Positions 1-64,000 of a DNA stretch of 64,000 nucleotides are shown in pieces. Source of the DNA: an uncultured Bacteroidia bacterium (GTDB lineage Bacteria; Bacteroidota; Bacteroidia; Bacteroidales; UBA932); NCBI GenBank assembly GCA_902790635.1, contig CADASN010000008.1, positions 27,028-91,027 of the forward strand, read 5' to 3'. The position numbers were made by a program, and so were the translations under genes. The stretch's first letter is position 1; each line of letters begins with the position of its first letter. The notes under the pieces are model-generated. The model did no database searches, had not been told where the DNA came from, and saw nothing but the letters and a program-made list of their open reading frames with translations.

Positions 1-358
1 GGCGCGACGAAGTCAGGCGCTCCTTGTCCACGGTGGCCTCGGCGGCGTTCAACTGGAAACGGCCGGTGTTCTTGGGGAGCAGCACGTAGGTGTAGGTGGT
101 CTGCGAGGAGCGGGTGGTCTTGCCGTTGATGATGCTGACCGAGGAGGAGGAGCCTCTCTGCGGCCCCCAGACCAGCTGGAAATCGTTGCCGGGCTCCCAA
201 TTGAATTCGGAAGGTGCCTTGTCGCCGCTGATGATGAAGGTCAGGTTGAACTGCTCGTTCAAGCCCACGAGGTTGGGCGCCTGGACCTTGATGGTGGCCT
301 GGGCGAGGGCGGGCAGGGTGCAGAGCACTGCCGCGAAGAATGCCAAAAATCTTTTCAT
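1..358 (-). CDS. batD: BatD family protein, N-terminal part (cut by window edge)
   Basis: Only the first 119 codons are present; the gene runs off the left edge. The start codon at 358 overlaps the stop of batC as ATGA, so the two are probably translationally coupled. The product opens with a clear signal peptide (MKRFLAFFAAVLCTLPALAQ) followed by a beta-rich stretch typical of the oxygen-tolerance protein BatD, which carries repeated immunoglobulin-like periplasmic domains and a C-terminal membrane anchor. The position, last after batA, batB and batC, matches the usual Bacteroidales Bat cluster. Family assignment rests mainly on context and the N-terminal sequence because the diagnostic rest is missing. 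Confidence 0.8.
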   Translation of the reverse strand, partial: MKRFLAFFAAVLCTLPALAQATIKVQAPNLVGLNEQFNLTFIISGDKAPSEFNWEPGNDFQLVWGPQRGSSSSVSIINGKTTRSSQTTYTYVLLPKNTGRFQLNAAEATVDKERLTSSR

Positions 359-1101
359 CACCAATTCTTTTCTTTCTGCCTGGATTTGAGCAGGGCTGCT
401 TTTTCCTTGTTCACCTTGTCCTGGGTCTCTTTCTCCTTGGCCTGGATGGCACGGAGCATCTGCTGGGCCTGCTGGGGCGAGATCTGCGGCTGCTGATCCT
501 GTTGCTGCTGCTGGTCCTGGTTCTGCTGGTCTTGATCCTGATTCTGCTGCTGGTTCTGGTCCTGCTGCTGATCCTGGTTCTGATCCTGCTTGTCTTGATT
601 CTGGTTGTTTTGATCCTGGTTCTGGTCTTGCTGCTGGTCTTGTTGCTGCTGGTTGTTGTCGCCATTCCCACCGCCATTCTGCTGGTTCTCCAGCATCTTT
701 TTGGCATAGATGTAGTTCTCCTTGGCGTCCAGGTCGGCCGGATCGCGCAGCAGCGCTTGCCTGAAATCATTCACGGCCGTCTGCCAGTCCTTCTGCTGCA
801 GGGCGATGTCTCCGGCATTGTAGTAGTACCGGGCGGGGAGATTCTCCTGCTCCTTGACGCTCTCCAGCGCCTTGGCGGCGCCGGCGTAGTCCTGCTGGCG
901 GTAGAGTGCGGAAGCCAGGTTGTACTGGGCGTGGAGGGAGGTGGAGTCCTTGACCGCCGCCTTGCGGTAGTCGATCTCCGCTTCCTTGAAGTTTCCCTTG
1001 GAGAATTTCCGGTTGCCGGCGCGTACGTCGTGCCTGTCTGCCTGGGCGAAGCCCGGCAGCGCGCAGAGTATCAGCAACAACGGGATCAGATATCGTTTCA
1101 T
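358..1101 (-). CDS. batC: BatC, TPR protein with Gln/Asn/Asp-rich tail
   Basis: 247 residues. Residues 1-20 form a signal peptide ending ALPGFAQ, so the protein is probably periplasmic or anchored. Residues about 25-130 contain TPR-like helices (NYRKAAV, YNLASALYRQQDYAGAAKAL, YYYNAGDIALQQKDWQTAV). Residues 140-205 are almost pure Q, N and D, and the C-terminus is charged and helical. BatC is a TPR component of the Bacteroides aerotolerance operon and is thought to scaffold the VWA proteins BatA and BatB. The start overlaps the batB stop (ATGA) and its own stop overlaps the batD start, so the set is one transcript. The Q/N/D tract is unusually long for a structured protein and is probably disordered. 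Confidence 0.88.
   Translation of the reverse strand: MKRYLIPLLLILCALPGFAQADRHDVRAGNRKFSKGNFKEAEIDYRKAAVKDSTSLHAQYNLASALYRQQDYAGAAKALESVKEQENLPARYYYNAGDIALQQKDWQTAVNDFRQALLRDPADLDAKENYIYAKKMLENQQNGGGNGDNNQQQQDQQQDQNQDQNNQNQDKQDQNQDQQQDQNQQQNQDQDQQNQDQQQQQDQQPQISPQQAQQMLRAIQAKEKETQDKVNKEKAALLKSRQKEKNW
487..684 (-). repeat. Low-complexity Gln/Asn/Asp-coding tract in batC
   Basis: About 198 bases read as irregular CAG/CAA, GAT/GAC and AAC/AAT codons, giving repeated QDQN-type units at residues 140-205 of BatC. The mix of synonymous codons shows it is not a fresh slippage product, but such tracts can vary in length between strains. Confidence 0.85.
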
Positions 1102-2099
1102 TCGAACAACCTCCTCTTGGACTTGCGCTCGCCGATCAGCATCTCCAGGACGAAGAAGAAGAGCGCAGCGGCAAAGAAATACATATACTGTTCGTCATAT
1201 TCCTCGAAGACGACCGAGTTGAAGCGCTCGTCCTCAAGCTTGCGGATCTCTTCGAGGATCGGGTTGAGACCGAACTCTTCGTTGCCGGCATGGACATAGG
1301 CCCCGTTGCCGACGGAGGCGATCCGCTTGAGTGTCTCCTCGTCCAGCCGGGTCACGACGATGTTGCCTTCGCTGTCCTTCATCAGGTCGCCGTCCTTGGG
1401 GATCGGCTGGCCCCGCAGGGAACCGACGCCGATGGTGTAGATCCGGATGCCGGTCTCTGCCACCTGCCGGGCGGCGTCCACCGGATCGTCTTCGTGGTTC
1501 TCACCGTCGGTGATGACGATGATCGCGCGGCTCTTCTCGCTCTGGGTGCTGAAACTTTTGGCAGCGGTCAGGATGGCATCCCCGATGGCCGTACCCTGGA
1601 TGGGCACGGACTGGGTGTCGATGGAACCGAGGAACATCTTGGCGGACACATAGTCCGTCGTGATCGGCAGCTGGACGAAAGAACTGCCGGCAAAGATGAT
1701 CAGGCCGATGCGGTCGCCCTGGAGCCGGTCCACGATGCGGGAGATGGCCAGTTTGGCCCGCGAGAGGCGGTCCGGGGAGTAGTCCTGTGCCAGCATCGAG
1801 TTGGACACGTCCAGGCAGATCATGATCTCGGCGCCCTTGGTCTCGCGTTCCACCAGTTTGGCGCCGATGAGCGGCCGGGACAGACCGATTGCGAAGCAGG
1901 CGAAACCGATGGTGAAAAGCACGGTCCGCCACCAGCCTTTCGCGCCGGACCAGGAAGGCATCAGCGCGCGGACCAGCGTCTCGTCGCCGAAGCGGCGCAC
2001 GCGTTCGCGGCGCAGGCGGCGGAGCAGGGCGTACCCGAGCAGGATCACGGGCACGAGCAGCAGCAGCCAGAGGAACAGGGGTCGGGCAAAGTACAGCAT
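1098..2099 (-). CDS. batB: BatB, VWA-domain membrane protein
   Basis: 333 residues. There are two membrane segments near the N-terminus (about 7-25 and 58-75), then a von Willebrand factor A domain with the metal-binding MIDAS motif D97-x-S99-x-S101 (CLDVSNSM), and a C-terminal membrane segment (about 308-325, YMYFFAAALFFFVLEMLI). This layout is standard for BatA and BatB, which sit in the inner membrane with the VWA domain exposed and probably work with the MoxR ATPase. The gene starts at 2099, where its ATG overlaps the batA stop by one base (TAATG). It lies third from last in the Bat operon. The exact biochemical job of these proteins is not established; loss reduces oxygen tolerance in Bacteroides fragilis. 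Confidence 0.92.
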   Translation of the reverse strand: MLYFARPLFLWLLLLVPVILLGYALLRRLRRERVRRFGDETLVRALMPSWSGAKGWWRTVLFTIGFACFAIGLSRPLIGAKLVERETKGAEIMICLDVSNSMLAQDYSPDRLSRAKLAISRIVDRLQGDRIGLIIFAGSSFVQLPITTDYVSAKMFLGSIDTQSVPIQGTAIGDAILTAAKSFSTQSEKSRAIIVITDGENHEDDPVDAARQVAETGIRIYTIGVGSLRGQPIPKDGDLMKDSEGNIVVTRLDEETLKRIASVGNGAYVHAGNEEFGLNPILEEIRKLEDERFNSVVFEEYDEQYMYFFAAALFFFVLEMLIGERKSKRRLFE

Positions 2100-3082
2100 T
2101 ACGGCATCCTCCTGATCAAGATTCCCAACAAAAGTTCGAGCAGCAGGCAGATGAGTGCCGCCACGCCGAAGCGCCCGAACAGTTCCTTATAGACGGGGAA
2201 GCTGTCCACGGACGTGCGCGCTTTCTCCATCTTGTTGATCTCGGAGTAGATCTCCGCGAGCTTGGTGTTGTCGGTGGCCCGGAAATACCGGCCGCCAGTG
2301 GTGCTGGCGATGCCCTGGAGCAGCTCCTCGTCGATTTCCACGGGGACTTTCTGGATCTCCACGCCCCAGGGGGTCATCACCGGATAGGGGGCCATCCCGT
2401 TGGCTCCCACCCCGATCGTATAGACGCGGACGCCGTAGGTCTTGGCGATCTCGGCCGCCGTCTGGGGGGCCACCTCGCCGCTGTTGTTGACGCCGTCCGT
2501 CAGCAGGATCACCACCCGGCTGGGTGCATCGGAATCCATCATCCGGGCGACGGCGGTCGCGAGTCCGTTGCCGATGGCGGTACCGTCCTCGATCAGGTCC
2601 GTCTGGACTTCCTTCATCAGGTTGATGAGCGTGGCGCGGTCCGTCGTCAGCGGGCACTGCGTGTAGCTCTCGCCCGCGAACACCACGATGCCCATCCGGT
2701 CGGAAGGCCGCTGGGCGATGAATTCGATGGCGATGTCCTTGGCTGCACTGATGCGGTCCGGGGTGAAGTCGCGGGCCAGCATACTGGTTGACACGTCCAT
2801 CGCGAAGATGATGTCGATGCCTTCGGAGTCGATTTTCTCGATCTCGGTGGACGAACGCGGCCGCGCGAGGGCCACGATGATCAGGCAGAGCGCCGCCGTG
2901 CGCAGCACGAAGGGGAGGTGACGCAGCACAGCCAGGGGCGAGCGGCCGCCCTGCAGCCAGGGCGCGGCGGTGGAGACGCGCAGGTGCGGCCTCCGTTCGG
3001 CCAGCTCCCGGTAAACGTAGAGCCCGGCCAGCAGCAGCGGCACGGCCAGCAGCCAGAGGAGTGCGGGATACTCAAAGTTCAT
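2099..3082 (-). CDS. batA: BatA, VWA-domain membrane protein
   Basis: 327 residues from the ATG at 3082 (MNFEYPALLWLL); an upstream in-frame ATG at 3106 lies inside the previous gene and is less likely. Two N-terminal membrane segments (about 7-24 and 56-72) precede a VWA domain with MIDAS motif D96-x-S98-x-S100 (AMDVSTSM); a C-terminal hydrophobic segment (AALICLLLELLLGILI) closes the protein. It is a paralogue of BatB directly downstream and shares its architecture. The start overlaps the end of the upstream membrane protein by 11 bases, with an AAGGG stretch before it that could act as a ribosome binding site. Confidence 0.92.
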   Translation of the reverse strand: MNFEYPALLWLLAVPLLLAGLYVYRELAERRPHLRVSTAAPWLQGGRSPLAVLRHLPFVLRTAALCLIIVALARPRSSTEIEKIDSEGIDIIFAMDVSTSMLARDFTPDRISAAKDIAIEFIAQRPSDRMGIVVFAGESYTQCPLTTDRATLINLMKEVQTDLIEDGTAIGNGLATAVARMMDSDAPSRVVILLTDGVNNSGEVAPQTAAEIAKTYGVRVYTIGVGANGMAPYPVMTPWGVEIQKVPVEIDEELLQGIASTTGGRYFRATDNTKLAEIYSEINKMEKARTSVDSFPVYKELFGRFGVAALICLLLELLLGILIRRMP

Positions 3083-4037
3083 GCTCGCCCTTCTGCTCCT
3101 CCTCAAGCACGGTCTGGTAGGTGGAAGTCACGAAGCGGACCGCCGTGGGCAGCGCCCGGGCGTTCTCTTCCTCGGAAGCGACGTGCTTCGCGAACTTGAC
3201 GAAATCGGCACACTCGAAGACGCCGCGCGTCTCTTCGCGGAGCTCCTCCGGCAGGTCTTCCGCCTGCTTGAGCGCAGCGAAAAGCTCGGCCGTCGTCATC
3301 TCCGGCGCGTCGATGCCGAAGCGGTCCTCGATGTAGTTTTTGAGGGCATCGGTGATGCCCGAATAGAAGGCTTTCTGCTTGTCCGGCGCCCAGAATCTGT
3401 CACCACGCCACTTGTCCAGTTCCCGCAGAGCCACGATATAGGCGGGATCCTTCTTCGCGGTTTCTCCGCCGCCCTGCGCCCGGCGGCGCCGGATCAGCCA
3501 GACCAGCAGCACCGCCAGGCCGGCGAGCAGCAGCGCACCGCCGATCCAGGGGAGCATCTCCCGGAAGGTGAGTGGATAGCGGAGCTGGCCCTTGATGTCG
3601 TGGATCTCGAACGTGGCTGTGTCCACGGGCATCGTCTTCACCTCCATCTGCAGGGCCTCGAACAGCAGCGTGTCTTTCCCGTTGCGGAGCACGGGGATGG
3701 GCGGCAGGTGGTAGGTGCCTTCCTCGAAGGGAGCCAGGACGATGCTGCCCCGGATGTTGTAGAGTTCAGCACGGTCCTTGCGGCCGGGCTGGCGGACGCG
3801 CAGGGTGGCGAGCGTATCGAGCTGCCAGCTGCGGACCAGGGTCAGGGTGTCGTTGGAGGCTTCCCGCAGGTCGGGAAGCGCGAGGGTGGTCCCGGCCGGC
3901 ACGCTGTCCAGCTGGAACCCGTATTCGATCTGGTCGGCAATCAGGATGGAATCCCTGGGCTGCAACTGCCTGAGCCAGGCCTTCCCGGCCGGGACCACCT
4001 GCAGCATCGCCGCCAATATGAGCATCAACAATTTCAT
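3072..4037 (-). CDS. Bat-operon membrane protein of unknown function
   Basis: 321 residues with a signal peptide (MKLLMLILAAMLQVVPAGKA), a beta-rich periplasmic domain of about 150 residues, one membrane helix (about 162-182, PWIGGALLLAGLAVLLVWLI), a basic RRRRAQGG stop-transfer patch, and an acidic, helical cytoplasmic tail (about 195-321). A protein of this shape normally sits between the DUF58 gene and batA in Bacteroidales; it resembles BatD or DUF4381-like proteins in layout, but I cannot name a family with certainty. Its stop lies inside the start region of batA and its start overlaps the stop of the DUF58 gene (ATGA-type junction), so it is an integral part of the operon. Confidence 0.75.
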   Translation of the reverse strand: MKLLMLILAAMLQVVPAGKAWLRQLQPRDSILIADQIEYGFQLDSVPAGTTLALPDLREASNDTLTLVRSWQLDTLATLRVRQPGRKDRAELYNIRGSIVLAPFEEGTYHLPPIPVLRNGKDTLLFEALQMEVKTMPVDTATFEIHDIKGQLRYPLTFREMLPWIGGALLLAGLAVLLVWLIRRRRAQGGGETAKKDPAYIVALRELDKWRGDRFWAPDKQKAFYSGITDALKNYIEDRFGIDAPEMTTAELFAALKQAEDLPEELREETRGVFECADFVKFAKHVASEEENARALPTAVRFVTSTYQTVLEEEQKGEHEL

Positions 4038-4916
4038 CTCTGTCCGAAGAGGGCCATCAGGCCCTTCACATAGTCGGCGTCGGTGGCGATGTCCACGTGG
4101 TCGACCTGGTATTTGTTCAGCAGGCTCGTTTCGCGGGCCGAGAGGGTGGTGAACCAGCGCTCATAGGCGGCGCGGACCTTGCGGCTGTCGGTGTCGATCC
4201 AGGCGCCGCGCCCGCTCTCGCTGTCCTTGATGTGCACCAGTCCCACGGCCGGCAGGGCACGCTCCCGGGGGTCGTGTACCTTGATGACGCTGAGGTCGTG
4301 GCGGTTCACCGCCACCTTGAGCGCTTCTTCGTAGCGCGGATGCCCCTCGGCGTCGGCATCCAGCATGTCGCTCAGCAGGAAGGCGGTGCACTTCTTCTTG
4401 ATCGCATTGGTCAGGAACTTGAGTGCGGCGCCGATGTCCGTCCCGTCGGAGGCGGGCTGGAGCTCCAGCATCTCGCGGATGATGTGCAGCAGGTGCGAGC
4501 GGCCCTTTCCCGGCGGGATGAATTTCTCAACGCGGTCGGAAAAGAAGAGCGCGCCCACCTTGTCGTTGTTGAGAATGGCGCTGAAGGACAGCACGGCCGC
4601 GATCTCGGCGATGCGCTCCCGCTTGGTCTGTCCGGCGGTGCCGAAAAGTCCGGAGCGGCTGACATCCACGAGCAGGACGACCGTGAGCTCGCGCTCCTCC
4701 TCGAAGATCTTGACATACGGTGCGCGGAGACGGGCGGTGACGTTCCAGTCCATCGAACGGACGTCGTCTCCCCACTGGTACTCCCGCACCTCGCTGAAGG
4801 CCATGCCGCGGCCCTTGAAGGCCGAATGGTACTCGCCTGCGAAGATCTGGTGGGAGAGCGCCTTGGTCTTGATCTCGATCTTCCTGACTTTCTTCAGGAG
4901 CTCGGTCGCACCGGTA

Positions 4917-4936
<20 letters not shown>
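4034..4936 (-). CDS. DUF58 domain protein
   Basis: 300 residues, soluble. It carries the DUF58 hallmark around residues 40-70 (GRGMAFSEVREYQWGDD, then RSMDWNVTARL) and a VWA-like fold afterwards (VVLLVDVSRSGLFG, with a DxSxS-type site). DUF58 proteins are partners of MoxR AAA ATPases in many bacteria and belong to the Bat operon. The start is uncertain: the ATG at 4936 overlaps the moxR end by 20 bases, and alternative starts nearby would shorten the protein only slightly. Function is inferred from context as linking the MoxR ATPase with the VWA membrane proteins. Confidence 0.9.
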
Positions 4937-5909
<973 letters not shown>

Positions 5910-5918
5910 ATAATTCTT

Positions 5919-5926
5919 TAATTTTG
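5919..5926 (+). promoter_or_regulatory. Bacteroidota -7 promoter box of truA
   Basis: TAATTTTG matches the Bacteroidota sigma-A box TAnnTTTG. The last G lies only 9 bases before the chosen truA ATG, so the mRNA leader would be a few bases at most. Confidence 0.6.
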
Positions 5927-5935
5927 CAGTCAGTT

Positions 5936-6769
5936 ATGCGCTATTCCATCAAGCTTTCCTATCGCGGTGCGGATTTCTGCGGCTGGCAGGTCCAGCCGGA
6001 TGCCCCCAGCGTCCAGCAGACGCTCGAAAAGGCCCTGTCCACCCTGCTGCATGCTCCCGTGGGCGTGACCGGCGCCGGCCGGACCGATACGGGCGTTAAT
6101 GCAATCGGCTACATCGCTCATTTCGACGCAGCCGAGGGGCTTGATACGCGCCAATTATGCTACAAATTAAATGCCATTCTGCCCCGTTCCGTGGTGATTC
6201 ACGGGATCGCTCCCGCGGCAGCCGGATTCCATGCGCGCTTCGATGCGGTGCAGCGCGAATATATCTATTTTTTGCACAGGTGTAAGGACCCCTTCGTGGA
6301 GGACCACTCCTATCTGTACACCTTTCCGGACGTGGATTTCGCGGCGATGAACGAAGCTGCACAGGCGCTTCTGGGGCAGCATGATTTCCGTTGTTTCGAG
6401 AAGACCGGGGCGGATTCGAAGACCTCCATCTGCACGGTGACGCAGGCGGGCTGGCACCGCTACACGCCCACGCACCTGCAGCTCACCGGCCGGGAGGGCG
6501 GAGACGATTACTGGTATTTCCGCATCGCTGCCGACCGCTTCCTGCGCAACATGGTGCGTGCCGTGGTGGGGACCCTGCTCGAGGTCGGCCGCGGCAAGCG
6601 CACGGTCGAAGCGTTCCGGTCGCTGGTCCTCCCCGCAGACTACGAGAGTTCCGTGCGCGGCGGGGATGCGGAGGCGAAGGGGGTGAAAAGCATTTCGCCC
6701 GCGATGCGATGCAATGCGGGCGAATCCGTTCCCGGCCACGCGCTCTTCCTCAGTTCCGTACGGTATTGA
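5936..6769 (+). CDS. truA: tRNA pseudouridine(38-40) synthase TruA
   Basis: 277 residues from the ATG at 5936 (MRYSIKLSYRGADFCGWQVQ), the usual TruA beginning; an upstream TTG is part of the promoter box. The catalytic aspartate is D51 in GAGRTDTGVNA; the common GRTDxGVHA motif has Asn where His is usual. The second conserved region (DRFLRNMVRAVVGTLLEVGRG) is present. TruA converts uridines 38-40 of the anticodon stem to pseudouridine. The C-terminal 25 residues are less typical. It is a stand-alone gene between the divergent Bat operon and a convergent LD-carboxypeptidase gene. Confidence 0.95.
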   Translation: MRYSIKLSYRGADFCGWQVQPDAPSVQQTLEKALSTLLHAPVGVTGAGRTDTGVNAIGYIAHFDAAEGLDTRQLCYKLNAILPRSVVIHGIAPAAAGFHARFDAVQREYIYFLHRCKDPFVEDHSYLYTFPDVDFAAMNEAAQALLGQHDFRCFEKTGADSKTSICTVTQAGWHRYTPTHLQLTGREGGDDYWYFRIAADRFLRNMVRAVVGTLLEVGRGKRTVEAFRSLVLPADYESSVRGGDAEAKGVKSISPAMRCNAGESVPGHALFLSSVRY

Positions 6770-6802
6770 TCCGCGGGGTGGCCGCGCTGTTCCGGGCCGG
6801 GG

Positions 6803-7975
6803 CTACCTGTCCGTTTTCGGGCGCTGCTTGTCCGGCTTGGACTGGGGCCTGAGGCCGTTGTAGTATCTGAGGAAGTTGATGATGCGGACGAGTTTCGATT
6901 GTTTCTCTTCCTTCCGCATCTCGCTGGCCTGCTGTTGCAGCAGGGCCGTTTCCGTCGAGATGGTATCCTTCGGGGCATTCATGCCGAAGGAGAGGGTGGC
7001 GCCCGTACTGCTGATGTCGATCGTAGCCGGTGCACCCATGATCAGGGGCAGGTTTACGTCTCCGTGGCCCGCCGGGAAGCCGCAGAGGACCGGGATGCCG
7101 AGGTCTTTGAGGTAGGAGCAGATCATCTCTTCGACGCTGCCGTAGTCCAGGTTGGCCTTGCAGTCGGTGAACTCCCCGAGGATGACACCCCGGCAGCGGT
7201 CGAATACACCGTTGAGGAGCAGGGCGTTGATCAGGCGGTCGATGTGGCTCATGTCCTCCTCCACTTCTTCGATGAAGAGCAGGATGTCTTGGCCCAGGGT
7301 GGCATCGGCGTCCGTGCCCAGGATGGGCGTGAAGGTGCACAGATTGCCGCCGACCAGCGTCCCCGTGGCGTGTCCGGGCCGGTTGAGGGGATGCGCCGGC
7401 AGGACGTATTCGGGGATGGTGCCGTTGAGGATGTCACGCAAGAGCGTGTTCGTGTATCCGGCGCCCTGCGATTTGGCCATGAGCGAACACATGGTCCCGT
7501 GAATGCTCATCACCCCTGCACGAGTCTCCATCCCGTGCAGGGTGGTGATGTCGCTGAAGCCGATCATCCATTTGGGATGGGCGGAGATGTCCTGCAGGGG
7601 CAGCATCGTGGTCAGCTGGATGGTGCCGTACCCTCCCCGGTTGCACAGGATGGCCTTGATGTCGGGATCCCGGAGCGCCCATTCGAGGTCGGACAGGCGC
7701 TCCTCGGGCGTGCCGGCGTATTTCCCCAGGTACTCTTTCCCCACGTTGGGCCCCACGACCGGCTCGAAGCCCCATTCGCGGAGGATCTGCGAGGCGGCCT
7801 CCACATTCTCCATCGGCGTGCTGTAGGATGGAGAGATGAGGGCGATCCTGTCTCCTTTCTGCAGGAAGGGAGGCTGGATGCAGTGCAGGGAAAGCGTTTG
7901 TCTGTCCATGGGTTCTTGTGTGCAGGATGGCAGGAGGGCGAGCGCCAGCAGGCCTGCCAGGACGTGCTTTCTCAT
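6803..7975 (-). CDS. LD-carboxypeptidase family lipoprotein (peptidase S66)
   Basis: 390 residues. The N-terminus is a lipoprotein signal with lipobox LLPSC (Cys18). The S66 features are present: NRGGYGT near 112-118, the nucleophile Ser141 in IGFSDIT, an acidic pair in FIEEVEE (about 235-240) and His304 in PAGHGDVNLP, which would form the Ser-Glu-His triad. S66 enzymes cleave L,D-peptide bonds of murein tetrapeptides or related amides. The tail after residue 340 is basic and helical and extends beyond the usual domain. The ATG overlaps the stop of the large alpha-2-macroglobulin-like gene (ATGA), so both envelope proteins are made together. A role in peptidoglycan turnover is likely but the exact substrate is not determined. 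Confidence 0.88.
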   Translation of the reverse strand: MRKHVLAGLLALALLPSCTQEPMDRQTLSLHCIQPPFLQKGDRIALISPSYSTPMENVEAASQILREWGFEPVVGPNVGKEYLGKYAGTPEERLSDLEWALRDPDIKAILCNRGGYGTIQLTTMLPLQDISAHPKWMIGFSDITTLHGMETRAGVMSIHGTMCSLMAKSQGAGYTNTLLRDILNGTIPEYVLPAHPLNRPGHATGTLVGGNLCTFTPILGTDADATLGQDILLFIEEVEEDMSHIDRLINALLLNGVFDRCRGVILGEFTDCKANLDYGSVEEMICSYLKDLGIPVLCGFPAGHGDVNLPLIMGAPATIDISSTGATLSFGMNAPKDTISTETALLQQQASEMRKEEKQSKLVRIINFLRYYNGLRPQSKPDKQRPKTDR

Positions 7976-10900
7976 TGCTTGCTTTGCTGTTCCGCAGGGG
8001 CCACGACAAAGGCGGGATGCCCGTCATCGTTCGCACGGTAGTGCGGGGCGTAGAGCGATTCGATTACCGGGACGGGACTCTGGAAGCGTCCTTCCTGGGT
8101 CACGAAGTACTCTTCGGTCAGCGTGGTGTTCTCCTCGGGATAGCTGTCGAACCAGAACTCCGTCCGGTCGGCGAGAACGCTGCGGTAACCCTGCGGGCTG
8201 AAGCTCACCCAGCCGGTGATGGAGATCGGACGGCCGGACCAGCCGTAGCGTCCGGAGAGCTGCTGGACCGGACGGAAGGCGGCGGGACGCGGGGCGGTCA
8301 GGCGGACAAAGCTGCGGTTCTCCTCGTTCCAGATCCGGTAGGTGGCCACGACCTTGTCCCCCACGTGCAGCACGTCACCGTCGGCGAGCGGTTTGCCGTC
8401 GCGGGTGAAGCTGCGGGAGAGGGTGAAGCCGTTGCCTGCCGCCTTGATCTGCTGGAACGGGAGGGTGGTCGTGGCGCTCAGTGCGAGGACCTTGGTCTGC
8501 AGGGTCTCTTCGGTGCCGTGCAGCACGCTGTTGATGGCCTGGATGTAGGCCGGATCGTCCTCCCAATGCTGGGTCTCTTTCTGCACCATGATCCAGAGGC
8601 GGATGCCTTCGGCGACTTCGTCGTGGCCGCAGGCGGTCAGCAGGTCGCAGATCAGGGAGTGGGCGTAGAGCTCACTCTCGAGCAGGCCGCGCCAGGGCAT
8701 CACGGCATTCGGGTAATAGATGCCGCCGCTGCGGTGCGGTTCGGCATACTGGAGCAGGGATTCGACGTCCTTGTCCAGCGACTTGGCGAGCCGGCTCTTG
8801 GCGAAGAGGGAGATGCCCCAGGCGCGGGCCAGGGACGCCCCTCGCTCGTTCTCCAGCAGGGCGCGGAGGGTCTTCATCCGGCGGGCCTTGGCGAAGACCA
8901 TGCCGTTGAGGCCGCGCTTGGCGCCCGGGACGAGATATTCCTTGGTCTCTTTCTTGAATTCGCGGACATTCTTGAGTCCCGCGTTGTAGGTGGAGAAAGC
9001 GACTTCGGGGAAGCGGGCACGGAGGTGCAGGTACTGGGCGAGGCTGAGTCCGCCGCACCAGAACGGCCGCTTCCGGTCGCCGAAGAAGTCCTTGTCGAGA
9101 TACTTGACTGCTTCCGGGATGGCATCGGCGATCTCCTTCGGGCAGGCTTCGCCCATGTCAGCGAGCCTTTCGAGCAGGGTGGCAGTGAGTACCGGGGAGG
9201 AACTCATCCCGGGGAACCAGCCGAAGCCGCCGTCGCCGTTCTTGCAGTCCAGGATCTTCTTGACCATGTCGGCGCGCTGCTCTGCGGTAGCAGCTGAGCC
9301 CTTGGCGCCGGGCAGTCCGTCGATCAGGTAGTTGGCGTACAGCGCCTCGCTCTGGTCGAGCAGGTTCTCGCAGTAGGGGATCACCTTGTCCGGGATGGCT
9401 TCTTCGATCATCTGCAGGATGGAGATTTCCCGGAGGGCGGCTTCCGTGCCCGGGACGTTGATGAACAGGCCGCGCAGCTCGGCGAGGAGGGCGTCGCGGT
9501 CAGCCCCGGTGCGGAGGATTGCGGAGTGGGCTTCGGTGATCGTCTGGACGGCGGGGGAGACCGGCATCGTCACGAAGACGGCGTCGGAGCCGTAGTCGGA
9601 GTTGTCTGCGGTGAAGCTGACGAGCATGCCGAGGTCGGCGAGCCGGGGTGCGGAGATCTCACAGCTGTAGTCGGCGGAGCCGTTGGCCGGGACCGTCACT
9701 TTCCTGCCCTGGTCGGAGACCACGGGCGCGGTCTTGTAGTCCTTGCCGTTCAGGAACTTGACGCCGATGCGTCCGGAGATGGGGATGCCCTTGCTGTTGG
9801 ATACGGTCACGCGGGCCACGTAGCGGTCGCCTTCATAGAGGAACTGCGGCTGCACGACGGCTACCTTGACCGGCAGGGTCACGACCATCTCCTGGCGGAG
9901 CGTCTCGTTGTGGAAGTCTTTGTCGTGCGCGAAGAGCTGCACATAGTAGGTGGAAAGCTTGTCGGCGGTGGTGAAGCTGAAGGTCACCACGCCGTCCTTG
10001 TCGGAGCGCAGGAACGGCTCCCAGGCAATCGTGTTGGCGAAGTTCTCGCGGACGGCGATCTCCTCGTCCGGCTGCTCTTCGACAGCGGCTTCTTCCGCCG
10101 CGTAATCGGCAACCTCCCGCTCCGCCATCATCATGGGAGCGTCTTCGAGGACCATGTCGTTCCGGATGGCGCCGGCGGCGGAAGCCTTGCTGAGCCTCCT
10201 GCCTGCAGCGCGGGTACTGCTGAACACTTCCCTTTCGTAGGCGCTGGATTCGTCCGCACCGAGCGTCGGGCGGTACTCCACGGACGGGAGGGACCTGTTC
10301 TCCGGCAGGACACTGCTCCAGACATTGCGCTGGATGGTCTCCGTGCTCTTGTCGAAGATGGTGGCTGCCACTTCCGTGCCCGCTGCGGTGCGGATGGTGA
10401 AGCTGTAGTCATGGTGCGGGGCCGTCGTGTCCAGGAAGCGGCTGAAACTCAGCGGGAGCTCGAAGCGGGCTTTCGGCTTGAAGGAAGTGACGGTGTAGGT
10501 GTAGGAGCGCTGGTCGTGGAACCAGAACACCTTGAGGCTCAGGTTCTCGGGATAGTCTGCCTTGCGCGCGAAGCGGATGATCTTCAGGGAGCCTTCCTGG
10601 GCGCGGACACCGCGCAGGCGCTCAATGCGCTTCTCGAGGAGGCGGTTGCCGTCGCCGTAGAGCTCGACCACGATCCATGTGGCGCCCTGGGTGGCACCGA
10701 CCTGCAGCGCGATGCTGTTGCCGTCATCCGCAATCTCCTTGAAGAAGCAGCGGGCGTCCAGGTCCAGGGCCGTGTCGGCGTCGGTGGCCTTGACGATCTC
10801 GTGGCTGACCTTGTCCTCGTAGGCGTCGCCCTTGTCGCTCTTGGCAGAGGCGACGGCTTCGATGGTGTATTGGCCGGAAGGGAAACGGGAGAGGTCGATG

Positions 10901-13176
10901 GGGGTGACTTCCCCGTTGGGGGCCGTGCCGGACAAGACCGTCTTGCCCTCGTGCAGGACCTTGTATTCGATCTTGAGGCCGGGGTGCTGCAGGGTCTCGC
11001 CGAAGCCGATCCGGAAGAGGACCCGGGCGACATCTTCGCCGACGATGGAACCGCCGCCGTAAGAGTCCTTGACCTCGAAGCGGCCGGAGACCTTGTTCTG
11101 GACGGAGACCTGCACCGGCAGGGAGGAGGATACGTTCACGGTCTTGTGGAATTCCAGCGTCTCGCCCGTCGCGTCCGTGACGCGGACGGTGACCACCAGG
11201 CTGTGATTGCCGTAGCGGAACTCCGGCGCCTTGAAGCGGATTCCGAAGTCTCCGCCGGCGGCCAGCTCCAGGTCGCCCTGGGAAAGGACTTTCTCGTCGG
11301 AGTATGCGTCGATGACCGAGTAAATGGCGGTGGCGGTGCCGAGGTTGTGGCCGGAATAACTGCGGATGTTGCCTTCGACGAGGACGTTGTCATCCGGGAG
11401 ATAGAAGCGGTCGCTCCGCTTCCAGGTAAGCTCGAAGGTGGGCAGGACGAATTCGTCCGCACGGACCTGCGTGGAAGCGATCTCGCGGGAGTCCTCTTTG
11501 ACCCGGATCGTGTACATGCCGCCGCGTTCGCCTTTCTTGAGGACGAAAGCGCCGGCGGCGGAGCCGAAGTTGTTCGTGGTCAGGTCCTGCGCATCAATCT
11601 CCTTGCCGGTCGGATCGGTGAGCGTGACATGCAGCCGGACCCCCTCGGGACGGGTCGCGTACTCGTACGTACCTTCGTAGAGCAGGACCTTGTAGTGTAC
11701 GGTCTCGTCGGGATTGAAGGCACCACGGTCGGTGATGATCATGGCGTGGTGCCGGTCCGGATTCTCGTTGCTGATGGCCTTCCGGGTCTCGTGGAAGAAG
11801 TTGTGGCGCATGGAGGCGCGGACACGGCCGTCCATCCGGGCGACGGCCTGGAGTTTCAGTCCCCAGCGGGTCTTCTCGAGATGCCGGGCGAAGGATTCCG
11901 GCAGGTAGGTGAAGCCGTCGGGCTGGAACCCCGAGAGCTGTTCGAGCAGCTTGTCATTTTCGTCATACAGGAAGATGTCGCAGCTCTTCACGGGCTCGCC
12001 CGTCAGGTAGTCGGCGACGAAGACCCCATAGCCGTCGAGATCGCGCTTGGTCGCGATGGAAAGGGTGTATTTCTGGTAATTACTCTCCGTCTCCACCTTG
12101 CCGTAGGAGCATTTGAGGTTGTAGGTCTTGTCCTCCAGGTCGGGCATCTTGAGGGTGAGGGTGTCCCGGAGGTAGAAACTCCTGGCCGGATTGTCCACGG
12201 TCGTATTCCACACGTCCTTCTTGCCGTCCAGGATGCGGACCTTGACGGAGGGGAGGTTGCGCACCACGAAGCGGGCGACGCCTTTCTCGACCGTCACGTC
12301 GAGTTCCTGGGCGGTCAGGGTCTTGATGATGTCGTCAGCGTTGTCGCAGCATTTGGCGATGACACTTTCGTCGCCCTGGAACTTCTTGCGGTCGGCGATG
12401 AAGGTCTGGCAGTCATCGGCCAGCTGGCGGTATTGCTCCGGGGTGCCGCGGTCATAGCTGAGCTTGCTCTGGCGGCGGCTCAGCAGGTAGTCGCGCCCGA
12501 GCAGCGAGACGGCCTGCCCGGCGTGTGCTTCGATGTAGGCGGGCATCTCCTCCTCGGCCGTACCGGAGTACTTGCGGGTGATATCCTGGTATTCGATGAA
12601 AGCGTCGAAGGGATAGCGCCCGGCGAAATGCTCCTGGATGGCTTCGTGGATGCTGCTGTCCTGATAGCTGCCGTACAGGCTCCACAGGGCATATTCGTAG
12701 TCGTTCTTGACGAAGTAGGTCAGGGCGTCCTCGAATTTGAAGGAGAAATCGTAGAATTCAGGATTGTAGGACTTGAGCATGCGCTCCTTCTGCTCCGTGA
12801 TATAGGCGAGCAGGCCGGCGGCTTCACCGGAGCTTTTCCGGTTGAAGAAGACGGCGACGGGCTCCCCGTTCTTTTCGATGTCTTCGTTGGCTTGCCGGAC
12901 CAGCTCTTCACGCAGCTTCCAGTTGGTGCTGGAACGGGCCTGGACATATTTCCAGCACGCATCATAATAGTCCCAGGCGAGGTGCTGGGCAGCGGCTTCC
13001 TTTTTGATCTGAACCAGAATGTCTGCCTGGTCTTTGGGCTTGTCTGCATCGACGGCCTTTTCGTATGCCGCCCAGAGTTTGGTCAAGGAATGGCCGTTGT
13101 CATCCTTGGCGCAGGCGCTGAAAGGGAGGGTCATGAGCGTAATGAGTGTCAGTGTTAATAATTTAAGTGTTTTCAT
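7972..13176 (-). CDS. Alpha-2-macroglobulin-like lipoprotein
   Basis: 1734 residues from ATG 13176 (MKTLKLLTLTLITLMTLPFS then AC), a lipoprotein-type signal; an ATG 24 bases upstream lies inside the end of folC. The middle contains macroglobulin MG2-type sequence (ITDRGAFNPDETVHYKVLLY) and the conserved A2M block (TADKLSTYYVQLFAHDKDFH, then a KVAVVQPQFLYEGD strand). A terpenoid-cyclase-like helical domain follows (GDGGFGWFPGMSSSPVLTAT). I cannot find the CxEQ thioester motif, so covalent protease trapping is unlikely. Bacterial A2Ms guard the periplasm or surface against proteases. It follows folC after 10 bases and overlaps the downstream LD-carboxypeptidase gene. Length and order are consistent with the Bacteroidota type of A2M. 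Confidence 0.88.
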   Translation of the reverse strand: MKTLKLLTLTLITLMTLPFSACAKDDNGHSLTKLWAAYEKAVDADKPKDQADILVQIKKEAAAQHLAWDYYDACWKYVQARSSTNWKLREELVRQANEDIEKNGEPVAVFFNRKSSGEAAGLLAYITEQKERMLKSYNPEFYDFSFKFEDALTYFVKNDYEYALWSLYGSYQDSSIHEAIQEHFAGRYPFDAFIEYQDITRKYSGTAEEEMPAYIEAHAGQAVSLLGRDYLLSRRQSKLSYDRGTPEQYRQLADDCQTFIADRKKFQGDESVIAKCCDNADDIIKTLTAQELDVTVEKGVARFVVRNLPSVKVRILDGKKDVWNTTVDNPARSFYLRDTLTLKMPDLEDKTYNLKCSYGKVETESNYQKYTLSIATKRDLDGYGVFVADYLTGEPVKSCDIFLYDENDKLLEQLSGFQPDGFTYLPESFARHLEKTRWGLKLQAVARMDGRVRASMRHNFFHETRKAISNENPDRHHAMIITDRGAFNPDETVHYKVLLYEGTYEYATRPEGVRLHVTLTDPTGKEIDAQDLTTNNFGSAAGAFVLKKGERGGMYTIRVKEDSREIASTQVRADEFVLPTFELTWKRSDRFYLPDDNVLVEGNIRSYSGHNLGTATAIYSVIDAYSDEKVLSQGDLELAAGGDFGIRFKAPEFRYGNHSLVVTVRVTDATGETLEFHKTVNVSSSLPVQVSVQNKVSGRFEVKDSYGGGSIVGEDVARVLFRIGFGETLQHPGLKIEYKVLHEGKTVLSGTAPNGEVTPIDLSRFPSGQYTIEAVASAKSDKGDAYEDKVSHEIVKATDADTALDLDARCFFKEIADDGNSIALQVGATQGATWIVVELYGDGNRLLEKRIERLRGVRAQEGSLKIIRFARKADYPENLSLKVFWFHDQRSYTYTVTSFKPKARFELPLSFSRFLDTTAPHHDYSFTIRTAAGTEVAATIFDKSTETIQRNVWSSVLPENRSLPSVEYRPTLGADESSAYEREVFSSTRAAGRRLSKASAAGAIRNDMVLEDAPMMMAEREVADYAAEEAAVEEQPDEEIAVRENFANTIAWEPFLRSDKDGVVTFSFTTADKLSTYYVQLFAHDKDFHNETLRQEMVVTLPVKVAVVQPQFLYEGDRYVARVTVSNSKGIPISGRIGVKFLNGKDYKTAPVVSDQGRKVTVPANGSADYSCEISAPRLADLGMLVSFTADNSDYGSDAVFVTMPVSPAVQTITEAHSAILRTGADRDALLAELRGLFINVPGTEAALREISILQMIEEAIPDKVIPYCENLLDQSEALYANYLIDGLPGAKGSAATAEQRADMVKKILDCKNGDGGFGWFPGMSSSPVLTATLLERLADMGEACPKEIADAIPEAVKYLDKDFFGDRKRPFWCGGLSLAQYLHLRARFPEVAFSTYNAGLKNVREFKKETKEYLVPGAKRGLNGMVFAKARRMKTLRALLENERGASLARAWGISLFAKSRLAKSLDKDVESLLQYAEPHRSGGIYYPNAVMPWRGLLESELYAHSLICDLLTACGHDEVAEGIRLWIMVQKETQHWEDDPAYIQAINSVLHGTEETLQTKVLALSATTTLPFQQIKAAGNGFTLSRSFTRDGKPLADGDVLHVGDKVVATYRIWNEENRSFVRLTAPRPAAFRPVQQLSGRYGWSGRPISITGWVSFSPQGYRSVLADRTEFWFDSYPEENTTLTEEYFVTQEGRFQSPVPVIESLYAPHYRANDDGHPAFVVAPAEQQSKQ

Positions 13177-13186
13177 AAGGCAAGTG

Positions 13187-14428
13187 TCATTCGGGGTCAA
13201 ACAATCCGATGGCTTCTGCTACAACAAAATTGCTGCCACCGATATATAAGATGCTTCCGGGAATGCTTTTCGCTGCATCAAGTGCTTGTCTCACACCGTC
13301 TTCGACACTGTCGCAGGGGGTGCAGTCCAGTCCCTGCAGGCGGGCTGCCAGCGCCTGTGCGGGCAGGGCGCGCTCGCCGCGGGGCGCGACGGCGAAATAT
13401 TTCGCCTCCGGCGGCATCATCGGCCGGATGCCGTCCAGGTCCTTGTCGGCCATGATGCCGAACACAATCACCAGCGGGCGTCCACTCTCGCGGAGCCGCC
13501 GGAAATTGATCTCCAGGGCAGGCGGGTTGTGACCGATGTCGCAGATGACTTCCGGGTCTGCCTGCAGGCGCTCCCACCGGCCGCGAAGGCCGGTCCGCGC
13601 TGCCGTATGGACGATGGCCTCGCGGCACTGTCCGGACACGCTGATCCCGAGCAGGTCGAACGCGGCCAGGGCCGTGCGGAGGTTGGCTTCCTGGCAAGGC
13701 CCCGCGAGGTCGGTTGCAAAGGGCTCCACGTCGAAGTCTTCGGCGAAGAACAGGGGGCAGGGAAGCGCCGCGGCACGCGCCTCGAAGACCGGGGCGGTCT
13801 CTTCGTCGTACTGCCCGCAGAGGGCCGGGACGCCGGGCTTGAAGATGCCGGCTTTCTCGCCGGCGATGGCGGCGCGGGTGTCGCCGAGCAGCGCGCAGTG
13901 GTCCAGCCCGATGCTGGTCACGACGGCCAGCTCCGGGGTCAGGATGTTGGTGCTGTCCAGCCGGCCGCCGAGGCCGACCTCGATGACGGCGATATCGACC
14001 TGCTCCTCGGCGAACCAGAGGAAGGCGAGGCCGGTGGTGATCTCGAAGAAAGAGAGCCCGTCGAACTCCCGCTCCGCCAGGAAGCAGAAGACGGCCTCTT
14101 TCGGGATCATCGACCAGCCGTCGGGCCCGACCAGTTTGATCCGCTCCCGGAAATCCGTCAGGTGGGGCGAAGTGTAGAGCCCCACGCGGAGACCGGTCGC
14201 GGCCAGGCCCGCCGCCAGCATCGAACTGACGGATCCCTTGCCGTTGGTGCCGGCCACGTGGATGGAGCGGAATCCGCGGGAAGGATGCCCCAGCGCTTCG
14301 TCGAAGCGCAGCATTCCTTCCAGCCCGGGCTTGTAGGCCCCGGCACTGAATCCCGTGTTCTGGACGGACGGATGCCGGGCGTACAAGTCCCCGAGCATCC
14401 GCTTATAATCATCTTCCGAATAAATCAT
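13187..14428 (-). CDS. folC: Bifunctional folylpolyglutamate/dihydrofolate synthase
   Basis: 413 residues from ATG 14428 (MIYSEDDYKRML), preferred over a start 18 bases upstream because it matches the family and sits 15 bases after a good promoter box. The ATP-binding loop is G60-TNGKGS (VAGTNGKGSVSSML), the Mur-ligase core includes AVIEVGLGGRLDSTNI and GLDHCALLGDTRAAIAGEKA, and the C-terminal ligase domain contains DIGHNPPALE and VFGIMADKD. The enzyme joins glutamate to dihydropteroate and to folates in the cytoplasm. It is the first gene of a run with the alpha-2-macroglobulin and LD-carboxypeptidase genes; I see no functional link between them. Confidence 0.95.
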   Translation of the reverse strand: MIYSEDDYKRMLGDLYARHPSVQNTGFSAGAYKPGLEGMLRFDEALGHPSRGFRSIHVAGTNGKGSVSSMLAAGLAATGLRVGLYTSPHLTDFRERIKLVGPDGWSMIPKEAVFCFLAEREFDGLSFFEITTGLAFLWFAEEQVDIAVIEVGLGGRLDSTNILTPELAVVTSIGLDHCALLGDTRAAIAGEKAGIFKPGVPALCGQYDEETAPVFEARAAALPCPLFFAEDFDVEPFATDLAGPCQEANLRTALAAFDLLGISVSGQCREAIVHTAARTGLRGRWERLQADPEVICDIGHNPPALEINFRRLRESGRPLVIVFGIMADKDLDGIRPMMPPEAKYFAVAPRGERALPAQALAARLQGLDCTPCDSVEDGVRQALDAAKSIPGSILYIGGSNFVVAEAIGLFDPE

Positions 14429-14443
14429 AGTTGCAACTGAATC

Positions 14444-14451
14444 CAAATTTA
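14444..14451 (-). promoter_or_regulatory. -7 promoter box of folC
   Basis: On the minus strand this reads TAAATTTG, a full match to TAnnTTTG, ending 15 bases before the folC ATG. On the plus strand a near match TAAATTTA (14454-14461) faces the divergent PurL-like gene, so the 49-base gap probably holds two back-to-back promoters. Confidence 0.6.
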
Positions 14452-14477
14452 ACTAAATTTACACGCTTTTACATCTT

Positions 14478-15605
14478 ATGGCGGAAAAAAATTCAGCATT
14501 GCACGCAATCTACGTCATCGACGGAGTCCAGCAGGAGTTCACCCCTGCCCAGCTTCTGGATGCCGTGACGGAAGCCGGCGGGAAGCATCCTTACGCCGGT
14601 CCCGCCGAGATGCGGGCGGTGGACGAATCCCTGGATCCGGTCTTCCGCGGGGTCACGCTCGACCCGGAGGCGGTCGACGCCTATCTGCAGGCGGTTCTGG
14701 AGCAGGAGAAACGGCTCCCGCCGGCCGCGGCGGACATCTATACGCGCATCCGGATCGCCTCCGCGCTGATCGATACCGTGTGGCGTTCCGGACATTTCCG
14801 GCTCGGAGACTTGCGGCTGGACGCCACCTGGCGCTGGGATGAGTCCCCCGTGGGGGCGCGGGCGGCCTTCTATGCCTCCGTGCGCGCGGCCGCCGACTAT
14901 GTGGATGCCCTGGGGCTCAAATTCAGCGGATACCGCTATTCCCGGACGGCGGGGCCGTCGGGACTGACGATCCGGACCCGGCTTTCCCGGGAGGCTGAAG
15001 AAGAGGAATTCACGTTTGTCAGCGAACCGTTCCGCTCCGAGAATCCCGTACTCGGCGCGCGGCGGGGCTGCTCCCCGGTGCTGGCGCCCGATCCGCAGAG
15101 CTGGGTGGTCTACATTCCTTTCGATACTTCCGACTACCGTCTGGGCGGCTCCCTGCTTGCGCAGGTACTCGGCCTGGGCGGAGGCCCTGCCCCGCAGGTC
15201 TCGGATGCGGACTATTTCCAGGATTGCTTCGAGGTGGTCCGGGAGCTGGTCGAAGACGGGATCCTGCTGTCCGGGGCGACGGTGGGAGAGGGTGGTCTGC
15301 TGCGCACCATACGCCGGATGGCGACGGAGTGCGGGCTGACCGTGGACGTGTCCGACGTGATGCGCGCCTTCCAGGAGCAGGACCCGGTGCGGATCCTGTT
15401 TTCCGAGGTGCCCGGAGTCGTGGTGCAGATCAACGACGCCGACTTTGATTATCTGGATGCGGAGCTGCTGCTGCAGGATGTCGCGTTCTTCCCGCTGGGC
15501 CATCCTGTCCCCGGGACGACAGACATCCGCGTCAAGGCCTCCGCCAAATCCGGCATACAAACCATTTTGGAATCCCTGATGCAGAATGCAGAAGGGGAAG
15601 ACTGA
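14478..15605 (+). CDS. PurL-like protein with AIR-synthase C-terminal domain
   Basis: 375 residues. The C-terminal half (about 220-375) resembles the AIR-synthase C-terminal domain of phosphoribosylformylglycinamidine synthase: GGSLLAQVLGLGGG, then SGATVGEGGLLRTIRRMA, then RILFSEVPGVVVQI. The N-terminal half is diverged and I do not recognise an ATP-binding FGAM synthase region or a glutaminase domain, so it is far shorter than a true PurL (about 1200 residues in this phylum). It may be a degenerate or repurposed relative. It starts in a divergent arrangement with folC and is followed after 14 bases by the PIN-PhoH gene. No function can be given beyond the fold. Confidence 0.6.
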   Translation: MAEKNSALHAIYVIDGVQQEFTPAQLLDAVTEAGGKHPYAGPAEMRAVDESLDPVFRGVTLDPEAVDAYLQAVLEQEKRLPPAAADIYTRIRIASALIDTVWRSGHFRLGDLRLDATWRWDESPVGARAAFYASVRAAADYVDALGLKFSGYRYSRTAGPSGLTIRTRLSREAEEEEFTFVSEPFRSENPVLGARRGCSPVLAPDPQSWVVYIPFDTSDYRLGGSLLAQVLGLGGGPAPQVSDADYFQDCFEVVRELVEDGILLSGATVGEGGLLRTIRRMATECGLTVDVSDVMRAFQEQDPVRILFSEVPGVVVQINDADFDYLDAELLLQDVAFFPLGHPVPGTTDIRVKASAKSGIQTILESLMQNAEGED

Positions 15606-15619
15606 CACTGAAACTGAAT

Positions 15620-16960
15620 ATGGGCAAACCCAAGATCTTCGTGCTTGATACCAATATCATCCTGCACGATCACAAAGCCATCCGCAAATTCCGGGACAAC
15701 AACCTCGTGATCCCGGTCGCGGTGATCGAAGAGATTGACAAGTTCAAGAAAGGTACCGACACGCTGTCCTACAACGCGCGCGGTTTCATGCGCGACCTGG
15801 ACCGGATCACCGCCGGCAAGAACTTCGGCAAGGGCGGACTCCCGATCGGCAAGAACCTCGGCTGGATCAAGGTCGAGCCCAACCATCCTTTCGACGAGGA
15901 GCATGCCGATTTCTTCAAGGATGACATCCCGGACCACCGCATCCTCGCGACGGCGATGTGGGTGCGCGACTTCAATCCGGGCACTTTCGTGGCGCTCGTG
16001 ACCAAGGACATCAATCTCAGGATGAAGGCCAAGGCCATCGGGATGGAGGTCCAGGACTACCTGACCGACCGGGTCCAGGAGGATCGGCTCGAGGAGGCCC
16101 AGCGCGAGGTGCAGGCGATGGAGGTGGACGGCGACGTGCTGCAGGAGCTGGCCTACGGCCCGGACAAGTCGGTGGACTGGGAGCGTGTGCTGAAAGTGCA
16201 TCCGCAGCCCAACCAGATGTTCCGCTTCAACTGGAAGGGCGACCGCGACGACGTGGTCTGCGCCCGCTATGATGCGCCCCGCGACCGGATCGTGCTGGTC
16301 AAGAACCGGGAAGCCTATGGCATCCGTCCGCGCAACGACGAGCAGAAGTTTGCGCTCGATGCGCTGCTCAATCCCCAGGTGGAGCTGGTCTCCCTGACGG
16401 GCGGCGCCGGCACGGGCAAGACGCTGCTGGCCCTGGCAGCGGCGCTGGCCCAGGAGCATGACTATGAGCAGATCTACCTGTCGCGGCCGACGGTGGTGCT
16501 CGGGAATCAGGACCTGGGATACCTCCCCGGCGACCAGAAGCAGAAGATGAGCCCTTTCCTCCAGCCCCTGATGGACAACCTCAACGTGATCAAGCACCAG
16601 TTCCGCCCGACGTCCAAGGAAGCCCAGCGGATCGACAGCATGCTGACCCAGGAGAAATTGATCATCGAGCCCCTGGCCTACATCCGCGGCCGGAGCCTGG
16701 GCAAATGCTTCTTCATCATCGATGAGGCGCAGAACCTGACCCCGCACGAGATGAAGACCATCATCACCCGCGCCGGAGAGGGTACCAAAATGGTCTTCAC
16801 GGGCGATATCTTCCAGATCGACCAGCCCTACCTGGACCAGTGGTCCAACGGTTTGACCCACTTGGGCGAGAAGATGTACGGGCAGTCGATCTTCCAGCAC
16901 GTATTCCTGCGCAAGGGCGAGCGGAGCGAACTTTCCGAACTCGCTGCAAAATTGCTATAA
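15620..16960 (+). CDS. PIN domain-PhoH fusion ATPase (YlaK-like)
   Basis: 446 residues. Residues 1-140 are a PIN nuclease-like domain beginning KIFVLDTNIILHDHKAI with later acidic residues (EEIDKF, DDIPDHRILATAMW, TKDINLRMKA). Residues about 240-446 are the PhoH ATPase with Walker A GGAGTGKT (261-268), Walker B IIDEAQNLTPHEMK and GDIFQIDQPYLD. PIN-PhoH (PhoH2-like) proteins have been described as RNA helicases with ribonuclease activity. The gene follows the PurL-like gene by 14 bases and probably shares its transcript. Full length, no disruption. Confidence 0.92.
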   Translation: MGKPKIFVLDTNIILHDHKAIRKFRDNNLVIPVAVIEEIDKFKKGTDTLSYNARGFMRDLDRITAGKNFGKGGLPIGKNLGWIKVEPNHPFDEEHADFFKDDIPDHRILATAMWVRDFNPGTFVALVTKDINLRMKAKAIGMEVQDYLTDRVQEDRLEEAQREVQAMEVDGDVLQELAYGPDKSVDWERVLKVHPQPNQMFRFNWKGDRDDVVCARYDAPRDRIVLVKNREAYGIRPRNDEQKFALDALLNPQVELVSLTGGAGTGKTLLALAAALAQEHDYEQIYLSRPTVVLGNQDLGYLPGDQKQKMSPFLQPLMDNLNVIKHQFRPTSKEAQRIDSMLTQEKLIIEPLAYIRGRSLGKCFFIIDEAQNLTPHEMKTIITRAGEGTKMVFTGDIFQIDQPYLDQWSNGLTHLGEKMYGQSIFQHVFLRKGERSELSELAAKLL

Positions 16961-17016
16961 TGAGATTTTTATCGTAAATTCGCGGCGCGAAAACTAACTT
17001 ACTATACCTAATATCT

Positions 17017-19743
17017 ATGTTCGAAATGAAAAAACGTGTCTATCGCTTCGGCGGCAAGACGGCCGAAGGCGATGGATCCATGCGTGAACTTCTCGGTGGC
17101 AAGGGAGCGAACCTCGCCGAGATGAGCAAACTCGGGATGCCGGTTCCGGCCGGTTTCACCATCACGACCGAGTGCTGTGCTGAGTACTATCAGCTGGGCG
17201 GCGGCTACACCGAAGAACTCAAAATGGAGGTCCGCGGCGCCCTGAACGCGACGGAAGCCCTGATGGGCAAGAAATTCGGCGATCCCAACGATCCGCTTCT
17301 CGTGAGTTGCCGCTCCGGTGCCCGCAGCTCGATGCCGGGTATGATGGATACCATCCTGAACATCGGTCTGTGCTCCGCCACCATCCCGGGCATGATCAAG
17401 AAGACCGGCAATCCGCGTTTCGTGTATGACGCTTACCGCCGTCTCATCATGATGTATTCCGACGTCGTGATGGAGAAGGCCGAGGGTATCGAGCCCGCCG
17501 ACGGCCAGGGCATCCGCCAGCAGCTGGACCGGATGATGGCCGAACTGAAAGAGAAGAAGGGCTATGCGTCCGATACCGACATCACGGCCGACGAGCTCAA
17601 GGAACTCTGCGACAAGTTCAAGAAGAAGGTCAAGGAAGTGCTCGGCGTCGAATTCCCCGACACTCCGCAGGACCAGCTCTGGGGCTCCATCGGCGGCGTC
17701 TTCAAGTCCTGGAACGGCAAGCGTGCCATCGCTTACCGCCGCATCGAGAAGATTCCCGATGACTGGGGCACGGCCGTCAATGTCCAGTCCATGGTCTTCG
17801 GCAACATGGGCAACACCTCCGCCACTGGCGTCGCCTTCTCCCGCAACCCTGCGACGGGCGACAACCGTTTCTACGGCGAGTGGCTGATCAACGCCCAGGG
17901 CGAGGACGTGGTTGCGGGTATCCGCACCCCGAACCCGCTCAACGAAGCCACCAAGAACGACCACAACCGCAAGCTTCAGTCCCTCGAAGTCGCGATGCCT
18001 GAGGTCTATGCTGAGCTCGACGGCATCCGCAAGCGCCTGGAGAACCACTTCCACGACATGCAGGACATCGAGTTCACCATCCAGGAGGGTTCCCTCTGGA
18101 TGCTCCAGTGCCGGGTCGGCAAGCGTACCGGCATGGCCGCCCTGCAGATGTCGATGGACATGCTCGAGGAGGGCATGATTGACGAGAAGACCGCCGTGAT
18201 GCGCGTCACCCCGTCCCAGCTCGACGAAGTCCTCCACCCGATCCTCAACCCGGTCTCCGAGAAGGAAGCCAAGGTCGTGGCCAAGGGTCTGCCCGCTTCT
18301 CCGGGCGGCGCCGTGGGTGCCATCGTCTTTACTTCCGAGGCTGCCATGGAAGCTGCCGCTGCCGGCAAGAAGACCATCCTCGTCCGCGAGGAGACTTCCC
18401 CGGAGGACATCCAGGGCATGCGTGCTTCCGCCGGTATCCTGACCACCCGCGGCGGCATGACCTCCCACGCGGCCCTCGTGGCCCGCGGCTGGGGCAAGTG
18501 CTGCATCGTCGGCTGCGAGTCCATGAAGATCAACCTCGAGGCCAAGACCCTCACCTTCGCGGATGACAAGAAGGTTTACAAAGAAGGCGACTGGCTGTCC
18601 CTCAATGGTTCCAAGGGTCTCGTCTATGCCAAGCAGATCGAGATGATGGACGCCAGCGAGAACCCGACCTTCCTCAAGTTCATGAACATTGTCGACAAGT
18701 ATCGCCGCCTGGGTGTCCGCACCAACGCCGACACGCCGGAGGATGCCCAGAAGGCCCTCGATTTCGGCGCCGAAGGCATCGGCCTCTTCCGTATCGAGCA
18801 CATGTTCTACGGCAAGAACTCCGAGACGCCGCTCGCCAAGCTGCGCAAGATGATCCTCTGCACCACCGACCGTGAGCGCAAGGACGCGCTGGCCGAGTTG
18901 GAGCCGTTCATCAAGGCTTCCGTCAAGAGCACCCTCAAGGTGATGGACGGCAAGCCGGTCGTGTTCCGTCTGCTTGACCCGCCGCTCCACGAGTTCGTCC
19001 CGACGACCAAGGAAAAGACCGCCGAGGTCGCCAAGGAGCTGGGTATCAGCGCTGCTGAGGTGACCCGCCGTGGTGAGAACCTGCATGAGGTCAACCCGAT
19101 GATGGGTCTGCGCGGCGTGCGTCTGCACGTGGCCTACCCGCTCATCGCCGAGACGCAGTACCGCGCCATCTTCTCCGCTGTGGCCGAACTGACCCGCGAG
19201 GGCTTCCACCCGCAGCCCGAGATCATGATCCCGGTCACGGTGTCCGCCCGCGAGCTGGGCTTCCAGCGCGCCATCTGCGAGCGCATCAAGGTCGAAGTCG
19301 AGGTGCACAACGAGATGATCATCCCCTACAAGTTCGGTACGATGATCGAGATCCCGCGCGCTGCCCTGACCGGTGACCGCATGGCCCGTACCGCCGAGTT
19401 CTTCTCCTTCGGTACCAATGACCTGACCCAGATGACCTTCGGCTTCTCCCGCGACGACGTGGGTACCTTCATGGGCAACTACCTCGGCCACAAGATCCTC
19501 GACGCCGACCCGTTCCAGACCATCGACACCAAGGCTGTCGGCAAGCTGGTCGAGATCGGTATCCAGGGTGGCCGTGCCCGCAGGCCGGACCTCAAGTGCG
19601 GCGTCTGCGGCGAGCATGGCGGCGATCCCGACTCCATCGCGTTCTTCAACAAGATCGGTGTCGACTACGTCAGCTGCTCCCCGTTCCGCGTGCCGATCGC
19701 CCGCCTCGCTGCCGCGCAGGCCGCGATCAACCAGACGGCGTAA
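17017..19743 (+). CDS. ppdK: Pyruvate, phosphate dikinase
   Basis: 908 residues, full length. The N-terminal nucleotide-binding domain (LGGKGANLAEMSKLGMPVPA, CRSGARSSMPGMMDTILNIG) is followed by the phosphohistidine domain with His484 in GGMTSHAAL and the C-terminal TIM-barrel PEP domain with catalytic Cys864 in KCGVCGEHGG. It interconverts pyruvate, ATP and phosphate with PEP, AMP and pyrophosphate. Codon use is strongly biased to C-ending codons, suggesting high expression, which would fit a central glycolytic or gluconeogenic role in an anaerobe. A possible weak promoter box TAAATTCG lies at 16975-16982. A strong terminator follows. Confidence 0.97.
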   Translation: MFEMKKRVYRFGGKTAEGDGSMRELLGGKGANLAEMSKLGMPVPAGFTITTECCAEYYQLGGGYTEELKMEVRGALNATEALMGKKFGDPNDPLLVSCRSGARSSMPGMMDTILNIGLCSATIPGMIKKTGNPRFVYDAYRRLIMMYSDVVMEKAEGIEPADGQGIRQQLDRMMAELKEKKGYASDTDITADELKELCDKFKKKVKEVLGVEFPDTPQDQLWGSIGGVFKSWNGKRAIAYRRIEKIPDDWGTAVNVQSMVFGNMGNTSATGVAFSRNPATGDNRFYGEWLINAQGEDVVAGIRTPNPLNEATKNDHNRKLQSLEVAMPEVYAELDGIRKRLENHFHDMQDIEFTIQEGSLWMLQCRVGKRTGMAALQMSMDMLEEGMIDEKTAVMRVTPSQLDEVLHPILNPVSEKEAKVVAKGLPASPGGAVGAIVFTSEAAMEAAAAGKKTILVREETSPEDIQGMRASAGILTTRGGMTSHAALVARGWGKCCIVGCESMKINLEAKTLTFADDKKVYKEGDWLSLNGSKGLVYAKQIEMMDASENPTFLKFMNIVDKYRRLGVRTNADTPEDAQKALDFGAEGIGLFRIEHMFYGKNSETPLAKLRKMILCTTDRERKDALAELEPFIKASVKSTLKVMDGKPVVFRLLDPPLHEFVPTTKEKTAEVAKELGISAAEVTRRGENLHEVNPMMGLRGVRLHVAYPLIAETQYRAIFSAVAELTREGFHPQPEIMIPVTVSARELGFQRAICERIKVEVEVHNEMIIPYKFGTMIEIPRAALTGDRMARTAEFFSFGTNDLTQMTFGFSRDDVGTFMGNYLGHKILDADPFQTIDTKAVGKLVEIGIQGGRARRPDLKCGVCGEHGGDPDSIAFFNKIGVDYVSCSPFRVPIARLAAAQAAINQTA

Positions 19744-19764
19744 GCTGCTTTGTTCTGAAAAAGA

Positions 19765-19796
19765 GAATCCCCGGTGCAATTGAGCACCGGGGATTC
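19765..19796. terminator. Bidirectional intrinsic terminator between ppdK and an aldo/keto reductase
   Basis: A perfect 13-bp stem (GAATCCCCGGTGC with its complement) encloses the loop AATTGA. T-rich tails follow on both strands, so it can end transcription of both convergent genes. Confidence 0.9.
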
Positions 19797-19798
19797 TT

Positions 19799-20974
19799 TC
19801 ATTTCTGCTCCGCGAGGCGGTTACGCTGCTCGCAGATCTCCGACCATTTGGGGTATTGGTCGTAGAGGGCGGCGAGGTCGGCGAGGATGTCGGGAATGGA
19901 GATGCCTTGCGGACAGACTTGCGTGCAGGCATGGCACTGCAGGCAGGCGTGGGGGCGCTTTTCCTCCGGCAACTGCTCCAACCGCATCATCGGCGTGAAG
20001 GAGAACTGCATCTTGAGGTCGTTGTACTCGGCGATCAGGCCCGGGATGTCCAGCTCCGCGGGGCAGCCCGCGCAGCAATAGCGGCACGCGGTGCAGGGAA
20101 CGGAATCCTTCATGCTTTCGGCGATCTCTCCGAGGATCCCGCGCTCGCTTTCGCCGAGCGGATCGGGCCGGTCGAAGGTGGCCACGTTGTCCGCCATCTG
20201 CTCCAGGTTGGACATGCCGCTCAGCACCACCGTCACGCCCGGGATGTCCTGCAGCCAGCGGAGAGCCCAGGAGGAGGCGCTGGCGCCGGGGCGGAGAGCC
20301 TGCAGGCGCGTCTCGGCGGCTTCGCCGGGGTGGGAGAGCTTTCCGCCGCGCAGCGGTTCCATGACGATGACAGGCAGCCCCCGTCCGTTCAGGAGCTCCA
20401 TCTTGCGACGGGCGTCCTGCAGGGTCCAGTCCAGGTAGTTGAGCTGGATCTGCACGAATTCGGCTACTTCGCCGTAGGGACCGTCCAGGATCTTCTCCAG
20501 GTTGTCCGCCGTGGCGTGGCAGGAGAAGCCAAGGTGCCTGATCCTGCCCTCTTCCCGCATCCGGACGAAGTAGTCCAGCATGCCCCAGCGGGGGTTCATA
20601 TAGTCGTCGAGGCTGTTCTCGCAGATGTTGTGGAAGAGGTAGAAATCGAAATAATCGACGCCGCATTTTTCCAGCTGGCGCGAGAAAGTGCCTGCCGGAT
20701 CGAAACGGCGCTGGTGCTGGTGCCCGGGGTATTTGTCCGCAAGCATCCATTTCTCGCGGGGATGGCGCGCGAGCGCCTCGCCCAGCACGACTTCCGACAG
20801 GCCGTCGTGATAAGGGAATGCGGTGTCGAAATAATTGATGCCGTGCGCGATGGCGTAATCCACCATCCGGAAGACGGCATCCCGGTCAATGGACTTGTCG
20901 GGAAGCAGCGGCAGGCGCATCGCCCCGAAGCCCAGGGTGGACAGTTCCCGTTCTTGGAAAGGATGGTATATCAT
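19799..20974 (-). CDS. Aldo/keto reductase with C-terminal 4Fe-4S domain
   Basis: 391 residues. The N-terminal TIM barrel has aldo/keto reductase signatures (LGFGAMRLPLL, NYFDTAFPYHDGLSE, FYLFHNI). The C-terminal 100 residues carry two cysteine clusters (CTACRYCCAGCP and CLQCHACTQVCP) that fit ferredoxin-type iron-sulfur centres. Such fused reductases are common in anaerobes; substrates are unknown. The ATG at 20974 overlaps a TGA stop that belongs to a 3'-end copy of the DUF389 gene (copy A of the 101-bp repeat). This indicates the gene once followed the DUF389 gene directly, and is now separated from it by the protease islet. Confidence 0.92.
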   Translation of the reverse strand: MIYHPFQERELSTLGFGAMRLPLLPDKSIDRDAVFRMVDYAIAHGINYFDTAFPYHDGLSEVVLGEALARHPREKWMLADKYPGHQHQRRFDPAGTFSRQLEKCGVDYFDFYLFHNICENSLDDYMNPRWGMLDYFVRMREEGRIRHLGFSCHATADNLEKILDGPYGEVAEFVQIQLNYLDWTLQDARRKMELLNGRGLPVIVMEPLRGGKLSHPGEAAETRLQALRPGASASSWALRWLQDIPGVTVVLSGMSNLEQMADNVATFDRPDPLGESERGILGEIAESMKDSVPCTACRYCCAGCPAELDIPGLIAEYNDLKMQFSFTPMMRLEQLPEEKRPHACLQCHACTQVCPQGISIPDILADLAALYDQYPKWSEICEQRNRLAEQK

Positions 20975-21063
20975 TTCTTCGGGCTGTTGACAATCACCTC
21001 TACCTGTTCCACGCCGAGCCGGGCGGTCAGCCAGTTCCGGATGCGGATGCGGTCCGCCTCCTT
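20963..21063 (-). repeat. 101-bp direct repeat, copy A (end of DUF389 gene plus start of AKR)
   Basis: This stretch matches 23848-23948 over 101 bases without gaps, with 4 mismatches at 20980, 20982, 20989 and 20990. Read on the minus strand it encodes the last part of the DUF389 protein (GVEQVEVIVNSPKK, stop) and the first four codons of the aldo/keto reductase (MIYH). It is cut off from the rest of the DUF389 gene. Confidence 0.95.
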
Positions 21064-21091
21064 CTTCGACCCTGCGGTTACGCTACCTCGC

Positions 21092-21628
21092 TTATTTCCG
21101 CAAACGGACAATCCTCACGGGCCGGTTCGGGAGTTTTGGGTATAGACAACAAAAAAATTTCGATGAGGGCATGGCATCTTGAGTATAAAGAACCCCTGGC
21201 CTTTCAAAATCCTTGCGATTGCCCTCCTGGACGTAGAGCGTTATGACAGAAATGCCGACAATAATCCGTTGATTGGTTTCACAAATTACCCGCGGATAAG
21301 GAGCATATAGGTGACCTGCCACAAGAGAATAATGTTCGAAGTCAATTCCCGGCCATTGAAGGATAGTACCGTCCTCCCAAACGAGGTCTTGCAAAAGAGA
21401 CTTATCGTTAATGACGAAGGCAAAATTGTCCCCGGAGTATCCCATTCTTTTAGCAAGTGCCCCGATTAGGTCAAAACTAACGTCCATCGGTCTTCCACTA
21501 TCATCAGAAAAGAATACGGGAACGAGCGCAGCTTCGTTATTCTCATCGAAAATGCTCTCAAATTTAGTGCAACTAGACAGAAGAAGCACGCTAACAGTAA
21601 TGGTAGTAAGTAATGCAAGCGTTTTCAT
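21092..21628 (-). CDS. Small lipoprotein of unknown function in the islet
   Basis: 178 residues. The N-terminus is a lipoprotein signal (MKTLALLTTITVSVLLLSSC, Cys20). The mature part shows no domain I recognise: it has an acidic start, several short beta segments (VPVFFSDD, RIIVGISVITLYVQE) and a basic end (RPVRIVRLRK). The ATG follows the stop of the protease gene with no gap (GAATAAATG), so the two are almost surely co-translated. Its end lies 28 bases from repeat copy A. It could be an accessory, substrate or inhibitor of the protease, but that is a guess from context. Codon use is A/T-rich like the protease gene and unlike neighbours. Confidence 0.75.
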   Translation of the reverse strand: MKTLALLTTITVSVLLLSSCTKFESIFDENNEAALVPVFFSDDSGRPMDVSFDLIGALAKRMGYSGDNFAFVINDKSLLQDLVWEDGTILQWPGIDFEHYSLVAGHLYAPYPRVICETNQRIIVGISVITLYVQEGNRKDFERPGVLYTQDAMPSSKFFCCLYPKLPNRPVRIVRLRK

Positions 21629-23806
21629 TTATTCGTCCAAAATATAAATATACAATCTGCGGCGAGAGGCATTGGGAACAGTCGAATCGGGGAGATATCG
21701 CACGTAAAAGTCACCATCTCCAAAAGAGAAGGTTTCAAAATTAGTAGGATTCGGAGTATCCATTGCTGCTGCAATTCTCAGATCTCCCGGGCAATCACTA
21801 CAGCGGGCATAAAACTCAAGATAGATGCTTGAAATAGGTGATCCAGGAGCTGCAAACAATTGGGATCCACGGTATAAAGGATAGCCAACCATATGGCCGC
21901 CACCTTCAATGGGTTCCATGCTTTCAGAAAACAAAGTCACCACAGTTCCCCCGATAGTGCCATAAAGTTCAAATGAAACTTCATCAATGTAATAAGACGA
22001 ATTATTCGTAATTGTAACATCTATCCCAGAAAGAGCATCCATGATATTTTGTTGATGATACTGTGATGCGACACTCAATGCTCCATAGGCATTGACAATG
22101 CCATATCCGACTTGATCACATCTTTTACCGGAAGGATACTGGTAGTCTGTGATATATGTGTATCCAGAAGGCCGGGTCGCACTCCTTTCCATTGCGCGCT
22201 TGACCTGACCCTTGTCAAGGTCCGGATAATTGGAGAGAATCAACGCCGCAACACCGGCTACGTGTGGAGCCGCGGAAGATGTCCCGTTAAATATCTTTGT
22301 GTATGCTTTATCTGCAAGATCTGTGGTTGTGGATGAGGTGTTGTACCCGTTGTCCCCTTGACGATCTGTTGTATATATGAAGACACCCGGAGCAACCACG
22401 TCCAGTGTTGGTCCGTAATTGCTGCTCCACGATTCTCCGTCCGGACTCGAAAGATTCTTTCGTTTTCCATCGTAAGAGATAGCACCTACAGCAATCACAT
22501 CGCCGAGATAGCCAGGATATGCGACATTATTATTATCATTGTTAGGTGTGTTTCCAGAGGAGAAGACCACAACACAACCTTTTCCATTCCGACCTAATGT
22601 GGCCGCATTGTGAATCGCTGATGTAAGCAAAGAACATTCCGCACCTCCTCCCCAAGAGCAATTTATTACATCAGCCCCATGCGTCCTCGCCCAGTTGAAG
22701 CCTTTTATGGCAGCAGGAAGGTAAATCTCTTCTCCATTGCTAATGGGATTGTAAAACCCAACTCGGATAGGCATTATCTTGCACCCGGGAGCTACGCCGC
22801 TGATACCTATTGCATTATCTTTAACGGCGCCGATAATACCTGCAACCGCTGTTCCATGGCCTGCCAGACTCTCCATAGGTGCACCACCATAAACATGGAC
22901 TGTGTCCACAGCATCGTAACCGGTAACCAAATTGGCAGACAAATCCGGATGGGTCAGTTCAACGCCATTATCTAAAACCGCCACAATGATATCACTACTA
23001 CCCTCCGTGATTGCCCACGCCGACTCAGTATTAATGTCGAATCCGGATGTCCCGGAACCATTCTGCCCTGTGTTCTTCAACCCCCATTGATTGACATAAT
23101 AGGTGTCATTGGATGCCGACGCGCCGAACCAAAAGAACCCAGGAGATGTGAACTCAAACCACCCTGTCTCATAAAAAATCGCAGAAAGTTGCATCGTTCC
23201 ATAGTCTGAATCCTTCGGCCTGCGGACAAAGTAGATCCCTTCGTCAAATCCATCGTAACAAACAACTTTGCAGCCGAATTCTTGAGCCATTTTCTTCAAC
23301 GAGGAATATGCGGAACGCCCCCGAAGTTTTACCGAGAATTCATCGGAGACCGACGACAAATGATGTTCGTCGTTCCCATACATATAGGACACATACTTTA
23401 CTCCCTGGATGACCAGTAATTCTTCGATCTGGTCTTCAGGGAATTCACCTCCTGACGCTGTTTGTAGGATAAGTAGATTATATGCGTTGTCTTCTGCCCA
23501 GTTCTCGGATAGAGTTGGATTCCATACCTTCCAGCAGGATACATTGTTAAGCTCTTGGATAAACTCCCGGCGTTCCTGTGTACCTGTAAAACACACAAGA
23601 AGGAGGTCTCTGCGTTCTTTCAGAAAGATTTGTTCATCGAAGTAGTAGTAATAGGGGCCAGGGTCATCCACCCCTTTCGTTTTCAGATGATCTTCTTGTG
23701 CAACACTGGGTTGTTGCTGTTGATCTTCTGTCAGATCCAATACAGAGCATCCTAAAGCCAACAATAGGATCGGGAGAACAAAATGAAGTGCGCTGTGTTT
23801 TTGCAT
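21629..23806 (-). CDS. Subtilisin-like serine protease (S8), probable lipoprotein
   Basis: 725 residues. A signal peptide ends at Cys20 (LLLALGC), a probable lipidation site, followed by a Q-rich linker. Residues about 50-225 look like a propeptide region. The catalytic domain has Asp279 (VAVLDNGVEL), His317 (AGHGTAVAGIIGA), the oxyanion Asn419 (FSSGN) and Ser510 (NGTSSAAPHVAG), so the triad is intact. Residues about 590-725 form a beta-rich C-terminal domain. It is probably on the cell surface or in the periplasm. The gene lies in the low-G+C islet, 41 bases from repeat copy B, with no convincing promoter box; it may be read through from the DUF389 gene. Confidence 0.93.
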   Translation of the reverse strand: MQKHSALHFVLPILLLALGCSVLDLTEDQQQQPSVAQEDHLKTKGVDDPGPYYYYFDEQIFLKERRDLLLVCFTGTQERREFIQELNNVSCWKVWNPTLSENWAEDNAYNLLILQTASGGEFPEDQIEELLVIQGVKYVSYMYGNDEHHLSSVSDEFSVKLRGRSAYSSLKKMAQEFGCKVVCYDGFDEGIYFVRRPKDSDYGTMQLSAIFYETGWFEFTSPGFFWFGASASNDTYYVNQWGLKNTGQNGSGTSGFDINTESAWAITEGSSDIIVAVLDNGVELTHPDLSANLVTGYDAVDTVHVYGGAPMESLAGHGTAVAGIIGAVKDNAIGISGVAPGCKIMPIRVGFYNPISNGEEIYLPAAIKGFNWARTHGADVINCSWGGGAECSLLTSAIHNAATLGRNGKGCVVVFSSGNTPNNDNNNVAYPGYLGDVIAVGAISYDGKRKNLSSPDGESWSSNYGPTLDVVAPGVFIYTTDRQGDNGYNTSSTTTDLADKAYTKIFNGTSSAAPHVAGVAALILSNYPDLDKGQVKRAMERSATRPSGYTYITDYQYPSGKRCDQVGYGIVNAYGALSVASQYHQQNIMDALSGIDVTITNNSSYYIDEVSFELYGTIGGTVVTLFSESMEPIEGGGHMVGYPLYRGSQLFAAPGSPISSIYLEFYARCSDCPGDLRIAAAMDTPNPTNFETFSFGDGDFYVRYLPDSTVPNASRRRLYIYILDE

Positions 23807-23847
23807 ATTCTTTTCTCTATACTATAACGGTTAACGCTAAAAAAAGT

Positions 23848-23948
23848 ATGGTATATCATTTCTTTGAGCTGTTAGCAATCACCTCTACCTGTTCCACGCC
23901 GAGCCGGGCGGTCAGCCAGTTCCGGATGCGGATGCGGTCCGCCTCCTT
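23848..23948 (-). repeat. 101-bp direct repeat, copy B (functional 3' end of DUF389 gene)
   Basis: 97 of 101 bases match copy A at 20963-21063. Copy B is continuous with the DUF389 gene and supplies its last codons (GVEQVEVIANSSKK, stop). It also keeps ATGATATACCAT, the first codons of the aldo/keto reductase, although that gene is no longer here. The last 73 bases are identical between copies; all four differences lie within 11 bases. Confidence 0.95.
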
Positions 23949-25205
23949 GACCGGCAGGGCGCTCTGGATGATGGCCACGATCGTCTCCCGACTCTCGCCG
24001 CTGACGGCATCGACGCGTTCGCCGCGGGTCAGGGTGACGCTCTGGATGCCCTCATACTGGGCGGCCATCTCCCGGGCGATCAACGCCGAAGGGAGCTGCG
24101 AGTTCTTGTATTGCTGCAGCTCTCCGGAGAGTTCCGTGATCTTGGCTTCGAGTTCTTCGACCTGGCGGTTGTGGCTGTCGATGATCCCGCGGATGAGTTC
24201 GGACTCGGTCATCATCTCATACTGGAAGGCGGCGTCTTCGTGGATGGAGATCTGGCTGCGGACGATGCCGGCAGCTTCGGCCTGCTGGTAGAGCCGTTCG
24301 CGGGCGAGGTCTTCCATCTTCTCGCCGGCCATGAAGATCTCGATGGTGGGAGGGTCCGCCTCAAGATCGATCTTGTAGTCATAGATATAGCTCTTGCCGA
24401 GGTTCTTGTTCTGCTCCACGATGCGCTGGACGCTGCGTTCGAAGTTGTTGTCCCGGATCATCTCGATGCCGGACAGCACGCTCGGGACGAGCAGGGCGAG
24501 GATGATGACGGCACTCCAGCGGGCGGAACGCCGGCGGAGGGTGGCGTCGGCTTCAAAAGCCAGGGGGAAGTGGAGATATTTGACCGTGACGACGGTGGCC
24601 AGGGCGATGAAAACGCTGTTGATGAGGAAAAGGTAGAACGCGCCCAGGATGAAGCGCAGCTCCAGGTGGGCGATGCCGTAGCCGACGGTACAGAGCGGCG
24701 GCATCAGGGCGGTGGCGATGGCCACGCCCGGAATCACCGTGCCGCCCCGCTCCTTGCGGGAATTCTCCAGGATGCCGGCAAAACCGCCGAACAGGGCGAT
24801 CAGCACATCGTAGAGGGTGGGGTTGGTACGGGCCAGCAGTTCCGTCTGCTTCTCCAGGTGCAGCGGCGAGATCAGGTAAAAGAGCGAAGACGCGACGATG
24901 CTGATCAGGACCATCACGATGAAGTTCTTGAGCGACTCCTTGACCAGGGTCGTGTCATTGGTGCCCAGGCCGAGGCCGAACCCGAGGATCGGGCCCATCA
25001 CCGGGGAAATGAGCATCGCACCGATAATGACCGGGATGGAGTTGAGGTTGAGCCCCACCGAAGCGATGACGATGGCGCAGGCCAGGATGAAGACATTGGG
25101 ACCGCGGAATGCGATGCCACTCTGGATGCGGACGGCAGCAGCTTTCACATCCACATGGTCTTTCATGTTGACCAGCGACTTGAAGAAATAAGAGACCTTG
25201 TTCAT
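23856..25205 (-). CDS. DUF389 family membrane protein
   Basis: 449 residues from ATG 25205 (MNKVSYFFKSL). A much longer reading frame upstream has no coding character and overlaps a well-supported gene. The first 270 residues hold about six membrane helices and the DUF389 signature (FRGPNVFILACAIVIASVGL, IPVIIGAMLISPVMGPILG, GGTVIPGVAIATALMPPLCT). The rest is a soluble domain with a likely coiled coil (about 345-375, RQVEELEAKITELSGELQQY). Function of DUF389 proteins is unknown; they resemble transport proteins. The last 31 codons lie in repeat copy B. It has a full-match promoter box and originally formed an operon with the aldo/keto reductase gene. Confidence 0.9.
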   Translation of the reverse strand: MNKVSYFFKSLVNMKDHVDVKAAAVRIQSGIAFRGPNVFILACAIVIASVGLNLNSIPVIIGAMLISPVMGPILGFGLGLGTNDTTLVKESLKNFIVMVLISIVASSLFYLISPLHLEKQTELLARTNPTLYDVLIALFGGFAGILENSRKERGGTVIPGVAIATALMPPLCTVGYGIAHLELRFILGAFYLFLINSVFIALATVVTVKYLHFPLAFEADATLRRRSARWSAVIILALLVPSVLSGIEMIRDNNFERSVQRIVEQNKNLGKSYIYDYKIDLEADPPTIEIFMAGEKMEDLARERLYQQAEAAGIVRSQISIHEDAAFQYEMMTESELIRGIIDSHNRQVEELEAKITELSGELQQYKNSQLPSALIAREMAAQYEGIQSVTLTRGERVDAVSGESRETIVAIIQSALPVKEADRIRIRNWLTARLGVEQVEVIANSSKK

Positions 25206-25230
25206 TCCGTTCAAACCACTTCTCGAACCA

Positions 25231-25238
25231 CAAATATA
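25231..25238 (-). promoter_or_regulatory. -7 promoter box of the DUF389 gene
   Basis: The minus strand reads TATATTTG, a full match to TAnnTTTG, ending 25 bases before ATG 25205. It supports the short gene model over the longer open frame. Confidence 0.65.
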
Positions 25239-25306
25239 AAGAAAAAAATAACTGCTCCAAATGGACGATGACTGGATGACGCGCTTATGATATGCCCATT
25301 TTTCGT

Positions 25307-25314
25307 TATATTTG
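25307..25314 (+). promoter_or_regulatory. -7 promoter box of SGNH hydrolase gene
   Basis: TATATTTG, a full match to TAnnTTTG, ending 20 bases before ATG 25335. No TTTG was seen at the -33 position. Confidence 0.6.
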
Positions 25315-25334
25315 TACAACGATAACAAACCGAT

Positions 25335-26042
25335 ATGCTCAGACGAATCGTACTCCTGTCGCTGGCGCTCTGCTGTGCGCTTCCCCTGTGCGGCCAGATG
25401 GCCGACAGGGCTGTCTATCTGGATGACCTGAAGGTCCAGCTGGGGGCCAGGTGGCCGGACAACAAGACGGTCAATGTCGTCTTCCACGGTCACAGCGTCC
25501 CGGCGGGCTATGCCCGGACGCCCGTGGTGAATACCCTGCACGCTTATCCGCACCTGACGCTCTGCGGCTTGAAAGAGCGCTATCCCAACGCCGTGATCAA
25601 CGTCATCACGACGGCGATCGGCGGTGAGCAGTCGGAGCAGGGTGCGGCACGCTTCGAAGCGGAAGTGCTGACTCACCGGCCGGACGTGCTGCTCATCGAT
25701 TATGCGCTCAACGACAGGACGATCGGCCTGGAGCGGAGCGAAAAGGCCTGGCGGCAGATGATCGAGGCAGCGCTCGCCCGCGGCGTGAAAGTCATCCTGC
25801 TCACGCCGACCCCGGACCTGAGCGAGGATATCCTCGCGGAAGGGGGGCGTCTGGCAGCGCACGCGGATCTGATCCGCCGCCTGGCGGCGGAATACCATGT
25901 CGGCCTCGCGGACGTGTACAAGGCGTTCCGTGCGAGGGCCCTGGCGGGGGAAAACATCTCCCTGTATATGAGCCAGGTCAACCATCCCAACGCCTTGGGC
26001 CACAGCGTTGCAGCGGCCGAGATCCTGCCCTGGTTCTTCTAA
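25335..26042 (+). CDS. Secreted SGNH-type hydrolase (esterase-like)
   Basis: 235 residues. A signal peptide (MLRRIVLLSLALCCALPLCG) directs it out of the cytoplasm. The nucleophile block is degenerate: FHGHSVPAG with Ser54 in place of GDS, followed by AIGGEQS, the Asn block DYALNDR and the Asp/His block NHPNALGH near the C-terminus. These are the four conserved blocks of SGNH esterases such as carbohydrate acetyl esterases. It is followed after 49 bases by a second SGNH gene, and the surrounding locus degrades polysaccharides, so deacetylation of pectin or hemicellulose is a reasonable guess. Confidence 0.82.
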   Translation: MLRRIVLLSLALCCALPLCGQMADRAVYLDDLKVQLGARWPDNKTVNVVFHGHSVPAGYARTPVVNTLHAYPHLTLCGLKERYPNAVINVITTAIGGEQSEQGAARFEAEVLTHRPDVLLIDYALNDRTIGLERSEKAWRQMIEAALARGVKVILLTPTPDLSEDILAEGGRLAAHADLIRRLAAEYHVGLADVYKAFRARALAGENISLYMSQVNHPNALGHSVAAAEILPWFF

Positions 26043-26091
26043 CCGCACCGGCCGGCCCGTCCCCTTTTCCTGCTTCCAAACCATCAACGAT

Positions 26092-26814
26092 ATGAGAACC
26101 ACCCTCACCCTTCTACTCGTAGCGGCCGCCCTGGCACTGCCGCTCACCGCCCAGGCGCAGGAGCGCCTCCACCGCATGTCCGATCCCGCTTTCCAGGCTC
26201 CGGAGCACATCCGTGATGCTTCGTTGTATGGCAAGACGCTGGTCATCTTCGGCGACAGCTATGTCCAGAATCATGTCCGTCCCATCGAGGAGACCTGGCA
26301 CTACAAGCTGGCAGCCAAGTACAACATGGAATACCGCAACTTCGGCTGGAACGGCAACTGCGTAGCTTACGACCGTACGGCGGAGAACTTCGGCCCGGCG
26401 ATGTATGAGCGCTACAAAGTCCTGCCCGAACATGCGGACTATGTGATCGTCTGTGCCGGCCACAACGATGCGACCCGGATGATGTACAGCGGCGAGGGGA
26501 CGGATGTCTTCCGCGAGAAGTTGAAAGTCCTCTGCGAGGCGCTGATCCACAAGTATCCCGGCGCCAAGCTCTGCTTTGTCACACCCTGGGCGGTGCCGCG
26601 CCCGATGTTCCCGGAGATGACCGCTGTCCTGCTGGAGGTCTGCGGCTCCTACAGCATCCCGGTCTTTGACGCCACCCGCAACAGCGGCATCTATGTGATG
26701 GACGAGAACTTCCGCTCCATCTATTTCCAGTCAGCCGGCGATACGGCGCATCTCAATGCGGCCGGCCACGATCTCTTCATGCCCAAGATGGAGCATTTCC
26801 TTCTGGGACTCTGA
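26092..26814 (+). CDS. Secreted SGNH/GDSL hydrolase
   Basis: 240 residues from ATG 26092 (MRTTLTLLLVAAALALPLTA), chosen because it starts the signal peptide. The catalytic Ser56 is in IFGDSYVQN, Gly in WNGNC, Asn in CAGHNDATR, and the Asp/His pair in DTAHLNAAGH, so all SGNH blocks are present. The substrate is unknown; the neighbours suggest a sugar ester. It probably shares a transcript with the upstream SGNH gene and converges on the free-methionine sulfoxide reductase gene with only 3 bases between. Confidence 0.85.
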   Translation: MRTTLTLLLVAAALALPLTAQAQERLHRMSDPAFQAPEHIRDASLYGKTLVIFGDSYVQNHVRPIEETWHYKLAAKYNMEYRNFGWNGNCVAYDRTAENFGPAMYERYKVLPEHADYVIVCAGHNDATRMMYSGEGTDVFREKLKVLCEALIHKYPGAKLCFVTPWAVPRPMFPEMTAVLLEVCGSYSIPVFDATRNSGIYVMDENFRSIYFQSAGDTAHLNAAGHDLFMPKMEHFLLGL

Positions 26815-26817
26815 TTC

Positions 26818-27258
26818 TTACACCAGCGCGGCGATGCGCTCCAGCCAGCAGCGGTCGGTCTCGTCGAACGTGGCCAGCTCGCGGCTGTCGATATCCAGCA
26901 CGGCCGTGACCGTCCCGTCCCGCAGGAGCGGGACGACGATCTCGCTGCGGGATTCGCTGGAGCAGGCAATGTGGCCCGGGAACTCCTCCACGTCGGGTAC
27001 GACGACGGTCTCCGCCCGCTGCCAGGAGGTCCCGCAGACACCCCGCCCCCGGGCGATCCGGGTGCAGGCCACCGGCCCCTGGAAGGGCCCCAGGACCAAT
27101 TCGTTGTCGCATACGCGGTAGAATCCCGTCCACCAGAAACCCATCTCGCGGTGCAGCAGCGCCGCGAGGTTGGCCATCCGGGCGATTCCGTCCGGCTCGC
27201 CTGCAAGCAGGGACTCGGCCTGCGCGAGCAGGGTCCGGTATTTTTCTTCTTTTTCCAT
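26818..27258 (-). CDS. msrC: Free methionine-(R)-sulfoxide reductase (GAF domain)
   Basis: 146 residues, one GAF domain. The three cysteines of the fRMsr family are present at Cys65 (GPVACTRI), Cys75 (RGVCGTSW) and Cys99 (GHIACSS), along with the VPDV and LDIDS signatures. The enzyme reduces free methionine-(R)-sulfoxide in the cytoplasm. The length is slightly short of the common 155-165 residues. It is divergent from the GH106-like operon; the 19-bp inverted repeat lies between them, and its minus strand reads TATCTTCG, a weak promoter-like box 41 bases before this start. Confidence 0.92.
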   Translation of the reverse strand: MEKEEKYRTLLAQAESLLAGEPDGIARMANLAALLHREMGFWWTGFYRVCDNELVLGPFQGPVACTRIARGRGVCGTSWQRAETVVVPDVEEFPGHIACSSESRSEIVVPLLRDGTVTAVLDIDSRELATFDETDRCWLERIAALV

Positions 27259-27299
27259 CTTATTAATCTTTGATTATTCTTTTTGCTATTCTCTTCCGC

Positions 27300-27318
27300 C
27301 GAAGATAATAATTCTTCG
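27300..27318. promoter_or_regulatory. 19-bp inverted repeat, probable operator, copy 1
   Basis: CGAAGATAATAATTCTTCG has perfect 6-bp arms (CGAAGA/TCTTCG) around a 7-base A/T core. It ends 33 bases before the -7 box of the GH106-like operon. A near-identical site at 37491-37509 precedes another gene of the same locus, and both are followed by CGGGA and then GGCAGAAAA. No run of T follows, so it is not a terminator. The binding protein is not in this window. Confidence 0.7.
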
Positions 27319-27351
27319 CGGGATCGCTGGCAGAAAAAGAAGCGTTTTTAT

Positions 27352-27359
27352 TATATTTG
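27352..27359 (+). promoter_or_regulatory. -7 promoter box of the GH106-like operon
   Basis: TATATTTG, a full match to TAnnTTTG, 18 bases before ATG 27378. The expected -33 TTTG is missing (the position reads about ctggcag), which fits a promoter that needs an activator. Confidence 0.65.
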
Positions 27360-27377
27360 ACTAAAAATGATAGGCTA

Positions 27378-29702
27378 ATGAAAACACGGGGACCTTTTTT
27401 TACCACCTTGAAAATGCTAAATGGTCTGGTGATCAGCATCTTATGTATCACACTGACCAACTGTACGCCTCGCGCGGAGAAAGAATTGATGGCTGCTTTC
27501 GAGAACCCGCCGCAGACGGCCAAACCCGTGATTATCTGGCAATGGATGGACGGCTGGGTGACGAAGGAGGGGATCACTCATGACCTGGAGGCATTTGCCG
27601 CTGCCGGTCTCGGCGGAGTGCAGAATTTCCAGGTGGGCGGCCCTGCGCAGACGGATTTCGTGCGCGAGGGTTGCACCATCGGTTCGCCCGAGTGGCAGGA
27701 GCTGATGCGCTTCGCCATGCAGGAATGCGCTCGGCTGGGCCTGACTTTCGGCACGCACAACTGCCCTGGCTGGTCGTCGAGCGCCTACCCGGACGTGACG
27801 CCTGAATATTCGATGCTGGAGCTGGTCTGGACGCAGACGCGCCTGCCGGCTGGGAAGCGCAGCGTCCGTCTCCCGCAGCCGCAGGAGCGCCTGGGCTTCT
27901 ACCGCGACATCTGCGTGCTGGCCTTGCCTGCCGGGCAGGAAATCTCCGAGGGCATGGTGGACCTGAGCACGGCCATGAAGCCGGACGGTACCCTGTCCTG
28001 GGACGGGGGCGGATCGGCGTGGGATATCTATCGCTTCGGTTACACGACGCTGAACAAGCGGGACGACAGCACCTCGCCCCGCTCCGGTGCGGGCCTGGAG
28101 TGCGACAAGATGAGCCGGGAGGCCGTGAAGCGCTTCTGGGACGGCTACCCGACGATGATCCTGAATCTGGCCGGCGACCTGGCCGGGAAGACCCTGGTCA
28201 ATTTCGAAATCGACAGCTATGAGCAGAAGAGCCAGAGTTGGACGCCGCTGATGGAGCAGGAGTTCGAAGCCCGGCGCGGCTATCGCCTGCGTCAGTGGCT
28301 GCCCGTGCTGGCCGGACGGACGTTGGAGAGCGCGGAGCGCAGCGCACAGTTCCTGACGGACTGGAAGGCCACCATCGAGGACCTGTTCGCGGAGAACTAC
28401 TACGCCTATATGTCCGAGCTCGTGAAGCAGACCCCTGGCATGCGCCTGCTGATCCAGCCCTACGGCGAACCGCTCGATCCGGAGAAAGTGGTCACGCAGG
28501 ATGAGGACTTCATCATCTGCGGCGAGTTCTGGACCAACCCTTCCGACTGGGGCGGGCGCAGCATTTACCAGATGTCCGACCTGGCGCACAAGCTGGGCCG
28601 CCGCGAGGTCTACGCCGAAGGCTTCACCTGCTGGCCGCTCAATGCCTGGGAGGACGATCCGAACAGCCTGAAGGTCATCGCGGACCGGGTGTTCTGCGTC
28701 GGCATCAACCGCCTGATGCTCCACGCCGGGGCCGCCAATCCCTGGCCGTGGGCCGAACCCGGGATGACCTTCGGCAAATGGGGCACGCAGTTCACGCCCG
28801 GCAACACCTGGTGGAAGGCCGGCGGCGCGCGGGAGCTCTACCGCTATTTCGCGCAGTGCCAGGCCCTGCTGCAGCGCGGCGACTTCGTGGACAACTGCAT
28901 CGAAGGAGACCTGTGGTGGATGCACCGCCGCGAGGGCGACATCGACATCTGGTTCCTCTCCAACCAGACGGATGCCCCGATGGCCGTGCAGCAGGCATTT
29001 GCCCAGGGACTGCAGCTGGACGCACACGGATCCGAGTTTGTCGTCACGAAGGCCGGCAAGCGCCTGCCCGTCACGCTGCATCCCGGCGGTGTCCGCTCCG
29101 CGTTCGCATCCTCCGGCAGCACGCCGCTTGACGGCGCCTGGACGGTGGATTTCCCCGAAGGGGCCGGGGCACCAGCTCAAATCGTGCTCGACACGCTGAC
29201 TGACTGGAAGGAACATACCGAGCCCGGCGTGCGGTATTTCTCCGGCACGGCGACCTACCACAAGAGCTTCCAGTACCACAAGGAGGGCGGCCGCGTCTGG
29301 CTGGACCTCGGCGAGGTGCAGAACATGGCGCAGGTGACGCTCAACGGCCGCGAGCTCGGCATCCTCTGGCATGCTCCCTTCTCCGTGGACGTGACGGATG
29401 CGCTGCATGACGGCGACAACGAACTGGAAATCCGTGTCACGAACCTCTGGGTCAACCGGATGATCGGTGACGAATTCGAGCCGGACGACGTGGTCTGGGG
29501 AGAGCCTGCGCGCTATGGCTATGCCCCGGGCAGTCCGCTCATCGGGAGCACGATGAAGGAGGTCCCGGAGTGGCTGGAGAAGAACCAGCCCCGCCCCTCG
29601 CAGGGCCGGCACGCCGTCATCAGCTACAAGTTCTTCAGCCAGTACGCCCCGCTGCACCCCTCCGGCCTGCTCGGCCCGGTGGTGCTGACTCACGGCAGGT
29701 AA
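27378..29702 (+). CDS. GH106-like glycoside hydrolase lipoprotein
   Basis: 774 residues from ATG 27378; lipoprotein signal with Cys29 (ITLTNC). The start of the mature protein is typical of the alpha-L-rhamnosidase-related GH106 group: FENPPQTAKPVIIWQWMDG, then VTKEGITHDLEAFAAAGLGG. A C-terminal beta-sandwich (about 630-740) has the jelly-roll pattern of a galactose-binding-like domain (WLDLGEVQNMAQVTLNGREL). It is shorter than characterised GH106 enzymes (about 1000 residues or more), so the specificity is uncertain. It leads an operon with a sugar porter, a DUF5107-TPR protein and a GH35-like enzyme, preceded by the 19-bp operator. Rhamnogalacturonan side chains are a plausible target by inference. 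Confidence 0.78.
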   Translation: MKTRGPFFTTLKMLNGLVISILCITLTNCTPRAEKELMAAFENPPQTAKPVIIWQWMDGWVTKEGITHDLEAFAAAGLGGVQNFQVGGPAQTDFVREGCTIGSPEWQELMRFAMQECARLGLTFGTHNCPGWSSSAYPDVTPEYSMLELVWTQTRLPAGKRSVRLPQPQERLGFYRDICVLALPAGQEISEGMVDLSTAMKPDGTLSWDGGGSAWDIYRFGYTTLNKRDDSTSPRSGAGLECDKMSREAVKRFWDGYPTMILNLAGDLAGKTLVNFEIDSYEQKSQSWTPLMEQEFEARRGYRLRQWLPVLAGRTLESAERSAQFLTDWKATIEDLFAENYYAYMSELVKQTPGMRLLIQPYGEPLDPEKVVTQDEDFIICGEFWTNPSDWGGRSIYQMSDLAHKLGRREVYAEGFTCWPLNAWEDDPNSLKVIADRVFCVGINRLMLHAGAANPWPWAEPGMTFGKWGTQFTPGNTWWKAGGARELYRYFAQCQALLQRGDFVDNCIEGDLWWMHRREGDIDIWFLSNQTDAPMAVQQAFAQGLQLDAHGSEFVVTKAGKRLPVTLHPGGVRSAFASSGSTPLDGAWTVDFPEGAGAPAQIVLDTLTDWKEHTEPGVRYFSGTATYHKSFQYHKEGGRVWLDLGEVQNMAQVTLNGRELGILWHAPFSVDVTDALHDGDNELEIRVTNLWVNRMIGDEFEPDDVVWGEPARYGYAPGSPLIGSTMKEVPEWLEKNQPRPSQGRHAVISYKFFSQYAPLHPSGLLGPVVLTHGR

Positions 29703-29735
29703 AAGAAAAAGTAACATTGCACAAAACCACGGATT

Positions 29736-31109
29736 ATGACCGGATCATACAACAAGGGATTCATTTATTTCATCTGCCTCGTGTCGGCGATGGGCGGCCT
29801 GCTGTTCGGCTACGACTGGGTCGTGATCGGCGGGGCGGTCAAGTTTTACGAACAATTCTTCGGCCTGGGCGGGAACCCGGTCCTGCAGGGCATCGCCACG
29901 AGCGCAGCCCTGGTAGGCTGCATGGTGGGCGCGCTGACGGCGGGTGCGCTGGCGGACCGCTATGGCCGCAAGCCGCTCCTGATGGTCGCGGCCGTGCTTT
30001 TCACGGTCAGTGCCATCGCCACGGGCCTGTTCAATGACTTCTGGCTCTTCTGCATCGCGCGCCTCGTGGGCGGTGTGGGGATCGGCCTCGCGTCGGCCAT
30101 CTCGCCGATGTACATTGCCGAAGTGTCGCCTTCGGACGTGCGCGGACGGCTGGTGAGCCTCAACCAGATGACCATCGTGCTGGGCATCCTGGCGGCGCAG
30201 GTTGCGAACTGGGCGATCGCCCGGCCGGATGTCGGCGGACAGATCGATCCGTGGAATATCGAGATGGGCTGGCGCTGGATGTTCTGGGCGGAGACCGTCC
30301 CTGCGGCCGCTTTCCTTGTCCTGTCCTTCTTCATCCCGGAGAGTCCGCGCTGGACGGCGCTCAATGACCGCGTCGCGCAGGCGCGTTCCGTCCTTTCCCG
30401 CGTAGGCGGGGAGGCTTACGCCGAAGGCGAACTGGCGGCCATCGCCGCTTCCGTGGCAGACGCCCCGGAGAGCAAGGCCGGCCTGAAGGAGCTTTTCCGC
30501 AAACGCTACGCGCGGGTCCTGGCGCTCGGCATCATCATCGCCGTCTTCCAGCAGTGGTGCGGCACCAACGTGATCTTCATCTACGCGCAGGAGGTCTTCG
30601 CCGGAGCGGGCTACACGGTCAGCGAGGCCTTCCTCAATATCATCGTGACGGGCATTGCGAACGTCATCTTCACGATCCTGGCCCTGCAGGTCGTGGACCG
30701 CTGGGGCCGGCGCAAGCTGATGCTGCTGGGTTCGGGCGGACTCGCCCTGATCTATCTGGTCATGGGCCTGTGCTTCCGCGCGGGTGTGACGGGCATCGTG
30801 ATGGTGCTGCTGACGGTGGCGGCCATCGCTTGCTATGCGATGACGCTGGCCCCCGTGACCTGGGTGCTCCTGTCGGAGATCTTCCCCAACCGCGTGCGCG
30901 GTATCGCGATGGCGGTCTGCACCTTTGCCCTGTGGGTGGGCAGCTGCACGCTGACCTTCGCCTTCCCGTCGATGAACGCGGCACTGGGCTGCAGCGGCAG
31001 TTTCCTGATCTATGCCGCCATCTGCCTGTGCGGCTTCCTGTATTTCCTCAAGGCCTGTCCGGAGACCAAGGGCAAGAGCCTTGAACAACTTGAAAATGAA
31101 TTGCAGTAA
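29736..31109 (+). CDS. Sugar porter family MFS transporter
   Basis: 457 residues with about 12 membrane helices. Sugar-porter signatures are present: GGLLFGYDWVVIGGA in helix 1, DRYGRKPLLM, PESPRW in the central loop, QQWCGTNVI in helix 7, DRWGRRKLML and the terminal PETKGKSLEQLE. Such proteins import monosaccharides (xylose, arabinose, glucose, galactose) with protons across the inner membrane. It is the second gene of the operon, 33 bases after the GH106-like gene and 1 base before the DUF5107 gene. The central position suggests it imports the monosaccharide released by the operon enzymes; which one cannot be told. Confidence 0.92.
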   Translation: MTGSYNKGFIYFICLVSAMGGLLFGYDWVVIGGAVKFYEQFFGLGGNPVLQGIATSAALVGCMVGALTAGALADRYGRKPLLMVAAVLFTVSAIATGLFNDFWLFCIARLVGGVGIGLASAISPMYIAEVSPSDVRGRLVSLNQMTIVLGILAAQVANWAIARPDVGGQIDPWNIEMGWRWMFWAETVPAAAFLVLSFFIPESPRWTALNDRVAQARSVLSRVGGEAYAEGELAAIAASVADAPESKAGLKELFRKRYARVLALGIIIAVFQQWCGTNVIFIYAQEVFAGAGYTVSEAFLNIIVTGIANVIFTILALQVVDRWGRRKLMLLGSGGLALIYLVMGLCFRAGVTGIVMVLLTVAAIACYAMTLAPVTWVLLSEIFPNRVRGIAMAVCTFALWVGSCTLTFAFPSMNAALGCSGSFLIYAAICLCGFLYFLKACPETKGKSLEQLENELQ

Positions 31110-31110
31110 G

Positions 31111-34100
31111 ATGGTCAAAGCCTGGAGAGAAACGGTCGTCATCCCGACCTATGAGGCCGGAGCGCCGGAGAAGAATCCGATTTTCCTGGAGAAACGCGTC
31201 TATCAGGGGAGCAGCGGCGTGGTCTATCCCTATCCCGTGATCGAGTCCATTGCGGACGAGAAACACGACAAGGCCTACCAGGCCGTCTGGCTGGAGAACG
31301 AGTATATCAAAGTCATGATCCTGCCGGAGCTTGGCGGACGCGTGCAGATGGCCTACGACAAGATCGCGCAGCGGCATTTCATCTACTACAACCAGGTGAT
31401 CAAGCCGGCCCTGGTGGGTCTGGCGGGCCCCTGGATCAGCGGCGGCATCGAGTTCAACTGGCCGCAGCACCACCGCCCGAGCACCTTCATGCCCGTGGAC
31501 TGCACGATCGAGGAGCATCCGGACGGGAGCGTCACGGTGTGGTGCAACGAGATGGAGCGGATGTTCCACCAGCGTGCCCAGGCAGGCTTCACGCTGCGTC
31601 CCGGCTGCGCGTACCTGGAGATCCGCGGCATCCTCTCGAACCGGTCCGAACTGCCCCAGACCTTCCTGTGGTGGGCCAATCCGGCGGTGCACGTGAACGA
31701 TGCCTACCAGAGCGTCTTTCCGCCGGACGTGAATGCCGTGTTCGACCACGGCAAGCGGGCGGTGAGCACTTTCCCCATCGCCACGGGGGTCTATTACAAG
31801 ATGGACTACAGCGCCGGGGTGGACATCTCCAACTACAAGAACATCTACGTGCCGACTTCCTACATGATCGCCAAGTCGAAATATGATTTCGAGGGCGGCT
31901 ACGAGAATGATACGCACGGCGGCATGCTGCACGTGGCGGACCACCGCTTCGCGCCGGGCAAGAAGCAGTGGACCTGGGGGAACGGCGATTTCGGCCGCGC
32001 CTGGGACCGCAACCTCACCGACGAGGACGGCCCGTACATCGAACTGATGGCGGGCGTCTATACGGAGAACCAGCCGGATTTCAGCTGGCTGATGCCGGGC
32101 GAGGAGAAGTCATTCGTGCAGTATTTCTTCCCCTACCGGGAGCTGGGCGTCGTGAAGAACGCTTCCCGGGACGTGGTGCTCAACCTCGACCCTGCCGGTG
32201 CGGATGCGGCCCGCATCCGTGTGTTCACGACCTCACGTCAGGATCTGCGCATCGCGCTGACGGGTCCGGACGGGGCGGTGCTTTTCGAGCGCCAGCTCGT
32301 CCTGGGGCCGGAGCAGGTCTTCGACGAGACCGTGCCGACCGGCGGCGTGCCCTACGGGCAGCTGACGCTGCAGGCCGGGTCGCTGAGCTGGCATCCGGAG
32401 CCCGCCGACAGCGAGATCCCGCCGGCAGCGGAGGCGGCCCTGCGGCCGGAAGAGATCGCCACTTGCGAGCAGCTTTACCTCACGGGACTGCATCTGGAGC
32501 AGTACCGCCACGCGACCTGGAGTGCCAGGGATTACTATGAAGAAGCGCTGCGCCGCGATCCGCTCGATGTGCGCAACAACAACGCCCTGGGACTGTGGTA
32601 CCTGCGCCGCGGACGCTTCGCACTGGCGGAGCCGTATCTCCGGACGGCCGTGAAGGTGCTGCAGAAGCGCAATCTGAACCCTTACGACGGCGAGCCGCTC
32701 TACAACCTGGCGCTCTGCCTGCGGTATCAGGGATGCCTGTCCGAGGCCTATGACTGGTTCTGCAAGGCCGCATGGAATGCCGCGTGGCAGGAACCGGCCT
32801 ACCTGGCTTGCGCCCGCATCAGCTGTAGGGAAGGCCGCTGGGAGGACGCGCTCGGCGAGCTGGACCACGCCTTGTGGCGCGGCTGGCACAACCACCAGGC
32901 CCGCGCGCTCAAGGCTGCCGTGCTGCGCCGCCTGGGCCGCACGGACGAGGCTTCCGCCCTGATCGGCGAGTCGATCGCGATCGACAAATTCAACTTCGGC
33001 TGCCTCTGGGTGCGTTGCCTGATGACGGGCAAGGGGCAGGATGCTTTCGCGCAGCTGATGCGCGGCGAGCCGGAGAACTACGACGAGATTGCGCTCGATT
33101 TCTGCGCCGCGGGCCTGTACGTCGAAGCCGACGCCCTCTGGGCCTTCGGCTCTTCGCGTCAGGCGCTCAGTGAGATGTCCTGCTACTACTGGAACTATTA
33201 TCGTTCCTCCGCTCCGTCGCTTTGCGGCAGCCAGCCTCGCCAGACTTCCGGCTTCGCCGGACCCCTCCCGCCGCAAGGCGGCGGGCCCCTCCCTCTTACG
33301 AGCCGAGGGTGGCTACGGTCTGGCGAGGCTGCTGCCGTCGTCGCTCCACCGGAGGAACGACGGATTGCTTTCCCGAACCGCCTGGAGGCCATCGAGGTGC
33401 TGGGTGCGGCGGACGAAAAGGACGCGCGGGCGGCATGGCTGCTGGGCAACCTCTGGTACGACAAGCGCCAGTACGAACCCGCAGAGGCCTGCTGGGAGCG
33501 CGCCGTAGCGGCGGATCCGGATTTCCCGGGCGCCTGGCGCTGCCTCGCACTCGTGCGCTACAACAAGCGCCGCGACATCCCCGGCGCCCTCGCCGCGATG
33601 GAGCGCGCCTACGCCCTCGACGAGTCCGACGCCCGCATCCTGATGGAGCTCGACCAGCTCTACAAAAAACTGGACTACCCGGCGCAGGAGCGGCTGGACC
33701 GCCTGCAGGCCCATAGTGCGCAGGTGGAGAGCCGCGACGACCTGGTGCTCGAAGAGATCACCCTTCTCAACGACCTCGGCCGCTATGAGGAGGCGCGGGA
33801 AAAGCTTGACGCCCACCGCTTCCATCCGTGGGAGGGTGGCGAAGGCAAGGTTCCGGCCCAGTACCAGCGCTGCCGCGTGGAAATGGCGAAGCGGGCGATG
33901 TCTGAAAAGCGCTGGGCGGACGCCATTGCGCTGCTGGAAGAGTGCCTCATCTACCCGGAGCATCTCGGCGAAGGGAAACTCTACGGGGCGCAGGAGCAGG
34001 ATTTCCATTACTATCTGGGTTGCGCCTGGCAGGGTGCAGGCGATGCTTCAAAGGCCCGCGCTTGCTGGGAGCAGGGAGCCCGGGGCGACCTCAAGCCCGT

Positions 34101-34380
34101 GCCGGCGCTCTACTACAACGACGCCAAGCCCGAGAAGATTTATTACCAAGGCCTTTCCCTCGCAGCGCTGGGGCGCCGGGAGGAGGCGGAAGCCAAGTTC
34201 CGGATGCTGCTGGACTACGGCCGGGAGCATCGCGATGACGACGTGGTGATGGACTATTTCGCCGTATCCCTGCCCGATCTCGCCATCTGGGACGAAGACC
34301 TCAAGCTGCGCAATATTGCCCACTGCGACCTGATGGCCCGGCTGGGCCGGGAAGGGCTGGATTTGTTGGAAAAAGCTTAA
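31111..34380 (+). CDS. DUF5107 protein with TPR repeats
   Basis: 1089 residues from ATG 31111 (MVKAWRETVVIPTYEAG), one base after the porter stop. No signal peptide, so probably cytoplasmic. Residues 1-330 match the DUF5107 pattern seen in sugar-utilisation loci (VWLENEYIKVMILPELGGRV, WISGGIEFNWPQHHRPST), similar in outline to aldose-epimerase-like beta-sandwiches. Residues from about 450 on are TPR-like helices (YYEEALRRDPLDVRNNNALG, YNLALCLRYQGCLSEAYDWF). Residues about 697-750 are a Pro/Gly-rich, non-TPR insert encoded by a palindromic DNA element. The role is unknown; operon position implies handling of the imported sugar or regulation. Confidence 0.85.
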   Translation: MVKAWRETVVIPTYEAGAPEKNPIFLEKRVYQGSSGVVYPYPVIESIADEKHDKAYQAVWLENEYIKVMILPELGGRVQMAYDKIAQRHFIYYNQVIKPALVGLAGPWISGGIEFNWPQHHRPSTFMPVDCTIEEHPDGSVTVWCNEMERMFHQRAQAGFTLRPGCAYLEIRGILSNRSELPQTFLWWANPAVHVNDAYQSVFPPDVNAVFDHGKRAVSTFPIATGVYYKMDYSAGVDISNYKNIYVPTSYMIAKSKYDFEGGYENDTHGGMLHVADHRFAPGKKQWTWGNGDFGRAWDRNLTDEDGPYIELMAGVYTENQPDFSWLMPGEEKSFVQYFFPYRELGVVKNASRDVVLNLDPAGADAARIRVFTTSRQDLRIALTGPDGAVLFERQLVLGPEQVFDETVPTGGVPYGQLTLQAGSLSWHPEPADSEIPPAAEAALRPEEIATCEQLYLTGLHLEQYRHATWSARDYYEEALRRDPLDVRNNNALGLWYLRRGRFALAEPYLRTAVKVLQKRNLNPYDGEPLYNLALCLRYQGCLSEAYDWFCKAAWNAAWQEPAYLACARISCREGRWEDALGELDHALWRGWHNHQARALKAAVLRRLGRTDEASALIGESIAIDKFNFGCLWVRCLMTGKGQDAFAQLMRGEPENYDEIALDFCAAGLYVEADALWAFGSSRQALSEMSCYYWNYYRSSAPSLCGSQPRQTSGFAGPLPPQGGGPLPLTSRGWLRSGEAAAVVAPPEERRIAFPNRLEAIEVLGAADEKDARAAWLLGNLWYDKRQYEPAEACWERAVAADPDFPGAWRCLALVRYNKRRDIPGALAAMERAYALDESDARILMELDQLYKKLDYPAQERLDRLQAHSAQVESRDDLVLEEITLLNDLGRYEEAREKLDAHRFHPWEGGEGKVPAQYQRCRVEMAKRAMSEKRWADAIALLEECLIYPEHLGEGKLYGAQEQDFHYYLGCAWQGAGDASKARACWEQGARGDLKPVPALYYNDAKPEKIYYQGLSLAALGRREEAEAKFRMLLDYGREHRDDDVVMDYFAVSLPDLAIWDEDLKLRNIAHCDLMARLGREGLDLLEKA
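33201..33360. repeat. 160-bp palindromic element inside the DUF5107 gene
   Basis: The ends are inverted repeats: TCGTTCCTCCG at 33201-33211 and its complement at 33350-33360. A second arm near 33225-33245 (AGCCTCGCCAGAC) pairs with 33318-33330. Smaller hairpins lie inside (CCGGCTTCGCCGG; CCCGCC...GGCGGG). The reading frame stays open and encodes a Pro/Gly/Ser-rich stretch (GPLPPQGGGPLPL) that breaks the TPR pattern. The structure resembles protein-coding palindromic elements known from Rickettsia, but relation to those is not implied. Confidence 0.7.
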
Positions 34381-34391
34381 TTAACGATTTT

Positions 34392-36509
34392 ATGCGTCAC
34401 GGTTTCCTCTTTCTGTTGTTTCTCTCCACCCTGCTTTCCGCTGCCGAACCTTTCAAGTTCGGAACGGCCGTCCGGCCGGACGGCCAGACCCTCTATGTGG
34501 ACGGTACGGGTATCCTGCTGAACGGTGAATATGTCCTTCCCGTGATGGGCGAGATCCATTTCAGCCGCGTCCCGGAGCAGGACTGGCGGCGGGAGATCCG
34601 CAAGATGCAGGCCGGCGGCATCGACATCGCCGCCTGCTATATCTTCTGGAACCATCATGAGGCCGCGGAAGGACAGATCGACTGGAGCGGCAACCGCAAC
34701 CTGCGGGAGTTCCTGGAGATCTGCCGCGACTGCGACATGAAGGTCGTGCTGCGCGTGGGGCCGTTCTGCCACGGCGAAGTGTATCTCGGCGGCATCCCGG
34801 AGTGGGTGGTGGACAAGGCCTTGGCGGATCCGGAGCAGTACAGGCTCCGCTCCACGGCCCCCGGCTTCATCGAGGCCATTTCCCGTTTCTACGATGCCAT
34901 CGGGGCGCAGGCGGAGGGATTGCTCTGGAAGGACGGCGGTCCGGTGATCGGCGTGCAGGTGGACAACGAGAGCAGCGGCCCGTGGCCGTATTTCGCCGCG
35001 CTCAAGCGGGCGATCATCGCTGCCGGGATGGATGTGCCGTTCTACACGCGTACGGGCTGGCCGCAGATGGAGGGCCCGGCGGTGTTCGGGGAGATCCTGC
35101 CGCTCTACGGAGACTACGCCGACGGCTTCTGGGACCGGGAACTCACCGAGATGCCCGGCGCTTACCGGGCGGCATTCCGTTTCCGGGACAGCCGCCTGTC
35201 GGCGGTCATCGCGACCGAGGTGTTCGGCACGGACCAGAGCACGGAGATGAAAGCCGAGGACCGGGCGTACCCTTACCTGACCTGCGAGCTCGGCGGGGGG
35301 ATGATGCCTTCCTATCACCGCAGGATCCATATCTTCGACCGGGACGCCCTGGCGCTGGCCATCTGCAAGCTGGGGTCGGGCAGCAATCTGCCGGGCTACT
35401 ACATGTACCACGGCGGGACGAACCCTTATTGTGCGGAGCACTCGATGGCGGAGTTCCAGGCATCCAAGTACACCGACTGGAACGACATGCCCCACATGAC
35501 GTATGATTTCCAGGCGCCGCTTGGCGAAATGGGGCAACCCAACCAGTCCTACCATTATCTCCGCCTGCTGCACCAGATGCTTCGCGACTGGGGCGGGGAA
35601 CTGGCTCCGCTGCGTCCGGAGATCGCGGATGCCGGGCGGGACGGTCTGCGCACAGCGACACGCAGCGACGGCGGCAAAGGCTTCGTCTTTGTCAACAACT
35701 ATGAGCGCCTGGCTGCCCTGGGCGAGAAGCGCTGGACCTTCTGCGGGCAGGAACTGACCGTGCCGGAGGGGGCGAGTTTCTGCTTCCCTTTTGGGCTGGA
35801 TTTCAGGAAATTGCATATTGACTGGGCCACGGTGCAGCCCTTCTGCAAGCTGCGCCGGGCACTGTATTTTACAGCCGTCGAAGGGATCGAGCCCGTCCTC
35901 AAGCTCAACGGAAAGGAATACCGCCCCCGGCTGGACAAACCCTTCCGCGTGAAGGGAGTCAAGATCGTCGTGATGAGCCCGGCGCGGGCCCTGCAGGCCT
36001 ACAAGGTCTCCGACCGGAAAGTCCGCTTCAGCGAAGGCATTCTTTACCGGAACGGTCGTCGCCTCGTCGAGGAGCGCTGGGAAAGCGGTGCGCCGGTGGA
36101 GCTGGAGGCGCTGGCCCCTGCCGGCCCCGTTAGGTCCATTTCCCTGGGCAAGCAAGGCGTGGCGGAGCAGCCTGCGGAGGCGGATTTTGACGCCGCGGCT
36201 GTCTGGAAGATCCGCCTTCCGGAACTTCCGGAGCCGGAGGACTGGTTCCTGGAGATCGACTACGACGGTGACGTGGCCCGCGTCTATGCGGACGGCCGCC
36301 TGGTCGAGGATAATTTCTGGAACGGGCGCAAGATGCTTGTGCGGGTCAGCGACCTGGCCGGCAAGGACGCGGAGCTGCGCATCCTGCCCCTGCGCAAAGA
36401 TGCTCCCATCTACCTGCAGCCCGGCCAGCGTGCCGTGCTGGACGCTGCTCCCGGCGAGACGCTGCTCGCCCTGCGCGGCGTCCGGCTGTTGCACCGGGTT
36501 ACAAAATAG
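34392..36509 (+). CDS. GH35-like beta-galactosidase, secreted
   Basis: 705 residues with a signal peptide (MRHGFLFLLFLSTLLSAAEP). The barrel has GH35 features: YVLPVMGEIHFSRVPEQDW, then IDIAACYIFWNHHEAAEGQI, the likely acid/base Glu193 in GVQVDNESSG and the likely nucleophile Glu299 in YLTCELGGG. C-terminal domains are beta-rich. GH35 enzymes remove terminal beta-galactose from plant cell-wall glycans. The motifs around both glutamates differ from the commonest forms, so another specificity in the same clan is possible. It is the last gene of the operon, 11 bases after the DUF5107 gene, and faces the PfkB gene with a 6-base gap. Confidence 0.82.
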   Translation: MRHGFLFLLFLSTLLSAAEPFKFGTAVRPDGQTLYVDGTGILLNGEYVLPVMGEIHFSRVPEQDWRREIRKMQAGGIDIAACYIFWNHHEAAEGQIDWSGNRNLREFLEICRDCDMKVVLRVGPFCHGEVYLGGIPEWVVDKALADPEQYRLRSTAPGFIEAISRFYDAIGAQAEGLLWKDGGPVIGVQVDNESSGPWPYFAALKRAIIAAGMDVPFYTRTGWPQMEGPAVFGEILPLYGDYADGFWDRELTEMPGAYRAAFRFRDSRLSAVIATEVFGTDQSTEMKAEDRAYPYLTCELGGGMMPSYHRRIHIFDRDALALAICKLGSGSNLPGYYMYHGGTNPYCAEHSMAEFQASKYTDWNDMPHMTYDFQAPLGEMGQPNQSYHYLRLLHQMLRDWGGELAPLRPEIADAGRDGLRTATRSDGGKGFVFVNNYERLAALGEKRWTFCGQELTVPEGASFCFPFGLDFRKLHIDWATVQPFCKLRRALYFTAVEGIEPVLKLNGKEYRPRLDKPFRVKGVKIVVMSPARALQAYKVSDRKVRFSEGILYRNGRRLVEERWESGAPVELEALAPAGPVRSISLGKQGVAEQPAEADFDAAAVWKIRLPELPEPEDWFLEIDYDGDVARVYADGRLVEDNFWNGRKMLVRVSDLAGKDAELRILPLRKDAPIYLQPGQRAVLDAAPGETLLALRGVRLLHRVTK

Positions 36510-36523
36510 GCCCTGTCAGGGCC
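36509..36523. terminator. Short hairpin between GH35-like gene and pfkB-type gene
   Basis: GGCCCT-GTC-AGGGCC, a 6-bp stem spanning the stop codons of both convergent genes. There is no T-run, so it is a weak candidate. Confidence 0.3.
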
Positions 36524-37451
36524 GGAAGTCCGGCTCCACGTAGTTCTGCAGGCTCCCGCAGACGGCGGCGGAGAAGCGCATCGCCGTGGGGACGAGCAGC
36601 CCCCAGTCGGCTTCGGAGAGCCGCCGGAGCCTTTCCCGGGTGAAGCCTTGCCGGAGGATACCATAGAGGATCCCGGCGTTGAAATTGTCCCCGGCGCCGA
36701 TGGTGGAGAGCACCTGCGCGACCGGCGCGGTCGGGAAAACGGCGTGCACGCCTGGCGAGAAGACTTCCGCCGGCTGTGCGCCTTTCGTGCAGATGTAGTT
36801 GGGGCAGCGCGGGGCGATGTGCTCCCGGTACACCCGGGCGGGATCCGGGTCGCCCCAGAGGTTCTCGATATCCTCGTCCGATGCGCGGACGATGTCGCAC
36901 AAGGCGATGTTTTCCTCGACCGTGCGGGAATCGGCCGGATGGTTCTTCCGGAAATTGATGTCGTAGTAGATGATGGCGCCGGCCTCCCGCGCGGCCCGGG
37001 CCAGCTCGCGGGTCTGGGGGCCCGTGGCTTCGCTCACGGCGAAAAAGGAGCCGAAGAGCAGGATGTCCTCCGCCCGGAAACGGATCTGCGGGGTGCGGAA
37101 CGGGGGCAGTCCCTTGTCCCGGAAGAACTCATAGCGGGCATTGTTCTGCGCGTCCAGCAGGGCCATCGAGACCGTGCTCTGCCCGGGGTCCTGCTGGATG
37201 CAGGAGGTGTCCAGGCCGTTCTGCCGCATGAAGTCCGTGATGAGGTCGGCCACGGCGTCGCGACCGGCCTGCGAGGCCATCACCAGCCGCGTGCCGGGGC
37301 AGTCCCGTCCGGCGGTCCGGCCCAGGGAGACCATGGCGTTGAACACGGAACCGCCGGGCACGGCGGCCTGCGGCTGATTGTTCCGGAACACAATGTCCAG
37401 CACCGTTTCCCCGATGCCGGCGACCGTCCTGTTCTGCAGAGAAAATGACAT
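36516..37451 (-). CDS. PfkB-family carbohydrate kinase (fructokinase-like)
   Basis: 311 residues from ATG 37451 (MSFSLQNRTVAGIGETVLDI); an ATG 24 bases further up is less likely. The PfkB signatures are GGSVFNAMVSLGR near the N-terminus and STIGAGDNFNAGILYG near the C-terminus, where the aspartate of GAGD is the catalytic base. It phosphorylates a sugar in the cytoplasm; fructose, ribose or a deoxy-sugar acid cannot be told apart here. It is divergent from an SGNH gene, and the 19-bp operator copy 2 lies between the two starts. A weak box TATCTTGG (minus strand, 37472-37479) may be its promoter. It belongs to the same locus as the sugar porter. Confidence 0.88.
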   Translation of the reverse strand: MSFSLQNRTVAGIGETVLDIVFRNNQPQAAVPGGSVFNAMVSLGRTAGRDCPGTRLVMASQAGRDAVADLITDFMRQNGLDTSCIQQDPGQSTVSMALLDAQNNARYEFFRDKGLPPFRTPQIRFRAEDILLFGSFFAVSEATGPQTRELARAAREAGAIIYYDINFRKNHPADSRTVEENIALCDIVRASDEDIENLWGDPDPARVYREHIAPRCPNYICTKGAQPAEVFSPGVHAVFPTAPVAQVLSTIGAGDNFNAGILYGILRQGFTRERLRRLSEADWGLLVPTAMRFSAAVCGSLQNYVEPDFRP

Positions 37452-37490
37452 GACGCAAAGTTTTTGACGTACCAAGATAGCGAATAATCA

Positions 37491-37509
37491 CGAAGATAAT
37501 ACTTCTTCG
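37491..37509. promoter_or_regulatory. 19-bp inverted repeat, probable operator, copy 2
   Basis: CGAAGATAATACTTCTTCG differs from copy 1 at one core base. It ends 22 bases before the -7 box of the SGNH gene, against 33 for copy 1; the 11-base difference is about one helical turn. It also lies upstream of the divergent PfkB gene, so one site could control both directions. Confidence 0.7.
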
Positions 37510-37531
37510 CGGGAACCCGGCAGAAAATCAT

Positions 37532-37539
37532 TATATTTG
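37532..37539 (+). promoter_or_regulatory. -7 promoter box of SGNH gene
   Basis: TATATTTG, a full match to TAnnTTTG, 20 bases before ATG 37560; no TTTG at -33, as at the GH106-like promoter. Confidence 0.65.
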
Positions 37540-37559
37540 TTCACAGTAACCAGAATCCG

Positions 37560-38234
37560 ATGAAAAAATTACTGATCCTTCTGGCCGCAACGGCCATTTC
37601 CCTGACCCCGCTGGCGGGGCAGGTCCGCGAGCGGATCTCCATCCTGGGTGATTCGTATTCCACCTTCTCGGGCTACATCCCTGCCGAATACGAGCAGTGG
37701 TACACAGGTGACACCAGGATGACCGACGTGACGGATGTGCGGCAGACCTGGTGGTGGCAGGTCGTCAAGGAAGGCGGCTACCTGCTGGAAAAAAACGACT
37801 CCTACAGCGGCGCGACGATCTCGTACCACGGCTACCACGGCGAAGACTACAGCGAGCGCTCCTTCATCACGCGCCTGACGCGGCTTGGCAGTCCGGATAT
37901 CCTGCTCATCTTCGGCGGTACGAACGACAGCTGGGCCGGTGCGGAGGTCGGGACCTACAAGTATGAGAACCAGACCCGGGAGGATCTTTTCACCTACCGT
38001 CCCGCCCTGGCCAAGCTGCTCTCCGAAGCGCAGAGCCGCTTCCCCAATGTGCGCATCCTCTATCTGATCAACACCGGCCTGCGGAAGGAGATCACCGAAT
38101 CGACCATCGAGATCTGCAAGCACTACGGCGTGGAGTACCTGCAGCTGAAAGAGATCGGCAAGCAGTCGGGACACCCCAACATCGCGGGGATGAAAGCCAT
38201 CGCCAGCCAGGTGCTGGCCGTCCTGCAGCCCTGA
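37560..38234 (+). CDS. Secreted SGNH/GDSL hydrolase
   Basis: 224 residues with a signal peptide (MKKLLILLAATAISLTPLAG). Catalytic Ser32 is in ILGDSYSTFSGY, followed by SYSGATIS, FGGTNDS (Asn block) and SGHPNIAGM (His block). The pattern with GDSYSTF and W-rich segments is common among Bacteroidota SGNH proteins of carbohydrate loci. The promoter carries the 19-bp operator, so it is probably co-regulated with the GH106-like operon. Ester removal from a plant polysaccharide is a reasonable inference. Confidence 0.85.
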   Translation: MKKLLILLAATAISLTPLAGQVRERISILGDSYSTFSGYIPAEYEQWYTGDTRMTDVTDVRQTWWWQVVKEGGYLLEKNDSYSGATISYHGYHGEDYSERSFITRLTRLGSPDILLIFGGTNDSWAGAEVGTYKYENQTREDLFTYRPALAKLLSEAQSRFPNVRILYLINTGLRKEITESTIEICKHYGVEYLQLKEIGKQSGHPNIAGMKAIASQVLAVLQP

Positions 38235-38250
38235 TCTCCTCAAAAATTAT

Positions 38251-38258
38251 TATCTTTG
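38251..38258 (+). promoter_or_regulatory. -7 promoter box of polysaccharide deacetylase gene
   Basis: TATCTTTG ends only 6 bases before ATG 38265, so the transcript would start at or within about 3 bases of the ATG (leaderless or nearly so). Confidence 0.6.
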
Positions 38259-38264
38259 TACAAT

Positions 38265-39167
38265 ATGAACCTCCGCCTTCTCCTCATGAGCCTGCCCGTC
38301 CTTGCTTCCCTGTCCGCCTGCAGCGTGGTCGAAGACGCCCGCATCACCGAGTACCGGGACGGCCGGAAGGCCGCAGTCAGCCTGACCTTCGACGATGGGA
38401 TCCTGGACCACTACACCCTGGTCGCTCCGCACCTGGATTCGCTGGGGCTGCGGGCAACCTTCTGGGTCAACGGCAACAGCATCGAACAGGGCGAGATCAA
38501 TTACGCCCCGCGTCTGACGTGGGAGATGTGCCGCGAGATGTCGGAGCGCGGACATGAGATCTCCAACCATAGCTGGTCGCATCCGAACCTGACGAATCTC
38601 TCCGAGGAGGCGCTCCGCGAGGAGGTCTTCAAAAACGACGACGCCATCGAAGCGGCCACGGGCAAGCGCCCGATCACGTTCTGCTATCCCTTTAATGCGC
38701 AGAATGAGTTGGTTGCGCAGGTCTGCCACGAGGGTCGCGTGGGTACGCGTGACTACCAGGAAGCGCAGGGCCAGGTCAACAGCCACAGCACGCCGGAGAG
38801 CCTGCGTGCTTGGCTGGAGAAGGTCGTGGAGAATGGGGAGTGGGGCGTGACGATGTCCCACGGTATTCACCACGGCTGGGACCAGTGGAACGACGAGACT
38901 GTCCTTTGGGACTTCTTCAAGGACCTGGCATCCCGCCAGGACACGGTCTGGATCGACACTTTTGCGGCGGTGGCTGCGTACCGCGCCGAGCGCGAGCACT
39001 GCACGATCCGGGTCCGCAAGTACCGGAAGTGCATCGGCCTGAAGCCCAGCTGCGACCTTGACCCGGCGCTGTACCGGGAGCCGCTCACGGCCGAGGTGAC
39101 CGTGAACGGCCGCACGCGGCTGCTGACCTTCGATCCTTTCGGACATGAACAGTATTTCGAGAAATAA
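38265..39167 (+). CDS. Polysaccharide deacetylase-family lipoprotein
   Basis: 300 residues from ATG 38265. Lipoprotein signal with Cys19 (VLASLSAC). The NodB domain shows the metal-binding and catalytic motif VSLTFDDG (Asp43, Asp44) and the His motif NHSWSHPNL (His102, His106), so the zinc site is intact. Later motifs (FCYPFNAQ, SHGIHHGWDQW) complete the fold. The family removes N- or O-acetyl groups from polysaccharides. The last 60 residues form an extra beta-rich part. It is a separate transcription unit after the SGNH gene; a promoter lies right before the start. Confidence 0.87.
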   Translation: MNLRLLLMSLPVLASLSACSVVEDARITEYRDGRKAAVSLTFDDGILDHYTLVAPHLDSLGLRATFWVNGNSIEQGEINYAPRLTWEMCREMSERGHEISNHSWSHPNLTNLSEEALREEVFKNDDAIEAATGKRPITFCYPFNAQNELVAQVCHEGRVGTRDYQEAQGQVNSHSTPESLRAWLEKVVENGEWGVTMSHGIHHGWDQWNDETVLWDFFKDLASRQDTVWIDTFAAVAAYRAEREHCTIRVRKYRKCIGLKPSCDLDPALYREPLTAEVTVNGRTRLLTFDPFGHEQYFEK

Positions 39168-39181
39168 TCATCTACACGCAT

Positions 39182-41392
39182 ATGGCTAAGAAACAGAACA
39201 AAGGCTATCCCTGGAAATACTGCTCCCTGGGCGGAGTGGTCCGGGTGAACATCACCTCGGGCGAGGATATCGCCCATCTCGGCGAGCTCGACCAGAAGCT
39301 CTGGACGGTGCTCAGCTGCCCTACGAAAGACCTGGCTTTCGACAGCCGCACCCTGCAGCTGATCGACACCGACGGTGACGGACGGGTCCGCGTCGTGGAG
39401 GTCGTCGCCGCCGCGCAGTGGCTGACTTCCGTGCTCAAGGACAAGGACGCCATCCTCAAAGGGGAGAGCGTACTCAAGCTGGACCAGATCAATACGGAGA
39501 ACGAAGCCGGGCAGAAACTCTACAATTCCGCGAAGCAGATTCTCTCCAACCTGGGACTTGACAAAGACGAGATCAGCGTGGACGAGGCTTCCGACAGCGT
39601 GGCCATCTTCGCGAAGACCCGTTTCAACGGCGACGGCATCATCACCGCTGCTTCCGCCGAGGACGAGACGCTGCAGCCGCTCATCGGCACCATCGCCGAG
39701 AAGATCGGCTCCGCCACCGACCGCAGCGGCGAGCCCGGCATCACGGCCGAGCAGATCGAAGCCTTCTACACGGCCCTCGCGGACTATGCCGCCTGGCAGG
39801 CCGACGGCGAAGCAGCCAAGTCTGACATTTTCCCGTACGGGGACCAGACTGCCGCCGCCCTGGCCGCATGCGACGCGCTCAAGGACAAGGTAGCCGACTA
39901 CTTCATGCGCTGCAAGCTCATCCGCTTCGACGAAGCCGTGTCCGCCGCCGTGGACGTGTCTGCCGACAAGCTTGGCGCCATCGGTGACAAGAACCTCGCG
40001 ACCCAGGCCGAAGAGATCTCCACCTATCCGCTGGCACGCCCGACCAAAGAGGGGCTCCTGCCCTTCGACGCGATCAACCCGGCCTGGCAGCCGGCTTTCG
40101 CGACGCTGCGCAGCCTCGTGCTGGATGTGGATTTCCCGGAGGCGAAAGGTATCACCGAAGCGCAGTGGGGCACCGTGCTGGCCAAGTTCGGCCCCTACAC
40201 CGCCTGGCTGGGCGCCAAGAAGGGCGAGGCCGTGGAGGCGCTCGGCCTCGACGAGGTCAAGGCCCTGCTCGCCGCGGACCGCAAGGCCGAGTTGCTCGCG
40301 CTGGTCGACCAGGACAAGGCCCTCGAGGCCGAGGCCAGCTCGATCGACGACGTCAAGAAGCTGCTGCTCTACTATCGCGACTTCGTCAAATTGCTTCGCA
40401 ATTATGTGATTTTCACGGACTTCTACGGTCGTAAAGACGGAACGCGCGGCATCTTCGAAGCCGGCAAACTCTACATCGACGAGCGCTGCTGCGACCTCTG
40501 CATCAAGGTCGCCGACATGGGTGCCCACGGCGACATGCCCAAGCTCAGCGGGATGTTCCTGCTCTACTGCAAGTGCACGTCCAAGACCAAGGCGGCGACG
40601 ATGGACATTGTGGCCGTGATGACGGACGGCCGCACGCAGGACCTGCGCCCGGGCAAGAACGGCATTTTCTACGACCTCGACGGAGGGGACTGGGATGCCG
40701 TCATCACGAAGGTGGTGGAGAATCCGATCAGCGTCAAGGATGCGTTCTGGGCTCCATACCGCAAGGTAGCCCGCTTCGTCTCGGACAAGATCGACAAATC
40801 CGCCGCGGACAAGGATGCCGACGCCCTGGCCAAACTGACGGCCAAGGCCGACGCCGGGGCCGCGGGCGCCAAGCAGCCGTTCGATATCGCCCGCTTCGCG
40901 GGCATCGCCGCCGCAGTCGGCATGGCCCTGGCCGGCATCGGCGCCGTACTGGTGGCCCTCGGGGCCGCGGTGAAGAATCTGACCTGGTGGCAGTGGATCG
41001 TCATCATCGCCGCCGTGATCCTGGTGATCTCCGGCCCGTCCTGCTTCATCGCCTGGCGCAAGCTCCGCAAGCGCAATCTCGGCCCCGTGCTCAACGCCAA
41101 CGGCTGGGCCATCAACTCGCAGGTCCTGGTCAATATCCTCTTCGGCAAGACGCTCACTAGCGTGGCCAAGTACCCGAAGATGAAGCTCGACGATCCGTAT
41201 GCCCGGCGCACGCCCTGGTGGCGCAAGTGCCTCCGCTGGCTGATTGTCCTGCTGGTCGCCGCTTTCTGCGTCTGCTATTTCACGGACAATCTCAAGTGGC
41301 TGGGGATCGAGCGCAAGCCGAAGGTGGAGGCGGTGGAGGAAGCCCCTGCCGCCGAACCCGCCGAGACGCCGGCCGTCGAAACGGAGGGATAA
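39182..41392 (+). CDS. EF-hand-like membrane protein of unknown function
   Basis: 736 residues. There is a calcium-loop motif DTDGDGRVRVVE (residues 62-73) and a second, weaker one (FNGDGIITAA, about 147-156). A long, mostly helical, acidic region follows up to about 560. Three membrane helices lie in the C-terminal part (AAAVGMALAGIGAVLVALGA; WIVIIAAVILVISGP; WLIVLLVAAFCVCYF), then an Ala/Pro/Glu-rich tail. There is no signal peptide, so the large N-terminal part is probably cytoplasmic. I do not recognise a named family. The GT4 gene follows after 3 bases, so they are likely co-expressed. Confidence 0.75.
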   Translation: MAKKQNKGYPWKYCSLGGVVRVNITSGEDIAHLGELDQKLWTVLSCPTKDLAFDSRTLQLIDTDGDGRVRVVEVVAAAQWLTSVLKDKDAILKGESVLKLDQINTENEAGQKLYNSAKQILSNLGLDKDEISVDEASDSVAIFAKTRFNGDGIITAASAEDETLQPLIGTIAEKIGSATDRSGEPGITAEQIEAFYTALADYAAWQADGEAAKSDIFPYGDQTAAALAACDALKDKVADYFMRCKLIRFDEAVSAAVDVSADKLGAIGDKNLATQAEEISTYPLARPTKEGLLPFDAINPAWQPAFATLRSLVLDVDFPEAKGITEAQWGTVLAKFGPYTAWLGAKKGEAVEALGLDEVKALLAADRKAELLALVDQDKALEAEASSIDDVKKLLLYYRDFVKLLRNYVIFTDFYGRKDGTRGIFEAGKLYIDERCCDLCIKVADMGAHGDMPKLSGMFLLYCKCTSKTKAATMDIVAVMTDGRTQDLRPGKNGIFYDLDGGDWDAVITKVVENPISVKDAFWAPYRKVARFVSDKIDKSAADKDADALAKLTAKADAGAAGAKQPFDIARFAGIAAAVGMALAGIGAVLVALGAAVKNLTWWQWIVIIAAVILVISGPSCFIAWRKLRKRNLGPVLNANGWAINSQVLVNILFGKTLTSVAKYPKMKLDDPYARRTPWWRKCLRWLIVLLVAAFCVCYFTDNLKWLGIERKPKVEAVEEAPAAEPAETPAVETEG

Positions 41393-41395
41393 GGG

Positions 41396-42598
41396 ATGGA
41401 GCGACCGACGATTTTCACCCCCGAACAGGCCAACGTAGGCCTGTTCTGCGACGTGTTCCCGCCCGTGATGGACGGCGTGTCCGTGTGCATGCAGAATTAT
41501 GCCTACTGGATGCAGAAGAAGGTAGGCGGCGTGTGCGTGGTCACGCCCAGTGTCCCGGATGCCGACTACAGCAAACTGGACTACAAGGTTTTCGATTATT
41601 TCTCCTTCCCGGTGCCCATGCGGCATCCGTATGTGACCGGGATCGCCGAGATCGACCCGACTTTCCTGGCCCGGATCGCCACGACGCGCTTCAAGATCCT
41701 GCACGCCCATTGTCCTTTCGCCTCCGGTATGGCGGCGATGCGCATCGCGCGCCTGCAGAAGCTTCCGCTCGTGGCTACGTTCCACTCCAAATACCGGGAT
41801 GACTTCGCCCGTGTGCTGCCCAAGCTGGCGGTAGACATGGTGATCGACCAGATCATCGATTTCTATGAGCGTGCGGACCTGGTCTGGGTCCCGCAGGAGT
41901 CGGTCATCGACGTGATCCGCGAATACGGCTTCAAGGGGCATGTGGAGGTGATGGACAACGGTTCAGACCTCGTAGCCGACTACCCGGAGAAGTATTTCGT
42001 GGAAGCGCGGCAGCGGCTGGGCATCGCCCCGGAGGAGTTCGTGCTCCTCTTCGTGGGCCAGCATATCTGGGAGAAGAATCCCCGCCTGATCATCGACGGC
42101 CTGGCCCGGATTCCGGACGTGCCTTTCCGCATGTTCTTCGTGGGGGTCGGCTATGCCGCCGAGGAGATGAAGGCGCTGGTCAGCGAGCGCGGCCTGGACA
42201 GCAAAGTCACCTTCGTGGGCTCGATCACCGACCGCGCGAAACTGACGGATTATTATGCCGCTTCCGACCTCTTCCTCTTCCCGTCGCTCTACGACAACGC
42301 GCCGCTTGTGGTGCGGGAGGCCGCGGCCCTGCATTCCCCGGCCGTGATGGCGAAAGGCGCCACGGCCTCGACCATTCTCGAAGACGGGGTCAACGGATTC
42401 CTGGTGGAAAACGATGCGGACAAGATGGCAGCGTTGCTGCGGGAACTGATCCACGACCCCGAGCGCGTTCACCGCGTGGGCGTGCAAGCCTCCAAGACCA
42501 TTGTCCGGTCCTGGGAGGATTGTGTCGAGGAGGTCATCGACCGCTACAACAGCCTGCTTCGGAAGCGTGGCCTGCCGCTTATCGAACGTCCAGCGTAG
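41396..42598 (+). CDS. GT4-family glycosyltransferase
   Basis: 400 residues. The N-terminal Rossmann half begins NVGLFCDVFPPVMDGVSVCM, typical of GT4 enzymes working on glycolipids; HAHCPFASGMAAMRIAR and TFHSKYRDDFARV follow. The C-terminal half has LFVGQHIWEKNPRLI and the E-x7-E-type region LYDNAPLVVREAAALHSP with the nucleotide-sugar site. It transfers a sugar from a nucleotide-sugar donor to an unknown acceptor, probably a membrane lipid given similarity to diacylglycerol glycosyltransferases. It overlaps the convergent gene at its 3' end by 20 bases. Confidence 0.9.
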   Translation: MERPTIFTPEQANVGLFCDVFPPVMDGVSVCMQNYAYWMQKKVGGVCVVTPSVPDADYSKLDYKVFDYFSFPVPMRHPYVTGIAEIDPTFLARIATTRFKILHAHCPFASGMAAMRIARLQKLPLVATFHSKYRDDFARVLPKLAVDMVIDQIIDFYERADLVWVPQESVIDVIREYGFKGHVEVMDNGSDLVADYPEKYFVEARQRLGIAPEEFVLLFVGQHIWEKNPRLIIDGLARIPDVPFRMFFVGVGYAAEEMKALVSERGLDSKVTFVGSITDRAKLTDYYAASDLFLFPSLYDNAPLVVREAAALHSPAVMAKGATASTILEDGVNGFLVENDADKMAALLRELIHDPERVHRVGVQASKTIVRSWEDCVEEVIDRYNSLLRKRGLPLIERPA

Positions 42599-44267
42599 TG
42601 CGCGCGGCGACCGCTTCGCCCGTCTGCCCCAGGCCTTCGGCCACCACTTCAAAACGTCCGCCGTATGCGGGCGTTTTGCATGTCACGGCCATGGATTCGC
42701 CCGGGTCGAGGGTCAGCAACGGATGCCAGTAGATCGTCTGCCGAAAGTCGGGATAGTCGCCCCCGACGCCCGCACAGGTGTACGCCAGGGGCAGGGAGCA
42801 GCCCTGGAAGTCCACGATGCGGACATTGTCCGCAAATTGCATCGAGGGGAGGTTCCCCTTGTAGGTGATGAAGTTGACGATCCCACAGAAACTGCGGACT
42901 CCGAACGCATAGGTTCCGGAATACACATCGATAGAGCGGACCAGCAGCGGATCGTAGGACAGGATCTTCTCGTGATCCAGCACGGGAACACCGTCCAGCA
43001 GGACCAGGGCCCGGCCTGCAGGGAAATAGCGCCCGCCCGTCGGATGGGCGGTGCTGACCTGCAGCTGACGCTTGCCGTCGATGCGCCGGACGCGCAATTC
43101 GGAGATGAATTCGATGAAGAGCTCTTCCATCACGGGGAAGCGCGTGTAGTCATCGAGGATGTAGCGCTTGAGGTAGCGGTCGTCGAGGACTTCGTGTACG
43201 TAGATGGGCAGGGCGGTATAGAGCGTGTCCGCGTCGAAATTGCGTTCCAACTGCATGCCGAGGTTGCGCAGTTCCAGCGCCGGGGCGTACTTTGCGCTCA
43301 GATGCAGCCGCGGGATCTCCCCGGGGGAAAGGTTGAGGAAAGGACTTTCGATCTCCAGGTGGCAGACCTTGTCCGGGTCCGCATCTTCAATCTCCAGGAA
43401 CATGTTCTGGTCCCCATAGATATTGGTCGTAAAGAAGGTGACGTCTCCGTCCTCGCCGATGGCTTCGGTGTAGAGGTTCTCTCCGCCGCCCGGCGAAGAG
43501 ATGAAGGCGAATTTGTCCTGGGTGGCCCTGCGTCCGGCTTCGTCTGTGCCCGTGACGCGGGCGCGGATGATCTCGCCTTCGTATTCCGGGATGAGATCCG
43601 CCGAGAAGCCTCGGAGGGCAGGCAAGCGGCGGATCCCCGCGACGAAGTCCGTTACCAGCCGGCTGTCGGGGGCCGGGATACCGTCGTCATGGTGTACGCT
43701 GAGGCTGAAACTGACGGTCTGGGATCCGGTGTTGGTGAGGATGAGGCGGGCCGTACCGTTCGTTTCCGCCGGACCGGCGGTCTGGACTTGCAGCTCCCCT
43801 GCGGCCTGGAACGAAGGGGCCTGGGGGGTGTCGGAGACAATCTGTACGCCGTCCGGGATGCGCTCGGTGCTGAAGGTATTGATCACGGAGAGGGTCCGGG
43901 CGCCGGTCAGCGGGTCGAATCCTTCTTCTGCGGCGCCCTGCTTCGTGTAGGCCAGCAGGCGGTAATTCCCCGTGGGCAGGGTGTTGGGCAGGGTGAGCCG
44001 TCCGGCGCCGCGTCCGCCCAGCAGTGCGATCTTGGCAGTCTGGACGATGCCGGCGGGCGAATGGACTTCCACGTAGGCGGTCTTGCTGAAAGCGGAAAGC
44101 TGTCCGCGGCCGGCATCCACGCACCAGGCGGACATCCACACGGCATCCCCGGCCACATACACCTCGCGGTCCGTGGAGACATACACCCGCTCCCGCAGGC
44201 GCTCCTGCCCCCGGATCGGGGCAAAGGTGCTCAGAAATACCAGTAGAAATATAGATAATCTTCTCAT
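42579..44267 (-). CDS. Secreted protein with macroglobulin-like start and TonB-plug-like end
   Basis: 562 residues with a signal peptide (MRRLSIFLLVFLSTFAPIRG). Just after it comes YVSTDREVYVAGDAVWMSAW, which is like the MG2 domain of alpha-2-macroglobulins. Near the C-terminus (about 440-520) is a segment like a TonB-receptor plug domain (LVLLDGVPVLDHEKILSYDP, then IDVYSGTYAFGVRSFCGIVN) with no beta-barrel after it. This combination occurs in Bacteroidota next to TonB receptors; its function is unknown. It is the last gene of a four-gene operon, 6 bases after the DUF4249 gene, and overlaps the GT4 gene end by 20 bases. Confidence 0.75.
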   Translation of the reverse strand: MRRLSIFLLVFLSTFAPIRGQERLRERVYVSTDREVYVAGDAVWMSAWCVDAGRGQLSAFSKTAYVEVHSPAGIVQTAKIALLGGRGAGRLTLPNTLPTGNYRLLAYTKQGAAEEGFDPLTGARTLSVINTFSTERIPDGVQIVSDTPQAPSFQAAGELQVQTAGPAETNGTARLILTNTGSQTVSFSLSVHHDDGIPAPDSRLVTDFVAGIRRLPALRGFSADLIPEYEGEIIRARVTGTDEAGRRATQDKFAFISSPGGGENLYTEAIGEDGDVTFFTTNIYGDQNMFLEIEDADPDKVCHLEIESPFLNLSPGEIPRLHLSAKYAPALELRNLGMQLERNFDADTLYTALPIYVHEVLDDRYLKRYILDDYTRFPVMEELFIEFISELRVRRIDGKRQLQVSTAHPTGGRYFPAGRALVLLDGVPVLDHEKILSYDPLLVRSIDVYSGTYAFGVRSFCGIVNFITYKGNLPSMQFADNVRIVDFQGCSLPLAYTCAGVGGDYPDFRQTIYWHPLLTLDPGESMAVTCKTPAYGGRFEVVAEGLGQTGEAVAARTTLDVR

Positions 44268-44273
44268 TTTCTA

Positions 44274-45554
44274 TTAATTATGTCCTGATGGCCAATCCTT
44301 GGGTTTGTTCTTCGTGCCGCCCAGCTTGCGGCAGTCGATGCAGTCCGCCGTACCCCACATATAATGGGTGGGATAAGAGCTCAAGCCTTCGTAGATTTCC
44401 TGATACGGGAGGAATCCGGACCTGTACAGGTCATCGAACTGGCGGATGTCTCCGGCGGAGACTTTCTGCGGGTTCAGATTCGGCCGGTAGCGGGTCGGAT
44501 CGTAGAACTGCTCCTTCGAGTTATCGTAATAGAGCACGGCTTCGGCAGGCTGGGCTGCATTGATGTATCCGATTACGCCCCGGTTGGGCGTGGTCAGGCA
44601 GTGGATGTTGCCGGTCATCTGGCTGGGGATCGGGGCGAACAGGGAACCCTGTTCTTCACTGTTCTGCCGGATGTTGTTCCAGTAGGCATAGGCCTCCCGG
44701 CTCATCGCTTCCAGCTGGACGGTGATCCGGTACAGGACCTGGAGGCGCATGTCATCCAGCGCAATGCGGTGGAAGGCCAGGTCCTCGAAGCGGTCATCCG
44801 TCTGGTTCTCCGTCGAGAAAAGCTTGATCTGCCCCCCGGACACTTCCTTCCAGCAGTAATAGTTGGAGGGTTGTCCGTTGGCCCAGTATTTCTCCATCAT
44901 CATGCTCTGGGGGTTGTAGCACAGGTCCGAGTTGACATAACTATGGTATTCCCAAGTTTCCGAGAAAGACCAGCGGAAGAAGCTGGATCCGCTGCAGTGC
45001 ATGCTCAATCCGATGCGGAGTTCCTGGTAATTCTCGTTTTTCTGGTAGGAGAGGGCGTCGATGACCGGGGCCTTGCAGACCTCGATCCAGTCCGTCTCCA
45101 GGATATCTTCAGAGATGTCGATATGCATCCGGTAGCGCTGGTCGGCGCGCAGCCGGGAAGTATCGAAATATACCGGTCCTCCCAGGACGCTGCCCACTCC
45201 GTTGGGAGAATAGAGGTAAGGATCAAGTCCCCCGTGCAGGCCGGTGCCGGGAATGCGCGTGCCGTCTTCTCCTTCGATGTAGCAGTCCTTGAGGTTGATC
45301 AGGACACCGGGCATATAGCCGGACGACGAGGAGTAGGGAGAATAATAAGCGGGACCGTCGGTCGCGGAGGAGTTGTTGATCGGAAAGACCCGGGAGACGG
45401 TCAGGGTGGTGGTGCCGCCGATGTGGATGTCACCTTCCACGACGACCGGATATTCGGTCTCCGGGATTTCGACATCGAAAGGATAGACACAGGAAGCGCC
45501 TGCCAGCAGGGTGGCTGCCAGGGCGGCGAAGCGAAGGAAAGAACGAGCAGCCAT
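44274..45554 (-). CDS. DUF4249 family lipoprotein
   Basis: 426 residues. The lipoprotein signal has Cys22 (TLLAGASC), followed by PFDVEIPETEYPVVVEGDIH, the usual DUF4249 opening with its YPVVVEG strand. Large beta-rich domain after that. DUF4249 proteins are encoded next to TonB-dependent receptors in Bacteroidota and probably work as surface partners in import, by analogy with SusD. The ATG overlaps the stop of the TonB receptor gene (ATGA). The ligand is unknown. Confidence 0.87.
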   Translation of the reverse strand: MAARSFLRFAALAATLLAGASCVYPFDVEIPETEYPVVVEGDIHIGGTTTLTVSRVFPINNSSATDGPAYYSPYSSSSGYMPGVLINLKDCYIEGEDGTRIPGTGLHGGLDPYLYSPNGVGSVLGGPVYFDTSRLRADQRYRMHIDISEDILETDWIEVCKAPVIDALSYQKNENYQELRIGLSMHCSGSSFFRWSFSETWEYHSYVNSDLCYNPQSMMMEKYWANGQPSNYYCWKEVSGGQIKLFSTENQTDDRFEDLAFHRIALDDMRLQVLYRITVQLEAMSREAYAYWNNIRQNSEEQGSLFAPIPSQMTGNIHCLTTPNRGVIGYINAAQPAEAVLYYDNSKEQFYDPTRYRPNLNPQKVSAGDIRQFDDLYRSGFLPYQEIYEGLSSYPTHYMWGTADCIDCRKLGGTKNKPKDWPSGHN

Positions 45555-48208
45555 CAGAACTTCAGATTCAGGTTGATATACGGGATGGGGCAGGCGAACA
45601 CGGAGAGCATGTAACTCCCCGCATTGGTAAAGAAGACCGAGTAGGCGTTTTTCCGTGCAGTCACATTGTACACGCCGATGGTCCAGGACATGTGGGAGAA
45701 CTGCTTCAGGTAGTGCCCGGGGTCGATGTTGATTGCCAGGTCAAGGCGGAAATAGTCCGGAATGCGGTAGGTGTTGCGTTCCGAATAGGCCAGGCGGGCA
45801 CCGCCGCCGTAGTAGAATCTGCCGATCGGCAGGGTGATCGGCCGGCCGGTGGCGTATTCGAGATTGGCCGAGATGGAGTAGCGGTGGGTGAATTTGTAGT
45901 TGCCGACCAGCTTGACCTCGTGCGGTTTGTCGTGGGGGGCATTGTACCAGGCACCGCCGTTGATGGTCTCGACACCGCGGTCGTACATCTCCCGGAGCTT
46001 GGTGCGGGCATAGGCGTAGGAGACCCAGCCGGTGAGTTTTCCGGTGCTTTTCTTGACCATCAGCTCCACGCCGTAGGCTTTGCCGTATGTCTCCACCAGG
46101 TCGGCGGGGAGGTTCGGATTCATCAGCAGGGTGGCACCGGACCGGTAGTCCAGCTGGTGGGCGCTCCGCTTGTAGTAGGTCTCCAGGGACAGGTCCACCG
46201 TGCCGTCCGCCACGGTCCAGTAGAGTCCGGCGGCGGCCTGCCAGCCGGTCTGCGGCCGGACTTCGGCGCTGCTGAGCTGCCAGCTGTCGATGGGGGAGAT
46301 GGACGAGGTATTGGAGATCAGGTGGATGTACTGGGTCATCGTGTTGAATCCGGCCTTGACGGAGAGGTTGTCCCGGACGGAGTATTTCGCAGAGAGGCGC
46401 ACTTCCGGATTGACATAGAACTTGGTCGGCCGGAGCGCCATCAGGGCGCTGAGCCGCACGCCTGCATCCAGGGTCAGGCGGGAGTTGACGGTCCAGCTGT
46501 CGCTGGCGAACAGGGCAGGCTCCAGCGCATCCTGGGCGTTGAGGACGCGGTGCTCGACCAGCGAATTCTCCCCATAGAGCGGATTCAACTCGCCGGGCAG
46601 GAGGTGATACCAGGTGGCATTGGCGCCGAAATTCAGGTTGTGCGCATCGTTCAGGGCATAGCGGAAGATGGCTTTGGCGAAGCCCTGCCGGACCCGCGTA
46701 TCCACACGGTAGCCGGATCGCTCATTCTGTGCGAGGCTGTTGTCGAGGCGGGCGGTGTACTGGTCATATCCGACGGAGGTGACCAGGTTCAGCCGGTTGC
46801 TGAGGCGGCTGCGCAGGCGCAGGGAGGCGTTGAGGTTGCCATAGCGGAAAGCCGGATCCACGCGGAAACTGAACTGGTCCGTTGACCAGTAGCCGTAAGC
46901 CTGGAGGGTGTGGTTGTCATTGATCTTGTGCGTCAGGCTGGCGTTGATGTCGCTGAACGAGGCCTTGCCGCCTGCATATTCGCTCTGATCCTTCGGCAGC
47001 AGGTTCATGATCCAGTTGGAGTAGGTGGTCCGCCCGCCGAGCAGGAAGGTCGTCTTGCCTTTGACGAGTGGTCCTTCGAGGTGGAAGCGGCTGGTCAGCA
47101 GGCCGATGCCCATCGAGCCGGCGATTTTGTTGGCATTGCCCTCGCGGTTGCGGACGTCCAGCACGGAGGAGATGCGCCCGCCGAACTCGGCGGGAATGCT
47201 GCTCTTGTAGAGCTCGACCTCGCTGACGATGTCCGGGTTGAAGGCGGAGAAGATGCCGAAGAGGTGGGTCGGATTGTAGATGGTCCCGTCGTTGAAGAGG
47301 ATGAGGTTCTGGTCGGTGGAGCCGCCACGGACGTTGAAGCCGCTGGAGGCTTCGCCCACCGATTTCACGCCGGGCAGGGTGAGCACGGCGTGGATGATGT
47401 CACCTTCGCCGAAGGCGGAAGGGATCTTGTTGATGACCTCCATCCGGACGCGCTCCAGGCCCATCTGGGCGGAGCGGTGGTGGGAGATGGCGTCGGCGGA
47501 GATGACCGCGCCCGTCAGGGCGGTGACCTTTTCCTTCATCACGACGTCGAGCGTACCGTCGTCGTGAACCTTGAGGTTCAGGCGCATGTCATCGAGGGAG
47601 TAGCCGCTGAAGCTGAGCTGGTTGTCCCCGAGGGGCAGGGCGACGCGGTAGAATCCGCCGGCGTCCGTGACGGTGTAGGCCCCGGTCTGCTCGTCATAGA
47701 CGGACACGCCGGTCAGGGGCTCGCCGGAAGAGATGTCGCGGACGTGGCCGCTGATGTAGGCCTTGCCGCTGTGCCGGGCGCCGGGGTCGCCGATCTCATA
47801 GATCTTGTTCTGGAAGGTGGCGACGGCGCTCTGTTCGGACAGGTACTGCTGCAGGCCGTCGTCCTGGATGCGCGGGGTCCCGTCGTCGAACAGCCCTGCG
47901 GGGAGGGAAGTGAAGACGGTCTTGCCGTGCAGGATGAAATGGCTGGAGCCGTAGTGGCTGATGACATAGCCGCTTTCGCGCAGCCGGGCGTAGGCGGCCT
48001 CAACGAACTCGCCCCGCGGCGCGGTAATGCTGAATTCGGACTGCTCGGCGGCATCCTTGACGCAATAGAAGGAATCGGGGAACTGCCTGTTCAGGAAATG
48101 GACGAGCGAGTCCAGCGGCACACGCCGGACTTCGAGCATATCCTGGGCGGAGAGGACGGCGCTGCTTGCACACAAGGTCGCCAGAAGGGTCAGCAGGAAC
48201 TTTTTCAT
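45554..48208 (-). CDS. TonB-dependent outer-membrane receptor
   Basis: 884 residues with a signal peptide (MKKFLLTLLATLCASSAVLSA). Residues about 25-95 resemble the secretin/TonB short N-terminal (STN-like) domain; residues about 150-235 are a carboxypeptidase-regulatory-like domain (GHVRDISSGEPLTGVSVYDE). The plug domain (GFNVRGGSTDQNLILFNDGT, VELYKSSIPAEFGGRISSVL) and a beta-barrel ending in YINLNLKF follow. It imports a ligand through the outer membrane using TonB energy. The STN-like domain is usual in receptors linked to anti-sigma signalling, but no sigma or anti-sigma gene is present here. Start and stop overlap its neighbours. Confidence 0.93.
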   Translation of the reverse strand: MKKFLLTLLATLCASSAVLSAQDMLEVRRVPLDSLVHFLNRQFPDSFYCVKDAAEQSEFSITAPRGEFVEAAYARLRESGYVISHYGSSHFILHGKTVFTSLPAGLFDDGTPRIQDDGLQQYLSEQSAVATFQNKIYEIGDPGARHSGKAYISGHVRDISSGEPLTGVSVYDEQTGAYTVTDAGGFYRVALPLGDNQLSFSGYSLDDMRLNLKVHDDGTLDVVMKEKVTALTGAVISADAISHHRSAQMGLERVRMEVINKIPSAFGEGDIIHAVLTLPGVKSVGEASSGFNVRGGSTDQNLILFNDGTIYNPTHLFGIFSAFNPDIVSEVELYKSSIPAEFGGRISSVLDVRNREGNANKIAGSMGIGLLTSRFHLEGPLVKGKTTFLLGGRTTYSNWIMNLLPKDQSEYAGGKASFSDINASLTHKINDNHTLQAYGYWSTDQFSFRVDPAFRYGNLNASLRLRSRLSNRLNLVTSVGYDQYTARLDNSLAQNERSGYRVDTRVRQGFAKAIFRYALNDAHNLNFGANATWYHLLPGELNPLYGENSLVEHRVLNAQDALEPALFASDSWTVNSRLTLDAGVRLSALMALRPTKFYVNPEVRLSAKYSVRDNLSVKAGFNTMTQYIHLISNTSSISPIDSWQLSSAEVRPQTGWQAAAGLYWTVADGTVDLSLETYYKRSAHQLDYRSGATLLMNPNLPADLVETYGKAYGVELMVKKSTGKLTGWVSYAYARTKLREMYDRGVETINGGAWYNAPHDKPHEVKLVGNYKFTHRYSISANLEYATGRPITLPIGRFYYGGGARLAYSERNTYRIPDYFRLDLAINIDPGHYLKQFSHMSWTIGVYNVTARKNAYSVFFTNAGSYMLSVFACPIPYINLNLKF

Positions 48209-48957
48209 TGGTCAGCCACATTAAGGATGGTCTCGCAGATGGCGTCGAAATTGCTCCCGGGGATGTTGAATCCGAGGTCGCTGAGCGTCCTGCGGATCTC
48301 TTTTTTGCGGGCCGGGAACTTGCGGATCAGCGCTCCCTTGCCTTTGAAGCGGGAGAAATGCCCGTCGCTGTCGCGGAAATAATAATCGGTTTTGATGGCG
48401 AAATAGCGCAGGACATTCTCCTTGTAGTCCGGGTCATAGTATCCGATGATGTCGCCGTTGGCATTGTTGGTGGACGAATGCAACTGTTTGGTGACATGCT
48501 TGTAGACATGGTGGGGTCCCTTTCCCAGGACTTCATAGAAGCCTTCCGGAAGGCTCTCTTCGTCCGGTCCGATGCCGACATACCGGCGTCCCTCGAGCTC
48601 GAGGAAAGCCACCTGGGCAGGGGGAAGCGCGATGTCGATCATCGCGTTGGACAGGCGGACCAGGGCATTCTGGGTCAGGGCGTCGATGTTGAGCGGGACA
48701 TCGTAGTAGCGGTTGCCTTCGAATTCGATCGTGCCTTTCCGGAACTCCTTCGTGCTCCAGTACGGGTGGCCGTTGGCACTGAAATCATAGCGTTCGCCCT
48801 GGCGCGCGCGGAAAAGAGCGGAGCGGTCCCCGGCGATCTGCTGGAAGGCCCGGATCTCCTGCGGGGCTTCCGACTGCGTCTGCGCACGGAGCGGAAGCGC
48901 GAGCAGGAGGGCCAGGAGGAAGCCGCATGTGGCTGGTAATCGAGTCGTTGTCTTCAT
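48205..48957 (-). CDS. Secreted protein of unknown function, first gene of TonB operon
   Basis: 250 residues from ATG 48957; the frame could begin one codon earlier at TTG. Signal peptide with cleavage near LPLRAQ. The mature domain has conserved-looking motifs (GHPYWSTKEFRKGTIEFEG, EEVLGK-like segment GFYEVLGKGPHHVYKHVTKQ, and TDYYFRDSDGHFSRFKGKG) and ends in a helical, basic region. I do not recognise a family; the pattern of a secreted protein made before a TonB receptor suggests a periplasmic or surface partner. Its stop overlaps the receptor start (ATGA). The promoter box sits 5 bases before the ATG. Confidence 0.78.
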   Translation of the reverse strand: MKTTTRLPATCGFLLALLLALPLRAQTQSEAPQEIRAFQQIAGDRSALFRARQGERYDFSANGHPYWSTKEFRKGTIEFEGNRYYDVPLNIDALTQNALVRLSNAMIDIALPPAQVAFLELEGRRYVGIGPDEESLPEGFYEVLGKGPHHVYKHVTKQLHSSTNNANGDIIGYYDPDYKENVLRYFAIKTDYYFRDSDGHFSRFKGKGALIRKFPARKKEIRRTLSDLGFNIPGSNFDAICETILNVADQ

Positions 48958-48962
48958 CAATA

Positions 48963-48970
48963 CAAAAGTA
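48963..48970 (-). promoter_or_regulatory. -7 promoter box of the TonB operon
   Basis: The minus strand reads TACTTTTG, a full match to TAnnTTTG, with only 5 bases between it and the ATG at 48957; the mRNA is predicted to be leaderless. Confidence 0.6.
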
Positions 48971-49059
48971 AGACTTTTTGCAGAATAAAGCGTATAATTT
49001 ATAAAAATAACGCGGATGGATGGAGAATACTGCCTGCGGCGGACAAAAAAACGTAATCC

Positions 49060-49090
49060 TTTGGATTTTCGAGAAATTTGCCTAAATTTG
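49060..49090 (+). promoter_or_regulatory. Complete Bacteroidota promoter of rpsO-pnp
   Basis: TTTG (49060-49063) and TAAATTTG (49083-49090) are 19 bases apart, which is the consensus spacing of the -33 and -7 boxes. The leader to ATG 49151 is about 55 bases and holds a possible hairpin (CGCTT...CCC with GGGAAGCG) that could serve S15 autoregulation. Confidence 0.75.
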
Positions 49091-49150
49091 CACGCTTTTT
49101 CCCAACCGGGGAAGCGATTGAGTATTAACCTTTAATTTTTTTGCTGAAGT

Positions 49151-49440
49151 ATGGCTGAATATTTAGAGCCTTCAAAAAAGCAAGAGATTTTCGCGAAGTA
49201 CGGGAAGTCCAATAAGGACACCGGCTCTCCTGAGAGTCAGGTTGCTTTATTTTCCTACCGTATCGCTCACCTTGTATCGCTCACCTTACCGAGCACGTGA
49301 AGAAGAACAAGAAAGACGTGGTCACCCGTCGTTCCCTTCTCCGCCTCGTCGGTAAGCGCCGCCAGATCCTGGATTACCTCCAGGAGGTGGACATTGAGAG
49401 ATACCGCCATATCGTCAAGGAGCTGGGTCTCCGCCGATAA
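49151..49440 (+). pseudogene. rpsO: Ribosomal protein S15 gene, frameshifted by a 14-bp duplication
   Basis: Read from ATG 49151 the product begins MAEYLEPSKKQEIFAKYGKS and continues [19 protein letters not shown], clear S15. The next 14 bases (GTATCGCTCACCTT, 49274-49287) repeat the preceding 14 exactly, which shifts the frame and gives a stop at 49298-49300, leaving 49 residues. Removing one copy restores a 91-residue S15 ending VKELGLRR at 49440. The downstream half could start at a GTG (49297) that overlaps the stop, or be reached by a -1 shift. S15 binds 16S rRNA and is dispensable in E. coli, but such loss is rare. A sequencing or assembly error is possible. The pnp gene follows, the usual order. 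Confidence 0.9.
49260..49287 (+). repeat. 14-bp perfect tandem duplication in rpsO
   Basis: Two copies of GTATCGCTCACCTT at 49260-49273 and 49274-49287. As 14 is not a multiple of 3 the S15 frame is broken. Confidence 0.97.
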
Positions 49441-49458
49441 GCAAATAGGAAAAGACGA

Positions 49459-49490
49459 GGGATGGTTCCCGGACGGGACCATCCCTTTTT
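49459..49490 (+). terminator. Terminator or attenuator between rpsO and pnp
   Basis: An 11-bp stem with one bulged T (GGGATGG and TCCC pairing with GGGA and CCATCCC), a GGAC loop, then TTTTT. It may reduce read-through from rpsO into pnp; no separate full-match promoter box for pnp was found after it. Confidence 0.8.
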
Positions 49491-49552
49491 CGATGAAAGA
49501 GTCGCCTGTCAGACAGGCGCAAGACGTATAAAGACGCAATAGAGAAACAGTA

Positions 49553-51922
49553 ATGAACGTAATCAACAAGAAAATCGAACTCGCGGACGGCCGCGTGATC
49601 GAGATCGAGACCGGCAAACTGGCCAAGCAGGCCGCCGGCTCCGCCGTAGTCAAGATGGGAGGCACGATGGTCCTCGCCACCGTGACCTGTGCCGACGAAG
49701 TCAAGGAAGGCACTGATTTCATGCCCCTCACCGTGGACTACCGTGAGAAGTATTATGCGGCAGGCCGCTTCCCCGGCGGTTTCCTGAAGCGCGAGAGCAA
49801 GCCCTCCGACTACGAGGTGCTCATCGCCCGCCTGGTGGACCGCCCCATCCGCCCGCTGTGGCCGGATGATTTCCACCTGGAGGTGTTCGTCCAGATCACC
49901 CTCATCTCAGCAGAAAAGGACATCCAGCCCGACGCCCTCGCCGGCCTGGCCGCTTCCTGCGCCCTCGCCACCTCCGACCTGCCGTTCGGCGGCCCGGTCT
50001 CCGAGGTCCGCGTGAGCCGCATCGGCGGCGAATTCGTCATCAACCCGAATTTCTCCCAGATGAAGGATTCCGACCTCGAGCTGATGGTCGCCGCCACCGA
50101 GGAGAACATCATGATGGTCGAGGGCGAGATGAACGAAGTCGAGGCCATCAAGTTCGCCCACGAAGAGATCAAGAAGCACTGCCGCGTGCAGAAGGAGCTC
50201 ATGCACGAGCTCGGCACCGACGGCCCGAAGCGCGAATATCCCCACGATCCGGAGGATGAGGAGCTCAAGAAGGCGGTGCACGAGTTCTGCTACGACAAGT
50301 GCTACGCCCTCGCGAAGGCCGCCAAGCCCAAGAAGGAGCGCGAAGAAGGTTTCAAGGCCATCAAGGAGGAGTTTCTGGCCACGATCCCCGAGGAGGAGCT
50401 CGAAGAGAAGACCCCGCTCGTGGAGCGCTACTATCATGCCGAGGAGAAGGAAGCCATGCGCAACATGATCCTCGACGAAGGCATCCGTCTGGACGGCCGT
50501 GTCTGCAATGAGGTGCGCCCGATCTGGTGCGAGGTGGACTACCTCCCCTGCGCCCACGGCTCCGCCATCTTCACCCGCGGTGAGACCCAGTCCCTGGCGA
50601 CGGTCACCCTCGGTACCAAGATGGATATGAAGGAGATGGACGAGGTGCTCATCCAGGAGGACCAGCAGTTCGTGCTCCACTACAACTTCCCGCCGTTCGC
50701 CACCGGTGAGGCCAAGCCGCAGCGCGGCCCCGGCCGCCGCGAGATCGGCCACGGCAACCTGGCGATGCGTGCCCTCAAGCCCGTCATTCCCCTCGCTCCC
50801 GAGAATCCGTACGCCGTGCGCGTCGTCTCCGATATCCTCGAGTCCAACGGCTCTTCTTCCATGGCCTCCGTCTGCGGCGGCTGCCTCGCCCTGATGGACG
50901 CCGGCGTGAAGATCAAGAAGCCGGTCGCCGGTGTGGCCATGGGCCTGATCACCGACGAGGTGCATCCGAATGACCGCTACGCCATCCTCACCGACATCCT
51001 CGGCGACGAGGATCACCTCGGCGACATGGACTTCAAGGTCACCGGCACCGCCGACGGCATCACCGCCACCCAGATGGACATCAAGGTGGACGGCCTGTCC
51101 TACGAAGTGCTGGAGAAAGCCCTCGAGCAAGCCCGTCAGGGCCGTATGCACATCATGGGCGAGATGATGAAGACCATCAGCGAGCCGCGTGAGGACTACA
51201 AGCCCTTCGTGCCGCGCATCGTCCAGATCCGCATCGCCGCCGAGTTCATCGGCGCCGTCATCGGCAAGGGTGGCGAGACCATCCAGAAGATCCAGAAGGA
51301 GACCGGCACCGTCATCAACATCGACGAAGAGCCGATCCCGGGCACCAACCTCACCGAAGGTGTCGTGGACATCGCTTCCGACAACGCCGAGAACATGCAG
51401 AAGGCCCTCGACTGGATCAAGGGGATCTGCGCTGTGCCCGAGGTCGGTACGGTCTATCACGGCCGCGTCGTCTCCATCCTCGAGTTCGGTGCTTTCATCG
51501 AGATCCTGCCGGGCAAGGAAGGCCTGCTGCACGTCTCCGAGATCGCATGGAACAAGACCGAGAAGGTCGAGGACGTCCTGAAGGTCGGTGACGAGGTCGA
51601 TGTCAAGCTTCTTGAGATCGACGCCAAGACCGGCAAGATGCGCCTGTCGATGCGTGCCCTGACCGAGAAGCCGGAAGGCTACAAGGAGCCGGAGCGCCGG
51701 CCGCGCGGCGGCAACGACCGCGGTGGCAAGGACGGCGAGCGCCGGGGTGGCGAGCGCCGCGAAGGCGGCCGCGACCGGGGCGAGCGTCGTGGCGGCGAGC
51801 GTCGCGAAGGTGGCCGTGACAACGGCCGTCGCGACAACCGCCCGCGCCACAACGGCCCGCGCAACGAGGCCCCCGCTCCGTCCTTCGACGACTTCAAGGA
51901 GACGGTTGACGAGGTCTTCTAG
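49553..51922 (+). CDS. pnp: Polyribonucleotide nucleotidyltransferase
   Basis: 789 residues. The two RNase PH domains ([20 protein letters not shown]; second core with [35 protein letters not shown] and [18 protein letters not shown]), the KH domain ([20 protein letters not shown]) and the S1 domain ([20 protein letters not shown]) are all present. The C-terminal 90 residues are an Arg/Gly-rich tail with [11 protein letters not shown] repeats, a likely RNA-binding extension. The enzyme degrades RNA 3' to 5' using phosphate. It follows rpsO in the classical arrangement, 112 bases downstream. The reading frame is intact. Confidence 0.97.
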
Positions 51923-51938
51923 GACCCGTCCACATACG

Positions 51939-51973
51939 AAAAGACCTTCGGATCCTGCATCCGAAGGTCTTTT
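51939..51973. terminator. Bidirectional intrinsic terminator between pnp and a GH2 gene
   Basis: A perfect 15-bp stem (AAAAGACCTTCGGAT with its complement) around a CCTGC loop, flanked by A and T runs, serving both convergent genes. Confidence 0.92.
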
Positions 51974-51995
51974 ATTTTACCTGATAATCAGACGA

Positions 51996-54404
51996 CTATC
52001 GTATCGTGATATCGAGAGAGGCGTCGCCGAATCCCGAAGAGACAGTGAGGGTCGCCGTGCCGGCTTCTCCGCGCAGCGAGCGGACCACGGCGAGCGCCTT
52101 GCCGCCGAAGAGGGCTTTCTGCGTGCCCTTGAGGCAGAGGGTGTCGGCGGCGTTGCCGTTGTCGATGCCGAACAGTTCTCCCTTGCCCCGGACGCTGAAG
52201 TGCAGCATCGCATCGGCGGTCGGGACCGGGATGCCGGCGCTGTCCACGGCTTCTACGGTGACGTAGCTCAGGTCATAGCCGTCGGCGGCGATGATGCTCC
52301 TGTCTGCCGTCAGGCGCAGGGAGGCGGCCGGTCCGGCGGTCTCCCGGACGGTGCGCAGCACTTCCCGGCCGTCCCGGTAGGACACGGCTTCCAGCCTGCC
52401 CGGCTCGAAGGGAACCTCTTGCCAGAAGGCGTGCAGGCGGTCCGGCGTCTTGGCGCTGCGGCCGAGGGACCGGCCGTTGAGGAAGAGCTCGACTTCGTCG
52501 GCACCGTTGTAGTAGGCCCAGACGTCGATCTTCTCGCCCGGGGTCCAGTTCCAGTGGGGGAGCAGGTGGAGCATCGGCCCTTCGGTCCATTCCGACTGAT
52601 ACATATAATAAGGATCCTTCGGGAAGCCAGCCAGGTCCACGAAGCCGAAATACGAACTCCGCGACGGCCAGCCGAAGGCGGTGGGCTCACCCAGATAGTC
52701 GAATCCGGTCCAGACGAAAGTGCCGGCGACGAAGTCGCGGTCACGCACGGGGATCCAGGCATTCTGGTGGGTGTCGGTCACGCTCCAGACCGAGCGGCAG
52801 TTGTCGTAGGCCGTACACTGGTTGGGGATCGTCCCCTTCAGGTCCTCCTCACTCGGCTTGGGGACGCCTGCGAAAGGCGACCATCCGGCGATTCGGATGC
52901 CCGTGGAGGGCTGGTAGTAGATGCCGCGGCTGTTCTGTGCGGAGACGGTCTCGGAGGCCACGATGGGCATCCCCGGGAACCAGACGCGCAGCGAGTCGTA
53001 GCCATGGGGGCGGTAGTTGAGTCCGATGACGTCCAGTGCCCCGCTGTTGTAGAGATTGTTGGTGCGGGAGAGCTGGTGGCCGCCGCAGGTGATGGCACGC
53101 GTGTCGTCCTGGGCGTGGATGATGTCGGCCATCCGCCGGGCCAGGGCCCGGTTGGCTTCGTTGGCCTCGGGGGTGCGTCCGCCCTGCTCGGCAATCTCGT
53201 TGGCGATGCTCCAGAGGATGATGCTGGGATGGTTGCGGTCCCGGCGCACGAGGTCCGCGAGGTCCCGCTCGTACCACGCGTCGAAGAAGCGGCCGTAGCC
53301 GCCGCGGGTCTTGCCGGAGCGCCATTCGTCGAAGGCTTCGTCCATCACCAGCAGCCCCATCTCGTCGCAGAGGTCGAGCAGTTCGGGGGTGGGCGGATTG
53401 TGGGCGGTGCGGACGGCATTGACCCCCGCGGCCGTCAGGATCTCCAGCTGGCGCTGCAAGGCCCGGCGATGCACGGCACTGCCGATGCAACCCAGGTCGT
53501 GGTGCAGGCAGACACCGTGCAGCTTGACGACGCGCCCGTTGAGCAGGAAGCCCCGGTCAGCGTCCCACGCCGTACTGCGGATGCCGAAGCGCGTGCGCAC
53601 CCGGTCCACAATCTCCCCGTCGACGCTGACTTCCGTCACGAGGCAGTACAGGTAGGGGTCGGTGATGTCCCAGCGGCGCGGATTGAGGATCTTCATCGGA
53701 TTTCCCTCCACTCCCAGGGCCTTGACCGCCCCGTTGGCGTCCAGCAGCTTGTGCTGGACACGGAACGTCCGGCCCTCCGGTGCATCGATCTCCGTGCGGA
53801 CCAGCACGGTGGCCGCGCGGTCGCTGATCTCCGGCGTGCTCACGCGGATGCCGTTGTACGCCACGCGGACCGCGCCGGTACACACCAGGCGGACATTGCG
53901 GTAGATCCCGCAGCCTGTGTACCAGCGCCCGCTGGGCTGGATGGAATTGTCCACGCGCACGGCGATGACGTTGTCCTGCCCGGCAGGATTCAGCCAGGGC
54001 GTGATGTCGATGGAGAAAGAACTATAGCCGTAGGGGCGTCCGCCAGCCTCGTGCCCGTTGACCCAGACGCGGCTGTCCATATAGATGCCGTCGAATTCGA
54101 CTGCCACGCGCCCGGCTCCCGGCGTCGGGAAATGCTTGCGGTACCAGCCCACGCCGCCCGGCAGGGCGCCGCCGTTCACCCCGGCCGGGTTGGCCTGGGA
54201 GAACTCTCCCTCGATGCTCCAGTCGTGCGGCAGGTGCAGGGAGCGCCAGGCGCCGTCGTCGCAGTCCGGAGCCGACCATGCCGGGTCGTCTCCCAGGCGG
54301 AAGCGCCAGTCAAAATTGAAATCTTCAGTCGTGCGGGCGGCCAGCATGCCGCAGGCGGAGGCCAGCAGCAGGCAGGTCACCAGTCGGAAAAGCAGACGTC
54401 TCAT
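51996..54404 (-). CDS. GH2 family beta-galactosidase-like enzyme, secreted
   Basis: 802 residues from ATG 54404 (MRRLLFRLVTCLLLASACGM), which begins the signal peptide; the longer open frame upstream lies in the GH43 gene. Cys18 may be a lipidation site. The GH2 layout is complete: sugar-binding jelly roll (LPHDWSIEGEFSQANPAG, YMDSRVWVNGHE), Ig-like domain and barrel. The acid/base is Glu403 (LWSIANEI) and the nucleophile Glu485 (IVASETVSAQ). Extra Ig-like domains follow. GH2 covers beta-galactosidases, beta-glucuronidases and others, so the exact substrate is open. It follows the GH43 gene by 13 bases, so both form one transcript. Confidence 0.9.
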   Translation of the reverse strand: MRRLLFRLVTCLLLASACGMLAARTTEDFNFDWRFRLGDDPAWSAPDCDDGAWRSLHLPHDWSIEGEFSQANPAGVNGGALPGGVGWYRKHFPTPGAGRVAVEFDGIYMDSRVWVNGHEAGGRPYGYSSFSIDITPWLNPAGQDNVIAVRVDNSIQPSGRWYTGCGIYRNVRLVCTGAVRVAYNGIRVSTPEISDRAATVLVRTEIDAPEGRTFRVQHKLLDANGAVKALGVEGNPMKILNPRRWDITDPYLYCLVTEVSVDGEIVDRVRTRFGIRSTAWDADRGFLLNGRVVKLHGVCLHHDLGCIGSAVHRRALQRQLEILTAAGVNAVRTAHNPPTPELLDLCDEMGLLVMDEAFDEWRSGKTRGGYGRFFDAWYERDLADLVRRDRNHPSIILWSIANEIAEQGGRTPEANEANRALARRMADIIHAQDDTRAITCGGHQLSRTNNLYNSGALDVIGLNYRPHGYDSLRVWFPGMPIVASETVSAQNSRGIYYQPSTGIRIAGWSPFAGVPKPSEEDLKGTIPNQCTAYDNCRSVWSVTDTHQNAWIPVRDRDFVAGTFVWTGFDYLGEPTAFGWPSRSSYFGFVDLAGFPKDPYYMYQSEWTEGPMLHLLPHWNWTPGEKIDVWAYYNGADEVELFLNGRSLGRSAKTPDRLHAFWQEVPFEPGRLEAVSYRDGREVLRTVRETAGPAASLRLTADRSIIAADGYDLSYVTVEAVDSAGIPVPTADAMLHFSVRGKGELFGIDNGNAADTLCLKGTQKALFGGKALAVVRSLRGEAGTATLTVSSGFGDASLDITIR

Positions 54405-54417
54405 GGGGAAGCGGTTC

Positions 54418-55455
54418 TTAAAGTTGGAGCTCCGGCCAGCCGTCTGCGCTCCAGGAAATCTTGCCGACGAGCAGTTTGGAGCGGTAGTCGGCGAGCCCGT
54501 CATAGCCGTGCAGGAACATGTAGTCCTGCCCGCCGAAAGTCACCACGGCGCAGTGGCCCATGCCGGCGTAGCGCTCGTCGCCCTTGGCGACCACGGTGCC
54601 GCCGCCCTGCATCAGGGACACGCCGTCCTTGTCGATATACGGTCCCACGACCTTCTCGGAGCGGCCCACGACGACGTTGTAGGTACTGTTCTTGCCGCGG
54701 CAGCAGAGGTCGTAAGAGACAAACAGATAATAATATCCGCCGTGGCGGAAGAGGAACGGAGCCTCGACGGCACCGTTGCCGGCATCGAAATCGGACCCCC
54801 GCGGATCCAGCTGGAGTCCGTCGGCGCCTCCGGCGATAATCGGAGCCGTCCCTTCGGGGCGGCGGCAGAGCGGGTACCACTCCTGCGGCTCGGCCATGCG
54901 GGTGAAAGTCCCGTCCAGCTTGAACATCTTGATGCCGCGCCAGAAGGAGCCGAAGCACAGCCAGCCGGTGCCTTCCCCATCCAGGATGACATTGGCATCG
55001 ATGGCGTTCCACTCGTCCCGGCCCGGGATGGACTCCACGATCATCCCCTGGTCTTCCCACTTGAAGTCCGGGGAGTCGGGGTTGAGGGTCTTGTTGGTGG
55101 CGACGCCGATGGCGGAAATGTTCTTGCCGAAGTGGGAGTAGGAATAATAGAGATACCATTTCCCGTTGATGAACTGGATGTCCGGCGCCCAGGGCATGCC
55201 GCGGAAGCCCTTGTCCTTGGCCCACTGGGGTGTGTCGGGCAGCACGCGGTCTTCGAAGCGCCAGGACTTCAGGTCGGCGGAGGACATCACCGTCAGGCCG
55301 GTGGTAAAGACATAGTAGCGTCCGTCGCAGAAAGCGGCCACGGGGTCGTGCGCGTCCGGATTCTCGACGACGGTGCCGCGGACGGGACCGCGCGGTTGGG
55401 CAGAGAGGGTCAGCACGGCCAGCAGGCCGAGGGCGACCAATGTTTTCTTGAGCAT
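54418..55455 (-). CDS. GH43 family protein (arabinanase-like), secreted
   Basis: 345 residues, signal peptide (MLKKTLVALGLLAVLTLSAQ). The five-bladed propeller triad is visible: base Asp37 (ENPDAHDPVA), Asp153 (EWNAIDANVI) and acid Glu231 (NGAVEAPFLF). The motif MPWAPDIQFINGKWYLYYSY is typical of the arabinanase-type GH43 enzymes, suggesting cleavage of alpha-1,5-arabinan or a related arabinose chain of pectin. The GH2 gene follows on the same strand. The start is divergent from a second GH2 gene across a 103-base gap. No full-match promoter box was seen for this direction. Confidence 0.88.
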   Translation of the reverse strand: MLKKTLVALGLLAVLTLSAQPRGPVRGTVVENPDAHDPVAAFCDGRYYVFTTGLTVMSSADLKSWRFEDRVLPDTPQWAKDKGFRGMPWAPDIQFINGKWYLYYSYSHFGKNISAIGVATNKTLNPDSPDFKWEDQGMIVESIPGRDEWNAIDANVILDGEGTGWLCFGSFWRGIKMFKLDGTFTRMAEPQEWYPLCRRPEGTAPIIAGGADGLQLDPRGSDFDAGNGAVEAPFLFRHGGYYYLFVSYDLCCRGKNSTYNVVVGRSEKVVGPYIDKDGVSLMQGGGTVVAKGDERYAGMGHCAVVTFGGQDYMFLHGYDGLADYRSKLLVGKISWSADGWPELQL

Positions 55456-55535
55456 AGTCGGTGGATTAACGGATGAAACGTGGTTTTATTCTCCTACGAA
55501 TTTAATACAATTTGTTCCATTTCCCAAGGAATTCT

Positions 55536-55543
55536 TATCTTTA
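55536..55543 (+). promoter_or_regulatory. Near-match -7 box of GH2 gene
   Basis: TATCTTTA, one base off TAnnTTTG, 15 bases before ATG 55559. Confidence 0.45.
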
Positions 55544-55558
55544 CGAAAACGATCAACC

Positions 55559-58030
55559 ATGAGACGACTGCTTTCTTTTTTGTGTGCGCTGACGGCCGGC
55601 GTGACCCTGGCATCGGCGCAGCCTTCCCGCGTCGTAAGTGACTTCGATGCGGGTTGGCGCTTCGTGCAGAATGACCCCTCCGGCGCCCAGGCGCCCGGAT
55701 TCAACGACAGGGCCTGGCGGCAGCTGGACCTGCCCCATGACTGGAGCATCGAAGGCGAGAACCGCGAGGACAACCCCGGCGGGGGCAGCATCGGCTATTT
55801 CCCGACGGGGATAGGCTGGTACCGCAAGACTTTCGATGTGCCGGGATACAGCAAGGACAGGCTGTACTCGATCGAATTTGACGGCGTCTATATGAACAGC
55901 ACGGTCTGGGTCAACGGGGTGTGCCTCGGGACCTGGCCGTACGGCTATTCGAGTTTCTCCTACGACCTGACCCCGGTCCTGAAGGCGCGCGGCAACGTGA
56001 TTGCCGTGCGGGTGGACAATTCGCAGCAGACCAACTCCCGCTGGTACACCGGTTCCGGCATCTACCGCCACGTGCGGCTGGTCGCCACCGCGAAGACGCA
56101 TTTCACGAAGTGGGGCGTCTTCCACCATACGGCTTCCGTCGAAGCGGGGACGGCCCGGGTGCTGGTCCAGTCCGAGATCGTGAACGGCGAAGCGCGGGCA
56201 CGCGACCTGACGCTCCGCCAGAGCGTGCTGGACGCCTCCGGCGCCGTGGTCGCTTCCGCGGAAATGCCGGTCAGCATGCTGTCCGGCGGCACGCAGACCG
56301 TGGACCAGCAGGTAGAGATCCCCGGAGCGCAGCTCTGGGATACGGAGCATCCTTACCTCTATACCCTGCGCTCCCAGTTGCTCGCTTCCGGCAGGGAGGT
56401 GGACCGGGTGGAGAGCAGTCTCGGCGTCCGTACGATCGAATACGACGTGGACCGTGGCTTCCTGCTCAACGGCAAGCCGGTCAAGATGAAGGGCGTCAAC
56501 CTCCACCACGACGGCGGTGCCGTGGGTGCGGCCGTGCCCGAACGTGTCTGGGAGCGCCGCATCGAGATCCTCAAGAGCGGCGGCTGCAACGCCATCCGCA
56601 CCGCCCACAACCCGCCCGCTCCCGAGTTCCTCGATCTCTGCGACAAGCATGGCATGCTGGTGATGGACGAGGCTTTCGACCAGTGGGCGGCCGGCAAGAA
56701 CGACTATGATTATCATATCGTTTTCGACGCGTGGCACGAGCGCGACTTGTCTGCGATGGTGGCCCGCGACCGCAACCACCCTTCGGTGGTGATGTGGAGC
56801 ATCGGCAACGAGATTCCCGACCAGAGCACCGAAGCCGGTCCGGCGCTGGCGCGCGAGATGGTGGCCCTCTGCCACCGGCTGGATCCGACCCGCCTGGTGA
56901 CGGCCGGCAATGACAACATCGCCTCCAACACCCCTGCGACCGAAGAATACCTGGCGGCCTACGCCGACGACATCGTCGGCTACAATTATCCGGACCGCTG
57001 GCGCACCCGCCGGGAGCTGATGTACGCCATCGACAAGGCCGCGCATCCCGAGCGCCGTGTCGTAGGGACGGAGACGGGCGGCTACGGCGGCACGCGCGGT
57101 GTGTACAACCTCCCGGGGTTCGTCCCGGAAAATGCCCCCGCTTCTGCCGGCAGCGCACCGGCCGCCCGCTTCGGACGCTTCGGCGGCCTGATCAGCAGCG
57201 GCCTGATCGATGTCGAGCGCCGCTGGGTCTTCAACAAGGCCTACGACTATGTGATCGGGGACTTCATGTGGACGGGTATCGACTACTACGGAGAGACCCG
57301 CTGGCCTTCCCGCGGGGCCGGGTCCGGTTACCTGGACAACTGCGGATTCAAGAAAGACGGCTACTGGTTCTTCAAGAGCCTGTGGTCCGACGAGCCGGTG
57401 CTGCATCTGCTCCCGCACTGGAACTGGCGCGGCAACGAAGGCAAGATCATCCAGGTGGCCTGCTTCACCAACATGGACGAAGTGGAACTCTTTGTGAACG
57501 GCAAGTCCTACGGCCGGAAATCCACGGAATACCCGCGCAAGGGCGTGGAACTGGGCTGGAACCGCTACGGCCCGGACAAGCATTATGCGACGACCGGCGA
57601 CCTGCACCTGGTCTGGGATGTCGAATACCAGCCCGGCGAGATCAAGGCCGTGGGCGTACGGAACGGACAGACCTATGAAGAAGTCATCCGCACGGCGGGC
57701 GCCCCGGCGCAGCTGCGCGCGACGGTGGACCGTCCGTCCTTCCGCGCGGCGCCCGGCGATGTGGCGCACATCACCGTGGAGGTGCTCGACGCCGACGGCA
57801 ACCGCTGCCCGCTGGCGGATAACCTGGTGGAATTCCAGGTCAGCGGTGCCCGGCTCATCGGCGTCGAAAGCGGCAACATGGCTGATCTCAGCTCCGTCAA
57901 GGCCTCCGGCCGCAAGGCTTTCAGCGGCCTGTGCCTGGGGATCGTAGCCGCGGACAAGCGGGGACCCGTCTCCGTCACGGTCAGCTCCGCCGGCCTCGCT
58001 CCTGCCACCGTTGTCTTCGATGCATTATGA
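55559..58030 (+). CDS. GH2 family beta-galactosidase-like enzyme, secreted
   Basis: 823 residues from ATG 55559 (MRRLLSFLCALTAGVTLASA), the start of a signal peptide. The order of domains is the same as in the other GH2 enzyme: jelly roll (LPHDWSIEGENREDNPGG), Ig-like domain, barrel with acid/base Glu418 (MWSIGNEIPDQ) and nucleophile Glu505 (VVGTETGGYGG), then extra Ig-like domains (VAHITVEVLDADGNRCPLAD). The two GH2 proteins are related but diverged, with similar N-terminal motifs. The start lies in a divergent promoter region shared with the GH43 gene. Substrate not known; galactoside or related from hemicellulose or pectin. Confidence 0.92.
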   Translation: MRRLLSFLCALTAGVTLASAQPSRVVSDFDAGWRFVQNDPSGAQAPGFNDRAWRQLDLPHDWSIEGENREDNPGGGSIGYFPTGIGWYRKTFDVPGYSKDRLYSIEFDGVYMNSTVWVNGVCLGTWPYGYSSFSYDLTPVLKARGNVIAVRVDNSQQTNSRWYTGSGIYRHVRLVATAKTHFTKWGVFHHTASVEAGTARVLVQSEIVNGEARARDLTLRQSVLDASGAVVASAEMPVSMLSGGTQTVDQQVEIPGAQLWDTEHPYLYTLRSQLLASGREVDRVESSLGVRTIEYDVDRGFLLNGKPVKMKGVNLHHDGGAVGAAVPERVWERRIEILKSGGCNAIRTAHNPPAPEFLDLCDKHGMLVMDEAFDQWAAGKNDYDYHIVFDAWHERDLSAMVARDRNHPSVVMWSIGNEIPDQSTEAGPALAREMVALCHRLDPTRLVTAGNDNIASNTPATEEYLAAYADDIVGYNYPDRWRTRRELMYAIDKAAHPERRVVGTETGGYGGTRGVYNLPGFVPENAPASAGSAPAARFGRFGGLISSGLIDVERRWVFNKAYDYVIGDFMWTGIDYYGETRWPSRGAGSGYLDNCGFKKDGYWFFKSLWSDEPVLHLLPHWNWRGNEGKIIQVACFTNMDEVELFVNGKSYGRKSTEYPRKGVELGWNRYGPDKHYATTGDLHLVWDVEYQPGEIKAVGVRNGQTYEEVIRTAGAPAQLRATVDRPSFRAAPGDVAHITVEVLDADGNRCPLADNLVEFQVSGARLIGVESGNMADLSSVKASGRKAFSGLCLGIVAADKRGPVSVTVSSAGLAPATVVFDAL

Positions 58031-58042
58031 TGCAAAAAAGCG

Positions 58043-58050
58043 TATCTTTG
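58043..58050 (+). promoter_or_regulatory. -7 promoter box of alpha/beta hydrolase gene
   Basis: TATCTTTG, full match to TAnnTTTG, 29 bases before ATG 58080. Confidence 0.55.
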
Positions 58051-58079
58051 TATATGAAACCAAGCCTTTTAAAGATATC

Positions 58080-58985
58080 ATGAAGCAGTTGTCCATTCTC
58101 CTGGCCGCCTGTGCATTCGTGCTCGCCGCCTGCACCCCCAAGGAAGTCGCCCCCGTGGCGTCCCAGTCCCGTGTCGTCGAAGACGGCGGCACCGGTCCCT
58201 ACAAAGTCCTGATGCTCGAAGACCCCAGCCTCGAAGCGCATACCATCTTCGCGCCGCAGAACCTCGCTCCTTTCGGCAAGAAAGTCAAGCTGCCGGTGCT
58301 CGTGTGGGGCAACGGCGCCTGCACCAATTCCCCCTGGGAGCACTATCTGTTCCTGAACGAGATCGCTTCGCACGGTTTCCTGGTGATCGCCACGGGCTAT
58401 ATCCCGATGACGGACGAGCGCTACCGCGGGCCGCAGTCCACCTCCGCCCAGCAGATCGAATCCATCGACTGGGCCATCGCGCAGAATGCCGACAAGGACA
58501 GTCCGTACTACGGCCGCATCGACGTGGATGCCATCGCTGCCGCCGGCATGTCCTGCGGCGGCCTGCAGACCCTGGACAACTCGGCGGATCCGCGCCTGAA
58601 GACCATCATGATCTGCAACAGCGGCCTGTTCAGCAATCCGGCCGGCGCCGTGCCCGGCATGCCGATGCCCGACAAGGAGAAGCTCCAGGACATCAAGGTC
58701 CCGGTGATTTACATCCTGGGCGGCGAGACGGACATCGCCTATGGCAATGGGATGGATGACTTCCACCGCCTGGACAAGGTTCCCGCTTTCGCGGCCAATT
58801 ACCCGGTCGGCCACGGTGGCACCTACAGCAAGCCGCACGGCGGAGAGTTCACCGTCCCGGCCCTCGCCTGGCTGCAGTGGCAGCTCCAGGGCGACCAGGA
58901 GGCCGCCAAACTCTTTCAGGGCGACCCCTGCGGCCTCTCGCAGCGCGAAGGCTGGACGGTCGAAAAGAATGCGCTTATAGATTGA
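58080..58985 (+). CDS. Alpha/beta hydrolase lipoprotein
   Basis: 301 residues from ATG 58080 (MKQLSILLAACAFVLAAC), lipoprotein with Cys18. The hydrolase fold shows LPVLVWGNGACTNSPWEHYL (oxyanion region), the nucleophile motif AAGMSCGGLQTLDN (G-x-S-x-G) and a later acidic/His region (YILGGETDIAYGN; GHGGTYSKPHGGEF). Related proteins are dienelactone-hydrolase-like or carbohydrate esterases of Bacteroidota. It is 49 bases after the GH2 gene with its own promoter box, and overlaps the convergent nitrilase gene by 11 bases. Substrate unknown. Confidence 0.8.
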   Translation: MKQLSILLAACAFVLAACTPKEVAPVASQSRVVEDGGTGPYKVLMLEDPSLEAHTIFAPQNLAPFGKKVKLPVLVWGNGACTNSPWEHYLFLNEIASHGFLVIATGYIPMTDERYRGPQSTSAQQIESIDWAIAQNADKDSPYYGRIDVDAIAAAGMSCGGLQTLDNSADPRLKTIMICNSGLFSNPAGAVPGMPMPDKEKLQDIKVPVIYILGGETDIAYGNGMDDFHRLDKVPAFAANYPVGHGGTYSKPHGGEFTVPALAWLQWQLQGDQEAAKLFQGDPCGLSQREGWTVEKNALID

Positions 58986-59781
58986 TCACGAAGTCATCCG
59001 CGTCCTCCAGGACGGGGAACTTGCTGTGGTAGTCGGCCAGGTGCTCCAGGTCGATCTCCCCATAGATGACACCTTCCTGCCGCTCGGGTGCCTGGGCGAT
59101 GGTCTCCCCGTAGGGGCCGATGAAAGCGGTCCCGCCGCTGTAGTCACAGGCGGGATCCTCTCCGACCCGGTTGGCCGCCGCCACGTAGCAGGTATCTTCG
59201 ATTGCGCGCGAGCGGAGCATCGTGTCCCACGCGAAGCGTCGGGCGTCGGGCCAGTTGGCCACGATCAGCAAGGCGTCGTAGTCGTCGCGGTTGCGCAGCC
59301 ACACCGGGAAGCGCAGGTCATAGCAGACGGCCAGCAGGAAGCGTACGCCGCGCCAGCTGACGGTGACGCGCTGTGTCCCCGCCTGGAAACGGTCGCCTTC
59401 GCCACCATAGCCGAACAGGTGGCGCTTGTCGTACTGGACGTAACTCCCGTCCGGATAGACGAAAAAGAAGCGGTTTGCGCACTTGTCCCGATCCGTCGTC
59501 TGCCGTTCGGACGGGCGGATCTCGTTTGCCGGTAGCTCCAGGGCGATGCTGCCCGCGATGGCGGCATCCAGTTCCGCAGCCTTGCGCCGCATCCATGCCA
59601 GGCCGGCGCAGGGCTCTTTCTCGACACGGGCACCCGGCAGGGTGGCGAAGCCGGTCGTGAACATCTCCGGGAGGACATACAGGTCGGACTTCCCGGTGGC
59701 GGCCAGGACTTCGTCCAGGTGCCGCAGATTCGCCTCGGGGTCTCCCCAGGCGATATCCATTTGGATCAGGCAAACTTTCAT
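58975..59781 (-). CDS. Nitrilase superfamily omega-amidase
   Basis: 268 residues. The catalytic triad of carbon-nitrogen hydrolases is present: Glu39 (VLPEMFTTGF), Lys119 (YDKRHLFGYGGE) and Cys153 (AVCYDLRFPVW). The DKRHLF and VCYDLRFP motifs are typical of the omega-amidase YafV/NIT2 type, which hydrolyses the amide of 2-oxoglutaramate or 2-oxosuccinamate. The protein is cytoplasmic with no signal peptide. It is separated from the upstream uronate operon by a terminator, so it is likely a separate unit, and overlaps the convergent alpha/beta hydrolase gene by 11 bases. Confidence 0.9.
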   Translation of the reverse strand: MKVCLIQMDIAWGDPEANLRHLDEVLAATGKSDLYVLPEMFTTGFATLPGARVEKEPCAGLAWMRRKAAELDAAIAGSIALELPANEIRPSERQTTDRDKCANRFFFVYPDGSYVQYDKRHLFGYGGEGDRFQAGTQRVTVSWRGVRFLLAVCYDLRFPVWLRNRDDYDALLIVANWPDARRFAWDTMLRSRAIEDTCYVAAANRVGEDPACDYSGGTAFIGPYGETIAQAPERQEGVIYGEIDLEHLADYHSKFPVLEDADDFVINL

Positions 59782-59801
59782 GAGAGCAAAGATACAGAAA
59801 A

Positions 59802-59823
59802 ATCCCTGCCGTTCAGCAGGGAT
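59802..59823 (-). terminator. Intrinsic terminator of the uronate operon
   Basis: An 8-bp stem (ATCCCTGC/GCAGGGAT) with a 6-base loop, followed by TTTTT on the minus strand, placed after the transporter gene. Confidence 0.75.
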
Positions 59824-59829
59824 CTTTGA

Positions 59830-59855
59830 GATTCCGGATCAAGTCCGGAATGACG
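59830..59855. repeat. Short dispersed-type palindrome (ATTCCGGA-TCAAG-TCCGGAAT)
   Basis: A perfect 8-bp inverted repeat with a 5-base loop plus GACG; the same words are known as intergenic repeats in many unrelated bacterial genomes. One copy seen in this window. Confidence 0.6.
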
Positions 59856-59871
59856 AACCTTCCACCGGTCA

Positions 59872-61326
59872 TCAGGCCTCGATGGGCTTGTACTTCGGCA
59901 CGAGGGCCTTCATGATGCTCCAGGCGATGAGGTAGGCGACACCGCAGAAGCAGAACATGATGAAGTAGCCGGCCGGTTTGCCTTCGAATCCGAGGAACTG
60001 GAAGGCGGCGCCCATCTCTTCCGCATGGGTGAAGAGGTTGCCCGCGACTTTCTGGATGATCATGGAGCCTACGCCGCCGGCCATGGCACCGATACCGGTG
60101 ATGGTGGCGATGGTGCTCTTCGGGAACATGTCACCGATGGTGGAGAAGAGGTTGGCGCTCCAGGCCTGGTGTCCCGCACCGGCGAGACCGATCAGGATGG
60201 CCGGCCACCAGGGGGTGTTGAGGTTGACGCCCAGCGGCTGCGCGAAGAGCGCGGCGATCGGGAAGAACGCGAAGATGAGCATCGCGAGCATACGGCCCGC
60301 ATACGGGTTCATGCCCTTCTTCTCCACGAAGATCTTCGGCAGGTAGCCGCCGAAGATGGAGACCACGGTCACGATGGCATAGAGCGTGAAGATCAGGCCC
60401 TGGCCGAGGCCGGAAGTGGCGGGGGCGTTGAACTGGTTGCTGAAGTAGGAAGGCGCCCAGAACAGGAAGAACCACCACACACCGTCGGTGAAGAACTTGC
60501 CGGTGATGAAGGCCCAGGTCTGCTTGTACTTGAAGCACTGCATCATCGGGATGGCCTTCTGCTCGGCGATGGCGGCCTTCTCGGCAGCCTCGGCGGCATC
60601 GTCCTGGTGGATGTATTCGAGCTCGGCGGCATTGACTTTCTTGCTGTTTTCCGGCTTCTCATACATGAAGGCCCAGAAGAACATCCAGAGGAAGCCCAGG
60701 CCACCGATGATAATGAAGGCCCACTCCCAGCCGAACTTGACGGCCAGAGGCGGAATGAGCAGCGGAGCGGCGAGGGCGCCCACGGAAGCGCCGGCGTTGA
60801 AGATGGAGGTCGCGAAGGCGCGGTCCTTCTTCGGGAAATACTCGGCGGTCACCTTGATGGCGGCCGGGAAGTTGCCGGATTCGCCGAGGGCGAGGATGCC
60901 GCGGCAGAGCAGGAACAGATAGACGGAAGTCGTCGAGATCGCGAGGGCGGCCTTGCTGCCCGCTTCGACGGCACGCATCGCTGCCACGCTGTCCAGGCCG
61001 GTGAGGTGGGCCGTGGCCCAGCCGCAGGCGGCGTGGAGGCAGGCGCCGGCAGACCAGACGCCGATGGAGATGAGGTAACCCTTCTTGGTGCCCATCCAGT
61101 CGACGAACTTGCCCGCGAACAGGCAGCAGACGGCGTAGAAGATGGAGAAGAAGGAGGTGATGGTGCCGTAGTTGGCATCCGTCCAGTGGAATTCAGGCTT
61201 GATGAATTCCTCGTAGGTCAGGGAGAGGACCTGGCGGTCAAGGTAGTTGACGGTCGTCGCCACGAAGAGCAGCGAGCAGAGCCACCAGCGCCAGTTGGTC
61301 ATCAGTTTTTGTTGGGTGGTAGACAT
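59872..61326 (-). CDS. MFS hexuronate-type transporter
   Basis: 484 residues with about 12 membrane helices. The N-terminus (WRWWLCSLLFVATTVNYLDR) and the DWMGTKKGY loop are typical of the anion:cation symporter family to which the hexuronate transporter ExuT belongs; RGILALGESGNFPAAIKVTA is another family motif. It lies after the KDPG aldolase gene with 1 base between and after KDG kinase, so it most likely imports a hexuronate or KDG for this pathway. The substrate is inferred from context. Confidence 0.88.
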   Translation of the reverse strand: MSTTQQKLMTNWRWWLCSLLFVATTVNYLDRQVLSLTYEEFIKPEFHWTDANYGTITSFFSIFYAVCCLFAGKFVDWMGTKKGYLISIGVWSAGACLHAACGWATAHLTGLDSVAAMRAVEAGSKAALAISTTSVYLFLLCRGILALGESGNFPAAIKVTAEYFPKKDRAFATSIFNAGASVGALAAPLLIPPLAVKFGWEWAFIIIGGLGFLWMFFWAFMYEKPENSKKVNAAELEYIHQDDAAEAAEKAAIAEQKAIPMMQCFKYKQTWAFITGKFFTDGVWWFFLFWAPSYFSNQFNAPATSGLGQGLIFTLYAIVTVVSIFGGYLPKIFVEKKGMNPYAGRMLAMLIFAFFPIAALFAQPLGVNLNTPWWPAILIGLAGAGHQAWSANLFSTIGDMFPKSTIATITGIGAMAGGVGSMIIQKVAGNLFTHAEEMGAAFQFLGFEGKPAGYFIMFCFCGVAYLIAWSIMKALVPKYKPIEA

Positions 61327-61327
61327 A

Positions 61328-61993
61328 TTATCTTACTTCTTGGATGATTTGCAGAGCGTTCTTGCAGAGTTCGGTGATCTTGGACCATTCGCCGGCGGCG
61401 ATCACATCCTTCGGGAAGAGGTTGGACCCCATGCCGACGCAGGTCACGCCGGCCTTGAACCAGGCCTCGAGATTGGCCTTTTCGGGCTTCACGCCGCCGG
61501 TGACCATGAGCTGGCTCCAGGGCATCGGGGCGCGCACGCCCTTGACGAAACCGGGGCCGAGCACGTCGCCGGGGAAGACCTTGCAGACGTCGCAGCCGGC
61601 GGCCTGGGCCGTGCTGACTTCCGTCGCCGTGGCGCAGCCGGGGCAGTAGGGGATGAGCCGGCGGTTGCAGACCGGGGCGATCTCGGGGTTGAACATCGGG
61701 CCGACGACGAAGTTGGCGCCGAGCTGGATGTACTCGGCTGCGGTGGGGGCGTCGACCACGGTGCCGATACCCATGATCATACCGGGAAGCTCCTTGTTGG
61801 CGAACTTGACCAGTTCACCGAACACTTCCTGGGCGAAGTCGCCGCGGTTGGCGAATTCGAAAGCGCGGACACCGCCTTCGTAGCAGGCTTTGACCACCTG
61901 CTTGGCGATCTCGAGGTCGCCATGGTAGAAAACCGGTACCATACCGGTCTCCTTCATGGCCTGGATGACTTGGATTTTGTTGTATTTTGCCAT
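61328..61993 (-). CDS. eda: 2-dehydro-3-deoxy-phosphogluconate aldolase
   Basis: 221 residues from ATG 61993 ([13 protein letters not shown]); the upstream open frame is not supported. The TIM barrel shows catalytic Glu46 ([11 protein letters not shown]) and Schiff-base Lys138 ([10 protein letters not shown]), and [11 protein letters not shown]. The enzyme splits KDPG into pyruvate and glyceraldehyde-3-phosphate. It follows KDG kinase by 13 bases and precedes the transporter by 1, so the three form one operon for uronate use. Confidence 0.95.
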
Positions 61994-62006
61994 AATCGTG
62001 GATTTC

Positions 62007-63032
62007 CTATCTCTGTACGCGACCGCTTGCATTGCCACCGGCGAGGCTGAGGACCTCGGCTTCGCTGACAAGGTTGAAGTCGCCGTTGATCGTGTGCTTG
62101 AGCGCGGATGCCGCGACGGCGAATTCCAGCGCGGATGCCTGGTCGCCCGGGTATTTGAGCATGCCGTGGATGAGGCCGCCGGAGAACGAGTCCCCGCCGC
62201 CGACGCGGTCGATGATGGGATTGATCTCGTAGCGCTTGCTCTGGTAGAACTCCTTGCCGTCGTAGATGAGGGCCTTCCAGCCGTTGTGGGTGGCGCTGAA
62301 GCTCTCGCGCAGGGTGCTGACCACGTATTTGAAGCCGAACTGCTCCTTCATCTGGCGGAAGATGCCTTCGTAGCCGGCGGCGTCGGTCTTGCCTCCTTCG
62401 ACGTCGGCGTCCGGCTTGAAGCCGAGGCAGAGCTCGGCATCTTCCTCGTTGCCGATGCAGACATCGACATATTTCATGAGGGGACGCATGATGGAGATGG
62501 CCTTCTCACTGGTCCACAGCTTCTTGCGGAAGTTGAGGTCCACGGACACGGTGACGCCGTGGCGCTTGGCGGCCTCGCAGGCGAGGCGGGTCAGTTCCGC
62601 GGCCTTGTCGGAGATGGCGGGGGAGATGCCGGACCAGTGGAACCAGGCGGCACCTTCCATGATGGCGTCGAAATCGAAATCAGCGGGGTCGGCTTCGGCG
62701 ATGGCGGAATGCGTGCGGTCGTAGATGACTTTGGAGGGGCGCATGGAAGCACCGGTCTCGGCGTAATAGAGTCCGATGCGGTCGCCTCCGCGGGCGATGT
62801 AGTCGGTCCGGACGCCGTAGCGGCGGAGGGCATTGACGGCAATCTGGCCAATCTCGTGCTTGGGCAGCTTGCTTACATAGTACGCGTCATGACCATAGTT
62901 GGCGAGGCTGACGGCCACGTTGGCCTCCCCGCCTCCGGGGATGATGCGGAAGGAATCAGTCTGGATGAAACGGTCGTTGCCGGGAGGGCTCAACCGGAGC
63001 ATGATTTCTCCGAAAGTGATTACTTTGGGCAT
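62007..63032 (-). CDS. kdgK: 2-dehydro-3-deoxygluconokinase
   Basis: 341 residues. PfkB-family kinase: [16 protein letters not shown] and [16 protein letters not shown] near the N-terminus, and the catalytic [16 protein letters not shown] near the C-terminus, with the base in GGGD. The match to the KDG-kinase subgroup ([10 protein letters not shown]) and the aldolase next door make the assignment firm. It phosphorylates KDG to KDPG. It is the first gene of the operon, with a promoter box (63063-63070, minus) 30 bases before its start. Confidence 0.93.
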
Positions 63033-63062
63033 ATAATTGATAGAATTGGTATTGTCAGCCTA

Positions 63063-63070
63063 CAAATATA
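63063..63070 (-). promoter_or_regulatory. -7 promoter box of kdgK-eda-transporter operon
   Basis: The minus strand reads TATATTTG, a full match to TAnnTTTG, 30 bases before the kdgK ATG. Confidence 0.65.
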
Positions 63071-63097
63071 ATCATTTTTCGGTATTATCCTAATAAA

Positions 63098-63124
63098 GAA
63101 CCCGCACCGGGAGGGTGCGGGTTC
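63098..63124 (-). terminator. Intrinsic terminator after the SusD-family gene
   Basis: A perfect 11-bp stem (GAACCCGCACC and complement) with a 5-base loop, followed on the minus strand by TTTATT. It separates the Sus genes from the kdgK operon. Confidence 0.85.
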
Positions 63125-63166
63125 CTGTTTCAGTCATCCGCCGAACGGGTCGGCGAATCTGTTTGA

Positions 63167-64000
63167 TTACGCGTCGTTCGGCAGGCCGTAACCGTTGGTC
63201 ACCTGGCCCTTGGACTGCTGGATGGTGGTCAGCGGGAGCGGGTGGTAGATCATCGGAACGGAGCAATAGTCGATACCGGAAAGCATGTTGTAGTCCCACA
63301 GACCGGCCTTCTCCTTGACCATGTTGCTGCCCCAGTCGCATTTCTTGTAGCCGTCGGCTTCGAGGGCCGCAGCCTTGGCGCCCTTCGGGTCGATGTACTC
63401 GAAGAGACCTTCGATGGCGAGGTTGTGCTTGGTGCCGACGACGGCGCCGCTGGAGGTCGTGGTGGTGTAGTCATAGCCGCCGCGCCAGCCGGGGGTGAGG
63501 GCCGGGTTGGACTCGTCGCGGTTGAAGGTGATCTGCGCCTTGCCGTTGCCGGAGAGGTCCACCTGCTTGGTCCAGATGTAGTTGGAGAGGGTGCGTCCGT
63601 TGGCGAAGGTGTAGTAGCCGTCCTTCTCGAGACCGGCGATGACGGTCTTGAGTTCGGCGCGCATGGCCTTGGCGAGTTCGGTGAACTTGCCGGCACGCAT
63701 CTCCATGTACTTGACGTCGCCTTCGCCGATGGTCTCGCGCTTGGTCTCGGCGATCACGTCATAGACGGTGACGGAGCTGAGGTTCGGCACACCGGCGCGG
63801 GCGCGGAGCTTGTTGAGCAGGCTCAGGGCCTCGGCGTTGTCACCGAGCTGGACGTCCACCATGGCAAGCTTCAGCATGGCGGTAGGGACACGGTAGAAGC
63901 AGAAGTTCATGCCGGAGTTGCGGCAGGCGGTCACATAGGGGGTCTTCATCTTGTTGATGTCCCACTTGTTGATGCCGATGCCGCCCTTGAGGCGGGAGCC
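63167..64000 (-). CDS. SusD/RagB family lipoprotein, C-terminal part (cut by window edge)
   Basis: 278 residues are visible; the gene continues past the right edge, so the lipoprotein signal and N-terminus are missing. The region YRVPTAMLKLAMVDVQLGDN followed by ALSLLNKLRARAGVP is the well-known TPR-like signature of SusD proteins. The end (YHPLPLTTIQQSKGQVTNGY) fits the usual C-terminal pattern. SusD proteins sit on the cell surface and bind glycans for import through SusC, whose gene would be expected just upstream outside the window. With the following kdgK operon this suggests a uronate-containing glycan. Confidence 0.88.
   Translation of the reverse strand, partial: GSRLKGGIGINKWDINKMKTPYVTACRNSGMNFCFYRVPTAMLKLAMVDVQLGDNAEALSLLNKLRARAGVPNLSSVTVYDVIAETKRETIGEGDVKYMEMRAGKFTELAKAMRAELKTVIAGLEKDGYYTFANGRTLSNYIWTKQVDLSGNGKAQITFNRDESNPALTPGWRGGYDYTTTTSSGAVVGTKHNLAIEGLFEYIDPKGAKAAALEADGYKKCDWGSNMVKEKAGLWDYNMLSGIDYCSVPMIYHPLPLTTIQQSKGQVTNGYGLPNDA

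Follow-up and report, generated by a model that had tools for sequence, protein, structure and literature searches.

How did 2.8 kb of DNA of foreign composition come to lie between two genes that abut or overlap in relatives, leaving both of them whole? The question is raised by an islet found in the window, a stretch of 64,000 nucleotides from an uncultured member of the Bacteroidales, which carries a protease gene and is flanked by two copies of a host gene end (Table 1).

Table 1. Features of the islet and its surroundings (positions in the window)
Feature	Position	Strand	Remarks
AKR gene (aldo/keto reductase with 4Fe-4S domain)	19799..20974	-	intact; Pfam PF00248 Aldo_ket_red, E 2.7e-37
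Copy A of the direct repeat	20963..21063	-	displaced DUF389 3' end running into the AKR gene; original junction retained
Islet proper	21064..23847	-	2,784 bp; low G+C; two genes, neither a recombinase
G+C-rich terminal stretch of the islet	21064..21104	-	faint likeness to the AKR gene 3' tail, unproven
Small lipoprotein-like gene, 178 aa	21092..21628	-	no family; adjoins the protease gene at 6/6 full-length loci read
S8 (subtilase) lipoprotein-type protease gene, 725 aa	21629..23806	-	Pfam PF00082 Peptidase_S8, E 2.6e-52
Copy B of the direct repeat	23848..23948	-	DUF389 3' end and first 12 nt of the AKR gene, then islet DNA
DUF389 membrane protein gene	23856..25208	-	intact, last codons within copy B; Pfam PF04087, E 3.3e-44

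The islet and its flanking repeat

The two copies of the repeat match at 97 of 101 bases. A separate repeat detection returned the same pair as 106 nt at 95%, with a spacing of 2885, and in a self-BLAST of the window the 101-bp pair reached E ~5e-42, the two other pairs passing the same filter being 38 bp long. Both copies are ends of host genes and not insertion sequences, and the islet is thus not built as a composite transposon. Copy A comprises the final 101 nt of a DUF389 gene end, counting in the initial 12 nt of the AKR gene, the start codon (ATG) of which overlaps the TGA, and encodes VIVNSPKK. Copy B closes the intact DUF389 gene, islet DNA beginning past four AKR codons, and encodes VIANSSKK; its Ala is Val in six relatives and Ile in two, and by this residue copy B has the derived tail. 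The four mismatches all fall inside 11 bases, a clustering reached by random sets of four in 0.27% of simulations (P 0.0027). The repeat, its gene-end content and the grouping of the mismatches had all been part of the original prediction and were found as described, and so was the lower G+C of an islet holding lipoprotein and S8 protease genes alone (46% vs. 62% in the flanks). More precisely, G+C is 0.457 in the islet, 0.622 and 0.615 in the 5-kb flanks, and 0.42-0.49 in 500-base segments of the islet; the sequence of the G+C-rich terminal stretch is unique in the genome.

Residues D279, H317 and S510 of the protease, which we take to be its catalytic triad, are conserved in an alignment of three members. 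The product of the adjoining gene may be lipoprotein-like, its signal peptide having been judged by eye; it found no family match in Pfam or NCBIfam, and seven sequences were aligned. Its AlphaFold2 model (mean pLDDT 77.7, pTM 0.73) assigns it no function, since a Foldseek search of the model against PDB gave no match at E<=0.001. The notion that the gene is truncated, first suggested by two paralogs, was dropped, the C-terminus in G204 being similarly short. The DUF389 and AKR proteins share 71-82% and 74-84% of their amino acids, respectively, with those of eight relatives.

As to vehicles, the protease finds matches in 475 plasmid records; identity stays below 60% throughout and no match extends over 80% of the protein, and a plasmid was discarded as the carrier; so was a phage, the lipoprotein-like protein finding no match in phage records. 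A ComEC-family match is present but says little, because it contains a stop and the family is matched in 10 of 14 control genomes as well.

Empty sites and islets of similar build

The empty site, proposed beforehand as the state to look for in related genomes, is present in eight of them. The DUF389 and AKR genes overlap by 4 nt in six relatives and by 1 nt in G204, and are separated by 2 nt in G015. Together with the intactness of both genes in the window, these sites support the predicted course of events, in which the islet would be a later, foreign insertion into a formerly overlapping pair that left both neighbours unharmed. A donor carrying the cassette beside DUF389 was not found: four other genomes out of 400 carry the protease (E<=1e-70), never on the contig of a DUF389 or AKR match.

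Six full-length protease loci were read. A duplicated neighbour gene lies beyond the protease-lipoprotein pair at two of them, in the window and on contig C20 of G204, and is absent at four. At the G204 locus the duplicated gene is aroK, and six relatives have the empty aroK/ssb site; in the decayed aroK copy the differences are spread evenly over the three codon positions (4/4/6) and are joined by indels, and plain duplication followed by decay would fit this case better than a foreign allele. In G036, matches to aroE and ssb were obtained at the chosen threshold with no aroK match in between. In G008 (contig C11) a decayed relative of the S8 protease lies between two identical 3' ends of a TonB-receptor gene (55/55 bp). 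The expectation that the pair would be met elsewhere with duplicated target ends is thus borne out in G204 and, by remains of the pair, in G008, and fails at four of the six full-length loci. Repeat searches at the protease loci of G000 (contig C11), G060 and G026 returned nothing of note, and at that on contig C40 of G204 a 28-bp match at 86%. A 110-bp repeat (92.7%) in G333 lies within the cassette, outside any neighbour gene; G333 also features a tandem lipoprotein without protease. Two loci came from a scan of named genomes with the protease alignment.

Two islets of the same build with other cargo reside in G036, and TA-like genes are carried by some of the other islets. Candidate islets are marked by duplication of the dnaK terminator in G036 (46/46) and of the hpf terminator in G008 (33/34, copies 10.3 kb apart); each terminator core is present in its own genome solely as these two copies. 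The pta copies of G036 differ at 19 of 164 positions (12%), and 14 of the changes hit third codon positions (P 4e-4 vs. one third), because of which they look like two once-functional alleles from different lineages. The pta empty site is matched in part, a MatE gene adjoining pta in G018 without the cytidylate-kinase-like gene. Duplications measure 101 bp in the window, and 34, 46, 55 bp and longer elsewhere, with exact copies at three of the other islets (46, 51 and 55 bp). Targets vary by locus (DUF389, aroK, TonB-receptor gene, dnaK terminator, hpf terminator, pta). A 117-bp repeat on contig C4 of G000, by eye a dispersed element, was left out of the count.

Repeat pairs (at least 40 bp, 93%, spacing 0.5-5 kb) were scanned for in 1.38 Mb of DNA in 21 pieces, a non-random sample into which some pieces came on account of their S8 genes or flanking homologs. 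The scan gave seven pairs; in five the enclosed DNA is lower in G+C by 8 points or more, and in three of these five the interior has an S8 gene of the protease family or its remains. The hpf pair falls outside the limits of the scan, as does a 181-bp pair in G016 (92.8%, 10.9 kb apart, without low G+C). The build recurs at some other loci, not everywhere, in some sister species.

Origin of the duplication

The likeliest process for such islets is recombination anchored in a conserved neighbour gene and completed by an illegitimate join on the opposite side. That the protease-lipoprotein cassette entered the window by one such event, needing no enzyme of its own, is our preferred reading, held with slightly more doubt than confidence; the donor, the side of the anchor and the illegitimate join are what we infer. 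DNA arriving from a related lineage would have borne the cassette fused to the tail of a DUF389 gene. It would have been anchored by homologous exchange within DUF389, so that the present DUF389 gene would end in the incoming tail (copy B). At the opposite end the illegitimate join would have fallen 101 bp upstream of where the resident stretch ends, leaving the resident tail, with the junction (copy A), before AKR and both neighbours whole. Anchored recombination is favoured by the empty sites, the like build of islets at other genes, the allele-like divergence of the pta copies, the derived tail in copy B and the clustered mismatches, and weakened by the missing donor, the even decay of aroK over codons and the four of six loci lacking a duplication. 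The signs of a junction within homology to a donor allele are uneven among loci, clustered mismatches and a derived copy B speaking for it in the window, allele-like divergence being clear solely in G036 pta, and G204 aroK pointing the opposite way. The earlier suggestion that one copy came from a related strain fits the first two signs; no donor was found.

Possible, and clearly less probable than anchored recombination, is a true target duplication, in which a staggered break of ~100 bp captured a foreign fragment and both ends were filled in. Fill-in would yield copies identical at first, differences being the work of later mutation. The exact copies at three other islets agree with this, as do the range of repeat lengths (34 to >100 bp), the pseudogene-like decay of the aroK remnant and the published pattern of insertion with long target duplication; the 12% difference between pta copies, mainly at third positions, and the clustered mismatches of the window do not.

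An unlikely third course starts from a tandem duplication of the DUF389 end and AKR, the spare AKR gene being then overwritten by the cassette, with 12 nt of its start and a short piece of its 3' end left over. Copy B still has the first four AKR codons, and the closing ~40 nt of islet DNA show a likeness to the AKR tail that scores 27, above the 978 other window pieces compared (982, minus two containing the stretch and two holding the AKR tail); yet this likeness is short, was first spotted by eye, and the next piece scores 25. With its last part, a profile of nine AKR tails aligns to exactly the 21064..21104 region, but with E 7.9 and rank 48 of 707.

Integrase elements typically insert at gene 3' ends and restore the end, and some, as phage 21 and e14 in icd, carry the gene-end replacement. 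The target gene end is restored here too, and the repeats might be read as attL and attR of a small integrative element carrying such a replacement and mobilized in trans by a tyrosine recombinase. An integrase-driven element is unlikely, and one of this kind very improbable: integrase-type islands have their own recombinase or a fixed target, whereas here the target differs at every locus, and Phage_integrase-family matches number three in the whole bin, two of them presumably XerC/D-like in size, and none on the contig of the window. Judged from the two genes of the islet, no IS or transposase carries the insert either, and the predicted lack of a recombinase holds. An assembly artefact of the metagenome bin is scarcely credible: this genome and those compared are fragmented assemblies, but the copies differ at four bases, are set well within a 91-kb contig, and three other assemblies show the same architecture.

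Relation to known systems and significance

For restriction-modification genes, insertion with long target duplication was reportedly described by Nobusato in 2000 and by Furuta in 2010. Passages in PMC1643837, PMC3031569, PMC3154945 and PMC3874152 give duplications of the order of 100 bp for such genes. The islets are similar in being foreign gene blocks, with an empty site in relatives and without a mobile element of their own, and in the long, variable flanking duplication of the same order. They differ in cargo, protease and lipoprotein-like genes in the window and TA-like genes elsewhere, in the pta copies of G036, which look like diverged alleles, and in the host, a Bacteroidales genus. 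Restriction-modification cargo is usual, not strictly defining, for these insertions; the islet has an S8 protease and an unclassified lipoprotein-like protein. With insertions of this type already in print, and four of six protease loci without duplication, the original view of a new kind of cargo islet finds no support.

In the minimal mobile elements of Neisseria, two conserved genes likewise frame a cargo that is exchanged by homologous recombination; this exchange is a replacement, not known to bring the gene-end duplication seen in the window. Displacement of effector-immunity modules by homology-facilitated illegitimate recombination is proposed for Vibrio cholerae in passages of PMC5361080, the comparison resting also on PMC3240628. 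A conserved upstream anchor, the addition of new cargo and the downstream shift of the old gene end would be common to both; in the window, unlike in V. cholerae, the anchor would be a neighbouring gene and not an effector cluster, and the illegitimate junction is one that we infer.

There is an outside chance that protease and lipoprotein are an attack-and-protection pair spreading as a recombinase-free cassette, which would use any neighbour gene end as a landing strip, while recombination between the two copies of the target would let it be lost precisely or amplified. Were this so, the tandem lipoprotein of G333 and the TA-like genes would point to selection favouring cargo that is addictive or bears immunity. 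With these islets, the range of insertion with long target duplication, known mainly for restriction enzymes, grows to include surface-type proteases and TA-like genes of an uncultured Bacteroidales genus. Two of the sites have their empty counterparts in relatives, and these, with several more candidates, are places where the mechanism could be settled. The window also shows that neither gene of an overlapping pair need be lost when 2.8 kb of foreign DNA comes to lie between them.

The window islet and its empty site

On the minus strand the DUF389 gene is followed by copy B of the direct repeat, the S8 protease gene, a small lipoprotein-like gene, copy A, and the gene of an aldo/keto reductase with an iron-sulphur domain (AKR). 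The repeats match at 97/101 bases, and the few mismatches are packed in 11 bases towards the islet in copy B (P 0.0027). The 2,784 bp between them have a G+C content of 45.7%, the 5 kb on each side 62.2% and 61.5%. Copy B lies 41 nt from the protease start, and the lipoprotein stop 28 nt from copy A.

The whole locus was searched in 400 genomes of the genus, one per species, and 22, the window's own included, matched at E<=1e-130. The original prediction, that DUF389 and AKR genes directly adjoined before the insertion, is supported by eight of the 22, in which the two matches have nothing between them (G008, G015, G065, G176, G204, G224, G250 and G258, all aligned). Six of the eight feature the 4-nt ATGA overlap seen in copy A; the overlap is 1 nt in G204, and the genes are 2 nt apart in G015. 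Thirteen other matched genomes have just one of the two genes at this threshold; DUF389 is present without an adjoining AKR in G058. At the one informative position Val is found in copy A and six relatives, Ile in two relatives, and Ala in copy B; there, copy A retains the ancestral state.

Coordinates of repeats, islets and side observations (genome:contig; G000 is the window's own genome, other G-numbers are genomes of the same genus)
Location	Positions	Feature
Window	20963-21063	Copy A
Window	23848-23948	Copy B
G000:C11	28405-30543	L037, second S8-lipoprotein pair of this genome
G333:C14	8940-12329	L147, one S8 protease flanked on both sides by lipoprotein-like genes
G204:C20		aroK, helix-turn-helix gene, S8 protease, lipoprotein, second (decayed) aroK, ssb
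G080:C2	8424-8677	83% match to DNA of the G204 islet's HigA-like gene, between aroE and aroK
G008:C11		2.5-kb block with decayed S8 gene
G036:C12	8463-9272	L038, YoeB-type toxin gene between two identical 46-base terminator copies
G036:C12	75096-78021	Two-gene islet between pta and diverged pta remnant
G000:C13	123717-125367	HipA-N and HipA-C genes, preceded by a 62-base remnant (95%) of their module's 3' end
G000:C4	97356-98100	117-base repeat (97%); by eye, dispersed element of the genus
G000:C3	60473-61198	ComEC-family match with one in-frame TAG

Protease-lipoprotein pairs in the genus

The cargo is rare and moving between places. Protease matches occur in 5/400 genomes at E<=1e-70, the window's own included, and in 5/61 at E<=1e-30; outside the window, none shares a contig with a DUF389 or AKR match of the same genome. 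All six full-length members (window, G000:C11, G036:C12, G204:C40, G204:C20 and G333:C14) are followed on the same strand by a small lipoprotein-like gene, for whose product no family and no structural match was found. Beyond the pair, a duplicate of the neighbouring gene is present at two of the six loci (window and G204:C20) and absent from the other four. The protease of L037 is 56% identical, the pair is devoid of long repeats, and a TPR/DUF6377-like protein with weak Pfam matches is encoded nearby. In L147 the lipoproteins are mutually 57% identical, and 110 bases ahead of the protease are repeated at 92.7% in front of the lipoprotein that has no protease, which looks as though one protease had disappeared while its lipoprotein stayed.

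In the aroK/ssb islet (G204:C20) the helix-turn-helix gene is HigA-like, but below the HigA cut-off. The aroK remnant retains 51 identical bases at the gene start and 122 bases at 86% near the end, the middle being missing. The aroK match directly adjoins the ssb match in G008, G058, G065, G080, G097 and G108; in G058 the two overlap by exactly 51 bases. The HigA-like match of G080 sits on the opposite side of aroK compared with the G204 islet, and the aroE-aroK-ssb region thus seems variable.

Repeat-bounded blocks at other genes

The decayed gene of the G008:C11 block belongs to the family of the window protease (E 2.6e-36 over residues 10-248). The final codons of a TonB-receptor gene stand on both sides of the block in identical copies (55/55), and the block is enclosed with its neighbours by two terminator copies (33/34 bases) 10.3 kb apart; this terminator is the one behind the ribosomal S30AE (hpf-type) gene, as that repeated in L038 is the one behind Hsp70 (dnaK). 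Allowing 2 and 3 mismatches, each terminator core has just those two copies in its own genome. Neither gene of the pta islet has a Pfam match; the larger is, by eye, presumably Rhs-core-like. The HipA pair may be a local duplication. Matched empty sites were found for the DUF389/AKR and aroK/ssb events, and in part for pta. No rate of such insertions is derivable from the 1.38 Mb searched for repeats, because this DNA was partly picked for S8 genes or flanking homologs.

Origin of the islets

The pta copies of G036:C12 differ at 19/164 bases, 14 of them third codon positions (P 4e-4 vs one third), and eight relatives side sometimes with one copy, sometimes with the other. The copies look like two functional alleles of different lineages, which suggests that the event carried the neighbour gene in as well. 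Given these allele-like copies and the clustered mismatches in the window, the favoured explanation for the window islet is that neighbour-gene DNA would have arrived together with the cargo, anchored by homologous exchange, its other end being joined illegitimately. Our confidence, initially evenly balanced, falls marginally short of that because four of six protease loci lack the duplication. Passages of PMC5361080 propose effector displacement by homology-facilitated illegitimate recombination, old 3' ends being moved back. Insertion of restriction-modification genes with long, variable target duplication is described in parts of PMC1643837, PMC3031569, PMC3154945 and PMC3874152, the duplication being in the order of 100 bp in one of them. 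A narrow literature search, which is no proof of absence, found no paper combining gene insertion in Bacteroidales with direct repeats and target duplication.

Plain duplication followed by decay fits the aroK remnant better, its differences being even across codon positions (4/4/6) and accompanied by indels. The last 40 bases of the islet faintly resemble the AKR tail, which would suit a tandem duplication of AKR whose extra copy was later overwritten. A profile built from nine AKR tails matches just there, though with an E of 7.9 (rank 48 of 707), which leaves the likelihood of this rival unchanged. Anchored exchange with an illegitimate join is favoured for the window, and, in view of the aroK case, the class may be mixed.
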